Source: Chloroflexota bacterium
Lineage (GTDB): Bacteria; Chloroflexota; Anaerolineae; Aggregatilineales; Phototrophicaceae
NCBI GenBank assembly: GCA_026706445.1
Contig: JAPOYT010000090.1
Coordinates: forward strand, 1 to 51,288
Length of the DNA stretch: 51,288 bases
Direction of reading: 5' to 3'
Position numbers and translations under genes: made by a program. Positions 1 through 51,288 of the stretch are shown one piece after another (within the stretch, counting starts at the first letter, position 1; each line of letters starts with the position of its first letter). Below the pieces are notes generated by a model that had not been told where the DNA came from, did not search any database, and worked only from the letters and a program-made list of their open reading frames with translations.

Positions 1-104
1 TGGGCGACTCAAGAGTCGCCCCTACAAAATCATAGGTACTTGGGGTTGGGGATATCATCTCGAGGATGGCTCAAAGAATTTCCACCGACTTCGATACACT
101 TCCG
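1..104 (+). repeat. Half of a MITE-like interspersed repeat (cut by window edge)
   Basis: The first ~104 bases are a near-identical inverted copy of 16240-16343. The copy begins with a perfect 9-bp hairpin (GGGCGACTC, AA, GAGTCGCCC at 2-21), runs through a shared core, and ends in GATACACTTCC, the same terminal motif seen at 16426 and, inverted, at 51129. Only the hairpin-to-terminus half is present, so the rest probably lies outside the window. The remaining bases up to the first gene (105-269) show no gene or clear regulatory signal. Confidence 0.8.
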
Positions 105-269
105 TCAGGTCGCGATTTTGCGGGCCTTCAATTTGTGACGAGTTCTGGGGACGCCTTCCTTGGCGGCGAGAAGCCTGCAACTTGTCATTTTACAAATTCA
201 ATGCCGTCAAGTAGACTTGCCGCGATTGTTGGCAACAAGAATTGACGCAGTTCAATAGGTTGCGAAATT

Positions 270-1178
270 ATGGCAAAACGAAGCCGCACGCGCGAAGCCC
301 GGCAGCGCCGCCAAAAACAGCGCCGCCAGAATAAACGGCTGCTAGTCCTGGCTCTTGTGGTGGCGGCCGCCGTCGTCGGCATCGCCGTTGTTGTCGTTTC
401 TAATCAGCCGGTCGAAGCTCATATAGCGGACGATCTGTCAGCCCGCTACCAGGGCATCGAGCGCAGCAATTCGCCGGAGGGCTATCCGCGCCTGGGCAAC
501 CCGGACGCGCCTGTGACCATGGAAGAATACGCCAGTTTCGCTTGCCCCGGCTGCCAGGCTTTTCACAGCGACAGCCTGGACGCCGTGCTGGAGCGGGTGA
601 GGGACGAGCAGCTTCTCTTCACCTATGTGCCGCTCAACACCGGCTCGATTCCCAATGCGCCTGGCGCTTCTCGCGCGGCTCTTTGTGTCGGGCAGCAGGG
701 CATGTTCTGGGAAATGCACGATGTGCTTTTCGATTGGCAGACGCGCTACGGGAACACCGCATTTTCCCAAAACCGTCTCTTGACCGGCGTCGCGCAGCTC
801 GGATTAAACAGCGACGCCTTCACCGCCTGCTTCAACTCGGCGGGAATCAGCCGCACGCTTGAATCGGCCGCCGACGAAGGGATATCTACGACGCCAACGC
901 TTCGCGTGAATGGCGTTACGGTGGAGTCAAGCCAGGCTGGGGCGATCCCGTCGGCGGACACAATCCTGCAAGCTATCGACGATGCCACCCCAGCCGAATG
1001 GGGGCAGGCGAGCGCGCCGACCCAAACTGTACTGCCCACTGATACCGCGCTAACTTCCAGCGCGCCAGCGACCGATGATGTGCCGCCGAGCGCAACCGCC
1101 TCACAGGCCATTGCAACGACGGCGACGGTGGAGCAGGCCGCCTCAACGGTTGCTCCCGCCGCTACCGCGACCCAATAG
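270..1178 (+). CDS. Membrane-anchored DsbA-like thioredoxin-fold protein
   Basis: 302 residues. A very basic N-terminus (1-23, many Arg/Lys) precedes one hydrophobic segment (about 24-44), giving an N-in signal anchor. The body is a DsbA/thioredoxin_4-type domain (about 70-240) with the active site C92-P-G-C95 and the expected cis-proline loop (GISTTPTLRVNG). Such proteins oxidise or isomerise disulfides, or reduce substrates, outside the membrane. The last ~65 residues are low complexity (Ala/Thr/Pro/Ser), probably a disordered extracellular tail. A weak AGG lies about 10 nt before the ATG. The gene stands alone, followed by a convergent HIT gene. The fold and location are clear; oxidase versus reductase role cannot be told from sequence. 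Confidence 0.85.
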   Translation: MAKRSRTREARQRRQKQRRQNKRLLVLALVVAAAVVGIAVVVVSNQPVEAHIADDLSARYQGIERSNSPEGYPRLGNPDAPVTMEEYASFACPGCQAFHSDSLDAVLERVRDEQLLFTYVPLNTGSIPNAPGASRAALCVGQQGMFWEMHDVLFDWQTRYGNTAFSQNRLLTGVAQLGLNSDAFTACFNSAGISRTLESAADEGISTTPTLRVNGVTVESSQAGAIPSADTILQAIDDATPAEWGQASAPTQTVLPTDTALTSSAPATDDVPPSATASQAIATTATVEQAASTVAPAATATQ

Positions 1179-1211
1179 CCAGCGCGCGCGATTCTGCGCC
1201 GCTTGACGAAT

Positions 1212-1559
1212 TTACTTCTTCGCCAACATCGGTCCCAGGCTGCGGCCGCCCAATATATGCATGTGCAAGTGAAAGACTTCCTGCCCGCCGTCTTCGTTGC
1301 AATTGACGATCAGCCGGTAGCCGTTCTGCGCAATGCCCTCGTCCCGCGCGATCCTGGCTGCCACCGTAAACAGGCGGCCCAAAACCGCTTCGTCAGCCGC
1401 CTTGACATCGTTGGCGGTGGGGATCTCCTTCTTGGGGATGATCAGAATGTGGACGGGCGCCTGCGGGGCGATATCGCGAAAAGCCAATACCAACTCGTCT
1501 TCGTAAACGATATCGGCCGGGATTTCCCTGGCGATGATCTTGGAAAAAATGGTGCTCAC
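1212..1559 (-). CDS. HIT family protein (histidine-triad nucleotide hydrolase, HINT-like)
   Basis: About 115 residues, the usual length of a bacterial HINT protein. The N-terminus ([20 protein letters not shown]) is typical of the family, and the histidine triad HLHMH followed by ILGGR is near the C-terminus. Such proteins hydrolyse nucleoside phosphoramidates and related adenylated compounds in the cytoplasm. The start chosen is GTG at 1559, because GGAG lies 6 nt before it and the family N-terminus begins there. A GTG at 1595 would overlap the fabG stop by 4 nt and add 12 unconserved residues. It lies directly downstream of fabG on the same strand and is probably co-transcribed. Confidence 0.9.
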
Positions 1560-1591
1560 TTTTAATCTCCAATCTAATGCGCTGCCGCAAT

Positions 1592-2338
1592 TCACATGAC
1601 CATGCCGCCATCGACGACCAGCGTTTGTCCGGTGATGTAGGCGGCCTCATCCGATGCCAGGAAAGCTACCGCCTTGGCGATATCTTGCGCCGCGCCCATC
1701 CGACCCAGCGGGATCGCTTCAATCGCCTTTTCGCGGATTTCGTCGGCCAAGTCCGCCGTCATATCGGTCTCCACGAAACCGGGCGCAACCGCATTGACGC
1801 GGATGCCGCGCACGGCAACCTCCTTCGCCAGCGATTTGGTCAGCCCGATGATGCCCGCTTTGCTGGCGGCGTAATTCGTCTGTCCGCCATTGCCGGCTAT
1901 GCCGACCACGCTGGTGATATTGATGATGCTTCCGCTTCGTTTGCGCATCATCGTGCGCGCCGCCGTCTTGCAGCAGAGCCAGCAGCTGCGCAGATTCGTT
2001 TCGATCACAGCGTCGAAGTCGTCCGGCTTCATCATCATGATGATATTGTCGCGCGTCATGCCGGCGTTATTGACCAGGATGTCGATTGTGCCGAAGTCAG
2101 AGACGATCGCCTTGAACATCGCCGTGACTTGATCCGCGTCGCTGACATCCGCCTGCGCGCACCGGGCGGCGCCGCCAGCTTTTTCAATCTGTGCGACGAC
2201 TTCCGCGGCGGCCGCTCCACTCCGGCGGTAATTCACAATTATGGTCGCGCCGCGCGCCGCCAATTCCTGGCAGATCGCGCGCCCGATGCCGCGCCCGCCG
2301 CCAGTGACGAGCGCGATCTTGCCCTCGAGATTGGACAT
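1592..2338 (-). CDS. fabG: 3-oxoacyl-[acyl-carrier-protein] reductase
   Basis: 248 residues, standard length for FabG. It is a short-chain dehydrogenase with the NADP-binding TGGGRGIG (12-19), the NNAG motif near 91-94 and the catalytic tetrad N115, S143, Y156, K160 (YAASK). The C-terminus [21 protein letters not shown] is the classic FabG ending. It catalyses the NADPH-dependent reduction of 3-oxoacyl-ACP in fatty acid elongation. No other fatty-acid synthesis genes flank it, so a related SDR role cannot be fully excluded, but overall similarity to FabG is strong. Confidence 0.92.
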
Positions 2339-2402
2339 GCTGTTTCTCTCCAGGTCGGTATTTGATGCCTGCCGTCAATATAATTCCTGCCATTCAATAT
2401 CG

Positions 2403-4028
2403 CTATGGTTCTCCGCCGACCCAGCCGATCAACTTGACTTGCCCGCGCAGGTCGCGCGTCAGGCTTGTTGCGCCGAAGCCATTATAGCTTGCGATGTAGA
2501 TGTCATTTCTTCCATCAACCGACGGATTTACGCCCGTGAAGGCAATATACTGTCCATCGGGCGAATACTTCGGATCGCACATGGTGGGCGGCGGACCCCC
2601 GCTGGCGACATTTCCGAAGCCGAGATTCTTGACGCGGATGCCAAATGGACATTGGCCCGCGGTACCGCCAATGGCGATGCGTTCGCCATCAGGCGACCAG
2701 CTCGCAACCATGCCATAACGCGGAAGATCCAACTCGCTGTCTCGGCCCAGCGCCAGTCCGGTCGCGCTAAGCAGGACAATTTCATTCCTGCTGTCGGCGA
2801 CCTGAACGACCACGCGATTCCCGTCCGGCGACCATGAATCGGACAGATAGCTTGCTGTTGCGGAGGTCCCCGCAGCGCGCGCCTCGCGCACTTCTCCCGT
2901 CTCAATATCTGCGCGCCAGATTCGACGCTGTGGATTCCGCAAATCAAAGGGGCTGCCGCTGGCGAAAGCCAGGAGCGAAGCGCTAATCCAACTGGGCGCC
3001 TCGGAAACAAGCACATCCGAAAGCTGCCGCGTGCGACCGCTGCCAATTTCGTACAAGTAGACCTGTCCGCCGCTCGGGGGCGGCATCGTTAAAGCGTCGC
3101 AGAAGTTCGTCTCGCTCGGGTTCCAACTGGGACATGTTGCGCGGTCGGAAACAAAGGCGATGTAGCGGCCATCTGGCGACCAGCGGGGCCACCAATCATA
3201 CGAACCTTTGCCGCTGATATTCTTCGGCGATGAGCCGTCAGTGGCGGCCAAATAGATGTCGATGTCATAGCCGGTGGCAACGGCAATCGCCATGCGGCTG
3301 CCATCGGGCGACCAGTCGGGCGGCATGTAGAAACCCCGCTGCACCAGCGGATTCTCGCCTGGCAGCATTCTCGCGCTGAATCCGTTTTTCAAATCCAGGA
3401 TGTAGAGCCCGCTCGTGCGGGGATCGTCGTCCGACTTGACATAAGCCAGCGCATTGCCCGGGCGCGCCGGGAAGACCTCCAGACTGATGGTCGAGATCAA
3501 TTCCAGCACTGGCATGCGCCGCCTCGTTCCGCTTGGCGATACGAAATACACCGTTTGCACGCCGGTGAAGGGCTGCGCCGTCGCGATATTGGCGATGCTC
3601 TGGCGATTGTTGGCGCTGGTGAAGGCGATCATCGGGTTGGAAAGGCCGTCGGCGATCGACGGCGGGATATCAGCCACATCCCAATTGTCAAAGACGAAGC
3701 CGAGGACGGGCAGCGCTGTGATCGTCGGCGTCAAAGTCGGCGAAGGCGACACCGTCGGCGTGGCGCTCAAGGTCGCGGTGGGGCTGGCGCTTGGGCTGGG
3801 CGTGGCCGTCGCTGTCGCGGTGGGCGCTGGCGTCGCTGTATACGTAGGCGTCGGGCTCGGCAGCGGCGACGGAACTGACGTGTTTGTGGGCGGCATGCTC
3901 GGCGACGGGCTGGGCGTCTCAGTGGGCTGGCTGAGAGCGCTGCAAGCCGCGAGAAGGATCAAAATGACCGGTAAGAGGAATCGCTGTGTCCTGTGATGAG
4001 CCAAAAAGGCGGAAGCTGAAGTTATCAC
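2403..4028 (-). CDS. PD40/TolB-like beta-propeller lipoprotein
   Basis: 541 residues from a GTG start. A hydrophobic signal (about 17-28) ends in the lipobox LLAAC (Cys29), so the protein is probably lipid-anchored outside the membrane. A long Pro/Thr/Ser/Ala-rich spacer (about 30-105) follows. The rest holds repeated WSPDG-type blades (for example DWSPDGSRMAIA, RWSPDGRYIAFVSD, SWSPDGNRVVVQV, SWSPDGERIAIGG, YSPDGQYIAFTG), the signature of WD40-like PD40/TolB propellers. These usually mediate protein or ligand binding; the partner here is unknown. The stop lies close to the fabG start, on the same strand. Confidence 0.85.
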   Translation of the reverse strand: MITSASAFLAHHRTQRFLLPVILILLAACSALSQPTETPSPSPSMPPTNTSVPSPLPSPTPTYTATPAPTATATATPSPSASPTATLSATPTVSPSPTLTPTITALPVLGFVFDNWDVADIPPSIADGLSNPMIAFTSANNRQSIANIATAQPFTGVQTVYFVSPSGTRRRMPVLELISTISLEVFPARPGNALAYVKSDDDPRTSGLYILDLKNGFSARMLPGENPLVQRGFYMPPDWSPDGSRMAIAVATGYDIDIYLAATDGSSPKNISGKGSYDWWPRWSPDGRYIAFVSDRATCPSWNPSETNFCDALTMPPPSGGQVYLYEIGSGRTRQLSDVLVSEAPSWISASLLAFASGSPFDLRNPQRRIWRADIETGEVREARAAGTSATASYLSDSWSPDGNRVVVQVADSRNEIVLLSATGLALGRDSELDLPRYGMVASWSPDGERIAIGGTAGQCPFGIRVKNLGFGNVASGGPPPTMCDPKYSPDGQYIAFTGVNPSVDGRNDIYIASYNGFGATSLTRDLRGQVKLIGWVGGEP

Positions 4029-4114
4029 TTGTTGGCAACCAGATCATCCAAATTTGGCTTGCCTAATGGAAGATAAAACTTGTCAACCCGGCCTGCTTTC
4101 ACGGACGGCAAACG

Positions 4115-6565
4115 TCAATTCGAATCTTCGTTGCGTTCTCGCTCATCATTCGCTGGACGTCGCTTTTCCGCTTCAAGATCGCGGCTTCGGATTGCCGGTG
4201 GTTCCAGCAGTACCAAATCCAAAACCTCGCTCATATCTTCGACAAATGTGATCGAGACATCGCGCTTCGCCGCTTTGGGAAGATCATGCATATCCTTCTG
4301 GTTGTCTTTCGGCAGGATGATTCGCGGAATATTGCGGCGGCGGGCGGCCAAAATCTTTTCCACGACGCCGCCGACGGGCAATATATGACCTCTAAGCGTG
4401 ATCTCCCCCGTCATTGCGTAGAACGCGTTCGCGGGCCGCTCCGTAAATGCCGAGATCAGCGCGGTGGCAAGCGTGATGCCGGCCGATGGACCGTCCTTGG
4501 GCACGGCGCCCTCCGGCATATGAATGTGAAGATCATAATTTTCGAAATCATCGGCGGGCAAGCCAAACTCATTCGCTCGCGCGCGAAGATAGCTCAAGGC
4601 AATATGAGCCGATTCTTGCAGCACATCGCCAAGCTGTCCCGTCAGCATCAGGTTTCCTTTTCCCGGCACCAGCGAAACTTCGACCGTCTGAATATCGCCG
4701 CCGTTGGGCGTCCAGACCAAGCCGCTGACGATGCCAATTGCGTCGTTGCGATTGACTCGCGAGTCTAGCATCTGCGGCGGACCCAGGTGCTTCTCGATGA
4801 TTGCCGGCGTGATGCGCCGCGGGAATCCGCGCTCGGAGGCGACTTTCCTGGCGATTCTGCGACACATTCTGGCGACTTCGCGCTCGAGATTGCGTACGCC
4901 GCTCTCGTACGTATAGTGCCGGATGATATGCTGCAGCGCGGTGGTGGAAAAACGGATTCGCTCATCGCCCAAGCCGTTTGCTTCCAGCTGCTTTGGTATC
5001 AAGAATCGGCGCGCGATTTCAATTTTCTCTTCTTCGGAATATCCCTTGAATTCGATCACCTCGAGGCGATCTTCCAGCGCTTCGGGAATCGAATACAAAT
5101 CATTGGCGGTGGTGATAAAAGTCACCTTGGAAAGGTCGTACGGTACTTCAAGATAGTGATCGACAAAGTTGACATTCTGCTCAGGATCAAGCACTTCAAG
5201 CAGCGCCGAGGCTGGATCCCCGCGAAAGTCGGAGCTCATCTTGTCAATCTCATCGAGCATAAAGACCGGATTCACCGTCTCGGCGCGTTCCATCTGCTGC
5301 AGGATCCGCCCAGGCATGGATCCGATATACGTGCGGCGGTGACCGCGAATTTCCGCTTCATCGCGCAGGCCGCCCAAGCTGATGCGCAGGAATTTGCAGC
5401 CGAGCGCATCGGATATGCTTTTGCCCAGTGAAGTCTTGCCGACGCCGGGCGGTCCGACAAAGCAGAGAATCGGGTTCTTCATTTTGTCCTTCGCCAGCTT
5501 GCGAACGGCGATATGCTCGATTATCCGCGCCTTGACCTTGGACAAACCGTAGTGCGCGCGCTCGAGGATGTCCTCGGCATTTTGCAAATTGAGATTCTCA
5601 TCGCTGATGACATTCCAGGGCAGGGTCAGCAAGCGATCGAGATAGGTGTGAATCACGCCCGACTCTGGCGACATTGGCGGAACGACGCCCAAACGCGACA
5701 TCTCTTTCATCGCTTTGTCTTCGACTTCGCTCGGCAAGTTCGAGGCGCGGATCCGCTCGGAAAGCTGGCTCATCTCCTGCTGGAAGATGTCGCCATCACC
5801 CAGTTCCTGCTGAATGATCCGCACTTGCTCACGAAGATACATCTCGCGCTGATTGGCGGCGATCTCATCTTGCAGGCGCGCGTGAACCTCGTCATGCATT
5901 TCCTTGTCATGCAAATCAGATGTCAGCAGCACTGCCAGCAATTCAAGCCGCTTTGCGACATCTTCCAGTTCGAGCAGCTGCTGCAGATCATCGGCCGGAA
6001 GCGGCAATATCGAGGCGAGCGAATCACACAGTTGCCCCGGATCCTCGAGTGACAGAATATGTTTGATGATGCTGTCGGGCATCGCCTCGTTGTATTGACT
6101 GCTGTGCTTGAACAGTTCTTTCAGCGCGTCCGCCAAAGAATCCAGCTTCTGAGGCTCAACCAAGTCTTCCGTCATTACACTGGCTCTCGCCACCGGGTAG
6201 GCGCCCGCTTGCCGAACCTCAAGAATGCGCACGCGCCGTCGGCCTTGCGCCAGCAGCTGGGTGCTTTCGTCTGCCATTTCCCTCGATTTGCCAGGCGCGA
6301 ATTCCGTGCCAACCGTATGTATCCGGTTGATCAGCGCTTCACTTTCTTGGTTTGGCTTGAGCTTGCAAGCGATTAAGGTGCGCTTTTGCTCGCGCGAGAA
6401 ACTGGCCGCGTTGATCTGCGCCTTTGTGGTTAGCGGGATCAGGCTCAATACGCGCGGAAAAAGCACTTGAGCGTCCAGCGGCAACAAGGGTAGCTCAAAT
6501 ACACCGTCGGATTCCGCTTCAGCGTTGTCGATGTGCTTGAATTCCAATGCTGTGTCTGATGCCAA
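4115..6565 (-). CDS. lon: ATP-dependent Lon protease
   Basis: 816 residues, typical of bacterial LonA. The N-terminal LON substrate-binding domain (about 20-215) is followed by a coiled-coil region, the AAA+ module with Walker A GPPGVGKT (371-378) and Walker B MLDEID (436-441), and the C-terminal protease domain. The catalytic dyad is Ser694 (in PKDGPSAG) and Lys737 (in GGVVEKILAARR). It degrades misfolded and regulatory proteins in the cytosol. The start appears to be TTG at 6565, with a weak purine-rich site upstream. The last ~20 residues are charged and unconserved. It is transcribed divergently from the surface-protein gene at 6771; no CIRCE heat-shock operator is visible between them. 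Confidence 0.97.
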   Translation of the reverse strand: MASDTALEFKHIDNAEAESDGVFELPLLPLDAQVLFPRVLSLIPLTTKAQINAASFSREQKRTLIACKLKPNQESEALINRIHTVGTEFAPGKSREMADESTQLLAQGRRRVRILEVRQAGAYPVARASVMTEDLVEPQKLDSLADALKELFKHSSQYNEAMPDSIIKHILSLEDPGQLCDSLASILPLPADDLQQLLELEDVAKRLELLAVLLTSDLHDKEMHDEVHARLQDEIAANQREMYLREQVRIIQQELGDGDIFQQEMSQLSERIRASNLPSEVEDKAMKEMSRLGVVPPMSPESGVIHTYLDRLLTLPWNVISDENLNLQNAEDILERAHYGLSKVKARIIEHIAVRKLAKDKMKNPILCFVGPPGVGKTSLGKSISDALGCKFLRISLGGLRDEAEIRGHRRTYIGSMPGRILQQMERAETVNPVFMLDEIDKMSSDFRGDPASALLEVLDPEQNVNFVDHYLEVPYDLSKVTFITTANDLYSIPEALEDRLEVIEFKGYSEEEKIEIARRFLIPKQLEANGLGDERIRFSTTALQHIIRHYTYESGVRNLEREVARMCRRIARKVASERGFPRRITPAIIEKHLGPPQMLDSRVNRNDAIGIVSGLVWTPNGGDIQTVEVSLVPGKGNLMLTGQLGDVLQESAHIALSYLRARANEFGLPADDFENYDLHIHMPEGAVPKDGPSAGITLATALISAFTERPANAFYAMTGEITLRGHILPVGGVVEKILAARRRNIPRIILPKDNQKDMHDLPKAAKRDVSITFVEDMSEVLDLVLLEPPAIRSRDLEAEKRRPANDERERNEDSN

Positions 6566-6770
6566 GAATAAATCTTTCGCCTATCACGCGATTCGAAACT
6601 TTGGGCTGACAAGTGTAGCTCAATTCCAAGGCAAAAGTAAGTCCCGCTCGTCTACCCGATACGCTGACCAAACTTGTATACAGCTATGCGAAGCAAAAGA
6701 CCGCCGAGCCGGCAATCGCCGCAAATTCGATATAGACTTGCTCGCAACGAAGCCCATCAGTAGACTTAAA

Positions 6771-8204
6771 ATGCGCTTGCCGTATTCGGGAATACTGCCT
6801 ATGCGTTTGCCTCGCTCGGTCTCGCTCTTTGCTGCCGCCTTCGGCGCGGTGATCGTCTTCGCAGTCGGCAGCCTGCTTCTCAGACCCCCTTTGCCCTTGA
6901 TTGTCGAAGCGGGATTCGATCGGTCATCAATTAGTCCAAATGCCGATGGGGAAGATGACATCGCAGTATTCGAATACAGTCTGTCGCGCCCGGCGACAGT
7001 CAGCTTGTCTTTAATTTCCGAGCAGGAGCGGCAGTTTTATTTCCGGCGCCATCAAGCGCGCGATGATGGCGAATACCGCGTGCTCTTCAGTGGCATCGTC
7101 GATGGCTTTCTAAACGACGGCGAAAGGGCTTACGGCGAGATTGAGCGGCGCCTGATTCCAAATGGAAATTATGGCTGGCTGCTGGAAGCGCAGGCGGGCG
7201 ACGGCGCTTCCATGAGCGCGCGTGGCGCGCTGTTGGTTGAGGCGGGCGATACGCCCCTGCCAATCATGTCGGAATTCTCCATTTCGCCCGCTGTCTTTTC
7301 GCCGAACCAGGATGGCATCGCCGATCGCGTCAGCATCAACGTCTATCTGGAAAAGGATGTGGAACGTCTCGATGTATTTCTCCTTGGCGCGGACGGCGCG
7401 CGGATTCCCATTTCCGCGCGCGTAGAAGAGCGGCAGTACGGCGAAGCGGGGCGTCACCAATTTGATTACGAAGGCGGCATTGATCTCGGCGTCGATCCGC
7501 CGCCCGATGGCGCGTATAAGGTCGTCGCCCTGGCGCAAGACGCGGTCGGGCAGCGCATGCGAATGGAGGGAGAACTCACGATCATGACGGGCGGCAAGCC
7601 CTTCGCCGAGATTAAGCCCCAAGCGCCCGGCGTCGATGTCGCATTCGCTGTGCAGCCTTATGACGAAAACTGGTTTTCAACCGCCGGCAATCTTGGAGAT
7701 TTACTGCCGCAGCCTGATGACACACTATCGCTGGCTTATTCGCAGCAGATAACGGTGCCCCTGGGCGATATGCTCGTCTTCCGCTTGACCGTCGAAAATT
7801 ACGGTCCGGTGCCGATACGCACAAGCGGCCCAGCGCCCGGCGCCGTGTATCAACAGGATCAGCTTGCGGGGACCTTGGGCTACTTTGACGAGTCGGGGGC
7901 TTGGCGCGTCGGCATTCAGTGCGAGACTTCCATCACCAGTTTCCCTTATCGCTGGGCGGTCGCGCGCGACGAATTGCTGCAAGAAGTTTTCGATGAAGCC
8001 AGCGAAAACACTTATCGCTTCCTGGCGCCGGGAGCGCGCGCAGTCGTCTGGGGCGCCATCCGCATGACCGAGGTCAAAGCGCGCAATCCGCAGAATTGCT
8101 GGGCTGGCCTCATCCATGAGGATGTCGCCATCAGTCTCCGCAATAATCACGTCGGCATGCGTTCGATCATGATTGTCGATCCGGAAAGCGGCTCTGCAAG
8201 TTGA
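6771..8204 (+). CDS. Exported protein with FlgD-like/CHU_C-type Ig domains
   Basis: About 477 residues from ATG 6771 (ATG 6801 is an alternative; the frame stays open back to 6525 but that would overlap lon). A signal anchor lies at about 16-38. Two copies of the FlgD/gliding-motility-type Ig signature follow: ISPNADGEDD (near 55) and FSPNQDGIAD (near 177), each opening a beta-rich domain in which a typical P-N-x-D-G turn may bind calcium. The remaining ~250 residues are beta-rich and unrecognised. It overlaps the next gene's start by 4 nt, so it is co-transcribed with two glycosyltransferases and probably belongs to the cell surface. Exact function unknown. Confidence 0.75.
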   Translation: MRLPYSGILPMRLPRSVSLFAAAFGAVIVFAVGSLLLRPPLPLIVEAGFDRSSISPNADGEDDIAVFEYSLSRPATVSLSLISEQERQFYFRRHQARDDGEYRVLFSGIVDGFLNDGERAYGEIERRLIPNGNYGWLLEAQAGDGASMSARGALLVEAGDTPLPIMSEFSISPAVFSPNQDGIADRVSINVYLEKDVERLDVFLLGADGARIPISARVEERQYGEAGRHQFDYEGGIDLGVDPPPDGAYKVVALAQDAVGQRMRMEGELTIMTGGKPFAEIKPQAPGVDVAFAVQPYDENWFSTAGNLGDLLPQPDDTLSLAYSQQITVPLGDMLVFRLTVENYGPVPIRTSGPAPGAVYQQDQLAGTLGYFDESGAWRVGIQCETSITSFPYRWAVARDELLQEVFDEASENTYRFLAPGARAVVWGAIRMTEVKARNPQNCWAGLIHEDVAISLRNNHVGMRSIMIVDPESGSAS

Positions 8205-9154
8205 ACGCGGACAGCCCTTCGAAGACTGATTTAGCCGTTGTCATCGTCACCTGGAACAACGCGGCCGTCATCGGCGACGCCCTGCGAAGTCTAGTCGACG
8301 ACTTGAAAGAAAGTGGATTGCGGCATGAAGTCTGGGTAGTTGATTCCGCATCCGATGACCAAACTGCGGATATTGTGCGCCGAGACTTTCCTTCGCTAAA
8401 GTTGGTTGAATCCGCAAGGAACATAGGTTTCGCCGCGGCCAACAATCTCGCCTTGCGGCGGCTGGGCTTCGGCGACGCGCCGCCGGAGCGGGACTTGCCT
8501 TCGGCCGTATACCTGCTGAATCCGGACACAGTCACGCATCGCGGCGCGACCAAGCGAATGTACGATGAACTGCTGTCGCGATTCGATGTGGCGGTGGTCG
8601 GCGCGCGGCTGACCTTCGCCGATGGCCGCTTCCAGCATAGCGCCTTTCGCTTCCCCGGTCTGCGCCAGATTTGGGCCGAGCTTTTCCCTACTGCCGGTCG
8701 ACTGCTGGAGGGATCGTTCAACGGGCGCTTTCCGCGGTCCCTTTACGCGGGCAGCCGCGCTTTTGAGGTAGATTTCACCCTTGGCGCCACGATGATGCTC
8801 AAACGTGAAGTCATTGAACAGTCGGGCCTGTTCGATGAAGAATTCTTCCTCTACTGCGAAGAGGTCGACTGGGCTTGGCGCATCAAGAAATTGGGATGGC
8901 GAATCTTCTGCGTGCCGACCGCGCATGTCACGCACTTCGGCGGAGGCAGCACGTCGCAAGCTCGTCCGAGCAGCCTCATCCAATTGTGGAAAAGTAGGCT
9001 ACTATTGTACGAGAAACATTATCCGAGTTGGAAAAGCCGACTGGCGCGCCAACTGGTGATCTGGGGCATGCGGCGGAAAATGCGACGCTTGAGCGCCGCC
9101 GACACCGAACTGGCGGCCGCCTGCCGGGCTGTCATTGAGTTGGCGAAAGCATGA
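8201..9154 (+). CDS. Family 2 glycosyltransferase (rhamnosyltransferase-like)
   Basis: 317 residues from a TTG start that overlaps the upstream stop (TTGA), which points to translational coupling. It has the GT-A fold signature of GT2 enzymes: VVIVTWNN at 13-20, a VVDSASDDQT turn, the NIGFAAANNLALR motif, YLLNPDT as the metal-binding acidic site, and FLYCEEVDWAWRIKKLGW (the ED and W residues of WbbL-like enzymes) near 225-242. It probably transfers a deoxy-sugar or hexose from a nucleotide sugar to a surface glycan at the inner face of the membrane. Donor and acceptor cannot be read from sequence. Confidence 0.88.
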   Translation: MNADSPSKTDLAVVIVTWNNAAVIGDALRSLVDDLKESGLRHEVWVVDSASDDQTADIVRRDFPSLKLVESARNIGFAAANNLALRRLGFGDAPPERDLPSAVYLLNPDTVTHRGATKRMYDELLSRFDVAVVGARLTFADGRFQHSAFRFPGLRQIWAELFPTAGRLLEGSFNGRFPRSLYAGSRAFEVDFTLGATMMLKREVIEQSGLFDEEFFLYCEEVDWAWRIKKLGWRIFCVPTAHVTHFGGGSTSQARPSSLIQLWKSRLLLYEKHYPSWKSRLARQLVIWGMRRKMRRLSAADTELAAACRAVIELAKA

Positions 9155-9903
9155 CGCATCTCACAGCCATCGTATTGACTCATAATGAGTCGGAGCAGAT
9201 CGCCGACTGCATCAAGACGCTGCGCTTTGCTGACCGCGTCATCGTCTTTGACTCGTACAGTACGGATGACACGATAGCGATCGCCCAGCGTTCCGGCGCC
9301 GATATTTTCCAGCATGAATTTGCTGATTACGGCGAACAGCGGAATGCCGCCCTGGCTGCCGCCGACGAGATGACCGACTGGGTGCTTTTTGTCGATGCCG
9401 ATGAACGAGTCACCGATTTGCTCGCTGAAGAGATCCGCAATAAGATCAGGCTGCCCGATTACGCCGGCTGGCGGATTCCCCGACACAATTACATCTTCGG
9501 CATCTTGACCAAGGGGGGCGGCTGGTATCCCGATTATCAAACGCGCTTGCTGCGGGTGGGGCAGGCTTACTACGATACGCGGCGGAAAGTCCATGAAGTG
9601 GTGAGGCTTTTTGGCGCGGAAGGCACGATTCGGCGCCCGCTGCTTCATTACAACTATCGGGACCTGGCGCAATTCAAGTCCAAGCAGGAGCGCTACGCCC
9701 GCTTTGACGCCCAGAGCCTATACGCGCAAGGTATACGCCCGAAGCAGCGCAACTTCGTATTGCAGCCGCTCCGTCAGTTCTATTGGCGTTACGTGACGCT
9801 GGCTGGCTACCGCGACCGCTGGCACGGCTTTCGACTGTCCCTTTTGATGGCTTGGTACGAATATCGCAAATACCAGGAACTCGCTGGTTTGTGGAATAGA
9901 TAA
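9151..9903 (+). CDS. Family 2 glycosyltransferase (WaaE/KdtX-like)
   Basis: 250 residues, overlapping the previous gene by ATGA. The N-terminal half matches the WaaE-like subgroup: TAIVLTHNESEQIADCI, VFDSYSTDDT, FADYGEQRNAAL, and the catalytic/metal motif FVDADERVT near 85. Conserved blocks further on are AGWRIPRHNYIFG, YPDYQTRLLR and LLHYNYRDLAQF. The C-terminus contains an amphipathic stretch (LRQFYWRYVTLAGYRDRWHGF) often seen in this subgroup and able to sit on the membrane. It probably adds a sugar to a lipid-linked or surface polysaccharide together with the neighbouring GT2. Confidence 0.88.
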   Translation: MTHLTAIVLTHNESEQIADCIKTLRFADRVIVFDSYSTDDTIAIAQRSGADIFQHEFADYGEQRNAALAAADEMTDWVLFVDADERVTDLLAEEIRNKIRLPDYAGWRIPRHNYIFGILTKGGGWYPDYQTRLLRVGQAYYDTRRKVHEVVRLFGAEGTIRRPLLHYNYRDLAQFKSKQERYARFDAQSLYAQGIRPKQRNFVLQPLRQFYWRYVTLAGYRDRWHGFRLSLLMAWYEYRKYQELAGLWNR

Positions 9904-9942
9904 GCGCGCCGACGCGCCAATTCGGCGCCGCGGCTAGGGCAG

Positions 9943-10542
9943 CTATAGCGGTACTAAAATCCCGTAACCGCCGCTTTCGCGCCGATAAAGCACATTGACC
10001 TGATCGCTTTCGGCGTTCATAAACATATAGAAAGTGTGGTCGAGCAGTTCCAGTTGCTCTATCGCTTCTTCTTCGTTCATCGGCATCATTTCAATCTGCT
10101 TGCGCCGATAGATTTCAGATGTCGCGTCGGATTCTTCCGCTTCATTCAGAGCGTTCACCGGTGCATCTTCAGCCAGATCAAGCTCGGCGACCGTCGCGCG
10201 ATATCGGTCGCGCACCTTCTGGTTTTTCGATTTTCGTTTGCTCTTGAAGCGATCAATCTGACGATGCAGTTTGTCCACCGCCTTGTTGATGGCGGAGCGA
10301 ATCGTATCGCGACTCTCGATGTTCATCTTTTCTTCGGCGCGCAAGATGGCGCCGCGAGCGTGCTGGACCGTGATCTGCGCGATCGCGAGGTCAGCGCCCC
10401 GATGCGTGCGGATAATCGACAGTTCGACGCCTACCTGGGAGATATTTGGCAGGTAACGGTCAAGCTTGTCGACTTTCGAGCGGGTATAGCTGTCCAGCGC
10501 ATCCGAGATCTTGATCCCGTCTCCATGTATACTGATATTCAT
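9943..10542 (-). CDS. hpf: Ribosome hibernation promoting factor, long form
   Basis: 199 residues from the second of two adjacent ATGs; AGGAGG sits 6 nt before ATG 10542. The N-terminal S30AE domain (MNISIHGDGIKISDALDSY... to about 105) binds the 30S decoding region. A charged linker follows, then a C-terminal dimerisation domain (IYRRKQIEMMPMNEEEAIEQLELLDHTFYMF region, ending YGILVPL) that in long HPFs drives 100S ribosome dimers. It protects idle ribosomes in starvation. It lies 17 nt after comF on the same strand and converges with the glycosyltransferase gene. Confidence 0.95.
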   Translation of the reverse strand: MNISIHGDGIKISDALDSYTRSKVDKLDRYLPNISQVGVELSIIRTHRGADLAIAQITVQHARGAILRAEEKMNIESRDTIRSAINKAVDKLHRQIDRFKSKRKSKNQKVRDRYRATVAELDLAEDAPVNALNEAEESDATSEIYRRKQIEMMPMNEEEAIEQLELLDHTFYMFMNAESDQVNVLYRRESGGYGILVPL

Positions 10543-10559
10543 CATCTTCCTCCTGGCGG

Positions 10560-11228
10560 TTAAGCGTGACTGACGGCGATACCGTAGACGGCGAAGGCCT
10601 CTTTTTCTTTCAGGGCGATGGCGCATTCACGCAAGGTCGAGCCGGTCGTCACTACATCATCTACCAGTAAGACCGAAAGCCCCTTCACGTCAGCGCGCGC
10701 AACGAAAGCGCCCCGAACATTCTGCTTCCGCTCCGCCGGTGACAGCAGCGCCTGTTGGCTCGTTTCTCTGACGCGCTTGAGGCTATCCGCTCCGTATGCC
10801 GCTCCCATCGCCACCGACAAATGCTGCCCCAATAGCGCCGCCTGATTATATCCTCTTTCCGCTTCCCGGTCGGCAAAAAGAGGGACCGGCGCAATCACAT
10901 CAATTCGGCATTTCGATTGGCGCATCGCATCGGCGAGTCGCCCGGCCAATGGCTCGGCAAGTTCCATCGCGCCCTCGTATTTGAAGGCTTGCACGGCCTT
11001 TTGCAAGATATGGTGATGCTTGCCCGTCGCGAATACAGCTTCCAGTTCTTCCAGTTTGTCCGAATAATCCTCGAGCGGCAGCAGATCAAGTTCGCGCCGG
11101 CAGCCAGCGCAGAAGCGAAAATCTACGCGGCCGCAATTGCCGCAAGACGGCGGAAAGACGAGGTCTTGCAGCCAAGATATGGCGCGAGCCGCGCTTCGTT
11201 CGAGGCGTATCCCTGGGCTTTCGAGCAT
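10560..11228 (-). CDS. comF: ComF family phosphoribosyltransferase-like protein
   Basis: About 222 residues from ATG 11228 (GTG 11255 is possible; neither has a strong ribosome site). Near the N-terminus the FPPSCGNCG...CAGC pairs form a four-cysteine zinc ribbon. The C-terminal part is a type I phosphoribosyltransferase domain with the conserved cores RGYNQAALLGQHLS and VLLVDDVVTTGSTL (PRPP-binding loop). ComF proteins support DNA uptake in competent bacteria but are widespread in non-competent ones, so the role here is uncertain. Probably co-transcribed with hpf. Confidence 0.88.
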   Translation of the reverse strand: MLESPGIRLERSAARAISWLQDLVFPPSCGNCGRVDFRFCAGCRRELDLLPLEDYSDKLEELEAVFATGKHHHILQKAVQAFKYEGAMELAEPLAGRLADAMRQSKCRIDVIAPVPLFADREAERGYNQAALLGQHLSVAMGAAYGADSLKRVRETSQQALLSPAERKQNVRGAFVARADVKGLSVLLVDDVVTTGSTLRECAIALKEKEAFAVYGIAVSHA

Positions 11229-11427
11229 GGTGGATTCACACAGCGCCAGCTTCACGATTCACACAATCTACCGCGCTTGATTGCAATCGATTGTAGCATA
11301 GAACCCTTGGGATTCGGCTAATTGGCAGCGCCTTGTTTTGCCTGACGACCGTGCGAACAGACACGGTTTCCGCGATGTTGCGAAGTCCCGCGCCCATGAT
11401 TGCGTTAAGGCTTTGATACTCGAATCG

Positions 11428-11436
11428 TGCTATAAT
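11428..11436 (+). promoter_or_regulatory. Extended -10 promoter upstream of pgeF
   Basis: TGC followed by TATAAT forms an extended -10 element (TG at 11428-11429, consensus hexamer 11431-11436). No good -35 lies at 16-18 nt, which is acceptable for extended -10 promoters. A start near 11443 would give a short leader to the pgeF ATG at 11465. The rest of the 200-nt gap between comF and pgeF shows nothing else recognisable. Confidence 0.6.
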
Positions 11437-11464
11437 TAATAGACGCGCTGATGACCTGCGAGGC

Positions 11465-12262
11465 ATGCGGAGAGAGGCTTGCAAACTGAATAAAATCGGC
11501 CGCGGAGGCTTGACATATTATCGAAATGAAGTCTGGGCAGACCTTCGGCACGGCATCTTTACGCGCCGAGGCGGCGTCAGTCATTCACCGTGGCGCTCGT
11601 TGAATATGGGCGCTTCCATTGGCGATGATCCGGACGCGGTGAAGGAAAATCATTCGCGCGTTTACCAAGCGCTTGACGTCGACGGGGACCGCGCCGCAAG
11701 CTGCTGGCTGGTTCACAGCGTCGATACGCTCGTTGTGAGCGAGGGTTTTGGGCGCAATGGAAACCTGCAAAAGGCCGACGCGATCATCACCAATCAACTC
11801 AATACACCGCTCGTCATGCGTTACGCCGATTGCGTTCCGCTTCTTCTCTACGATAGAGCCAAGCAGGCGATCGGGCTGGGACACGCCGGCTGGCGCGGCG
11901 CCGTCAAAGGCATGGCGTCCAACATGGTTCGCATGATGCAAAAGACCTACGGCAGTCAAGCGCTTGAAATCGAGGTCGTGATCGGTCCCGCAATTTCACG
12001 GCGCAATTACCGCGTTGGTGAAGAGGTAGTCCGTCAAGCGGAAGCCTATTTTGGCGATGACGCAGGCGTGATCTGGCGCGATCCAGCCGGTGGCGCGGCG
12101 CACCTGGATCTCTGGCGCGCCAATCGCCTCGACCTGGAACGAAGCGGCGTAAGGAATATCAAATCGCTCGACATCTGCACATACGAAAACACGGACGATT
12201 TTTTTTCGCATCGCCGTGAAAATGGAGTGACTGGTCGATTTGCTGTGGTGATATCACTGTGA
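11465..12262 (+). CDS. pgeF: Peptidoglycan editing factor (purine nucleosidase/laccase-domain) PgeF/YfiH
   Basis: 265 residues, family-typical. It contains the Cu-oxidase_4 motifs HGIFTRRGGVS, QVHS-like LVHSVDTLVV, RYADCVPLLLYD and GLGHAGWRGAVKGM, which supply the His and Cys zinc ligands, and the C-terminal SLDICTYENTDDFFSHRRENG with the last conserved Cys and His. Family members remove mis-incorporated L-Ser from UDP-MurNAc peptides and also act on purine nucleosides. The stop overlaps the next start (GTGA), and the pgeF-yggS pairing is common across bacteria. Confidence 0.92.
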   Translation: MRREACKLNKIGRGGLTYYRNEVWADLRHGIFTRRGGVSHSPWRSLNMGASIGDDPDAVKENHSRVYQALDVDGDRAASCWLVHSVDTLVVSEGFGRNGNLQKADAIITNQLNTPLVMRYADCVPLLLYDRAKQAIGLGHAGWRGAVKGMASNMVRMMQKTYGSQALEIEVVIGPAISRRNYRVGEEVVRQAEAYFGDDAGVIWRDPAGGAAHLDLWRANRLDLERSGVRNIKSLDICTYENTDDFFSHRRENGVTGRFAVVISL

Positions 12263-12981
12263 GCGTCAGCGACAATATCAAGCGTGTCCAGGATCGCATT
12301 GCCGATGCCTGCGCTAAGGCGCAGCGCGATCCGACTGATATCACGCTGGTCGCGGTCACTAAGCAGAAGACCGTGCCCCAAATCCTCGAAGCCGTCGACG
12401 CCGGATTGCAACACCTGGGCGAAAACCGCGTAGAAGAAGCTGTGGCAAAGATTCCGCAAGTCAACGATGATGCCAATGATGAACTGACTTGGCACATGGT
12501 CGGGCATGTGCAAAGCAGAAAAGCCAAGCATGTAGTTCAGCAATTTGACATGGTACAGTCTGTGGACAGCTTGAAGCTGGCGCGACGATTCTCACGACTG
12601 GCGGGTGAAAGGGAGCGCCGGCTCAAGATCCTTTTGGAGATAAATGTTTCCGGAGAAGCATCGAAATACGGACTTGCGGGTTATAATTGGTACCGGGATA
12701 GTGCGGTTCGGGATGACTTGTGGCCTGAGATCGGCGAGATCGCGGCATTGCCGCAATTGGAAGTGAATGGTCTGATGACGATGGCGCCCTATGACGCTGA
12801 CGAAAAAACAATCCGGCGCGTCTTTGCCGATTTGTTCGGCTTGCGAAATGCGCTTGCTAACGAGCTAAACCTGTCGCTGCCCGAATTGAGCATGGGAATG
12901 ACAAACGATTATCCAATTGCGATCGAAGAAGGCGCCACAATGATTCGCATTGGGCGCGCGATATTTGGCGAACGAGATTGA
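12259..12981 (+). CDS. yggS: YggS family pyridoxal-phosphate homeostasis protein
   Basis: 240 residues from GTG, overlapping pgeF by 4 nt. It has an alanine-racemase-like TIM barrel with the PLP lysine in VAVTKQK (Lys35), then GENRVEEA, WHMVGHVQSRKAKHV, SVDSLKLA, LLEINVSGEASKYG and MGMTNDYPIAIEEGATMIRIGRAIFG, all canonical for the PLPBP family. It binds PLP and buffers the cofactor pool, with no known catalysis. The C-terminal GRAIFGERD is the usual ending. Confidence 0.95.
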   Translation: MSVSDNIKRVQDRIADACAKAQRDPTDITLVAVTKQKTVPQILEAVDAGLQHLGENRVEEAVAKIPQVNDDANDELTWHMVGHVQSRKAKHVVQQFDMVQSVDSLKLARRFSRLAGERERRLKILLEINVSGEASKYGLAGYNWYRDSAVRDDLWPEIGEIAALPQLEVNGLMTMAPYDADEKTIRRVFADLFGLRNALANELNLSLPELSMGMTNDYPIAIEEGATMIRIGRAIFGERD

Positions 12982-13012
12982 TTACGAAGTCGGAAGAAAG
13001 GTCCACATAGCA

Positions 13013-13255
13013 ATGAATCCACTTTTTGCCGTTTTGTATTGGCTGCTGCAGGTGTATCAGATGATCCTGGTGGCGCGAGTCTTGATGAGTTGGATACCTA
13101 ACCTCGATCCAAACAATCCGATCGCGCGCGTACTGTATCAATTGACCGAGCCGGTGCTCGCGCCTATTCGCAGCGCGCTGCCGCCAATGGGTGGCATTGA
13201 CCTGAGCCCGCTGGTTGTCTTCCTGGGTATCTTCATTTTGATGCAACTGGTGTAA
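13013..13255 (+). CDS. YggT family integral membrane protein
   Basis: 80 residues from ATG 13013, with AAAGG about 11 nt upstream. Two transmembrane helices (about 4-24 and 62-79) bracket the family core VLMSWIPNLDPNNPIARVLYQLTEPVLAPIRSALPP, cited here only by its key SW-P-NP...LTEP-L-P-R residues. YggT proteins are widespread, often follow yggS, and have been tied to osmotic or cell-division roles in some bacteria; function here is not known. It probably ends the pgeF-yggS-yggT operon. Confidence 0.9.
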   Translation: MNPLFAVLYWLLQVYQMILVARVLMSWIPNLDPNNPIARVLYQLTEPVLAPIRSALPPMGGIDLSPLVVFLGIFILMQLV

Positions 13256-13304
13256 ACCGCCAAATCGACTATGCGGCGCTTGCGCATCCACGGGCGTCGC
13301 GTCG

Positions 13305-14006
13305 CTATAGCCGGATCAAGATTCGTCCGCAATTTTGGCAGTTGACCATGCCTTCGCCGCGGTTGATGGCGGTGATCACGATGCTGTTTTGCTCGATGCC
13401 GCAGACGGTGCAGGCTTTTTCACGCAGCACGGAAACCGGTCGATTTGATTTTGCGGTTCTCATACGGTTGTAGGTCTTGAAAGATTCTTCCGGAATCGCC
13501 GCTACCGATGTCTTGCGCCGCGCCAGCATTTGATTCACCGACTCGGTAAGCGTCGCCTTTTCCTGCAAGAGTTCCTTGCTTTCCTGGTCGTGCAACTCCC
13601 GCGCCTCTTGGCTTCGCGCCGCCGTTGTTTCCGCCTTGTCGCGCAATTCGTCCCGCTCAGAGCTGAGTTTCTGCAACTCATCATCCAGCACGGATTTGCG
13701 CCGGGTCAGCGATTCCACTTCCATTTGCATATCCTGGAGTTCTTTGGGGTTCGTCACCTCGCCACTGTACAAACGGGTTTCAGCGTTCTGCCTCTTTTCG
13801 ACCGACGACGCGATTTCCAACTCCATGTCACGAACGCGCGCCTCCGCCGCCTGATACAACTCCTGCGCCGCCTCGTCCGCGGCCGCCGACTCGCGCAGCG
13901 CTTCATCATCGTCCAACTCTGCGTTAATCGCCTTGATTCTTTTCGCGCGTTCGATTATGTCGAGCTCAAGTTGCTGAAGACGATACAGGGCTACTACATC
14001 TGACAT
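13305..14006 (-). CDS. CT398-like coiled-coil protein with C4 zinc ribbon
   Basis: 233 residues. Residues about 5-175 are a long, heptad-like, Glu/Arg/Leu-rich coiled coil with the family sequence YSGEVTNPKELQDMQMEV near its middle. The C-terminus carries a four-cysteine zinc ribbon, CTVCG...CQNCGRIL. This is the DUF164/zf-RING_7 family, widespread in bacteria and poorly characterised; some members have been linked to secretion or RNA-related roles. The start ATG is supported by AGGA 8 nt upstream. It is convergent with yggT and has its own promoter at 14047-14076. Confidence 0.9.
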   Translation of the reverse strand: MSDVVALYRLQQLELDIIERAKRIKAINAELDDDEALRESAAADEAAQELYQAAEARVRDMELEIASSVEKRQNAETRLYSGEVTNPKELQDMQMEVESLTRRKSVLDDELQKLSSERDELRDKAETTAARSQEARELHDQESKELLQEKATLTESVNQMLARRKTSVAAIPEESFKTYNRMRTAKSNRPVSVLREKACTVCGIEQNSIVITAINRGEGMVNCQNCGRILIRL

Positions 14007-14046
14007 GTCTTGGTTCCTCGCAAGAAAATTCCACTGTCTACCAAGG

Positions 14047-14076
14047 TATATAATAACGCATGTTTTTGCCAGTCAA
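14047..14076 (-). promoter_or_regulatory. Sigma70-like promoter of the CT398-like gene
   Basis: Read on the minus strand, TTGACT (14076-14071, 5 of 6 to consensus) is followed after 18 nt by TATATA (14052-14047, 4 of 6); TATTAT three bases earlier is a closer match but with a short spacer. It lies about 40 nt before the gene's ATG at 14006. Confidence 0.55.
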
Positions 14077-14187
14077 TGAATGGAATGTAGAATCGCATCT
14101 AATACCTTTTTAAATGCGGCTGGAATTACCAGCGAACGAGGGCGTGGTTGGCGATTTCAACTTGCGGGCGTGAAACACGAGGCGAAA

Positions 14188-15642
14188 ATGTCTTTCTTGC
14201 TGCTGCTAACCACCGAGCGTTCCGCAATAGCGATTGCCTTCACGCTTCTTTTTGCTATGGCAAGTCGCGTATCTGTCGACCCCGATATGTGGTGGCATCT
14301 CCGTCTTGGAGAGTACATCCTGGAAACAGGACCGCCCGTGTACGCCGATGCGTTTTCGCACACGCATGCGGGCTTGATTCACCGGAATCATAGCTGGCTG
14401 GCGCAGGTTGTCATGGTTGGCCTCTGGCGCCTGGCTGGACACTTGGGCTTGACGCTCTTCGTATCGCTGCTGGCGACCGGCGGCATGCTCTTCTTGTATC
14501 GCGCGGGGGCGGGCTCGATTTATGCGCAGGCTTATGTGCTGGTTATCGGCGCTGCCTGCGCGGCCGCCTTCTGGTCGCCGCGTCCGCAAATGCTCACCTT
14601 TTTCTTCAGCGCCGTATTGATATATATATTATTCGAACTTAAGCATAACGGGCGAGACCGCCTCTGGCTGCTTCCGCCGCTGCTCTGGCTTTGGGGCAAT
14701 TGCCACGGCGCTTTCATCATCGGGTTCGCGTTGCTCGGCGCCTTTGCCCTCGGCGAATGGACCAATTGCCGGTTCTCCCTTGGCCAGTCCCGCGTTCCTC
14801 CCCGCACAATACGCAAATTACTCTGGATCACCTTGCTGTCGCTGGCCCTGATGCCGCTTAATCCGCTCGGAATCGAGGTCTTCGCCCCGCCCTTTGATAC
14901 GATCGGCATCGGCGGTCTGAGAGAATATATTCAAGAGTGGCAATCGCCCGATTTCAGCCAGGCGCAAAGCTGGGGCTTCATACTGCTTTTGGCCGCGCTC
15001 TTTGGCGCCGTCTCGGCAAGTCGGCGCCGCCTGGACGCGACGGAGTCCATCCTGGTCATTGGCGCCCTCTGCTTGGCGCTGGTATCGGGGCGAAACCTGT
15101 CTCTCTTCGCTGTCGTCGCCACACCCATTGCGTCCATTCATCTCGATGAAGCGCTTTCGCGCAAGGGCTGGCTGATTCCGCGGCGAATCAGTGAATCACC
15201 GCGCCGCGTCGCTGTCAATCTCACACTGATCGCCTTGGTCGCGCTGGGCGCGATTCTTCATGTGGAATATGTCACGAGCGAAAAGACCGTCAATAGGGCG
15301 CTGTTGCTGAACTTTCCTGTTGGCGCGGTTCGTCATCTGAACGCTTCGCCGCTTGCGGGCAAGCTCTTCAACAGCTACAACTGGGGTGGCTATCTCATAT
15401 TCGCGGCGCGGCAGCATCCGGTGTTCATCGACGGCAGGACCGACCTGTATCGCGACTTTCTTGACGATTATGTCACTGTGGTCAGCGCCGATTCTTGGCG
15501 GAGTCTCTTCGAGAAATGGGACATCCGCATCGTCCTGATTGAATCCACCAGCAATTTGGCGATGCGACTTGACAACGCAGGCGACTGGCGGCGCGAGTTC
15601 AATGATGATCTTGCCAGCATATTTGTGAGGTCAGATCAATGA
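14188..15642 (+). CDS. Polytopic membrane protein with DPDMWWHLRLG motif (GT-C-like)
   Basis: About 484 residues from ATG 14188, chosen because GAGG lies 5 nt upstream; an upstream ATG at 14080 adds an unconserved stretch. The protein has roughly nine to ten hydrophobic helices. After the first helix comes the extracytoplasmic loop DPDMWWHLRLG (31-41) and then RNHSWLAQ, an arrangement reminiscent of the acidic first loop of GT-C glycosyltransferases. The C-terminal 100 residues form a soluble tail (SYNWGGYLIF...VFIDGRTDLYRD) common to this uncharacterised bacterial family. Glycosyl transfer from a lipid-linked donor is an inference only. It overlaps the following HEAT-like gene by ATGA. Confidence 0.7.
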   Translation: MSFLLLLTTERSAIAIAFTLLFAMASRVSVDPDMWWHLRLGEYILETGPPVYADAFSHTHAGLIHRNHSWLAQVVMVGLWRLAGHLGLTLFVSLLATGGMLFLYRAGAGSIYAQAYVLVIGAACAAAFWSPRPQMLTFFFSAVLIYILFELKHNGRDRLWLLPPLLWLWGNCHGAFIIGFALLGAFALGEWTNCRFSLGQSRVPPRTIRKLLWITLLSLALMPLNPLGIEVFAPPFDTIGIGGLREYIQEWQSPDFSQAQSWGFILLLAALFGAVSASRRRLDATESILVIGALCLALVSGRNLSLFAVVATPIASIHLDEALSRKGWLIPRRISESPRRVAVNLTLIALVALGAILHVEYVTSEKTVNRALLLNFPVGAVRHLNASPLAGKLFNSYNWGGYLIFAARQHPVFIDGRTDLYRDFLDDYVTVVSADSWRSLFEKWDIRIVLIESTSNLAMRLDNAGDWRREFNDDLASIFVRSDQ

Positions 15643-16196
15643 AGCGCGCTTTTCGCGAACGCGCAATGAGCCGTCTGTACGCGGATCTTGAAAGCGCTGA
15701 TTTCGATGTCCGCGAATACGCTCTGTTTCAGCTCGCCTTGATGCTGCGGCGCTCGCAGAGCGCGTCGCTATCGGCTGACTGGACGGATTACGACAGCGAG
15801 CATCTATCGCGAGACCTGCTGCGTATTCGCTTGTCACCAGCTGAACAAAAACGTATCGTCAGGCATTTAGCGCGAATGATTTCGCGTTTCGCCGAAAGCC
15901 GCCCCTCCGCGTTTTGGGCGCTGAGTGAAGTCTCCGCGCAAGTGGGTTCGGACACCGCCGCGTCGGCGATCGCCGAGCTTGGCGACCAGCTAAATGACAC
16001 CGCCGCATATCAGGCATGTCGCGCCTTGCTCAAGTGGCTGGATTCGGACGATGTCGCGGTGAAGTATGCGAGCGAAGTGTTGGCCGATCCTGGGTTATTG
16101 CCGATGTTAAGGCGCTGGTCACGCTCGTCTGAAGTTCGGCTGGCGAAAAGCGCGAACGCTGTCATTATTCGAGCGCAGCGCTCCGGGAATCGATAA
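15639..16196 (+). CDS. Small HEAT-like helical protein, function unknown
   Basis: 185 residues, start overlapping the upstream stop (ATGA), so translationally coupled to the membrane protein. It is almost all helical with alternating Ala/Leu/Arg periodicity (DVREYALFQLALMLRR, SDTAASAIAELGDQL, DSDDVAVKYASEVLAD), resembling HEAT or PBS-lyase-like repeats without clear catalytic residues. There is no signal peptide. Such modules usually serve protein binding, perhaps here with the co-encoded membrane protein. I do not recognise a named family. Confidence 0.65.
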   Translation: MKRAFRERAMSRLYADLESADFDVREYALFQLALMLRRSQSASLSADWTDYDSEHLSRDLLRIRLSPAEQKRIVRHLARMISRFAESRPSAFWALSEVSAQVGSDTAASAIAELGDQLNDTAAYQACRALLKWLDSDDVAVKYASEVLADPGLLPMLRRWSRSSEVRLAKSANAVIIRAQRSGNR

Positions 16197-16241
16197 CGGG
16201 CTGCCGACTGGAGCGCGTCGAACAATCTCGACCGCCGGGGG

Positions 16242-16434
16242 TAGTGTATCGAACTCGGTTGAAATTCAAATGAGCCATCCTCGAGATTATATCCCCAACC
16301 CCAAGTACGTATGATTTTGTAGGGGCGACTCTTGAGTCGCCCACTGTTAATTCGCCGACGGGCGAGCCAAGGCTCGCCCCTACAGGCTGTCAGGTGGATG
16401 TAATTTACCTATTTCAACCGAAAAGGATACACTT
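16242..16434. mobile_element. Complete MITE-like element with terminal inverted repeats
   Basis: About 193 bp with no coding capacity. The ends are imperfect inverted repeats: AGTGTATC, 4 nt, TCGGTTGAAAT at 16243-16265, and its reverse complement at 16411-16433 (19 of 23 matching). Two perfect 9-bp hairpins sit head to head inside: GGGCGACTC/GAGTCGCCC (16324-16342) and GGGCGAGCC/GGCTCGCCC (16360-16379). The direct repeat CCGCCGGGGG flanks both sides (16232-16241 and 16435-16444) and may be a target-site duplication. Half-copies occur at 1-104 and 51131-51185. Together with its flanks it fills the 320-nt gap between the genes ending at 16196 and starting at 16518. Confidence 0.75.
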
Positions 16435-16473
16435 CCGCCGGGGGCAATCTTATGCCGGGGCGGCAATCTGCAC

Positions 16474-16479
16474 TATAAT
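16474..16479 (+). promoter_or_regulatory. -10 element of the PspA-like gene
   Basis: A perfect TATAAT lies 39 nt before the ATG at 16518 and just downstream of the MITE-like element. Only poor -35 candidates (such as TTATGC at 16450) are found at 17-18 nt, so activity may depend on another factor or on flanking repeat sequence. Confidence 0.45.
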
Positions 16480-16517
16480 GGGGACGGGCGCGAAGTAGCT
16501 AGATGCGAGACGATTCT

Positions 16518-17270
16518 ATGTCGGACTTGTTTGAGAAAATCTCCACCCTGATAAACGCGCAGCTCAATGACTTTTTGGGCAAGAACCCGCAGTCGCCACT
16601 GGCGCGCATCCGGCTGGACGCGGACGAAGCGGAAGAGAATCCGCAGCGGTCAGCGCGAAGCTTGCGTCAGCGACTCGAGGAAGCGCTGGACTACGAGGAT
16701 GAGCTGCAAGCGAGAATCGAACAGCGAATGCGTGAAGTTGTTGAGCTCGACAAGCTGGTGGATGAAATGCTGCGAAGCGGTGACGAATTCTCAGCGCAGC
16801 GCCTGCAAGGGCAACTCAATATGAAACAGCAGCAGTTGACCATCGCCGAATCGGAGCTCCGTGACCATCGCTTGATGACGCAGCATCTCATGCAGGAATT
16901 GGGTTCGCTCGAAATGGCGCTGGACAGCCAGCAACGGCGCGAGCGCGCGCAAGGCGGGACAGCTTCGTCTTCGCGCGGGCGGACGCGCATCCCGATCGAC
17001 GGCGTTGCATCGTCTGGCAGACCACGCGGACGCGCCGACCGGTCGATCTTGAATACGATGTCCGAGAAATTCGAGGAGACGCGAGAAAACCTTGAAAGCC
17101 TATTGGGCAATCCGCCAGCCTCTAAACGTACCGAGCCTCGCGGCGTCGCTCAACGATTCGAAATCGTCGACGAAGAACCCGATCCGCGGGCGCCCAAGCC
17201 CCGCAAGAAAGATGAGCCGGATATGAACGCGCGCCTGTCACGCTTAAGCAAACCGTCTGAAGACGAATAG
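16518..17270 (+). CDS. PspA/IM30-like coiled-coil protein
   Basis: About 250 residues from ATG 16518, chosen because MSDLFEKISTLINAQLNDFLG matches the amphipathic membrane-binding helix that opens PspA/Vipp1 proteins (16503 is an upstream alternative). Residues about 45-135 form an Arg/Glu/Leu/Gln-rich coiled-coil hairpin as in PspA. The rest is a polar, probably disordered Arg/Pro/Asp-rich tail (LLGNPPASKRTEPRG...), instead of the remaining helices of a full PspA. It may coat or sense membrane stress, but the divergence from PspA makes this tentative. Confidence 0.6.
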   Translation: MSDLFEKISTLINAQLNDFLGKNPQSPLARIRLDADEAEENPQRSARSLRQRLEEALDYEDELQARIEQRMREVVELDKLVDEMLRSGDEFSAQRLQGQLNMKQQQLTIAESELRDHRLMTQHLMQELGSLEMALDSQQRRERAQGGTASSSRGRTRIPIDGVASSGRPRGRADRSILNTMSEKFEETRENLESLLGNPPASKRTEPRGVAQRFEIVDEEPDPRAPKPRKKDEPDMNARLSRLSKPSEDE

Positions 17271-17283
17271 CCGCTACAGGGCT

Positions 17284-18060
17284 TCAAAGCCCGCCGATTG
17301 CTTGGCGATCATTGTCGAGCGTTTCGATTAGATCATGCATCGAACGGTCGATGTGGGGGAAACCCAGCCAGGCGCTCATCAAGCCAAATAGCCCGCCCGT
17401 GACGATGCGAAATACTGGCGCCGTCTCGCGCACAGGCCAGAACTCGAAAGGCGGATAGCTCAGGAGCTGGCTGAAGCCGTCCAAGCCCACCGGACCCAAT
17501 CCAGCAAGTACATAAAGCCAAAATGGCAGGGGACGGATACGCCAGCGATAACGCGAATAGATCAAGCCGCCGACGAAAATCAGCGTGTAGATGGCTAGGT
17601 CGCGCGCGCAAAGGCTCGTCTTATAACCAAAGGATTCGTCGCCGATGAAGTGGCGCGCGGCGAATTGTTGGGCGATGCTGAAGTTGCCTAGTCCGTCTAC
17701 GGTCCCGGGCGGCGCAGGCGCAGGCCCCTCGTAAAAGCCCGACCAATAGCGATACTGCTCTAAAAACGCTTCCGAATGACTGGCGTAGGCTTCAAAAGGC
17801 GCGTAGCCGGTACCGGCCGCGCCGCGCGGATAAAATGCTTGCTCGCCAAACAGAAATGGCGAACGAAAGGCGAACTGGTGACAGAATGGGCTATAGAGCG
17901 TGTAAATGACATCGGCTGGCGCGCTCATTCCCAGCTTCGCCAGCGTCGGCGCCGCCCAGGGCAAGCTGATGTAAAGCGCCAGCGCGATCAGTGCGATTCG
18001 CAGCCAATTGCGCGCGAAACCCAGCAATACGCGCTTGCAATAAGCTGCCGCAGTCCTCAA
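17284..18060 (-). CDS. DUF2085 family membrane protein
   Basis: 258 residues with about five hydrophobic segments. The family signatures are present: SPFCHQFAFRSPFLFG near 55-70, SLCARDLAIYTLIFVGGL near 152-168, and GPVGLDGFSQLL followed by FRIVTGGLFG near the C-terminus. The conserved Cys-His and Cys-Arg-Asp residues lie at membrane edges. DUF2085 proteins are uncharacterised. The gene is the last of an operon with a CcdA-TlpA fusion and a TlpA-like protein (24-nt gap), so a link to extracytoplasmic thiol or cofactor chemistry is plausible but unproven. Confidence 0.85.
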   Translation of the reverse strand: MRTAAAYCKRVLLGFARNWLRIALIALALYISLPWAAPTLAKLGMSAPADVIYTLYSPFCHQFAFRSPFLFGEQAFYPRGAAGTGYAPFEAYASHSEAFLEQYRYWSGFYEGPAPAPPGTVDGLGNFSIAQQFAARHFIGDESFGYKTSLCARDLAIYTLIFVGGLIYSRYRWRIRPLPFWLYVLAGLGPVGLDGFSQLLSYPPFEFWPVRETAPVFRIVTGGLFGLMSAWLGFPHIDRSMHDLIETLDNDRQAIGGL

Positions 18061-18084
18061 GCTTCTTCGCAGCGCAAAAATTGA

Positions 18085-18648
18085 TCAAGCCTTTCGTCCG
18101 AAACGGGCGAGATCGCGCTGCAGCGATCCCAGGCGAACTGGTCCGTAATGTACGCTTCGCACGACATGGTCCTCATCCAAGACAAAAGTCGTAGGCAGCC
18201 CGCGAATCTGATAAAGTGTGGACACATCGCCGCGCGCATCCAGCAAAATATCAAACTTCAACCCAAGCCGAGCGACCCAGTCTCGCACCTCGTCAACGCT
18301 TTCGCCGACATTCACCGCCAGGATTCGCAGGTCGTCGGCATGCATCTCGTAAAGCGCCTGCAACTCGCGCATTTCGCGCTGGCAAGGCTCACACCAGGTC
18401 GCCCAGAAGTTAATGATGGCAGCTCTCCCACGCGCCTGCTCTAGCGCGAGCGGACGTGACGATGTAGTCAGAAGCGTGAAGGGCGGCGCGCGCCAACCGG
18501 CCTCCGGCGCAAGGGCAGGGCGGCCGCCATCCAAGAATCCAGAGTAGTCGGCGCGGTCCGGCAACCCCGCGTGCAGCAATAGAGCGATTGCTGCGCCCAT
18601 GGAAAGGAACGCGGCAAGCAAACGCAAGACCTGATTCAGCTTGGACAT
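18085..18648 (-). CDS. TlpA-like membrane-anchored thiol-disulfide oxidoreductase
   Basis: 187 residues: an N-terminal anchor (about 8-27) then a redoxin domain with NFWATWCEPCQREM (active site Cys86-E-P-Cys89), the LLDARGDVSTLYQIRGLPTTFVLDEDH block containing the cis-proline (LPTT), and a typical C-terminus. It probably reduces extracytoplasmic disulfides, for example in apocytochrome c or copper-site maturation, with electrons from the CcdA-type protein encoded 9 nt upstream. Its own active-site dipeptide (EP) differs from the GP of the fused TlpA domain, suggesting a different redox potential or partner. Confidence 0.92.
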   Translation of the reverse strand: MSKLNQVLRLLAAFLSMGAAIALLLHAGLPDRADYSGFLDGGRPALAPEAGWRAPPFTLLTTSSRPLALEQARGRAAIINFWATWCEPCQREMRELQALYEMHADDLRILAVNVGESVDEVRDWVARLGLKFDILLDARGDVSTLYQIRGLPTTFVLDEDHVVRSVHYGPVRLGSLQRDLARFGRKA

Positions 18649-18657
18649 GCTACAGAA

Positions 18658-20622
18658 TCACTCTTGCGCGAAGGCCTCATGCAGCAATTCGCCGAGTTGT
18701 GATTCGGTCATGATACCAAAGTGCCGCGTCAGAATAACACCGTCTCTGTCGATTAAATAGGAACTCGGGCGCGTTTGGATGCCGTAGGCCTCATTGATTT
18801 CGCCGTTGTCATCCAGCGCCAGCGAAAAGCTCAAATCGAACTCAGCGCGAAACGACTCCATCGCCGCCTCGGTGTCGTTGTAGGCAATGGCGAGGATCTC
18901 AAAACCGCGCTCGTTCCATTCCTCAAACGCTTTCTGGAATTCCGGCATTTCGCGGCGGCAGGGTCCACACCAGGTTCCCCAGAAATTCAGCAGGACGACA
19001 TGGTCGCGCAAATCAGAAAGCGAGACGACTTCATCAGCGAGCGTTTCAATGGTGAATGCGGGCGCGCGATTGCCCTCTACCAATCCAATTGCCGGCGCCA
19101 GATCACCGGCGATATCGCTTAGGCTGGTCATCGCATCATCTGAGGCTGCGGATTCAACATCGCGCGCTTCTGGCTGGCTTGGGGGCGATATCTCGGGTTG
19201 CGTCTCGAATGGCTCGGCATCACGCGCCTTGACGCGGAAGCGCGAGGATTCGCCGGTCCCTGTATTGCGCAGCACAAGGCGATACATGCCATCGCCGCCA
19301 AGCTCAAATCCGGTTATAGGATAAAACCGACCATCGGACTCAAGACTTTCCGCCTTGCTCGCGCGCGCGAGTTCCTCCTCAGCGGGACCAAAGAGGACCA
19401 TGTCGAAATCCGGCACAGCTTCATTTACGCTGCGCACTTCAATATCAATGATTCGCCCAGCCTCCCCATGAAAGAGGTATTGCTGTTCCGGCCTATCGGG
19501 CGCGAAGTGGCCGCTGGCGCTCTGGTTGATCGCCACCGGCGCGAGCGAGCCGCTCAGGCAGGCGCCGACGTGGCTCAATCCCAATTCGCCGTCAAAAAAG
19601 CCGACTCCGCACTCCTCGACCCGGAAGGTAAAATCGGCGAATTCGCCCCGCGAAAACGTTTGGCTTAGGCTCTGCAGCTGCCCGCTGGCGACCAAAACGC
19701 CAATGGCGATCAAGAGCGTGCCGCTGATGAGCTCAATCTTGTGCATGTGGCGCTGCAGGCGGCGGAGTATGCCTTGCGCGCTGTTCATGAGCAGGGCGGT
19801 GATCACAAAGGGAATGCCAAGCCCGATGGAGTAGGCGGCCAATAGCAGCATACCCTGCGCGATGTCGCCGCTGGTGGCGCCGCTCGCCGCCGCCACCGTT
19901 AATATCGTGCCCAGCAAGGGACCGATGCAAGGCGTCCAGCCGGCGGAAAACACCATGCCCATGAAAGTGGAGCCGAGCAAGCCGTCGCGTCCGCTGCCGC
20001 CGATGTCGGCGCGCGTATCAGCGTACAACATGGATTCGAGCCGATCCAATGCTCCGTGCCAGAACTTCGCCGGCTGGCTGAATGCGCCCTTGACGAAAAG
20101 ACCGGCGAGCAGTAACGCGATCAATGGCAGCGCGATCGTGGTCTGTTCGAGGACGCCCCAGTAAATCAAAGCGCTGCCGAGAACGGAGAAACCAATGCTG
20201 AAGAGGATATTGTCCAGGATTCCCGCTTGCCCTTTCTTGCGCAGCCAGGAAAAGAAGCGCGGCAAAACCCCCATGAACTGGAAGCCGAAGAAGATGATCA
20301 CCAGACCGCCGACTCGCCCGAGAATTTCGGTGAACGCGCTGACGTGTTGGCCCGCCAGGCTGGATAGGGCAGTTGTGAAAAGACCGATCAACACAAAGAC
20401 GATGGTGAAGCCGAGCACGAAAGCAATGCCATGCAGCAGCATTTGCAGCCGCAGGGCGAGGCTAAGGCCAGGGGCAGTGCCCAAGGCAGCCTGTCGACTG
20501 ACATTATGCGTCAGGCGCCCGCCCATATAGCCAATGTACGCCGGTACCAGCGGCAGAACGCAGGGAGAAATGAAGGACAGAATGCCCGCCACCAGCGCCA
20601 AACCAATTGAGACATTATCCAT
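18658..20622 (-). CDS. CcdA-PPC-TlpA fusion, transmembrane thiol reductase
   Basis: 654 residues. Residues 1-315 are a CcdA/DsbD-type membrane domain with the two redox cysteines in SFISPC21VLPLVPAYIGYM and GWTPC232IGPLLG. Residues about 370-465 resemble a bacterial pre-peptidase C-terminal (PPC) beta domain (FDMVLFGPAEEELAR... GMYRLVLRNTGTGES). Residues about 515-654 are a TlpA thioredoxin domain with NFWGTWC552GPC555RREMPEF. The protein could move electrons from cytosolic thioredoxin across the membrane to its own exported TlpA domain. GGAGGG lies 7 nt before the ATG. The 211-nt gap upstream to cca shows no other feature. Confidence 0.9.
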   Translation of the reverse strand: MDNVSIGLALVAGILSFISPCVLPLVPAYIGYMGGRLTHNVSRQAALGTAPGLSLALRLQMLLHGIAFVLGFTIVFVLIGLFTTALSSLAGQHVSAFTEILGRVGGLVIIFFGFQFMGVLPRFFSWLRKKGQAGILDNILFSIGFSVLGSALIYWGVLEQTTIALPLIALLLAGLFVKGAFSQPAKFWHGALDRLESMLYADTRADIGGSGRDGLLGSTFMGMVFSAGWTPCIGPLLGTILTVAAASGATSGDIAQGMLLLAAYSIGLGIPFVITALLMNSAQGILRRLQRHMHKIELISGTLLIAIGVLVASGQLQSLSQTFSRGEFADFTFRVEECGVGFFDGELGLSHVGACLSGSLAPVAINQSASGHFAPDRPEQQYLFHGEAGRIIDIEVRSVNEAVPDFDMVLFGPAEEELARASKAESLESDGRFYPITGFELGGDGMYRLVLRNTGTGESSRFRVKARDAEPFETQPEISPPSQPEARDVESAASDDAMTSLSDIAGDLAPAIGLVEGNRAPAFTIETLADEVVSLSDLRDHVVLLNFWGTWCGPCRREMPEFQKAFEEWNERGFEILAIAYNDTEAAMESFRAEFDLSFSLALDDNGEINEAYGIQTRPSSYLIDRDGVILTRHFGIMTESQLGELLHEAFAQE

Positions 20623-20833
20623 ATTGCAACCCTCCGCTCTATCAAGGCGCCTGGCCGGCCTCGCCTCTCGGATTCGATATCAGCCAGTTTGACGCAAAGT
20701 GATTACGAGAGCCTTGCTCAAGCCTAAATGATTCCTTATCGCACCGTCGCCAGCGCGCGAACCCACCGCGATTCATTTTGCATAATCCGAGGCCTTTCTC
20801 GATTGACCATGGCGCCCCGTCTCTTGCCTGGGC

Positions 20834-22156
20834 TTAGTCAAGATCTTCCAGAAGCTTTTGCAGCAATTGCCGCTCTTCTTCCACCGAACGCGCATCGCCG
20901 TCAATCCAGGCGAAGCGCAGCCGGTCCAGAATGCGGCGGTAATGCGGTCCCGGCGCAATGCCCCTTGCTTTGAGATCATTGCCCGTTGTCGTAGCACGCC
21001 GTTGACGCCATTCGGTTGCATACGCGGCTATCAAATCTTGCGCGTACGGTCTTTCCACGCTCAGCAGCCAAGCCGCCTGCAATGATGTATCGGCAAAGTC
21101 ATCGAGAATCTTGGTAACCTGGCTCGGGCGGAGCGAGCGATCCTCGAGGCGGCTGATGCGCTCTGCCAGTCTTGCGCTCGCCACAATTGAATGTGTGAGT
21201 TTATTCCTTAGCGCCAGACGCTCGCAAACGCTCCGCGCCTCATCAGCGTCGATTTCGGTAAAGAGCGCAATCCAGCGCAGCGCCTGCCGATTGATGTCGT
21301 TGGACGACCATGGCGGCCTGAGTTCGTTGCAGCGCTCGAGCAGTTCAGGCAGCTGCGAACTGACGCGAAATGCCGGGTGAATCTTGGCCAAGGCGCCCAT
21401 TTTCTGCAGACGCAGCATCACTTCGCCAGCGCGCCCTTCGCGCAAGATGAGGTCGATTTCGTTTTGCAGGCGCTGACCGCTGACCCTCCCAAGCAGTGAA
21501 AGCGCCGCTCGCATCCATTCGTCGGTGGTCGCTTCAATCACGAAGTCAAGCCGCGAAGCGTAGCGCGCCGCGCGCAAAATTCTAGTAGGATCGTCCACGA
21601 AACTATTCTGATGCAATGCGCGGATCAGCCCCAGTTTGAGGTCATCGCCGCCGCCGCAACGATCCAGCAAAATCCCTGACCGTTCCCGAGGGCTCAACTG
21701 GATCGCAAGGGCGTTAACGCTGAAGTCGCGCCGCAGCAGGTCGCGCTGCATATCACTCGGCGACACGGTGGGCAGAGCGGCCGGATGCGAGTAGGTTTCG
21801 CTGCGCGCGCAGGCGAAGTCCACATGGGCTGGCGTCTCGCCGGCGGACGAATCCAAGGTCCATGTGGCGGTTCCGAATGGCTGGTATTCTTGCACCGAGC
21901 CGCCGGATTTGATAGCGAGTGACATGGCAAAGCTGATCGCATCGCCTTCGACGACGAAGTCGAGGTCGATGCTGACGTTGCGCTGACCCATTATCAAGTC
22001 GCGAACCACGCCTCCAGCCAGGTACAGCGGCAAGTCCCTCTCCTGCGCTCCCTGAGCGATATGATCAATCAAAGAGGCGGCTTGTTCGCCAAGAAGGCGC
22101 TTGATCTCGCTGAGAGGAAAGCTTGGCGCATCGTTGGCGCCTCCCGGATTAGGCAT
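20834..22156 (-). CDS. cca: CCA tRNA nucleotidyltransferase / poly(A) polymerase family
   Basis: 440 residues. The class II nucleotidyltransferase head contains LYLAGGVVRDLIMG (about 44-57) and the metal-binding SIDLDFVVEGD (Asp64, Asp66). The next conserved blocks are LLRRDFSVNALAIQLS and VDDPTRILRAARYASRLDF (neck domain), then a helical body and tail with no visible HD domain. It adds or repairs the 3'-CCA of tRNAs; in bacteria with split enzymes it may add only CC or A. The C-terminus (RSVEEERQLLQKLLEDLD) is charged. It stands upstream of the CcdA fusion on the same strand but 211 nt away. Confidence 0.9.
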   Translation of the reverse strand: MPNPGGANDAPSFPLSEIKRLLGEQAASLIDHIAQGAQERDLPLYLAGGVVRDLIMGQRNVSIDLDFVVEGDAISFAMSLAIKSGGSVQEYQPFGTATWTLDSSAGETPAHVDFACARSETYSHPAALPTVSPSDMQRDLLRRDFSVNALAIQLSPRERSGILLDRCGGGDDLKLGLIRALHQNSFVDDPTRILRAARYASRLDFVIEATTDEWMRAALSLLGRVSGQRLQNEIDLILREGRAGEVMLRLQKMGALAKIHPAFRVSSQLPELLERCNELRPPWSSNDINRQALRWIALFTEIDADEARSVCERLALRNKLTHSIVASARLAERISRLEDRSLRPSQVTKILDDFADTSLQAAWLLSVERPYAQDLIAAYATEWRQRRATTTGNDLKARGIAPGPHYRRILDRLRFAWIDGDARSVEEERQLLQKLLEDLD

Positions 22157-22176
22157 GGCTCAATCCGAAATCCGGA

Positions 22177-22569
22177 TTATGCTGGCGATACCCACGGTCC
22201 AACGAGCTCTCTCTCCATCATGCTGAGCGAGGTCGTGAAGTTGAAGAAGGCCAAAAGCGCATAGGTGAGGGCGGCGCGCTCGTCGTCGCGGCCGCTCATC
22301 AGGCTGAACAAGCCCGGCATGATGATCGCCAGCCACAACATGTAGAGGACATAGACGAGAACGCGTCCGGAGCGCGGCTGCATTCCAGAAGCGAGCAGCG
22401 CGGCGCCAACTGCCAGCGTCACGCCCGCCAGCAGCGCGTAGGTAGCCACTGCTCCCATATAGTGTCCGGAGATCGTCGCTCGCCGGCCTGCGGTATAGGC
22501 GGCCCAAATACCCAAAGCCAGCGAATACAGAATGTGCATATTGAAGAGAATCTGATGAATTTCCGCCAT
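22177..22569 (-). CDS. Small four-helix membrane protein, unknown
   Basis: 130 residues with four predicted transmembrane helices (about 8-27, 38-60, 69-88, 98-118), short loops and no cysteine or clear catalytic motif. It lies 20 nt upstream of cca on the same strand and downstream of the UbiA-family gene. I do not recognise a family, and no function can be proposed. Confidence 0.6.
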   Translation of the reverse strand: MAEIHQILFNMHILYSLALGIWAAYTAGRRATISGHYMGAVATYALLAGVTLAVGAALLASGMQPRSGRVLVYVLYMLWLAIIMPGLFSLMSGRDDERAALTYALLAFFNFTTSLSMMERELVGPWVSPA

Positions 22570-22630
22570 GTGCCGTTGCTATGGACTATCGATCACAGAA
22601 CCATTCTATCACATCGCGTCGCTTTGCCGC

Positions 22631-23545
22631 TTAGAGGACTGTGATCAGCCCCATATTGGACGCCAGCCAAATCAGCGCCAGCAGGTTTGCGATAATCAAA
22701 CCGGGCCGCTGCACATTGCCGCCGTCGCGCGCCAGGTTGCCGCGCATGTCGTACTCCCAGGGAAAAAGTATTGTCGTGATGACGCCGATGACCAGTATCG
22801 TGCCGAGCCACACTGGAAAGAGCCCCTGCAAGATAGCCGCGAGCATACAAAGCAGCGCAAGCGCTATCGAAAGGTGTCCCAAAATAGAAGTTGGTCCCCG
22901 ACCCAATAGAACGGCGGTATTCTTCAACCCCGCCTCTTTGTCCACTTCGTAATCGACCACCTGATTGTAGAATTGGCCGTAGGCGGAAAACAAGCTGGCC
23001 GCGGCGATCACCAGCCATACTTCGCGCCTTTCCGCGCCATAAGTGAAATAGCCGACCGCGACCAATAGTCCGCTAAGCATCAGCGCGTGTGATACAACAT
23101 CGGTAAGCGGGCGCGCCTTAAAGCGAAATGGATGCGCCGAGTACAGGTAACAGAGCGCGAGCGTTGCGCCGCCGATTGCGAGCGTCATGACTCCGCTTGC
23201 AACATACATCGCCAACGCGGCGACGAAGACAGTTACAGTTAGCGCGATGCCCTCGCGGCGGCTCAGCAAACCGTTGCTAATGACATTCTGCTGTTTTTTT
23301 TGCCGATCCAAGGCGTCATCGGGCGCGTCTTCAATGTCGTTCAACATGAAAGCGAAAGACATCGCCAGTACGTTGCCCGCCAGGACGGCGAACAGGCGCC
23401 AATCGGCGGCCGCTTCCGGCTCAAGCGCCAACAACCCGCCGAAGATCGTAAGCGGAATGGTGAAAGGGACGTGCTCGCGCCAGCGCGACAAACGAACGGC
23501 GGCGACGATTTTGCTGTCTCTTTTCCTTGCTTCGCTGCTCTCCAT
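22631..23545 (-). CDS. UbiA family prenyltransferase
   Basis: About 304 residues from ATG 23545 (GTG 23581 is possible; neither has a clear ribosome site). It has eight or nine membrane helices and both Asp-rich motifs of the superfamily: NDIEDAPDDALD (about 71-82) and DYEVDKEAGLKNT near 205. These bind Mg2+-prenyl diphosphate. The YSAHPFRFK loop is also typical. It transfers a prenyl chain to an aromatic or other small acceptor, as in quinone, heme or lipid synthesis. No neighbouring quinone genes point to the acceptor. Two short phenyl-transfer steps (MenA, UbiA) cannot be told apart here. Confidence 0.88.
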   Translation of the reverse strand: MESSEARKRDSKIVAAVRLSRWREHVPFTIPLTIFGGLLALEPEAAADWRLFAVLAGNVLAMSFAFMLNDIEDAPDDALDRQKKQQNVISNGLLSRREGIALTVTVFVAALAMYVASGVMTLAIGGATLALCYLYSAHPFRFKARPLTDVVSHALMLSGLLVAVGYFTYGAERREVWLVIAAASLFSAYGQFYNQVVDYEVDKEAGLKNTAVLLGRGPTSILGHLSIALALLCMLAAILQGLFPVWLGTILVIGVITTILFPWEYDMRGNLARDGGNVQRPGLIIANLLALIWLASNMGLITVL

Positions 23546-23666
23546 ATCAAAATCACTGGCTGTGAAAACATTGAATGACACAATTAGACAAGCATAGCAT
23601 AGGACGGCGCAACCATGTTATCGCGCGCTTGCGAACGCGGAATTATCTACGAGAATAGAGCCTAGC

Positions 23667-25319
23667 ATGATATTGAATCTCTTCCATCCGTTGTCTCTGT
23701 GTATCGCTGGGCTTTTGGCGCTGGCTGGCTGCAATCTCGCCAAGGATTCTCCTGCCTATGCCACGGTCGAGGCGGGCAAGGGCCATGTCCGATTGCAGGC
23801 GAGCCCGATGTCGCCGAAAGCAGCAATGGGCGCCTTGGCGCAAGACGCATTAGACAGTCGGGGCGCGAAAGTTACACCATCTCCGGCTGCTCCCGCGCGC
23901 TGCAACGATGCGGAAATCGCAAAGTCAGCCAGACGCGTCCGCGCCGATATACGCATCGACTACGGTTCCAAAACCGCAGATGTTGTCCAATCGACTGTAT
24001 TCCACAATTTCGAAAATGACGCGCTCGCTGCGATCGTCCTGGATGTCCAAGCCAACCAATGGGCGGAAGGCTTTACGTTGATGGACTTGACCGTCAACGA
24101 CGAGCCGGCTGCCTATGAGCTTGCCCTGAATCGAATGCAGATCAACTTGAATGCGCCTTTGGAAAGCGGCTGCTGGCTTGCGTTAGGGCTGAAGTTTCGC
24201 CTGCAGCCGGCCGAGATCCGCGATGGCTTGCGCTCGTACCGTGGTTTCTACGGCTACAGCCCGCGTCAACTCAATCTGGGGCACTTTCTGCCCACAATAG
24301 CGGCGCGATTGGATGGCGACTGGCGGATTCACGAGCCAATCGGCATCGGCGAGCAGGTGGTCTACGACCTGGCCGACTGGCATGTGAATCTGTCCGTCGA
24401 GAATACGACCGGTGCTCTCATGCTTGCCGCCCCGGGAACAGTCACGGCGCTTGGCTCGAACGCATGGGAGATCGAGCTGATCAACTCGCGCGATTTCGCC
24501 ATCAGCGTGAGCGATCAGATGATAGCCGCTGAACGGCAAGTCAGCGAAAACCAAACTGTCGAAGTCTATTCCTTCGCCGATGCGCAGATCAATGCCAATG
24601 GCATCCGTCTGGATGGCGCTGAGCACGTGCTGATTCAAGCGGAAAAGGCGCTGAGACTATATGAACGGCAATTTGGACCTTATGACCGTGAGCGATTTGT
24701 CATCGTCCAGGGAGACTTTCCCGATGGCATGGAGTTCACCGGTCTTGTCTTTGTCGGGGGCGCTTGGTTCACAAACTTTGACGGCGGAATCAGGAATTAC
24801 CTGACGCTGATTTCCGTGCATGAAATCGCCCATCAGTGGTGGTATGCGCGGGTCGGGAACGATTCAGCGCTTAACCCCTGGCTGGATGAAGCCTTGGCGA
24901 CCTACAGCGAATACCTCTTCATTGAAGAACATTATCCGGCCGACAAGAACTGGTGGTGGACCTTCCGCGTCGCCGGCTTTTTCCCGCAGGGCAAGGTGGA
25001 CAGCAACGTGTATGAATTCGCCACCGCGCGCGCCTATATCAATGCGGTTTACTTGCGTGGCGTGCAGATGCTGCATAACCTGCGCGTCAACATCGGCGAT
25101 GAAGAATTCTTCAAGTTGCTGCGCGCATATCTCGCCGCGGGGGACGGCAAGATCGCCGATCCGACGCTATTTTGGCGCCAGCTCCCGCTTGAGCAACGCG
25201 CCTTGACACGGGCGACGCGAATCGAATACCTGGGTGACGCGGACGATGATTCGCTCTTTGGCGAAGCCGCTCACGGCACAAGGTCTCCAGCGACAACCGA
25301 GAATGAGAAATCACCGTGA
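23667..25319 (+). CDS. M1-like (gluzincin) metallopeptidase lipoprotein
   Basis: 550 residues. A signal peptide ends in the lipobox LALAGC (Cys22). After a beta-rich N-domain (about 90-290), the catalytic domain holds H385-E-I-A-H389 followed by WW and the third zinc ligand in NPWLDE408ALATYSEYL, 19 residues after the second His as in M1 peptidases. The GAMEN-like exopeptidase loop is not the canonical sequence (GMEFTGLVFVGG at about 354-365), so aminopeptidase specificity is uncertain. It is anchored outside the membrane and likely digests exported peptides. It overlaps the VOC gene by GTGA. Confidence 0.85.
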   Translation: MILNLFHPLSLCIAGLLALAGCNLAKDSPAYATVEAGKGHVRLQASPMSPKAAMGALAQDALDSRGAKVTPSPAAPARCNDAEIAKSARRVRADIRIDYGSKTADVVQSTVFHNFENDALAAIVLDVQANQWAEGFTLMDLTVNDEPAAYELALNRMQINLNAPLESGCWLALGLKFRLQPAEIRDGLRSYRGFYGYSPRQLNLGHFLPTIAARLDGDWRIHEPIGIGEQVVYDLADWHVNLSVENTTGALMLAAPGTVTALGSNAWEIELINSRDFAISVSDQMIAAERQVSENQTVEVYSFADAQINANGIRLDGAEHVLIQAEKALRLYERQFGPYDRERFVIVQGDFPDGMEFTGLVFVGGAWFTNFDGGIRNYLTLISVHEIAHQWWYARVGNDSALNPWLDEALATYSEYLFIEEHYPADKNWWWTFRVAGFFPQGKVDSNVYEFATARAYINAVYLRGVQMLHNLRVNIGDEEFFKLLRAYLAAGDGKIADPTLFWRQLPLEQRALTRATRIEYLGDADDDSLFGEAAHGTRSPATTENEKSP

Positions 25320-25702
25320 CCGATCTGCCAATCGATGCCCAGATCACTTTTCTCTACGCGCGCGATCTGAGCCGCTCGGCTCGCTTCTATGAGCATGTGC
25401 TCGGCTTGGAGCTCGCGGTTGACCAGGGTTCCTGCCGCATCTATCGCATCAAGGAGCGCAGCGCATTTCTGGGCGTCTGCCAGCGCGATGACGCGCCTGA
25501 AAATGGTTCCGGAATAATCTTTACCTTGGTCACGAACGATGTGGATCTCTGGTACGAGCGGATCATTGCGCGTGGCTGGGCTTGCGAGCATCCGCCGCGC
25601 CACAACGCAGCTTACGGAATATACCATTTCTTTTTGCGGGACCCGTCAGGTTGCCTCATCGAGATTCAGCGATTTGACCGCGTGGACTGGGACCAGGCTT
25701 GA
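25316..25702 (+). CDS. VOC/glyoxalase family protein
   Basis: 128 residues from GTG, overlapping the peptidase stop. The beta-alpha-beta-beta-beta VOC fold is visible as two repeats: LYARDLSRSARFYEHVLGLEL with CRIYRIKERSAFLGV, then IIFTLVTNDVDLWYERIIARG with YHFFLRDPSGCLIEIQRF (metal-ligand Glu near the end). Such proteins isomerise or hydrolyse small metabolites, or bind antibiotics. The substrate cannot be predicted, and coupling to a peptidase gene is unusual. Confidence 0.8.
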   Translation: MTDLPIDAQITFLYARDLSRSARFYEHVLGLELAVDQGSCRIYRIKERSAFLGVCQRDDAPENGSGIIFTLVTNDVDLWYERIIARGWACEHPPRHNAAYGIYHFFLRDPSGCLIEIQRFDRVDWDQA

Positions 25703-25709
25703 GCGGCGC

Positions 25710-28391
25710 CTAGCCCGTAGTCTTCATACCGGCGGCGATGCCGTTGATGGTCGCCAAGGTGGCGTCCAATACGGGCCGCCAGTTATCATCGTCTTCGTCC
25801 AGTTGCCGCAACTCGCGCAATAGGGCGACCTGCATAAAATTCAGCGGATCGACATAAGGGTTGCGCCGGTCAATCGAAGTCTTGATGGCGGACATATTCG
25901 CCAGCAGGTCGTCTTGCTCGGTCACGCGCATCAGCATCTCCCTGCTGAGGCGGTGCTCCTCTTTGATCCAATTGAAAAATCGTTCGCGCAGCTCAGGCGG
26001 TTCGACCAGCGACGCATATAGCTCGGCGATCCCCATATCGGCTTTTGCCACATCAAGCTGGGCATTGTCAATCAGCGCGTTAAAGAAGGACCAGTTGCCG
26101 TACATCTCCCGTAGAATCCGCATTCCCCTTGGGTCTTCATTTGCGTAGCGCTCAAAAGCCGTTCCCAGCCCGAACCAGCTTGGCACGATCGCGCGGCTTT
26201 GCATCCAGCTGAACATCCACGGAATCGCGCGCATGGCTGAAAAGCCGCCGGCCGCCTTGCGCTTGGCGGGCCGCGAACTGATCTGCATACGAGATAGCTC
26301 ATTGATTGGCGTCGCTTGCCGCCAATAATCCAGAAATCCGTCGCTCTCGTATACAAACTTGCGATAGCATTCTTGACTGATCTCCGACAGCCGCGCCATC
26401 ACATCGTAGTAGTTGGATGGCGCCTGACGCCGCTCCTGCATGCCCATGCCCATCAGCACCGCGTTTAGCACTTGATTTAGATGGCGATGCCCGATGCCCC
26501 GATTGCTGTATCGATAGGCGATCACCTCGCCCTGTTCAGTAATCTTGACGCCGCCATGCAAGGATTCGGGCGGTTGCGAAAGTATCGCGCGGTTGGTTGG
26601 TCCTCCGCCGCGGCCAATGCTGCCGCCGCGCCCGTGAAAGAGCTCGAGCGATACGCCTTTGTCCACGCAGGTCTGCGTGAGAATGCGCTGCGCATTGTAC
26701 AGATTCCAATTTGACGCCAGGTAGCCGCCGTCTTTGCTGCTGTCGGAATAACCGATCATCACCTGTTGTCGCAGCCCCCGTTTGCCGGCGCGCGCCACCA
26801 GATACTTGCGATATTCGGCGTTCTCGAAAAGTCGCTCCATAATCGCGGATGACCGGTAGAGGTCGTCGATCGTCTCAAATAGAGGCACGATATACACATC
26901 ATTCTCGATGCCGACTTCGCGCGCGAATAAAAGCATGGCCAAAACATCGCTCGGCTGCCGGGTCATGCTCGCGATAACCGTGTCGATAACGATCGAATCG
27001 TATTTGGCGCGCGCTTCCGCAATCATGCGCCAGGTACGAATAATTCGTTGCGCTGTCTCGGTGAAAACGCTGATGTCATTGGGGAAGAGCGGGCGCTTGC
27101 TGCGAATCTCAGCCGTCAGCAATTCTTGCTTCTCATCCTCGGGCAAGTTGCTGTAATTCCGCGCAATTCCGTAATGACCGAAAAGCTCGTCGATCGCAGC
27201 GCTGTGCAGGTTGGCGTCTTCGCGCACTTCGAGCGGTACCAGGTGCAAGCCGAAGAGCCGCGCCTTGCGCACCAGTCGCTGCACTGCGCCCATGGCGGCC
27301 CGCTTGCCGCCGTGCGATTTAAGGCTGTCCTGAATCAGCAGCAGATCGCCCAGCAACTCCCGGCTGGACTGATATTGGTCTTGCTCAAGCTTCTCGCGGA
27401 TGATCGCCAGCATCTGGCGATAGGCTTCACCGGGGAATCGCTGCTCGGCTGGCAGCGCCGCCTCAATCGCCCGCCGCAATGCCTCCGAGACGCCAAACAG
27501 ACTGGTGTCTTGCGTCAGGTTTTGCGTCAGCGCCTCAATCTCTTCCAGATAAATCTCTCGCGCAGTACAACGCAAGGTCGCCAGCGTCTGCAGCGTGACA
27601 TCGGTGGTCACGTTGGGATTGCCGTCACGGTCGCCACCGATCCACGACGAGTAGCGCAATACCGGTGGCAGCTCCGACCAATCCTCATTCGGATAGAATC
27701 GCTCGAGTGCCATTTGCAGGTCTTCATAGATGTCAATCACGACGTCAACGATCACGGAACGTATGAAGTAGATGCCGAAGTCGACCTCATCCGAGACCTG
27801 TTTCTTCGATGCGCGCACTTGCCGCGTCTGCCAGAGCTCTTCCACCTCCTCAGCCAGATTGCTCTCCAGCTTGCGCAGCTCGCGCGGCAGCAGATTGTGC
27901 CGGTCTCGCATCTCCATCATCTGGGCGATCTGCCGCAGGATGACCAGAATCTCCTGCCGCTTCGCCTCTGACGGATGCGCCGTGAGCACAAGCCGCAGCC
28001 GCGCCTGTTCCAGCAGCGAACGGATTTCGTCCGCCGTTTTGCCGCTGTCGCGCAAGCCGCCTATTGCGTTGACGATCGACTCCCGCAGCGTGCTTCTCGC
28101 TTCGCGCTGGCGGATGACGCGGATGCGCTGCAAGTCTTCGGCGATATTGATCAGCTGAAAATAATTGGAAAAGGCTTTGATTAGGATATTCTTTGAATCC
28201 AGCGGCAGGTTCTCCAGGCGCTGCGCCAGTTGGAAGGCGGCCGCTGAGTCGCCGCTGCGCCGCGCTTTGGACATCGCGCGGATCTCCTCGACCAACTCAT
28301 AAGCATCCATGCCGTTCTGTTCTTGGATGATGACGCCCAGCCAATTGCCAAGCGTGTGAATATCCTCGCTGAGGGATGAATTATTTGTCAT
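25710..28391 (-). CDS. ppc: Phosphoenolpyruvate carboxylase
   Basis: About 893 residues from ATG 28391, chosen because GAGG lies 4-5 nt upstream; the frame stays open to 28523 but the added residues are unconserved. It fixes bicarbonate onto PEP to make oxaloacetate. Conserved sites are VLTAHPSEAKRQ (catalytic His139; most PEPCs have TAHPTE), SWIGGDRDGNPNVT, GYSDSSKDGGYL, LFHGRGGSIGRGGGP and SRPAKR. The C-terminus ends GMKTTG, where most bacterial enzymes have GMRNTG. Oxaloacetate feeds 2-oxoglutarate, a precursor of the lysine pathway encoded later in the window. It is divergent from the formiminotransferase gene. Confidence 0.97.
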   Translation of the reverse strand: MTNNSSLSEDIHTLGNWLGVIIQEQNGMDAYELVEEIRAMSKARRSGDSAAAFQLAQRLENLPLDSKNILIKAFSNYFQLINIAEDLQRIRVIRQREARSTLRESIVNAIGGLRDSGKTADEIRSLLEQARLRLVLTAHPSEAKRQEILVILRQIAQMMEMRDRHNLLPRELRKLESNLAEEVEELWQTRQVRASKKQVSDEVDFGIYFIRSVIVDVVIDIYEDLQMALERFYPNEDWSELPPVLRYSSWIGGDRDGNPNVTTDVTLQTLATLRCTAREIYLEEIEALTQNLTQDTSLFGVSEALRRAIEAALPAEQRFPGEAYRQMLAIIREKLEQDQYQSSRELLGDLLLIQDSLKSHGGKRAAMGAVQRLVRKARLFGLHLVPLEVREDANLHSAAIDELFGHYGIARNYSNLPEDEKQELLTAEIRSKRPLFPNDISVFTETAQRIIRTWRMIAEARAKYDSIVIDTVIASMTRQPSDVLAMLLFAREVGIENDVYIVPLFETIDDLYRSSAIMERLFENAEYRKYLVARAGKRGLRQQVMIGYSDSSKDGGYLASNWNLYNAQRILTQTCVDKGVSLELFHGRGGSIGRGGGPTNRAILSQPPESLHGGVKITEQGEVIAYRYSNRGIGHRHLNQVLNAVLMGMGMQERRQAPSNYYDVMARLSEISQECYRKFVYESDGFLDYWRQATPINELSRMQISSRPAKRKAAGGFSAMRAIPWMFSWMQSRAIVPSWFGLGTAFERYANEDPRGMRILREMYGNWSFFNALIDNAQLDVAKADMGIAELYASLVEPPELRERFFNWIKEEHRLSREMLMRVTEQDDLLANMSAIKTSIDRRNPYVDPLNFMQVALLRELRQLDEDDDNWRPVLDATLATINGIAAGMKTTG

Positions 28392-28565
28392 CCGTCCTCG
28401 CGCTCCCGTCAGCGATAACGAATCGCCAACCTTTCGTTGCCGCTCGCTTCGCACTATAGTGCAACTTAGAATCGTATGCCAGTAGCAGATGAAATAGGGA
28501 TATGCCACGCCTGATGCGCGCATTCAGTTGCTGCTTCCGTTCTTCCGCCAGAGGTAAGCTTGTCA

Positions 28566-29462
28566 ATGGAGAAACTAATCGAATGCGTCGCCAACTTTTC
28601 TGAAGGGCGGCGAGCGCATGTCGTTGACGAAATCGCGGGTGCGATTGCTAGGCAGGCTGGCATTAGCCTGCTCGGCGCCGAGAGCGACATCGATCATAAT
28701 CGCTCCGTTGTGACCTTTGTTGGCGCGCCAGGCGCCGTATCCGCTGCCGCCCTCGCTGGCATACGGGTCGCGGCCGAACTCATCGACATGACCCGCCACC
28801 GCGGCCAGCATCCGCGGATCGGCGCCGCCGATGTCATACCTTTTGTGCCGCTGGGAAACGCTACTATAGCTGAATGCGCGGATTTGGCGCGATCGCTTGG
28901 CGCGCGCGTCGGAGCGGAACTGAATTTGCCGGTCTTCCTATACGCGGAAGCCGCCTTGCAGGAAAGCAATCGAGAACTCGCTGCGATTCGGCGCGGCGGT
29001 TACGAGCGCTTGCGAGATACGATTGAAACGGGGCAAGCGCCGCAGCCCGATTACGGACCGCGAAGGCTGGGCAGCGCCGGCGGCTGCGCAATTGGCGCGC
29101 GCGATATCCTCATCGCCTTCAACGTCTATCTTACGACAAGCGATCTTGCCCCCGCTCAGGAAATTGCTCGCGCAATACGAGCGTCTTCCGGCGGGCTGCC
29201 GCATGTGCAGGCGCTCGGTTTCTTCGTCAAGGGCAGAGCGCAAGTTTCGATGAACCTGACCAACTATCGCGTGACGTCAATGTACGATGTCGTCGAGAAA
29301 ATCCGTGGCGAGGCTGACAGTTTCAATCTCGAAATCGAAAGTTCCGAGATCATCGGTTTAATACCGCGGGACGCGCTCGCAGGCGCATCCGCATCGCAAT
29401 TGCAGATCGCCAACTTTCGCCCGGAGCGTCTCCTCGAAACCCATCTGGGCAATCTGGTCTGA
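28566..29462 (+). CDS. ftcD: Glutamate formiminotransferase (FTCD N-domain type)
   Basis: About 298 residues from ATG 28566 (TTG 28560 has a better-spaced GAGG and cannot be excluded). The start MEKLIECVANFSEGRR and the blocks RHRGQHPRIGAADVIPFVPLG, PDYGPRRLGSAGGCAIGARDILIAFNVYL and LPHVQALGFFVKGRAQVSMNLTNY (cited by key residues) are diagnostic. It moves a formimino or formyl group between tetrahydrofolate and glutamate in histidine breakdown or folate one-carbon supply. The cyclodeaminase domain of the animal enzyme is absent, as is usual in bacteria. No histidine-degradation genes are nearby. Confidence 0.93.
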   Translation: MEKLIECVANFSEGRRAHVVDEIAGAIARQAGISLLGAESDIDHNRSVVTFVGAPGAVSAAALAGIRVAAELIDMTRHRGQHPRIGAADVIPFVPLGNATIAECADLARSLGARVGAELNLPVFLYAEAALQESNRELAAIRRGGYERLRDTIETGQAPQPDYGPRRLGSAGGCAIGARDILIAFNVYLTTSDLAPAQEIARAIRASSGGLPHVQALGFFVKGRAQVSMNLTNYRVTSMYDVVEKIRGEADSFNLEIESSEIIGLIPRDALAGASASQLQIANFRPERLLETHLGNLV

Positions 29463-29484
29463 GTCGCGCTGGACGGAAATCCGA

Positions 29485-29513
29485 TTGTCGAAGGGTTGTG
29501 GCTACGATATAAT
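29485..29513 (+). promoter_or_regulatory. Sigma70-like promoter of the ABC-hyuAB operon
   Basis: TTGTCG (29485-29490, 4 of 6) and a perfect TATAAT (29508-29513) are separated by exactly 17 nt. Transcription would start near 29520, giving a ~58-nt leader to the binding-protein ATG at 29578. No operator or leader ORF was noticed in that leader. Confidence 0.75.
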
Positions 29514-29577
29514 CCAATTCTCTATCGAGACTATTGCAAATTGGCAAGAGTAACAAAGTCAACAAAGGATGACGCGC

Positions 29578-31122
29578 ATGAAACGGCTACTGCTATTCTG
29601 CATCTCGCTTTCCCTGCTGATGCTGCCCCTGTTTGGAACGGTCGCCCAAGACCGCAATGTATTCGTCTACGGGCATCCCGTCGCCTTCCCCAATCTCGAT
29701 CCTAGCTCGGGCAACTCCAATGAAAATGTCGTGATGGGCAACGTGTATGAGACGCTCACCTTCTACAACGGACCCGGCAGCGACGAGATTCTCAGTCCCA
29801 AATTGGCGGTATCTTGGGAAGCGTCCGAAGACTCGCTGACCTGGACCTTCAATCTTCGCGAAGGCGTGACCTTCCATGACGGCGCCGCCCTGAACGCCGA
29901 GGCAGTCAAAAAAGCGCTGGACCGCACCATTGCTATCGGCGAGGGCTCCGCCTGGATTTTCTGGATGATCGACTCGATTGAAGCGATGGACGACCTTGTT
30001 GTGCAATTCAACTTGAATACGCCGGCGCCGCTTGACCTTGTCCTTTCGGCTGGCTATGCCGCCTGGATCATGAGCCCGAACGCGGCCGATCAGGACAACG
30101 CCTGGTTCAACGACGGCAAGGCCGCTGGCACCGGTCCCTATAAGATCGCCAGCAACGAGCCGGGCCAGCGCATGGTCTTGGAGGCTTATCCCGACTACTG
30201 GGGCGGCTGGACCGAGGGTCAGTTCGACACCATCGTCTTCGAAATCGTGGAAGATCCCACCGTGCTCGAACAGATGATTCGCTCCGGCGATGCCGATTTC
30301 ACCTACAGCTTGCCCTTCGACAATTACGGTCCCTTGGCCGAAGCGCCCGGTGTTTCCGTGGTCGTGACGCCGTCATTCCAGAATCTGCTAATACTGCTAA
30401 ACACGATCAAGGAACCGACCAACAGCAAACTGGTGCGGCAGGCGCTTTCGTATAGCTTCCCCTACGCCGATGTGGTCACAAACTTGTACGCTGGCATGGG
30501 TACCCAGGCCCGCGGTCCAATTCCGGCAAATATGTGGGGGCACGGCGCTGACCTCTTGCAATACAGCCACGATTTGGACAAAGCGCGCGAGCTGCTGGCT
30601 GAAGCCGGCTATCCCGACGGGGGATTCTCCCTGGTTTATACCCACGTGGCCAGCGATCTGGATGAACAGCAGGTAGGTGAATTGTGGCGCGCCAGCCTGG
30701 CCGAGATCGGGGTCGATCTGGAGATCCGCGGCCTCGCCTGGGAAGCGCAGTGGGACCTGGCGATCAACGATCCCGCCAGCGCGCAGGAGGCTTTTGGCTT
30801 CTACTGGTGGCCCGATTACATCACACCGAATTCCTGGCTGACTGGCATGTTCGTCAGCGAAGACGAGCCCTTCTTCAATCTCAGCTACTACAGCAACCCG
30901 GACTTTGACAATCTGGTTGCTGGCGCTTCGACAATGAGCGGTACCGATCGCATCGCTGCCGAGGCAATGTACGTGGCGGCGCAGGAGCTGTTGCTGGAAG
31001 ACGCCGCTGCCATTTACGTCGTTGACCTGCCCGATATCCACGTGATCCGCGATGACGTCAGCGGCTACGTCAACAATCCTGGTTATCCGCATGTCGTATT
31101 CTTCTACGACCTGACGCGGTAG
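29578..31122 (+). CDS. ABC transporter substrate-binding protein, peptide/nickel type (SBP_bac_5)
   Basis: About 514 residues from ATG 29578, with AAGGA 8 nt upstream (ATG 29569 overlaps that site). An N-terminal signal (MKRLLLFCISLSLLMLPLFGTVA) has no lipobox cysteine at the cleavage point, although a membrane link is still possible. The family blocks VYETLTFYN, LAVSWEASEDSLTWTFNLREGVTFHDG, GTGPYKI and YPDYWGG are present. It captures an oligopeptide or similar ligand for the permeases encoded next. Co-location with hyuA-hyuB makes a cyclic-amide or hydantoin-like ligand plausible, though this is inference. Confidence 0.93.
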   Translation: MKRLLLFCISLSLLMLPLFGTVAQDRNVFVYGHPVAFPNLDPSSGNSNENVVMGNVYETLTFYNGPGSDEILSPKLAVSWEASEDSLTWTFNLREGVTFHDGAALNAEAVKKALDRTIAIGEGSAWIFWMIDSIEAMDDLVVQFNLNTPAPLDLVLSAGYAAWIMSPNAADQDNAWFNDGKAAGTGPYKIASNEPGQRMVLEAYPDYWGGWTEGQFDTIVFEIVEDPTVLEQMIRSGDADFTYSLPFDNYGPLAEAPGVSVVVTPSFQNLLILLNTIKEPTNSKLVRQALSYSFPYADVVTNLYAGMGTQARGPIPANMWGHGADLLQYSHDLDKARELLAEAGYPDGGFSLVYTHVASDLDEQQVGELWRASLAEIGVDLEIRGLAWEAQWDLAINDPASAQEAFGFYWWPDYITPNSWLTGMFVSEDEPFFNLSYYSNPDFDNLVAGASTMSGTDRIAAEAMYVAAQELLLEDAAAIYVVDLPDIHVIRDDVSGYVNNPGYPHVVFFYDLTR

Positions 31123-31140
31123 ACCTATAATCTGGGGTCC

Positions 31141-31163
31141 GGAGCAGCGCTCCCGGCGCCGGG
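31141..31163 (+). other. Tandem GC-rich RNA hairpins between binding-protein and permease genes
   Basis: GGAGC-AGC-GCTCC (31141-31153) is followed directly by the palindrome CCCGGCGCCGGG (31152-31163). No T-run follows. Such structures often stabilise the upstream binding-protein mRNA or partly stop transcription, so that the binding protein exceeds the permeases. Their role here is inferred from position. Confidence 0.5.
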
Positions 31164-31189
31164 CCCGCTTCCGCAATCTTTCAGCGGAT

Positions 31190-32212
31190 ATGGTTTTCCT
31201 TAGCTTTCTCCTCCGCCGACTGGGACTTTCGGTCTTCGTCCTCGTCGGCGTTCTGATTCTGACCTTCATCGTCTCGCGCGTTATACCGAGCAACCCGGCA
31301 GCGCTCTACGCCGGCGCCCGACCGCGTCCCGAACAAGTCGCCGAGATAGAAAAGAAGCTCGGCTTGGACAAACCGCTGATTGAGCAGTTTCGCGTTTATC
31401 TCGCTGATTTGCTTGATGGCGACCTCGGCGAGTCATATCACTCGCGGCGCTCAATCAACACAGACTTGAGCATTTTCCTGCCGGCTACGCTGGAATTGGT
31501 CATCGCGGCAGTCGTCATCGCGCTCGTCTTAGGCATACCGATTGGCGCGCTCGCTGGCGCCTATCCACGCAGCCCCTTCGACTATGCCACGCGCTTTGTG
31601 GCGATCGCCGGTGTATCCCTGCCCTCGTTTTGGCTGGCGCTGATCGCCCAATCGATCTTCTTCAGCCAGCTGGGATGGCTGCCGCTGGGCAGCCGCATCA
31701 GCCGCGACGCTACGCTCTTCTATCCCATCGCCGCGCAGACCGGCTTTTATCTGATCGACGCCGCCGTCAGCGGCAACTGGGAAGCCTGGTTCGATGCCTT
31801 GCATCACTTGATTCTGCCGGCGCTGGTATTGTCCGCTTATCCCTTGGGCGTCACCATTCGTATGACGCAGGCCTCCATGCTGGAGGCGCTTTCCGAGACC
31901 TACATCATGGCGGCGCGGGCGGCTGGCTTGTCGCGCCCGGTCATCTTATTCAAGCTCGCCCTAAAGAACGCCATCATGCCGGCGCTGACGGTTGTCGGCT
32001 TGTCATTTGCCTATTCAATCACGGGCGCATTCCTGGTGGAGGTGATTTTCTCTTGGCCCGGCCTTGGCAAATACGTCACCGAAGCGGTGCTCAATGTCGA
32101 CTTTCCAGTGATCATCGCCGTTACGCTAGTCGTGACCGTCTTCTACATCGGCGTCAATCTGCTCGTCGATCTGATTCAGGCGCTGCTCGATCCGCGCGTG
32201 CGTCTGGTTTGA
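31190..32212 (+). CDS. ABC transporter permease, DppB-like
   Basis: 340 residues with six membrane helices. The N-terminus MVFLSFLLRRLGLSVFVLVGVLILTF is typical of DppB/OppB subunits. The EAA loop (MLEALSETYIMAARAAGLSRPVILFKLALKNAIMPALTVVG, cited by key residues AARAAGL...K-A-KNA) contacts the ATPases. It forms the translocation channel with the DppC-like protein encoded 11 nt later. The C-terminus LLVDLIQALLDPRVRLV is family-typical. Confidence 0.95.
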   Translation: MVFLSFLLRRLGLSVFVLVGVLILTFIVSRVIPSNPAALYAGARPRPEQVAEIEKKLGLDKPLIEQFRVYLADLLDGDLGESYHSRRSINTDLSIFLPATLELVIAAVVIALVLGIPIGALAGAYPRSPFDYATRFVAIAGVSLPSFWLALIAQSIFFSQLGWLPLGSRISRDATLFYPIAAQTGFYLIDAAVSGNWEAWFDALHHLILPALVLSAYPLGVTIRMTQASMLEALSETYIMAARAAGLSRPVILFKLALKNAIMPALTVVGLSFAYSITGAFLVEVIFSWPGLGKYVTEAVLNVDFPVIIAVTLVVTVFYIGVNLLVDLIQALLDPRVRLV

Positions 32213-32223
32213 AGGGGCGAGCT

Positions 32224-33087
32224 TTGTTGCGCATTGAAGTTGGCTCAAGCGCCTGGTTTCTCATCCGCGACCGGGTCGCCCTCGTCTGTATGGCATTTCT
32301 AATTGCGATTGCGGTTTCGGCGATCTTCGCGCCGCTTTTGACGCCCTACGCGCGGCAAGGAATGGGCGATCCCGATTTGACCGCCAAGTTCAAGCCGCCC
32401 AGCATCGAGCATCCTTTCGGCACCGATGGCCTCGGCCGCGACCAGGTCGCCCGCCTGATGTTCGGCGCGCGCCGATCACTTTCGATGGGTTTGCTCGTCG
32501 TGCTGATCGCCATCGCCATTGGCGCGCCGCTGGGCATGATCGCTGGCTACCTTGGCGGCTGGCTCGACGAAGCGATCATGCGCGTCACCGATGTCTTTCT
32601 GGCTTTCCCGCCGCTGCTTCTGGCGATCGCGATCGCGGCCGCCTTGGGCGCCAGTTATACCAACGCGGTTATGGCGATCGCGGTGACGTGGTGGCCCTGG
32701 TATGCCCGTTTGGCGCGCGCGCAAACGCTGAGCGTCCGGGAGCGCGCCTACATCGAGGCGGCGCATAGCATTGGGGTACGCGATCGGGTCATCATCGGGC
32801 GGCATATCCTGCCCAATATCATGACGCCGATTATCGTGCAAGGCACATTGGATGTCGGCGCCGCCATCCTGGTCGCCGCCGGCTTGAGTTTCATCGGCCT
32901 GGGTACGCAAGCGCCTTTCGCCGACTGGGGCGTGATGATTAGCGACGGGCGACTGTTTTTCCTTTCGGGCCGCTGGTGGCTGTCGACTTTTCCGGGCTTG
33001 GCGATTTTCCTCACGGCGATGGCTTTTAACTTTCTCGGTGACAGCGTGCGCGTCGCCGCCGATCCGCGTTTGCGAAGGCTGCTCTAA
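32224..33087 (+). CDS. ABC transporter permease, DppC-like
   Basis: About 287 residues from TTG 32224, supported by AAGGGG 6 nt upstream (TTG 32227 is almost equally likely). It has the DppC features: an N-terminal helix (DRVALVCMAFLIAIAVSAIFAP), the HPFGTDGLGRD motif, and the EAA-type loop YIEAAHSIGVRDRVIIGRHILPN. The C-terminus ending GDSVRVAADPRLRRLL is canonical. It pairs with the DppB-like subunit. The next start overlaps its stop by one base (TAATG). Confidence 0.94.
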   Translation: MLRIEVGSSAWFLIRDRVALVCMAFLIAIAVSAIFAPLLTPYARQGMGDPDLTAKFKPPSIEHPFGTDGLGRDQVARLMFGARRSLSMGLLVVLIAIAIGAPLGMIAGYLGGWLDEAIMRVTDVFLAFPPLLLAIAIAAALGASYTNAVMAIAVTWWPWYARLARAQTLSVRERAYIEAAHSIGVRDRVIIGRHILPNIMTPIIVQGTLDVGAAILVAAGLSFIGLGTQAPFADWGVMISDGRLFFLSGRWWLSTFPGLAIFLTAMAFNFLGDSVRVAADPRLRRLL

Positions 33088-34061
33088 TGGCCATCTTGAC
33101 CGTCGAGAATCTGCGCGTCCGGTTCAAGACGCCCTTTGGCGCCGTCTATGCCCTTCGCGGGATTGACTTCGAGCTGGCGAAAGGCCAAACCCTGGGGCTG
33201 GTGGGCGAGACGGGCTGTGGCAAGTCGGTGACGGGCCGCAGCATTATGCGCCTGCTGGACGATAACGCGCAGGTCACCCACGGCAGAATCATTTTCGAAG
33301 ACAAGGACCTGCTTCAAGTTGACGATGGCGAAATGCGCCGCATCCGCGGCAACCGGATCGCCATGATCTTTCAAGACCCGTCCGCCGCCTTGAATCCGCT
33401 ATTCACCATTGGTCAGCAGATCAACGATGTGCTGCGCGCTCACGCCTCAAACACTCGCGAGGGGCGCCAGAGTCAAATTGTCGAATTGCTTGCGAGCGTG
33501 GGATTGCCCGATCCGGCGCAGATGGCGGACGTTTATCCGCACCAGCTTTCGGGCGGCCAGCAGCAGCGCGCCATGATCGCGCAAAGCCTGGCGGCGCAAC
33601 CCGATGTGATTATCGCCGACGAGCCGACCACCGCGCTTGATGTGACGATTCAAGCCCAGATCCTTGACCTGCTCCGCACCTTGCAGCGGGAGCGGGCGAT
33701 CAGCGTCATCCTTATCACGCACGATCTGGGTATAGTGGCGGAGACTTGTCAGCATGTCGTCGTGCTCTATGCCGGTCGCGTGGTGGAAACAGGTTCCGTC
33801 GCGGCGATTTTCGCCGATCCGCAGCACCCCTACACCCAGGGCTTGCTGGCGGCGCTTCCGCGACCAGGCAGCCGCGGCGCTGATCTCACAGTCATACCAG
33901 GCAGCGTCCCCAGCGGCTTGGAGCGTATCGCTGGCTGCGCCTTCGCCCCGCGCTGCGAGCATGTAATGGACCGCTGTCGGGGGCATCAGCCGGCGCTCGC
34001 CGAAATCGGGTCCGCGCATCAGTCAGCCTGCTTCTTGCATGAGGCATCCGGCGATGGCTGA
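33087..34061 (+). CDS. ABC transporter ATP-binding protein, DppD-like
   Basis: 324 residues. Walker A is GETGCGKS (about 42-49), the Q-loop [10 protein letters not shown], the signature LSGGQQQR, Walker [13 protein letters not shown] and the switch His in LITHDLG. The C-terminal oligopeptide-type extension has the [14 protein letters not shown] cysteine motif found in peptide importers, which can hold an iron-sulfur cluster. It powers uptake together with the DppF-like ATPase, whose start lies within this gene's last codons. Confidence 0.95.
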
Positions 34062-35031
34062 TCCCCTCCTGATTGTGCGCGATCTGTCAATGACTTTCCT
34101 GCGCCGAGCCGGACTTTTCGGTCGGCGTACGCATCAGATCCGCGCCTTGAACCAGGTCAGTTTCACCATTGAAGCGGGCGAAACCTTCGGCATCGTTGGC
34201 GAATCCGGCTGCGGCAAAAGCACGTTGGCGCGCTGCTTGCTCCGCCTGCTGCAACCCACCGGCGGCAGCGTACGCTTCGACGGAGTTGATCTTCTCGCTC
34301 TTGGCGATGAAGAAATGAGGCGGATGCGACAACGAATGCAAATCGTCCTGCAGAATCCCTTTTCCTCGCTGAATCCGCGTTTGAACGGCTTCGATTTGAT
34401 CGCCGAACCTCTGCGCACGCACATGGAATTGTCGCGGAAAGAGATGACCGACCGAGTCGCGTCGCTGCTGGCCGAGGTTGGATTGTCGGGGGAATTCATG
34501 AGCCGGCATCCACACCAGCTAAGTGGCGGGCAGGCGCAGCGAATCGCTCTCGCGCGCGCCTTGGCGCCGAACCCCGCATTCCTCATCCTGGACGAGCCCA
34601 CCTCGGCGCTGGATGTTTCCGTGCAGGCGCAGATAATCAATCTGCTGCTTCGCCTGCAGCGCCAACGCGGACTGGCCTATCTGTTCATCACCCATGACCT
34701 CAGCGTGATACAGCATATCAGCGACCGAATCGCAGTCATGTACCTGGGAAAAATCGTCGAGGAGACCGCCAGCGAGGAAATCTTCGCCGATCCGCAGCAT
34801 CCCTACACGCAAGCGCTGCTTTCATCGACGCCGATGCCCGACCCGGCTAGCGGGGGGCAGCGAATCATCCTGCCGGGCACGGCGCCCAGCGCCGCCAATC
34901 CGCCGGCCGGCTGCGCCTTCCATCCGCGCTGCTCTGAAGTGATGGAGCAATGCCGTACCGTGTTTCCAGCGCCAAGGCATACTGCGCCGGATCATCAAGT
35001 CAGTTGCCATCTATACGACCACGCGCAATAG
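34054..35031 (+). CDS. ABC transporter ATP-binding protein, DppF-like
   Basis: About 325 residues from ATG 34054, with GAGG 8 nt upstream, overlapping the DppD-like gene by 8 nt. Walker A is GESGCGKST, the Q-loop LQNPFSSLNPR, the signature LSGGQAQRIALARAL, Walker B LILDEPTSALD and the switch His in FITHDLS. The C-terminal CAFHPRCSEVMEQC repeats the cysteine pattern of its partner. Together with it, it completes a five-component importer. Confidence 0.95.
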   Translation: MADPLLIVRDLSMTFLRRAGLFGRRTHQIRALNQVSFTIEAGETFGIVGESGCGKSTLARCLLRLLQPTGGSVRFDGVDLLALGDEEMRRMRQRMQIVLQNPFSSLNPRLNGFDLIAEPLRTHMELSRKEMTDRVASLLAEVGLSGEFMSRHPHQLSGGQAQRIALARALAPNPAFLILDEPTSALDVSVQAQIINLLLRLQRQRGLAYLFITHDLSVIQHISDRIAVMYLGKIVEETASEEIFADPQHPYTQALLSSTPMPDPASGGQRIILPGTAPSAANPPAGCAFHPRCSEVMEQCRTVFPAPRHTAPDHQVSCHLYDHAQ

Positions 35032-35078
35032 CAGGGGATGTGTGGAATGATCACGACTCCAAATCAGGCAAGACAACA

Positions 35079-37118
35079 ATGACGCGCCAGCGACTGGCAA
35101 TAGATGTGGGCGGAACCTTCGTCGATTTTGTCTCGCTGGAGGAAGGCGCCGGCGATGTGCGGATCGAGAAATCGCCATCATTTGGCTCATTGGAAGAGCG
35201 CTTTTTTGAAGGCATCGACAATCTTGCCCTCGACCTCAAGGCGCTATCGATAATCATTCACGGCTCAACTCTGGTGATCAATACCATCGTGCAAGAGAAG
35301 GGCGCGCGCGTCGGTTTGATCACGACAAAAGGTTTTCGCGATGTGCTGGAGCTCGGCCGCGGCAACCGCGAGGAAATCTACAATTTGTTCTATCGCCCGC
35401 CCGCGCCATTGGTCGAGCGCTACCTGCGGCTTGAAGTGAGCGAGCGTCTCGACGCAAGGGGAGAAGTGGTAACGCCGCTGGACGAAACCGAAGCGCGCGC
35501 CACCATTCGGCAACTGAAGGCGGAAGGCGTCGAGGGCATCGCGGTCATCTTCTTGCATTCTTATCTGAATCCAGCTCACGAAGAACGAATGCGCGCCCTG
35601 GTCAAAGAAGAAGCCCCCGACCTGGAAGTGACCATCTCGTCTGAAATTTGCCGCGAGTGGCGCGAATTCGAACGCACGTCTACCACTGTGCTCAATGCCT
35701 ATACCAAACCTAAACTTGCAAGTTATCTGTCCGCGCTGGCGGACGAGCTGGACCGCAGGCGATTCGCCGGAACGCTCAGCATTATGCAGTCATCCGGCGG
35801 TATCACTTCGCTGTGGGCGGCGAGCGAGGGTCCGGTGCGCACCATCGTTTCCGGCCCGGCTGGCGGCGTAATCGGCGTGGCCGCGCTCGGGCGTCACCTG
35901 GGCGATAACAATCTGGTCGCGGCTGATGTCGGCGGCACAACGTTCGATGTGGCGCTCATCAGCGACGGCAAGCCCCTGGAACAGACGGAACACCGCATCA
36001 ATCGGCGACCGGTTTTGCAGCCGACCATCGATATTGTGTCGATCGGCGCCGGCGGCGGCAGCGTCGCCTGGCTGGACAATACTGGCGGACTGCAGATCGG
36101 ACCGCAAAGCGTCGAGGCCGATCCCGGACCAGCCTGTCTCGATCTGGGCGGCAAATTGGCGACCGTCACCGACGCTCAACTGCTGCTCGGCTACCTGGAT
36201 CCCGACTACTATCTGGGCGAGCGCATAAGCCTGAACCGCAGCCGCGCCGAGCGGGTCGTCCAAGAGCAAGTGGCGGACAAGCTCGATATGAGTTTGACCG
36301 ATGCCGCCGCCGGCATCGTACACCTGGCCAATATGAATATGGCCTATGCGATCCGCAATATCACTATTGAGCGCGGTCATGATCCGCGTGAGTTTTCGCT
36401 GGTTTGCTACGGCGGCGGCGGCGGCTTGTTCGCCGGCTTTTTGCTTAACGAGCTGGGCGCGGCCCGCGCGATCATTCCACAAAATCCGGCGACCTTTTCC
36501 GCCTGGGGCTTGCTCAATGCCGACTTCCGCGAAGATTACTTGCGCACATACTTAAAGCTAATCGAACAGCTCTCGGTCGACGAGCTCAAGGCGGAGCTCG
36601 AGAAGCTGGAAACGGAAGTTCGTGATCGCTTCGCGCTGAACGGCATCGCTCCCGCGCATACGGTCGTCTCGTTTCATTCGGCGATGCGCTATCACGGGCA
36701 GGAGCATACGGTAAAGGTACCGATCTTGCCTGACGATCTTTGCCAGGATCTTATCCCGTTGCGCCGCCGTTTCGACGAGATTCATGAACGGGCATATTCG
36801 CTTAGGCTGCCGGAATCAGCCGCCGAAATTGTCAACCTGCAGGTGTCGATTCTGGGCATCACCAGCAAGCCGGTTATGAAGCGGCTCGCCGCTGCTGCTG
36901 ACCGCGACCCGCTGAAGGGCGAGCGCCTCGTCACGATCCGCGGCCACGGCGCCGATTTGCCTGCGAACGTGTATGATCGCGAAAAGTTATCTGCCGAAAC
37001 CAAAGTCGACGGTCCCGCCATCATCGAAGAATGGACTTCCACCTCGCTCATCCTGCCCGATCAGTCGGCGTTTGCAGATGAATTTGGCAATCTGATTATA
37101 AAGCGAGCGGCGAAATGA
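35079..37118 (+). CDS. hyuA: Hydantoinase/oxoprolinase subunit A (HyuA-like)
   Basis: About 679 residues from ATG 35079, chosen because MTRQRLAIDVGGTFVDFV matches the family N-terminus. Conserved segments are HGSTLVINTIVQEKGARVGLITTKGFRDVLELGR, SEICREWREFERTSTTVLNAY and GGTTFDVALI (cited by key residues; actin-like ATPase fold). The family includes ATP-dependent N-methylhydantoinase, 5-oxoprolinase and acetone/acetophenone carboxylase alpha subunits, all of which activate an amide or ketone with ATP. The next gene encodes the B subunit, overlapping by ATGA. Transport genes upstream suggest an imported cyclic amide substrate. Confidence 0.92.
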   Translation: MTRQRLAIDVGGTFVDFVSLEEGAGDVRIEKSPSFGSLEERFFEGIDNLALDLKALSIIIHGSTLVINTIVQEKGARVGLITTKGFRDVLELGRGNREEIYNLFYRPPAPLVERYLRLEVSERLDARGEVVTPLDETEARATIRQLKAEGVEGIAVIFLHSYLNPAHEERMRALVKEEAPDLEVTISSEICREWREFERTSTTVLNAYTKPKLASYLSALADELDRRRFAGTLSIMQSSGGITSLWAASEGPVRTIVSGPAGGVIGVAALGRHLGDNNLVAADVGGTTFDVALISDGKPLEQTEHRINRRPVLQPTIDIVSIGAGGGSVAWLDNTGGLQIGPQSVEADPGPACLDLGGKLATVTDAQLLLGYLDPDYYLGERISLNRSRAERVVQEQVADKLDMSLTDAAAGIVHLANMNMAYAIRNITIERGHDPREFSLVCYGGGGGLFAGFLLNELGAARAIIPQNPATFSAWGLLNADFREDYLRTYLKLIEQLSVDELKAELEKLETEVRDRFALNGIAPAHTVVSFHSAMRYHGQEHTVKVPILPDDLCQDLIPLRRRFDEIHERAYSLRLPESAAEIVNLQVSILGITSKPVMKRLAAAADRDPLKGERLVTIRGHGADLPANVYDREKLSAETKVDGPAIIEEWTSTSLILPDQSAFADEFGNLIIKRAAK

Positions 37119-38767
37119 ACCGAGTCGATCCGATAACCACGCAGGTGATTCGCAACGCGCTGAAGGCGGCCGCCGATGAAATGATGATCAGCCTGATCAA
37201 GACGGCGCACAATCCCCTTATCTACGAAGTCCAGGATTTCGGATTGGCGATCACCAATCATCGCGGCGAGATGCTTGCCGAAGGTTCGGGCTTGCCCGGC
37301 TTCATGGGCTGTCTCGGTCCCACCGTGCGCAGCGGCATTCGCGAGCTTGGCAGCGATGGCTTCAATGAAGGCGACATCCTGCTGGCGAACGATCCTTACG
37401 AAACCGGCACTCATATCAGCGATACCGCCGTCTACATGCCGATTTTCTTTGAGGGCAAGCTGGTCGCGTTTTCGGCGCTGATGGCGCATTGGGCAGATAT
37501 CGGCGGCAAGACGCCCGGCGGCTGGTGCCCGGATACCACCGATGTACACCAGGAAGGCTTGATCTTCTTCCACGATAAACTGGTTGAAGCCGGCGCGCTC
37601 AACCGGACACTCATGCGATTCATCTTGAATAATGTGCGCTTCCCCGATCTGGTGCGCGGCGATCTGAATGCCATGATCGCCGCCTGCCGCACCGGCGCGA
37701 GACGCTACATCGCTCTCTGTGAACGATACGGCGCCGACGCCATCCAACGCGCCATGGATCAGGTCTTCGACCAGTCAGAAGCGATGATGCGCGCCAAGAT
37801 CGGCGAGATCCCCGATGGCTCATACTCCGCCAGTGTCTACATGGATCATGATGGCGTCGAGCTGGACAAGCCCTATAAGATCGCCGTCACTGTCGAAGTC
37901 GAGGATGAGGAAATGCGCATCGACTGGACCGGCACCGACCCCACCGTCACCGGACCCACCAATCATCCCTTCATCGGAACGGTCGCCATGTCGGAATGCG
38001 TCTTGAAATCGCTGACCATGCCCTTCGACCCGATGAATCATGGGCATACGCGCCCGCTGACGGTGACCGCGCCTGATAATACGGCAGTCAGCCCGCTCTA
38101 TCCAGCGCCGACCGATTCTTATGGCTACGTCGCCGAAATGGTCGTGCATCTAATTGTGAAGGCGCTATCCGACGCGATTCCCGATCGCTGTCCGGCGGCT
38201 TCGTATCAGATGTTTGGCTGCGTATTTTATCGAATGGATCCGCTGCAGGGCCAGCCCTTTATCTTCATTGAGCCGCTTGATGGCGGCGGCGGCGCTTTCC
38301 CTCATGCCGATGGTCCCAGCGGGCTTGTATTCGTCGGCAACGGAAACGCGCCCAATACGCCGACTGAGGTGATCGAAGGCCGCTATCCCCTACGCGTGAC
38401 TCGGCACACCTTCAGTCTGGAGGGGGCGGGTGCTGGCAAGTTCCGCGGCGGCTTCGGCGTCATCCGCGAATACGAAATGCTGGAAGACAACATCCTCATT
38501 CAAACGATGAATGAGAATACGATCAATACGCCCTGGGGACTGCATGGCGGCGGCGACGCCGGCGTCAGCCGAGCCATCGCCTGGGCCGGCAGCGAGCGCG
38601 AAGAAGTAATCACGAAGCGCGTCTACTTCTACGGTCCCTTCAATCGGGGCGATATCGTCACACAGATTTCGGCTGGCGGCGGCGGTTGGGGCGACCCGGC
38701 CGAGCGCGACTCGGCGCTGATCGAAAACGACCGGCGCAACGGATACATCCAGTCTGCGGAAAGGTAA
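37115..38767 (+). CDS. hyuB: Hydantoinase/oxoprolinase subunit B (HyuB-like)
   Basis: 550 residues, typical of HyuB. Signature segments are TTQVIRNALKAAADEMMISLIKTAHNP, DFGLAITNHRGEMLAEGSGLPGFMG, GDILLANDPYETGTHISDT and the glycine-rich C-terminus SAGGGGWGDPAERD (cited by key residues). It is the partner subunit of HyuA, completing an ATP-dependent amidohydrolase or carboxylase. It ends the operon and converges with comM after 21 nt, where a short imperfect palindrome (TGGCAAATTGCCA) is the only feature. Confidence 0.93.
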   Translation: MNRVDPITTQVIRNALKAAADEMMISLIKTAHNPLIYEVQDFGLAITNHRGEMLAEGSGLPGFMGCLGPTVRSGIRELGSDGFNEGDILLANDPYETGTHISDTAVYMPIFFEGKLVAFSALMAHWADIGGKTPGGWCPDTTDVHQEGLIFFHDKLVEAGALNRTLMRFILNNVRFPDLVRGDLNAMIAACRTGARRYIALCERYGADAIQRAMDQVFDQSEAMMRAKIGEIPDGSYSASVYMDHDGVELDKPYKIAVTVEVEDEEMRIDWTGTDPTVTGPTNHPFIGTVAMSECVLKSLTMPFDPMNHGHTRPLTVTAPDNTAVSPLYPAPTDSYGYVAEMVVHLIVKALSDAIPDRCPAASYQMFGCVFYRMDPLQGQPFIFIEPLDGGGGAFPHADGPSGLVFVGNGNAPNTPTEVIEGRYPLRVTRHTFSLEGAGAGKFRGGFGVIREYEMLEDNILIQTMNENTINTPWGLHGGGDAGVSRAIAWAGSEREEVITKRVYFYGPFNRGDIVTQISAGGGGWGDPAERDSALIENDRRNGYIQSAER

Positions 38768-38788
38768 TCAGTGGCAAATTGCCAGTGG

Positions 38789-40324
38789 TCACTCGACCGG
38801 CGGTCGATATTGCAGCGCCTCGGCGATGTGCGGCACCTGGATATCGGCCGCGCCATCGAGGTCGGCGATCGTGCGGCTAAGCTTTAGCACGCGGTGATAA
38901 CTGCGCGCGCTCAGCTGGAGCTTCCTCACCGACAGCGTCAAAATCTGACGCGCTTCATCGTTCAGCGGGCAAAATTGGTCGATTTCACTGACGCGCATAT
39001 CGGCGTTGGCAAACAACCCGGGATGCGCTTCAAACCGATCAATCTGACGGCGGCGCGCCTCTTCGACGCGCTGGCGTATATCGTCTGAGCTTTCCGCTTT
39101 GGCGTCTCCCAGCAGTTTGTCAAAGTCCACGCGCGGCACACCGACATGGATATCGATACGGTCAAGGATGGGACCGGAAATCCGCGACTGATATCGCTGA
39201 ATCTGGTGCGGTGTGCAAATGCAGCTTTGCAGCGGATCTCCATAAAAGCCGCAAGGGCAGGGGTTGCGCGCGCCCACCAACAAAAAATTCGCCGGAAAGG
39301 TGATGCTGCCTTTGGCTCGGCTGATCGTTACAATTTTGTCCTCTATCGGCTGGCGCAGCACCTCCAGCACTTTGCTCGAATGCTCGTTTATCTCATCGAG
39401 AAAAAGAACCCCGCGATGAGCCAGGCTGATCTCGCCCGGTTTCGGTATCGTGCCGCCGCCGACCAGCCCAACCTGGGAGATGGTGTGATGGGGCGCGCGA
39501 AAGGGCCGCTGACGAACAAGGGGCTCGTCCTGCGAAAGCAGGTCCACGATGGAATAGATTCGCGTCACTTCGAGCGCTTCCTGCATCGTCAACTTCGGCA
39601 AAATGCCCGCTAGCGCCCGCGCCTGCAAGCTCTTGCCCGCGCCCGGCGGTCCCGACATTAAGATATTGTGATTGCCGGCGGCGGCCACTTCCAAGGCCCT
39701 CTTGACATGCTCCTGACCGCGGATGTCTGCAAAATTTTCAATGCCATCAGCCAGTAATCGCCCGGCCTCGTTTTCAGCGAGATCGGAACGATAGGGCTCA
39801 ATCGGATTCAACTGATAGAGATGCTCGACCAATTGCCCGACGGATTGCACCGGGATAATCGCGATGTCCTGAATCAAAGCGGCTTCGGCCGCGTCCGCTT
39901 CCGGCACATAAACCGTGTCCAAGCCCTGCTGCATAGCGGTGTAGACCATCGGCAGCACACCTTGCACATGGCGGATGCTGCCATCCAAAGATAGCTCGCC
40001 GATGAACATGGCATTGTCCAGCACATGAAGCGGAATCTGGTCGGTGGCGGCCAGCACGCCGATAGCGATCGCCAGGTCATACGAGGGTCCATGCTTGTGA
40101 ATATCGGCCGGCGAAAGATTGACCACATAAGCTTTGTTGGGGAAGCGCAAACCGCTGTTGCGAATCGCCGAGCGGGCGCGGTCCTTGCTTTCGCGGACGG
40201 CTGCGCCAGGCAATCCAACCAGGTTGAAACTGGGCAGCGCCGCGCGCGGATTGAAGTCCGTCTGCACTTCGACAATATGACCGTCCAGTCCAATGACGGC
40301 GCAGGTGTTGACGATTGCTAGCAT
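38789..40324 (-). CDS. comM: YifB/ComM family Mg-chelatase-like AAA+ ATPase
   Basis: 511 residues. An N-terminal Lon-protease-like fold domain (ChlI, about 20-150) is followed by the MCM/Mg-chelatase AAA+ core with Walker A GPPGAGKSLQAR, Walker B VLFLDEINEH and the zinc-ribbon-like ARNPCPCGFYGDP...CICTP segment, and a C-terminal lid domain (LSARSYHRVLKLSRTIADL). ComM is a hexameric helicase that promotes branch migration during natural transformation; homologues are widespread. It lies 79 nt after lysU on the same strand and may be read through from it. comF is also in this window. Confidence 0.92.
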   Translation of the reverse strand: MLAIVNTCAVIGLDGHIVEVQTDFNPRAALPSFNLVGLPGAAVRESKDRARSAIRNSGLRFPNKAYVVNLSPADIHKHGPSYDLAIAIGVLAATDQIPLHVLDNAMFIGELSLDGSIRHVQGVLPMVYTAMQQGLDTVYVPEADAAEAALIQDIAIIPVQSVGQLVEHLYQLNPIEPYRSDLAENEAGRLLADGIENFADIRGQEHVKRALEVAAAGNHNILMSGPPGAGKSLQARALAGILPKLTMQEALEVTRIYSIVDLLSQDEPLVRQRPFRAPHHTISQVGLVGGGTIPKPGEISLAHRGVLFLDEINEHSSKVLEVLRQPIEDKIVTISRAKGSITFPANFLLVGARNPCPCGFYGDPLQSCICTPHQIQRYQSRISGPILDRIDIHVGVPRVDFDKLLGDAKAESSDDIRQRVEEARRRQIDRFEAHPGLFANADMRVSEIDQFCPLNDEARQILTLSVRKLQLSARSYHRVLKLSRTIADLDGAADIQVPHIAEALQYRPPVE

Positions 40325-40403
40325 AAGCGCTCCACGACAGCTTCAAGTGCGAGACAATTCTACTGGTGAATGTTTCGAAAATCACCGGCAAAGATTGGCC
40401 GGG

Positions 40404-40901
40404 TCACACTTGGCTCTGCTGCTGCAAGTAAGCAATTATCCCGCCCGCCTCCAGTATCCGCCGCACCTGCTCGGGCAGGGGAGAGAATGGAAAGGCGCGG
40501 CCATTCAAATGTATCTGCGCCGCCTCCATATCAATCGATATCCAATCGCCGCTCTCGACGTGGTCGATAATCTGAGGACAGGCGATAACCAGCAAGCCAT
40601 TGTTGATCGCATTCCGATAATAGATTCGCGCGAAACTTTTTGCGATGACCGCATGGACGCCCGCGGCGGCCAAACAAGATACAGCCTGCTCGCGGCTGCT
40701 GCCATTGCCCCAGTTGCGCCCGGCGACGATGACATCGCCCGCCCGCGCGCAGTCGGCGAAACTCGGGTCCAGGTCTTCCAGCGCGTGGCGCGCTAATTCC
40801 GCCGGATCGAGGCTGATGGTGTAGGTGTACTTGCCCGGGAAAATGACATCGGTGTTTACGTTGTCGCCGTATTTCCAGACGCGATGCTTGGCGCCGGTCA
40901 T
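40404..40901 (-). CDS. lysU: Homoaconitase/3-isopropylmalate dehydratase small subunit
   Basis: 165 residues, the short LeuD type found in thermophile and archaeal-like systems. It has WKYGDNVNTDVIFPGKYTYT at the N-terminus and the swivelling-domain loop NWGNGSSREQA, which decides substrate specificity (family members have GSSREQA). By itself the sequence cannot separate LeuD from LysU. The neighbouring LysT-like subunit (40-nt gap) and the LysW operon make homoaconitase the likely role: conversion of homocitrate to homoisocitrate. A dual role in leucine synthesis remains possible. Confidence 0.85.
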   Translation of the reverse strand: MTGAKHRVWKYGDNVNTDVIFPGKYTYTISLDPAELARHALEDLDPSFADCARAGDVIVAGRNWGNGSSREQAVSCLAAAGVHAVIAKSFARIYYRNAINNGLLVIACPQIIDHVESGDWISIDMEAAQIHLNGRAFPFSPLPEQVRRILEAGGIIAYLQQQSQV

Positions 40902-40941
40902 CTCTCGACCATGTCCATTGCTTCAGCCTTTCCCATTCGAA

Positions 40942-42270
40942 CTAGCATCCGTCAGCTAAGTCAGCTGGATGAATCAGCCGCCCGGCGGCGCAGCTTGCCG
41001 CGACGACTGCCGGATTCGCCAGATAAATTTCGGCATTCGGCTCGCCCATGCGCCCGCGGAAGTTCCGATTGGCGCTGCTGATGCAGACTTCGCCCGGCGC
41101 CAAAACGCCCATGTGCACGCCCATGCAGGGTCCGCAGCCGGGTGTGCCGATAGTCGCGCCGGCTTCAATCATGTCCGCAAGATAACCGGCTTCGGCCGCC
41201 TCTCGCAACACCATTGACGATGCCGGAATGACAATAAGCCGCGCCCGCAATCGCCTCCCGCGCAGAGCGTCCGCGGCGGCGGCAATATCTTCCAGACGGC
41301 CATTCGTGCAGGTGCCGATGAAACCGACATCTACTCTGGTACTCGCCACTTCGGAAAGCGGACGAACATTATCAACCGCATGGGGGTAAGAAATCATGGG
41401 TTCAATGTCGCTCAGATCAATCCGGTGCTGCGCGGCATACGCGGCGCCGGGGTCGGGATACAGCGCGCGCTCTCGAAACATCGCCAGGCGCTCCACATGG
41501 GCATGGGGACGCGTTCGCCGTAAAGTTTCGCGCAGCCACTGCCATGTCACCTCGTCCGGCGCGATGCAGGCGTTCTTGGCGCCCATTTCCGCCATCATAT
41601 TGGTCAATACAGCGCGAGAATCTGGCGACAGGTCGCGGACGCCGTCGCCGTCAAACTCTACCGCCATATAGGTCGCGCCGTCGGATGACAGCTGGCCGAT
41701 AAGGCTTATCGTCAAATCTTTGGTGGTGACTCCCGTTTTCAACTTGCCCGCGAGCGTGATGCGCATCGTCTCAGGGACACGCAGCCACAACTCGCCCGTC
41801 GCCCACAGAGCCGCCACTTCACTCCGCCCGATGCCGGCGCTGAAGGCGCCCAGCCAGCCGTAATGCGTGCTGTGGCTGTCCGCGCCCAGCAACGTCATGC
41901 CCGGTCCAATTACGCCCTCTTCACAAAGCACCTGGTGGCAGATGCCGCGCCCAACTTCAAAGAAATTCTGAACACCTTGCTCGCGCGCGAAATCTCGAAC
42001 GCGCGCGTGATTCTGCGCGTGTTTGGCGCTAGGCGGCGGAACGGCATGATCGAGCGTGATCGCCAGCCGCTGCGGATATCTGACGCGTTTATGCGGGAGC
42101 CGCTCAAATATCTCGGCGATGGCGGCTGTATTGTCGTGGCTCAGCACGACATCCGGTTCGACAATCGCGATCTCGCCGGGCGCGACACGGTCGCGTCCGC
42201 TGGCGCGCGCCAACAGCTTTTCCGTCAGCGTTTGCGCGCTCAAGGCTGCCTCAATGGCTCTAGCGGTCAT
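40942..42270 (-). CDS. lysT: Homoaconitase/3-isopropylmalate dehydratase large subunit
   Basis: 442 residues, aconitase superfamily. [4Fe-4S] ligands are Cys321 (FIGTCTNG), Cys379 and Cys382 (GCGPCMG). Other conserved sites are [31 protein letters not shown] (cited by key residues) and [12 protein letters not shown]. It forms a two-subunit enzyme with lysU. AGGGAA lies 5 nt before the ATG. The gene is separated from the main lys operon by an oppositely oriented MFS gene, so it needs its own promoter in the short divergent region 42271-42357; I could not identify one with confidence. Confidence 0.87.
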
Positions 42271-42349
42271 GCCGATTCCCTAACGCCGAAATGCCCATGA
42301 GATTCAAATCAATGCTCTTCACTTTCTCCGTACGCCCTTGGCAACTGTC

Positions 42350-42358
42350 TGCTACAAT
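42350..42358 (+). promoter_or_regulatory. Extended -10 promoter of the MFS gene
   Basis: TG, one base, TACAAT (5 of 6) at 42350-42358 forms an extended -10 element like that of pgeF. Transcription would begin near 42365, about 32 nt before ATG 42397. There is no clear -35. Confidence 0.45.
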
Positions 42359-42396
42359 TGCCGCTTGGCACGGCGCAAACCCATTCGGCGGTCCAC

Positions 42397-43683
42397 ATGT
42401 TGCCGCAAGACCTTCGCGACAAACTTCGTTACAACACGGTCGTCAATCTCTGGGACGGCAGCCTCTTTGGCTTTGGCGTCTCGGGTTTGGCATCGTATGT
42501 TACCATAATCCCGCTCTTTCTGTCCTTCCTCACCGAATCGACCGCGCTCATCGGCTTCGTAGCCACCCTCTTCCACATCGGCTGGCAAGTGCCTCAGCTG
42601 CTCACATCCAGCTATGTCGCCAGCATGCAGCGCTACAAGCCAATGGTGCTGGCGGCGACTCTGGTAGAGCGCGTGCCATACTTTGGTTTGGCGCTGCTTG
42701 CGCTAGCGATTCCCAAGATTGGCGTCGATACTGCCCTGGTCTTGGCGCTTATTTTCCTGACCCTGCAATCACTTGCCGGCGGTTTCACCGGAACCGCCTG
42801 GCAGAGCATGATCAGCAAAATCATGCCGCCGCATCGGCTCGGCTCGTTCTTTGGTATTCAGTCGGCCTGCGTCAATCTTTTTGGCGCCGGCGGCGCCTTG
42901 CTCGCCAGCTTCATACTGGAAAGGCTCGACTTTCCCCAGAGCTTCTCGCTTCTCTTTGCGCTTGCCGGCGTGAGCCTGCTTGTTTCTTTCGTGGGCTTGG
43001 CGCTGACCTACGAGCCGAAGAGCCCGCCGCAAGATGTCGCTGAGCCGATCAAATTGCGCCAATTTGGCGGATTGCTGCGGCAGATCCTGCGCGGCGACGA
43101 CAACTTCCGCTGGTTCCTCATCGCGCGCGGGCTTACCGCGGTCAGCTTGACAGCCATCTCCTTCTACACCATCTATGGCATTCGGCGCTTTGATATGTCG
43201 CCCGAATTTGTCGGCCTATTGACGAGTGTCCTGCTGGTTTCGAATACGATAAGCAGCTCGGTCATCGGCTGGATTGGCGACCGCTGGGGGCATCGGCGCG
43301 TCTTGATCGCCGCGAATGCGCTAACTGTGCTGGCGATCACAATTGCCTTGTCCGCAACGGAAGCAAGTTGGTTTTTCGCCGTCTTTGCCTTGACCGGCCT
43401 GGTCAACTCGGCGCAGTGGTCGACAATCATGACGATCACGGTGCAGTTCGGTTCAGTCGCGGAGCGTCCCTACTACATCGGCATGGCGAACACATTTATC
43501 GCGCCGGTGACGATATTCGCGCCCATCATTGGCGGCTGGCTGGTGGATGCCGTCAACTTTGAACTGACCTTCGGCCTCTTCGCGCTGGCGGGATTGCTAT
43601 CGTTTTTGGTCTATGTCATCTTAATGGATGACCCGCAAAATGAAACCGGCATCGGGAAACGAAAGGTCGCCGCCGCCGATTAA
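42397..43683 (+). CDS. Major facilitator superfamily transporter
   Basis: About 428 residues from ATG 42397 (the frame is open from a TTG at 42358). It has about twelve membrane helices; the MFS loop 8-9 signature is seen as GWIGDRWGHRRVLI, and a proline/glycine-rich helix 5-like segment lies near 150. It is the only plus-strand gene inside the lysine region: it is divergent from lysT and convergent with hcs, whose stop overlaps its own by 3-4 bases. The substrate is unknown. Placement between two halves of the lysine pathway hints at amino acid or intermediate transport, but this is only context. Confidence 0.85.
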   Translation: MLPQDLRDKLRYNTVVNLWDGSLFGFGVSGLASYVTIIPLFLSFLTESTALIGFVATLFHIGWQVPQLLTSSYVASMQRYKPMVLAATLVERVPYFGLALLALAIPKIGVDTALVLALIFLTLQSLAGGFTGTAWQSMISKIMPPHRLGSFFGIQSACVNLFGAGGALLASFILERLDFPQSFSLLFALAGVSLLVSFVGLALTYEPKSPPQDVAEPIKLRQFGGLLRQILRGDDNFRWFLIARGLTAVSLTAISFYTIYGIRRFDMSPEFVGLLTSVLLVSNTISSSVIGWIGDRWGHRRVLIAANALTVLAITIALSATEASWFFAVFALTGLVNSAQWSTIMTITVQFGSVAERPYYIGMANTFIAPVTIFAPIIGGWLVDAVNFELTFGLFALAGLLSFLVYVILMDDPQNETGIGKRKVAAAD

Positions 43684-44831
43684 TCTTCCAGCGGCAGCAT
43701 CATTTTACTGAGGATTCTGTCCACATCTTCCAACGTAATCGGTCCCTCGTCCGCCATGAGCTTAACCTGCGCCGTCGCCAGGTTGAGTACATCCTCTGGA
43801 AGTTTGAGGCCGCGGCTGGCGGCGTATTCGCGGATGGCGTTGCGCCCAACCAGGCGATGCGCCACATCAATGACACGCGACATACCGAAGTCCTCCGGCT
43901 TGATCGCCTCATAAGTCATCGGGTTCTTCAAAACGGCATTGGTATGCACGCCGGCTTTGTGATGAAAGGCGACCTCGCCCGTGATCGGCGTATTGTAGGG
44001 AATATCGATACCCAGCTTCTCGGCGACGACCCGTTCAATCTCGCGCAGCAGGCAAAGTTCGTATTTGTCCACCAGCGACTTGTCGCAGGTATAAAGACGG
44101 CCCACGAGCGCGCCCATCGGTGTAATGCCATTGCGTTCGCCGATGCCAAGCACAGTGGTGTCGATGTGGGTCGCCCCCGCTTGCAGGGCGCAGAAGGCGT
44201 TGGCTACCGCGCAGCTGCTATCGTTGTGGCCGTGAAACTCAATATCGCAGCTGACCACATCGCGCAGGTTGGAGATGAGATTGTAGGTCTGCATCGGGTC
44301 AGCAATGCCAACAGTATCGGCGACGCCGACGCGGTTCACCCCCGCCAGATCCATCGCGCGATACACCGTCATGACATCGGCGAAATTGCTGCGAAAAGTG
44401 TCCTCGGTGCTGAAGCGCGTTTCGATGCCCTGTTCATTGAGAAAGGCGATCACCTCCTGTCCAATCTCTATGACCTGCTCAAGGCTCTTGCCGTGACTGT
44501 ATTCGCGCATGTAGTCCGACGTTCCGATATATACGTCCGCGCCATCAATGCCGCAGTCTACTGCCAGCTTCGCATCGTCCATATTCGCGCGGATATGCGT
44601 CAGCAGTTTGTAACGGCGCCGCGTATCGGCCAGCGCGCGGATCGCATCGGCGCTTTGCGGACTGGCCACCGGCGTCGAAAGCTCCATATACTCCACGCCG
44701 AACTGATCCAGCAGCGCGGCGATTTCACGCTTGTCTTCAATGCTGAAATGCGTGCCGCGAAATTGTTCGCCCTCGCGCAATGTGGAATCAATGAAGTTAA
44801 ATTCGTGAATTGAGTTGTTTCGGCCGCGCAT
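43680..44831 (-). CDS. hcs: Homocitrate synthase
   Basis: 383 residues. It belongs to the DRE-TIM metallolyase family: DSTLREGEQF (15-24) supplies the acidic metal ligand and catalytic Arg19; the HGHND motif gives the two metal-binding histidines, and GVADTVGI and GERNGITPMGAL are typical of homocitrate rather than isopropylmalate synthases. FHHKAGVHTNAV is present in the C-terminal lid. It condenses 2-oxoglutarate with acetyl-CoA, the first step of the aminoadipate lysine pathway, and is usually inhibited by lysine. It lies 18 nt after lysK as the last gene of the LysW operon. Confidence 0.92.
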   Translation of the reverse strand: MRGRNNSIHEFNFIDSTLREGEQFRGTHFSIEDKREIAALLDQFGVEYMELSTPVASPQSADAIRALADTRRRYKLLTHIRANMDDAKLAVDCGIDGADVYIGTSDYMREYSHGKSLEQVIEIGQEVIAFLNEQGIETRFSTEDTFRSNFADVMTVYRAMDLAGVNRVGVADTVGIADPMQTYNLISNLRDVVSCDIEFHGHNDSSCAVANAFCALQAGATHIDTTVLGIGERNGITPMGALVGRLYTCDKSLVDKYELCLLREIERVVAEKLGIDIPYNTPITGEVAFHHKAGVHTNAVLKNPMTYEAIKPEDFGMSRVIDVAHRLVGRNAIREYAASRGLKLPEDVLNLATAQVKLMADEGPITLEDVDRILSKMMLPLED

Positions 44832-44849
44832 AAGCTAACCTGGTTTCAA

Positions 44850-45902
44850 TCAGATGGTCTCAAGAACCGATGTCAATACGTCAATCGCCCGCAAGTAATC
44901 GTCGAGGTTGGTATGTTCATCGGGCGTATGATCCAGCGCCGAATCGCCCGGTCCGTATGCCACGATCGGACAGTTCCAGCGCGGTCCGACGATGTTCATA
45001 TCGGATGTTCCAGTCTTATTGACGAAGCGCGGAACGCCGCCGGAAGCGCGAATCGCGCGCCGGAACTGACGGCTTAAGGCGCTGTTTCTGTCTCCGCTGA
45101 AGGCGCATTCCGCGCCACGCGCCGTGACCCTTGCGCCATCGCCGGCGGGGAATTCGCGCGCGATTTGAGCCGGCGCTACTTTCGGCGGCAGACGAAAGCC
45201 GACCATCATCTCGGCGATGCCATTGACACCCTCTTGCCAAGTGTTGATATCGCGGATCGACGCGTCAAGGCGCGCAAACAGCGAAGCGATGCCATCATTG
45301 AAATCGTCACAGTAGGTTTCGATGTCCCGCCAATATGTCAGCGCGCGTTCGGCCGGGCTGGGCGCTTCGCCCGCGCTATGCGATAAACCGCCCTCCCAAT
45401 GCCAGTCGAGCAGCAGCCGCCCCTTATAACCCAAGGTGATGCGATCCCATTGCGACGGCTCGCCGATGACGCAAGATTCCGGCTGGTATTGGCTTAAGGC
45501 GTAATGCGCGCCGCGGCTGGTGGCCGCCTCTTCTTCCACCGCGCCAATGACGATGACTTGTAGATCCTCAGGCAGCCGGGCTCGGCACGCCGCCACCGCG
45601 AAGGCGCATAGCGGACCCTTGGCGTCGACAGCGCCGCGGCCGTAAAGCAGCCGTCCCTCCTGCCGAACCGGCGGGAAACCGGCGAAGGTATCGATATGCC
45701 CGAGCAGCACGATTTGCCGCGGGCCCGAGCCCATGATGCCGACGGCGTTGCCGGCCTCATCAACGAAGCTTTCGTCGTAGGCAAATGTCGCCATCCATGC
45801 CCTAAGGAATTCGGCGGCTTCCGACTCATGGCGCGATAGGCTGGGAATCGCCACCAGATCGCGCAGCAGTTCTTCGGCGCTGCGGTCAGATACGCTGCTC
45901 AT
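44850..45902 (-). CDS. lysK: [LysW]-lysine hydrolase
   Basis: 350 residues, M20 metallopeptidase family. Metal ligands and catalytic residues are visible: His69 and Asp71 (LLGHIDTF), Asp93 (GRGAVDAKGP), catalytic Glu123 with Glu124 (GAVEEEA), Glu148 (GEPS), and a C-terminal His in DHTPDEHTN. It releases free lysine from the C-terminal Glu of LysW in the last step of the carrier pathway; ornithine would be released in an arginine variant. It starts 3 nt after lysJ. Confidence 0.92.
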   Translation of the reverse strand: MSSVSDRSAEELLRDLVAIPSLSRHESEAAEFLRAWMATFAYDESFVDEAGNAVGIMGSGPRQIVLLGHIDTFAGFPPVRQEGRLLYGRGAVDAKGPLCAFAVAACRARLPEDLQVIVIGAVEEEAATSRGAHYALSQYQPESCVIGEPSQWDRITLGYKGRLLLDWHWEGGLSHSAGEAPSPAERALTYWRDIETYCDDFNDGIASLFARLDASIRDINTWQEGVNGIAEMMVGFRLPPKVAPAQIAREFPAGDGARVTARGAECAFSGDRNSALSRQFRRAIRASGGVPRFVNKTGTSDMNIVGPRWNCPIVAYGPGDSALDHTPDEHTNLDDYLRAIDVLTSVLETI

Positions 45903-45905
45903 CGC

Positions 45906-47072
45906 TTATCCCAATACCGCTTTAATGGCTGCTGCAATCACCGAAAGTTGCTCTCGACTAATGATTAGCGGCGGCAGCAGGCGCAGGGTATTGAGTCCGG
46001 CGGGCAGGGCGAGCGCGCCCTCTTCTTGCAGCGCCTTCAAAACGGGCGTCACACGGCCTCTCAACTCCAAGCCCACCATCAAGCCCCGTCCGCGCAGCTG
46101 GCGCACTCCGCGCAATTCAAGCCCGGCCAGCTCCTTTATGAACCACTCGCCATTCACGCGCGCCTTTTCCACCAGTCCCTCATCGCGAATTGCCGATATT
46201 GCGGCGACCGCAGCGGCGCAAGCGAGCGGATTGCCGCCGAAGGTGCTGCCGTGGGTGGCGCGCCCGATAGGACCATGAGCCTCGCGCCAGCAGACCGCGC
46301 CCATCGGCAGGCCGCCAGCGATCGCCTTGCCTACCGCTATGATGTCGGGCGCGATGCCCGCGTGTTCAAAGCCGAACCACTCGCCGGTGCGCCCGAACCC
46401 GGTTTGAATCTCGTCTATGATCAACATTGCGCCTGTCTGGTCACAACGCTCGCGCAGCGCCCCCAAATAACCGTCAGCGGCGGGATGCACGCCACCTTCG
46501 CCCTGAATGGGCTCCACGACAACGGCGGCTGTTGATTCGGTGATGGCGCCTCGCGCCGCGTCGATGTCGTTGTAAGCGACATATTCGACGGTCGGCAGCC
46601 AATCTTGAAAAGGCTTGCGGTACTTCTGCGTCCAGGTCAGCGACAGCGCCCCGGTAGTACGCCCATGGAATGAGCGCTTGGCCGCGACGATGCCATCGCG
46701 TCCCGTGAGCAGTTTCGCCACTTTCAGCGCGCCTTCGATCGCTTCGGCGCCGCTGTTGCATAAGAAAAACCGATTGAGATCGGCTGGCGTGACACTGGCG
46801 AGCAATGGGTAGAGCTCGGCCCGCCGGTCGTTGTAAAAGGATTCATGGCTCGTAATCAGCCTGGCCGCTTGCTCGCTGATCGCCGAGACGACCGCCGGAT
46901 GGCAATGCCCCAGCGCCGCCACACCCTGGCCGCTGGTGGCGTCCAGATAGCGATTGCCCAATTGGTCGAAAGCGTAAACACCTTCGCCGCGAACTAAAGC
47001 AGTCGGCCGTTTGCCGTAAGCGCCAGAACCGTAGCGATCTTCAATTTCGAACAGCGTTGCCGTTTCAATCAT
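45906..47072 (-). CDS. lysJ: [LysW]-aminoadipate semialdehyde aminotransferase
   Basis: 388 residues, class III PLP aminotransferase of the ArgD/LysJ type. The cofactor lysine is Lys249 (AVGKAIAGGLPMGA), with Asp220 (LIIDEIQTGFGRTG) contacting the PLP ring; NSGAEAIEGALK and FHGRTTGALS are present. It transfers an amino group from glutamate to the LysW-bound semialdehyde, giving LysW-lysine. Its start overlaps the lysZ stop (ATGA). Homology alone cannot distinguish it from acetylornithine aminotransferase; the operon does. Confidence 0.92.
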   Translation of the reverse strand: MIETATLFEIEDRYGSGAYGKRPTALVRGEGVYAFDQLGNRYLDATSGQGVAALGHCHPAVVSAISEQAARLITSHESFYNDRRAELYPLLASVTPADLNRFFLCNSGAEAIEGALKVAKLLTGRDGIVAAKRSFHGRTTGALSLTWTQKYRKPFQDWLPTVEYVAYNDIDAARGAITESTAAVVVEPIQGEGGVHPAADGYLGALRERCDQTGAMLIIDEIQTGFGRTGEWFGFEHAGIAPDIIAVGKAIAGGLPMGAVCWREAHGPIGRATHGSTFGGNPLACAAAVAAISAIRDEGLVEKARVNGEWFIKELAGLELRGVRQLRGRGLMVGLELRGRVTPVLKALQEEGALALPAGLNTLRLLPPLIISREQLSVIAAAIKAVLG

Positions 47073-47878
47073 GCGCTAAACCTCGTGCCAGCTCCAGCAA
47101 GCGCCCGCGACACCGGATCGTTAACTCGTCCGTCTGCAATGATGACGCGTCCTACACCCTGCGTGAGCGCCTCCTGCGCGGCGAGCACCTTTCGTTTCAT
47201 ACGACCCTGCGCCCAATCCAGCGCGCTGTTAATCCGCGTCATGGGCACTTCAGCGACTAATGAAGATTCGTCCGGGAAGCGGCGATACAGCCCGCCGACA
47301 TTGCTCAAGATGACGAGCGCTTGGGCGTCGAGAGCGCCAGCCACCGCGGCCGCCGCGCGGTCGCCATCGACATTGAGCAAACCATCGCCGCTCTGCGCCA
47401 TTGGCGGCAGCACTGGCGCCTGAGCCTGCTCGAGCGCCCGTCGCAGCAGCGCCGCGTCCACATCAGTGATGGATCCGCTGTGATCATCGCGGACGACGCG
47501 CGCGCGTCCCTTCACGACCGCGCGGATGGCCGTCTTGCGCTTGCCCAGAAGCGCCACATCTTCGCCGACGAATCCGATCGCCTTTAGCCCGCGCTCTTGC
47601 AAGGCGGATTCCACCTGCGCGTTCGCCAATTCGGCGGCGCGAACGTAAATGTCGCGCACGGCCGGCGGCGTATAACGTGAACTGTGCCCGGAAGGCGACG
47701 TAAGCGATTGCACCTCGACGCCACTCTCCAGACAGAGTCGGTTCATGATGGCGCTGACGCCGTGGACGACCACCAGCGGACGCCGCCGACCGATCGCCGC
47801 CAAATCATCGCAAGCGGCATTAAGATCCAAGCCTTCGCCGCCACCCAACTTCACCACCAGCAGTTCTCTTCCCGACAT
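47069..47878 (-). CDS. lysZ: [LysW]-aminoadipate kinase
   Basis: 269 residues, amino acid kinase family (ArgB-like). N-terminal VVKLGGGEGLD binds phosphate, VVHGVSAIMNRL replaces the usual VHGGG loop, SGHSSRYTP and GEDVALLGKRKT are characteristic of the LysW branch, and the C-terminal NVGGLYRRFPDESSLV and GRMKRKVLAAQEAL are canonical AAK sites. It phosphorylates the side-chain carboxylate of LysW-bound aminoadipate. It starts 14 nt after lysY. Confidence 0.92.
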   Translation of the reverse strand: MSGRELLVVKLGGGEGLDLNAACDDLAAIGRRRPLVVVHGVSAIMNRLCLESGVEVQSLTSPSGHSSRYTPPAVRDIYVRAAELANAQVESALQERGLKAIGFVGEDVALLGKRKTAIRAVVKGRARVVRDDHSGSITDVDAALLRRALEQAQAPVLPPMAQSGDGLLNVDGDRAAAAVAGALDAQALVILSNVGGLYRRFPDESSLVAEVPMTRINSALDWAQGRMKRKVLAAQEALTQGVGRVIIADGRVNDPVSRALAGAGTRFSA

Positions 47879-47892
47879 GACTGCGCCGCCCT

Positions 47893-48918
47893 CTAGGGAT
47901 AGATGCCGGGAAACTCGAGCCCGGCGGTTTCTTCCAGCTCGTACATGAGGTTCATCGATTGCACGGCGCTGCCGGCTGCGCCCTTGCCTAAATTGTCCAG
48001 CGCCGCGATGACGACCAGATGCTTCCCGTCGTCATCGAGCTCAAAGCCGATATCACAGAAATTTGTGCCCGCCACGACGCGCGGCTCCGGCAGGCGATGC
48101 AAGCCAACCTTGCCGCTCACCAGCCGCAGGAAGGGCTCATCGCGGTATTGCCCGCGGTAGAGCCGCCATATATCGCGTTCCACTTTGGCTTCCTTCAAAT
48201 AACAATGCGCCAGCAAATGAACGCCGCGCACCATCTCGATGGCCGTGACGGAAAAATGAATCGGAATATCTTCGCCCAATACCAACTGCGCTTCTGCCAA
48301 GTGCCTATGTCCGGTCGCTTTATAGCTGCGCACGGCGCCGCTGCGAATTGGATGATGCGATCCCGGATTGCTCTTGTTGCCGCCCTCCGATGAACCGACC
48401 TTAATCTCGATGGCGGCGCGCTCAAGCAAACCCGCCCGAACTAGCGGCAGCAGCGCAAGATTGACCGCCGTTGCGTTGCAGCCAACCCCGCTGACGTATT
48501 TCGCGCCGCGCAGGGAATCGCGATTGACTTCGGGCAAGCCATAGACGAAGCGGTAGAGCCAGCGCGGCGCCGGATGAGGCTGGCCATAGAATCGCTCGTA
48601 GGTGGCGGCGCAATCGAGGCGAAAATCGGCTGAGAGATCAATCAGCTTGTCCGCCAGATTCGCGTAATGCTCAATATTGCGCGCGACTGTGCCATGCGGC
48701 AGCGCCAGAATTAAGAGATCGCATGCTTCCAAAGCATCAGGATGAATGAACTTCAGTCGAGAGACGCCGCGCAGATTCGGATGCGCAGTGTGCGCGTAGC
48801 GCCCCGCATGTTCGCGGCTCGTGATCTGCGTCGCGTCGACCTGAGGGTGAAAGCGCAGCAGCCGCAGCAGCTCGCCGCCGGTATAACCGCTGCCGCCAAC
48901 GATGCCCGCGCGTATCAC
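47893..48918 (-). CDS. lysY: [LysW]-aminoadipyl phosphate reductase
   Basis: 341 residues, ArgC/ASADH-type NADPH-dependent reductase. The nucleotide-binding loop is GGSGYTGGE (8-16), and the catalytic cysteine is Cys147 in [17 protein letters not shown]; the C-terminal block [34 protein letters not shown] is family-typical (cited by its final [10 protein letters not shown]). It reduces the LysW-aminoadipyl phosphate to the semialdehyde. It begins with GTG overlapping the lysX stop (GTGA). Confidence 0.93.
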
Positions 48919-49793
48919 GCCACCACTCCGATTTGCCCGATGACGAAGTCAATGACTTCTTGCGCGATGTCGACGCCGGTGGGTTGGCTGCTGTTGCGAA
49001 ATTCCATCGTGTGGTTGATCTCGTTGACGACAAAATTGCCCCGCGCGTCTTCCAGCAGATCAACCGCCAGAATGCCGCCGCCGACCGCATCAGCCGCGCG
49101 CACGCAAATATCATCAAGTTCTTCGGTAACCGGGCAATTCGTCGCCAGCCCGCCCCGCGCGGTATTGGTGATCCAGTGATTGGATTCGCGGTAGATCGCG
49201 GCAATCGTGCGATCGCCTACCACGAAGGCGCGGATATCGCGTCCCGGCTTGTCAACATATTCTTGCACGTAATAGGTGTGATGATTGTAATCGCCCAAGG
49301 TCTGCCGATGCTCCAATATCGCCTCGGCGCTGTCCCGGTTGTGGACGCGCGCCAGCAGCCGGCCCCAGGAGCCGGTCACCGGTTTCAGCACGGCCGGATA
49401 CTTGACATCTTCAATCGCCTGCATCGCGCTATCCGGCGTGAAGGCGACGCGCGTATGCGGCTGCGGGATGCCCTGTTTCATGAAGGCGATGCTGGTCCGC
49501 AGTTTGTCGCTGCAGGTCGCTGCCGTCTCATAGGTGTTGAAACTGCGCAAGCCCCAGCTATTCAGGATCGCCAGCGCGTACATGCCGCGCGATGTGCTGA
49601 CGCAGCGCTCGAAGACCAGGTCGTATTCGCGCCAGGCGCTGCCAGAGGGCGCCAGCTGCTCGGCGCCGCAAGTGATATCGAAGTTCAATTCGCGATCCAG
49701 GATGATGTCCGGGCTGATGTCACGCTTGTTGAACGCGGCCAGGATCAGCTTTTCTTCCGCGCGAATATGAGTGACGAGCAGGGCGACGCGCAT
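48915..49793 (-). CDS. lysX: LysW-aminoadipate ligase
   Basis: 292 residues, RimK-like ATP-grasp enzyme. It shows the N-terminal [17 protein letters not shown], the central ATP-binding [16 protein letters not shown] and [18 protein letters not shown], the substrate-loop NTARGG, and the metal-ligand NEINHTMEF. It forms a peptide-like bond between the gamma-carboxyl of the C-terminal Glu of LysW and the amino group of alpha-aminoadipate. Glutamate-specific ArgX is very similar, and I cannot settle specificity from sequence alone. It starts 5 nt after the lysW stop. Confidence 0.93.
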
Positions 49794-49798
49794 AAGAC

Positions 49799-49975
49799 TT
49801 ATTCTCCCCAGTCTTCTTCCACCTCGGGCGCCAACTCAAGTTCAATCGGATCCAGGTTCATGATCTCAAGCTCGGTGCCGCATTCAGCGCAAGACAGCAA
49901 CTCGTTCTCCATGGCGTCGGACGGGATATCGACTTCGCCATCGCATTCCGGGCAAAGCGGCGTTTCACTGGTCAT
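49799..49975 (-). CDS. lysW: Lysine biosynthesis amino-group carrier protein LysW
   Basis: 58 residues, small and highly acidic. Two CxxC pairs (Cys8-P-E-Cys11 and Cys29-A-E-Cys32) form the N-terminal zinc ribbon, and the protein ends Glu-Asp-Trp-Gly-Glu, the hallmark of LysW; the final Glu58 carries the substrate. AGGAG lies 8 nt before the ATG. The carrier protects the amino group and presents the substrate electrostatically to the LysX, LysZ, LysY, LysJ and LysK enzymes encoded directly after it. The attenuator terminator sits 26-37 nt upstream of its start. Confidence 0.97.
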
Positions 49976-50000
49976 CGCGAATTCTCCTGTAGCAATAGCT

Positions 50001-50030
50001 CAAAACAAAAAACCCGCCGTATGGGCGGGC
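50001..50030 (-). terminator. Attenuator terminator before lysW (regions 3 and 4)
   Basis: Read on the minus strand: stem CCCGCC (50029-50024), loop CATAC (50023-50019), GGCGGG (50018-50013), then six T (50012-50007), G, and four T. This is a textbook Rho-independent terminator, oriented against lysW and placed just before it, so transcripts from the promoter at 50195-50223 must pass it to reach the lys operon. Confidence 0.9.
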
Positions 50031-50070
50031 GCCTGTTAGAGTTCTAAATCCAGCGCAAACAAGCCCATAC
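50019..50070 (-). promoter_or_regulatory. Antiterminator pairing (regions 2 and 3) of the lys attenuator
   Basis: Region 2, GTATGGGC (50070-50063, beginning right after the leader stop codon), is exactly complementary to region 3, GCCCATAC (50026-50019), which is the loop and the inner stem bases of the terminator. A second block, GCGC (50056-50053) with GCGC (50032-50029), can extend it across an internal loop. Pairing 2:3 and the terminator 3:4 share bases 50024-50026 and 50029, so they cannot coexist. Confidence 0.85.
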
Positions 50071-50094
50071 TTAGCGGGTGCGGGTCTTCTTCAC
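50057..50094 (-). promoter_or_regulatory. Anti-antiterminator helix (regions 1 and 2) over the Lys codons
   Basis: Bases of leader codons 13-17 (GTG AAG AAG ACC C, 50094-50082) can pair with region 2 and its downstream bases (GGG CTT G TTT GC, 50066-50055). The helix has C84-G64, C83-G65, C82-G66, then a bulged A, AAG with CTT, one G/G mismatch, and further A-T, G-T and G-C pairs: about eleven pairs in all. It would sequester region 2 and let the terminator form whenever ribosomes do not stall on the Lys codons. Confidence 0.7.
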
Positions 50095-50130
50095 CTTCGT
50101 GCCGCCGTTTGCACTGCCGATCGCGCTCAT
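50071..50130 (-). CDS. Lys/Arg-rich leader peptide of the lysW operon
   Basis: A 19-codon ORF reading MSAIGSANGGTKVKKTRTR, ATG at 50130 and TAA at 50071. Three Lys codons (12, 14, 15, all AAG) and two Arg codons (17, 19, both CGC) fall in its last eight residues, next to the competing RNA helices. The ribosome site is weak (only AAG-rich sequence before ATG; a GGAG lies 17 nt away), but initiation need only be modest in a leader. It starts about 58 nt after the predicted transcription start. I read it as the sensor peptide of an attenuator, not a functional protein. Confidence 0.82.
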   Translation of the reverse strand: MSAIGSANGGTKVKKTRTR

Positions 50131-50194
50131 CTTTACTTGCCAAGAATCTCCGAGTCGATCCAAGCGCTAACTTTATCGCTTGTAACGAGTTTCC

Positions 50195-50223
50195 ACTATA
50201 ATCAATTTGTACGAAAAATACAA
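50195..50223 (-). promoter_or_regulatory. Sigma70-like promoter of the lysW leader and operon
   Basis: Read on the minus strand: TTGTAT (50223-50218), a 17-nt spacer, and TATAGT (50200-50195, 5 of 6). Transcription would start near 50188, giving a leader of about 210 nt to lysW. AT-rich sequence further upstream (50224-50243) could serve as an UP element. It starts 20 nt after the stop of the kinase-like gene. Confidence 0.75.
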
Positions 50224-50243
50224 CACTCCTAACTATTCACTAA

Positions 50244-51110
50244 CTAATAACCAAATCGCGCAAGAGACTCCTTCAAAGGCGGAACGTATTTGGCGCCAAA
50301 TATGGTCAGATGTATCAGCAAGGGATACAGATTGTAGATATGGCGTCTCATTGTATAAAAGTCGTCTTCAATCGGAATCGTATTGCGGTAGGCCTGAAAG
50401 AACTCGTCCCCAGTGCCGCTGAACAAAGTCATGTAAGCCAGCTCCATTTCGTTATGCGCGTAATAGAGGGCTGGATCGAGTATGCCCGCCACCCGGCCAG
50501 CGCGGGAAATCACATTGCTTTTCCACATATCGCCGTGGATCAACACTGGCTTTTCCGGCTCGATCAGAAACTCATCCACCCGATCGGCGATGCGATTAAG
50601 CCGCTGCTCAAGCTCGGCCGGAAGTTCACCTGACGTCCGCGCGACGCCGATCATGTAAACCAGCCGCTTCTCACGGAAAAACTCGATCCAGGAGTTCATC
50701 CGCCCATTGGGCTGATGCAGCGGACCGATCAAGGTGTCGCGTTCGTGACCATAGCTCGGACCCGTCACCTGATGGCAGCGGGCGAGCAATTCGCCGAGAT
50801 GACGCAGGCTTTCGCCTTCCCACTCGATTCGCCCGTCCACGAATTCCATAAGCAGCAGGTTCGCCTCGTCGTGCAATACTTCGGGAACGGGCAAGCCGGA
50901 ATGCTCGCGCAAATAGCGGAGCATATAGGCCTCGATGCTGAGGTCGTGGCCGCCATCTCCGATTTTGGCTACGACTGATTCACCCTTGTCCAGCTCGACG
51001 CGCATAACCTGGCTGATCATGCCGCCGGCGAGAGGCTGCCAAGCCCGCGCGCGCCGCTGCAGCGCTCGCTCAATTGCTAGCTGATTCGCCCTATCCATGA
51101 TGCCGTCCAT
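50244..51110 (-). CDS. Fructosamine kinase family protein (FN3K/APH-like)
   Basis: 288 residues, protein-kinase-like phosphotransferase fold. It has LAGGMISQVMRV with VVAKIG (nucleotide-binding Lys), LLLMEFVDG at the hinge, the catalytic loop LIHGDMWKSNVI (Asp and Asn) and the metal-binding ILDPALYYAHNEMELAYM, a block typical of fructosamine-3-kinases rather than antibiotic kinases. Such enzymes phosphorylate ketosamines on glycated lysine and trigger their release. The start may instead be Met5. It lies upstream of, and on the same strand as, the lys operon, whose promoter begins 20 nt after its stop. Confidence 0.87.
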   Translation of the reverse strand: MDGIMDRANQLAIERALQRRARAWQPLAGGMISQVMRVELDKGESVVAKIGDGGHDLSIEAYMLRYLREHSGLPVPEVLHDEANLLLMEFVDGRIEWEGESLRHLGELLARCHQVTGPSYGHERDTLIGPLHQPNGRMNSWIEFFREKRLVYMIGVARTSGELPAELEQRLNRIADRVDEFLIEPEKPVLIHGDMWKSNVISRAGRVAGILDPALYYAHNEMELAYMTLFSGTGDEFFQAYRNTIPIEDDFYTMRRHIYNLYPLLIHLTIFGAKYVPPLKESLARFGY

Positions 51111-51130
51111 CTGCGCTCTTCAACCACAGG

Positions 51131-51185
51131 AAGTGTATCCATTTCGGTTGAAATAGGTAAATTGCATCCACCTGACAGTCTGTAA
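51131..51185 (-). repeat. Terminal half of the MITE-like repeat, inverted
   Basis: This stretch is the near-identical reverse complement of 16382-16434, starting with AAGTGTATC, four bases, then TCGGTTGAAAT, and continuing through the CATCCACCTGACAG core. Similarity is lost after 51185, before the hairpin module. The remaining ~100 bases to the window edge contain no gene I can support; a GGGGGCGAGCC stretch near 51241 resembles a hairpin arm of the same family. Confidence 0.75.
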
Positions 51186-51288
51186 GGCTTGTCCGCTACT
51201 GTGTCAATTCAAATCAACGGAAATTGAAACAGGATTCTGCGGGGGCGAGCCACCGCTGCGCGTAGGTCGCGTAGACACTGACCGCCGA

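Follow-up and report, generated by a model that had tools for sequence, protein, structure and literature searches.

How does a bacterium with LysW-type lysine genes match their transcription to its supply of lysine? The question is raised by a stretch of 51,288 nucleotides from a Chloroflexota bacterium (contig JAPOYT010000090.1), referred to below as the window, in which a sequence-only reading had proposed a ribosome-mediated transcription attenuator in the gap upstream of lysW. From the comparison of this leader with those of related genomes, and from folding of the RNA that a ribosome would leave free, we regard it as highly probable that the gap holds such an attenuator of the LysW lysine operon and that it reads the supply of charged lysine tRNA.

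The lysine operon and its leader

All the sequence parts named in that reading were found in the window, on the minus strand. The features of the leader and of the genes behind it are as follows.

50195-50223, minus strand: promoter candidate 1, TTGTAT (50223-50218), 17-nt spacer and TATAGT (50200-50195); from the sequence
50170-50175, minus strand: promoter candidate 2, the -10-like TAAAGT; from comparison of the genus leaders
50071-50130, minus strand: leader ORF of 19 codons plus TAA (ATG at 50130, stop 50073-50071), MSAIGSANGGTKVKKTRTR; from the sequence
50086-50097, minus strand: putative regulatory Lys codons 12 (50097-50095), 14 (50091-50089) and 15 (50088-50086); from sequence and conservation
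50074-50079, minus strand: region 1, ACCCGC (codons 18-19), a copy of the terminator 5' arm that complements region 4; from the own-versus-swapped test and the minimum-energy fold
50063-50070, minus strand: region 2, GTATGGGC, antiterminator 5' strand, adjoining the stop codon; from covariation and folding
50019-50026, minus strand: region 3, GCCCATAC, end of the terminator 5' arm plus loop, serving as antiterminator 3' strand; from covariation and folding
50007-50029, minus strand: intrinsic terminator, CCCGCC-CATAC-GGCGGG (50029-50013) followed by six T (50012-50007); from pairing across the genus leaders
50018-50012, minus strand: region 4, terminator 3' arm
49984-49988, minus strand: AGGAG, likely ribosome-binding site of lysW, beyond the terminator; from the sequence
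49799-49975, minus strand: lysW, amino-group carrier protein, first controlled gene (NCBIfam NF041070 E 2e-19 and TIGR01206 E 1e-12, both slightly below cut-offs)
48915-49793, minus strand: lysX (TIGR02144 above cut-off)
47893-48918, minus strand: argC-type reductase, lysY (TIGR01850 above cut-off)
47069-47878, minus strand: lysZ kinase (NF010659 above cut-off)
45906-47072, minus strand: lysJ/argD-type aminotransferase (TIGR00707 above cut-off; NF042418 LysJ has the best E-value, below its cut-off)
44850-45902, minus strand: lysK hydrolase (NF003367 above cut-off)
43680-44831, minus strand: homocitrate synthase, last of the gene run (TIGR02146 E 8e-124, 0.25 bits below cut-off)

From lysW to the homocitrate synthase gene, neighbours on the minus strand overlap or lie at most 18 bases apart, and the leader gap is bounded on its upstream side by a kinase-like gene (50244-51110) on the same strand as lysW. 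Within window 40942-43683, a gene for an MFS transporter on the opposite strand lies between the homocitrate synthase gene and a homoaconitase large-subunit gene, so the homoaconitase gene is probably outside the attenuated transcript.

The promoter hexamers of the sequence-only reading, with their 17-nt spacer, are present, but they are not the best-conserved hexamers of this region: counted by eye, an exact TAAAGT occurs in 16 of 25 genus leaders against 8 of 25 for an exact TATAGT. Two boxes 5' of the leader, TTTTCGTACAA and GCGATAAAGT, are conserved in much of the genus (window 50163-50223, minus strand), and an inverted repeat, TTGTA-N7-TACAA, spans the window's -35 region. Judged by their sequence, the conserved boxes may be either tandem promoters or an operator.

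Conservation, pairing and the position of the ribosome

Taken alone, the window argues only weakly against a chance assembly, and at the sequence level it is the comparison across genomes that is decisive. Region 3 (GCCCATAC) is complementary to region 2 (GTATGGGC) over 8 bases, just as had been claimed. By itself this is mildly unusual, an equally long complement occurring in 34 of 2000 dinucleotide shuffles of the leader, and the stability of the whole-leader fold is not in excess of chance (z -1.03; 29/200 shuffles as good). The same order of parts, with leader ORF and pairing both kept, stands upstream of lysW in 25 of the 25 genus genomes searched, the window's own included, so that the reading passed this check in relatives. 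The genus leader peptides mostly end in SKK[AV]KKTxT[HR] or a near variant.

For wider comparison we used loci from one LysX scan of named genomes (L031-L110), the best 80 of 279 confirmed loci, among which near relatives are over-represented and the window's own record is absent. All but L071 and L089 are titled Chloroflexi/Chloroflexota, Anaerolineae or names within these. Of the 31 genus loci in this set of the best 80, at least 22 coincide with L002-L025; a further 39 loci were placed in the rest of the family according to their LysX identity (63-85%) and their position in the tree. A detector requiring at least three Lys within 7 codons, a terminator and, close to the stop codon, an antiterminator was positive at 71 of these 80 loci, compared with 1 of 1200 shuffles. 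When any other residue took the place of Lys, 0 to 12 of the best 80 of 279 were called, the highest counts being Ser with 12, where Ser belongs to the SKK motif, and Arg with 10. Among the 41 related genomes, the LysX match was strong (E < 1e-80) in 33 and weak in 4 others.

Some loci of this sample deserve separate mention. L071 (JAPUDW010000219.1, titled Bacteroidetes) and L089 (JAHHHY010000006.1, titled Pleurocapsa minor) are typical Anaerolineae lysW loci with tandem leaders and are placed inside Anaerolineae on the LysX tree; these records are probably mislabelled or contaminated bins. L040 / L013 has about 90 extra bases between terminator and lysW relative to its closest sister loci (terminator at -157 versus -64). 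In the more distant Anaerolineae L107, L108 and L109, the terminators before lysW are preceded by short ORFs with KRRK, KR..KR or KRIKK rather than KKxKK (L107 and L108 read by eye); they may represent diverged lysine leaders, which the detector overlooked or scored in an unexpected way.

The pairing between regions 2 and 3 (2:3) was followed through an alignment (A2) of 64 of the 72 first-unit leaders (L001 and the 71); L063, L068, L090, L093, L094, L101, L102 and L109 were left out as differently spaced, as second units or as coming from outside the family. Standard pairs occupied 91.4% of the 2:3 cells, while slid controls gave 17-47%, and 67 cells were changed on both sides against a shuffle mean of 22.1, with 0 of 500 shuffles as high. 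One pair alone occurs as AU in 22 leaders, CG in 21, UG in 9, UA in 6 and GC in 4. Neither the count of pairs showing any two-sided change (4) nor that of further pair types (15) exceeded the shuffles (248/500 and 150/500), because the shuffle preserves the make-up of the columns. The partners range over GTATGGGC/GCCCATAC, GTCCGGGC/GCCCGGAC, CCTTTCGGGC/GCCCGAAAGG and TGAGTGCGGGC/GCCCGCACTCA, and each leader's own region 2 with its own region 3 beat swapped partners (0/2000 permutations as good). The terminator stem is unbroken in the genus, with 100% of cells paired in 25 leaders. As in the leader-peptide attenuator class, there is an antiterminator that excludes the terminator and that carries compensatory changes.

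Region 1 had to be moved. The sequence-only reading had put it over the Lys codons, but the upstream complement of region 2 sits on the last two codons before the stop (18-19). A hairpin between regions 1 and 2 (1:2) is pairable in 99% of genus cells. It had no covariation in the genus, and its own partners did no better than swapped ones (446/2000 permutations as good in 64 leaders, 581/2000 in the 31 leaders outside the genus), so that as a protector hairpin it is not supported. In the minimum-energy fold of the window, the last codons, ACCCGC, pair with the 3' arm of the terminator (1:4). This 1:4 pairing passed the same test among the 31 family leaders outside the genus (0/2000 permutations as good); within the genus the test is uninformative (2000/2000 permutations), since the terminator arm is invariant there. 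With 1:4 supported beside 2:3, the antiterminator probably has two parts, region 2 taking the end of the terminator 5' arm and the loop, and region 1 taking the 3' arm. Of the proposed mutual exclusion of three helices, the exclusion between 2:3 and 3:4 is therefore upheld by covariation and by the ribosome-position folding described below, but the 1:2 hairpin, lacking covariation, is not.

We then modelled the folding of the RNA that a ribosome leaves uncovered, taking its leading edge, as is usual, to be 13 nt away from the A-site codon's first base. For the full-length RNA of the window, an A-site on Lys12, Lys14 or Lys15 gave the antiterminator with P of 0.997, 0.997 and 0.92, and one on Thr16 with P of 0.27; an A-site on Arg17, Thr18, Arg19 or the stop gave the terminator with P of 0.97 to 0.996 (0.99 on Arg17, 0.97 on Arg19 and 0.97 at the stop). 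When the RNA extended only to region 3, which is as far as polymerase would have come when the decision falls, the P of 2:3 was 0.99 through Thr16, 0.85 on Arg17 and 0.50 on Thr18, and it fell to 0 on Arg19 and at the stop. By both measures the Lys codons of the window are thus predicted to lie on the read-through side, and Arg17 is predicted on the other side by the full-length measure only. A switch point just 3' of the Lys codons, which would leave them on its read-through side, is a directly testable prediction. The earlier proposal, that stalling on codon 12, 14 or 15 would free region 2 and block termination, held in these models (P of the antiterminator 0.92-0.997). The ribosome-free RNA of the window folds as antiterminator (P 0.99).

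The same folding was applied to the relatives. At full-length equilibrium with the ribosome at the stop, the terminator was favoured in all leaders (31/31 genus, 37/37 other family, 23/23 second units of tandem leaders). Its P was also above 0.5 for a ribosome on the first Lys in 3/31, 18/37 and 19/23 of these groups, respectively, and for one on the last Lys in 18/31, 23/37 and 23/23. In such leaders, where the equilibrium favours the terminator even with a ribosome on the Lys codons, the modelled switch has to be kinetic. With RNA only to region 3, 2:3 exceeded P 0.5 in 28/31 genus leaders, 37/37 other family leaders and 20/23 second units when the ribosome was on the last Lys, and in 0/31, 4/37 and 0/23 when it was at the stop. 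For the second units, the terminator wins in most ribosome states at equilibrium and the switch appears only in this shorter, co-transcriptional fold. Codons placed so that a stalled ribosome frees region 2 and a ribosome at the stop masks it were found in the window and, before arm 4 is present, in most leaders; at full-length equilibrium, only part of the leaders have this placement.

The spacing agrees with a role for the Lys codons. The last Lys codon lies 18-20 nt from region 2 in 51 of 71 first units (loci among the best 80 of 279), and 17-18 nt from it in four leaders whose stop comes just 6 nt past that codon, while the stop itself lies 6 to 39 nt past the last Lys across leaders. The distance to region 2 that has been kept is that of the Lys codon rather than that of the stop.

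Lysine codons, target genes and tandem leaders

In the 64 aligned leaders, Lys stands at the four positions of KKxKK in 61, 63, 64 and 64 cases. In the window the first of these is Thr, i.e. one Lys codon has been lost, and the short upstream ORF retains several codons for the end product of the pathway (Lys12, 14 and 15). Its Arg positions are not kept, being Asp, Asn, Gly, Cys, His and others in sister genomes. Modelled folding alone would not fully separate Lys from Arg17, but the conservation of the codons does.

We searched 98 whole genomes of the family with covariance models of the first unit (R1) and the second unit (R2). R1 matched in 80 of the genomes, at 87 places (E <= 0.001): 80 lie upstream of lysX and 7 immediately before homocitrate synthase. 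The 34 places that belong to the window's genus are all found a few hundred bases 5' of lysX; outside the genus there are 53, with 46 within 1200 bases upstream of lysX and 7 on other contigs. Behind those 7, the gene scored above the TIGR02146 cut-off in 7/7, and homoaconitase came next in both that were tested. These copies before homocitrate synthase are L151-L157 (G378, G391, G383, G369, G365, G379, G390), with a unit-2 match in 4/7. Among the matches listed for the 98 genomes, R1 was found before no other gene. Eighteen of the 98 genomes were without R1, 11 of them without a LysX match better than 1e-13 and 7 with one. A scan of the window's whole genome with R1 gave no second match.

A lysine riboswitch (RF00168) was found in 0 of 41 relatives under Infernal with stricter filters, the control being found in 4 of 14 genomes. 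When 49700-50400 was scanned against Rfam with E values up to 5 admitted, the sole match was sR28, far below threshold, and neither a lysine riboswitch nor a T-box appeared; we rejected both as candidates for this leader. We likewise rejected arginine as the main signal, the Arg codons not being conserved and ArgJ being encoded elsewhere in the window's genome, which gives arginine a route of its own, with the folding equivocal at Arg17. Given the 41 genomes without a lysine riboswitch and the location of ArgJ, the LysW cluster is, on its sequence, best read as lysine-specific, and the leader supports a role of the cluster in lysine rather than arginine synthesis. Arginine synthesis makes no use of homocitrate synthase. 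The window's genome also has a homologue of lysA (diaminopimelate decarboxylase) at G000:C21:19992-21188, with one TAA in the matched span. Its presence beside the LysW cluster possibly means two lysine routes or a decaying gene, and it may represent a second lysine source.

In many relatives the leader is double. A first unit like that of the window is followed by a second Lys-rich ORF, typically ...SKKKQSKKPxxRSG with its region 2, TCTGGAT, overlapping the ORF end, and by a second terminator. The second model match begins 38 to 99 nt past the end of the first in 36 of the 53 R1 places outside the genus. R2 matched in 32 of the 98 family genomes, at 36 places (32 preceding lysX, 4 preceding homocitrate synthase), and in 0 of 34 genomes of the window's genus. 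The window itself has no second unit: its terminator stops 31 bases short of lysW. In an alignment (A3) of 22 of the 23 second units, L057 omitted, 88.1% of the 2:3 cells were paired and 12 were changed on both sides, versus 3.4 in shuffles (0/500 as high).

Among the best 80 of 279 loci, two units were called at 23 by the first detector and at 26 by a relaxed one, which found any unit in 4 of 1450 shuffles and two units in none. By the relaxed detector, the 31 genus loci all have exactly one unit; the 39 loci of the rest of the family have two in 25 cases, one in 13 and none in 1; and the other 10 loci have none in 7, one in 2 and two in 1. The wider comparison drew on a phylum sample of 301 genomes, from which 40 LysX places were taken together with the order relatives; L111 was dropped as a copy of L061, and L119, L131, L158 and L173 had fewer than 1501 bases. 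In other families of the order, two units occur in 8/10 loci of f3 and 7/7 of f8 (together 15/17), 0/6 of f7 and 0/4 of f2; their paired sequences are quite different and similarly spaced, for example CGAGTGGT/GCCACTCG and CGGCGATT/AATCGCCG. Two units were found in 1 of 16 loci from other orders of the class and 0 of 20 from other classes, with none in L177, a divergent family member. The tandem leaders are located upstream of lysW at L060-L099 (many), L128, L129, L030, L127 and L158-L170.

On a LysX tree rooted at its midpoint, the label of one or two units needs about ten changes. L057 and L061, the nearest to the window's genus, carry both units, and double leaders occur throughout the family, so the sequences seem most simply read as a loss of the second unit by the window's genus. 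At least 7 of the 98 family genomes also have the leader in front of a separate operon for homocitrate synthase, which points to a small lysine regulon. Altogether, we think it likely, with less confidence than for the attenuator itself, that much of the order controls such a regulon through two Lys-codon attenuators in series and that the window's genus has reverted to one. If so, two switches in series for one signal would multiply, sharpening the response and lowering leakage, and the single-switch genus and its tandem relatives would form a natural before-and-after pair on the value of doubling.

Proposed mechanism, its rivals and known systems

In the mechanism that we propose, the ribosome would trail RNA polymerase through the leader. 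When Lys-tRNA is short, it would stall on Lys codon 12, 14 or 15, with its leading edge 5 to 14 nt short of region 2. GTATGGGC, left free, would pair with GCCCATAC before the second arm of the terminator is transcribed, and ACCCGC, when free, would aid by pairing with that second arm, so that polymerase could read through into lysW-lysX-argC-lysZ-lysJ-lysK-hcs. With plentiful lysine, the ribosome would reach the stop codon and cover region 2, and the terminator would form.

A different source of stalling would be the leader peptide itself, its conserved basic SKKxKKTxT[HR] tail arresting the ribosome or slowing release in the manner of TnaC, perhaps in response to another ligand. The near invariance of KKxKK would suit it, as would the constant gap of four residues between the last Lys and the stop at the 31 genus loci. 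In the family and order at large, however, everything but the Lys codons varies, the residue after KK being T, P, N, R, Q, H, C, I or another; the stop wanders over 6 to 39 nt past the last Lys, yet the distance from Lys to region 2 is mostly kept; and the peptide of the second unit differs, sharing the Lys runs alone. We consider peptide arrest very unlikely. Even less likely, in our judgement, is an element that senses arginine, or arginine together with lysine. LysW pathways can make both amino acids, the window's peptide ends in TRTR with Arg codons at 17 and 19, a ribosome on Arg17 permits the antiterminator in the co-transcriptional fold (P 0.85), and Arg-rich units were called at 10 of the best 80 of 279 loci. 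Yet these Arg codons are replaced in sister genomes, the full-length fold terminates on Arg17 (P 0.99) and Arg19 (0.97), the latter also in the shorter fold, ArgJ is encoded elsewhere in the genome, and the extra copies of the leader precede homocitrate synthase.

A terminator with an alternative pairing is common to all classes of such leaders, so the same architecture might be controlled by a riboswitch, a T-box or an RNA-binding protein, with the ORF incidental. We find this scarcely credible: the Lys codons of the ORF are among the best-kept parts, the Rfam scan of 49700-50400 yielded sR28 alone, far below threshold, and the lysine riboswitch was found in 0/41 relatives against 4/14 for the control. 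As for a chance assembly of the upstream gene's terminator, a spurious small ORF and a short complement, the window by itself would allow it, given the 34 of 2000 shuffles with such a complement and the ordinary fold stability, but the comparison refutes it through the 25/25 conservation, the covariation and the 87/87 model matches at lysine genes, and its probability is practically negligible. The lysine-reading attenuator remains our explanation of the locus. It would be the likely lysine-sensing mechanism of a large, mostly uncultured group, the Anaerolineae, in which no lysine riboswitch was found (0/41); the isolate names of many named relatives presumably point to sponge, reactor and groundwater samples. 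The leaders (R1, R2) could serve as an Rfam family and as a marker of lysine genes in metagenomes.

The trp, his, thr and ilv attenuators of Proteobacteria are the textbook cases of leader-peptide attenuation. With them the window shares an ORF of cognate codons, a terminator and an antiterminator that would be freed by a stalled ribosome and masked at the stop; the amino acid here is lysine. A 1:2 protector or pause hairpin is present in the trp and his types, whereas in the window it is unsupported, region 1 instead copying the terminator 5' arm and pairing with region 4. Ribosome-free trp and his leaders are not known to be antiterminated, in contrast to the ribosome-free RNA of the window, which is predicted to be. 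A close likeness is a leader-peptide attenuator of the Thermus thermophilus lysine gene cluster, reportedly described by Tsubouchi and co-workers (Tsubouchi et al. 2005), in which an ORF with Lys codons and a terminator are said to precede a LysW-type lysine cluster. The likeness consists of these two parts, and the host of the window differs in phylum; we know of no tandem units in the Thermus lysine leader. With the lysine riboswitch (RF00168), which had no match in the 41 genomes, the common ground is lysine-responsive control in a leader.

In the open-licence literature of PubMed Central, we found no report of lysine or tandem leader attenuators like these, and within that literature the suggestion that the architecture may be undescribed in a LysW operon outside Thermus is fair for Chloroflexota. 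A survey of Actinobacteria, which have trp, ilv and leu leaders of the same scheme, reports that lysine operons there are not preceded by any conserved RNA structure (PMC1262725). Another survey, of premature terminators, notes a tandem one in the leader of rimP, and the word lysine is absent from its main text (PMC2965389). In the Salmonella mgtCBR leader, two short ORFs answer to different signals, ATP and proline, with additive effect (PMC3641672). The tandem leaders of the Chloroflexota relatives resemble the mgtCBR case in that a single leader contains two short ORFs under separate attenuation control, but differ in that the two units both carry Lys codons and have terminators of their own; the window is single-unit. 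Relative to the open-licence literature, where it was not found, the tandem, same-amino-acid form in the relatives would be new, a rare and perhaps the first series of two attenuators reading one amino acid. The window's own element very probably belongs to the known class of leader-peptide attenuators, perhaps with a variant antiterminator.
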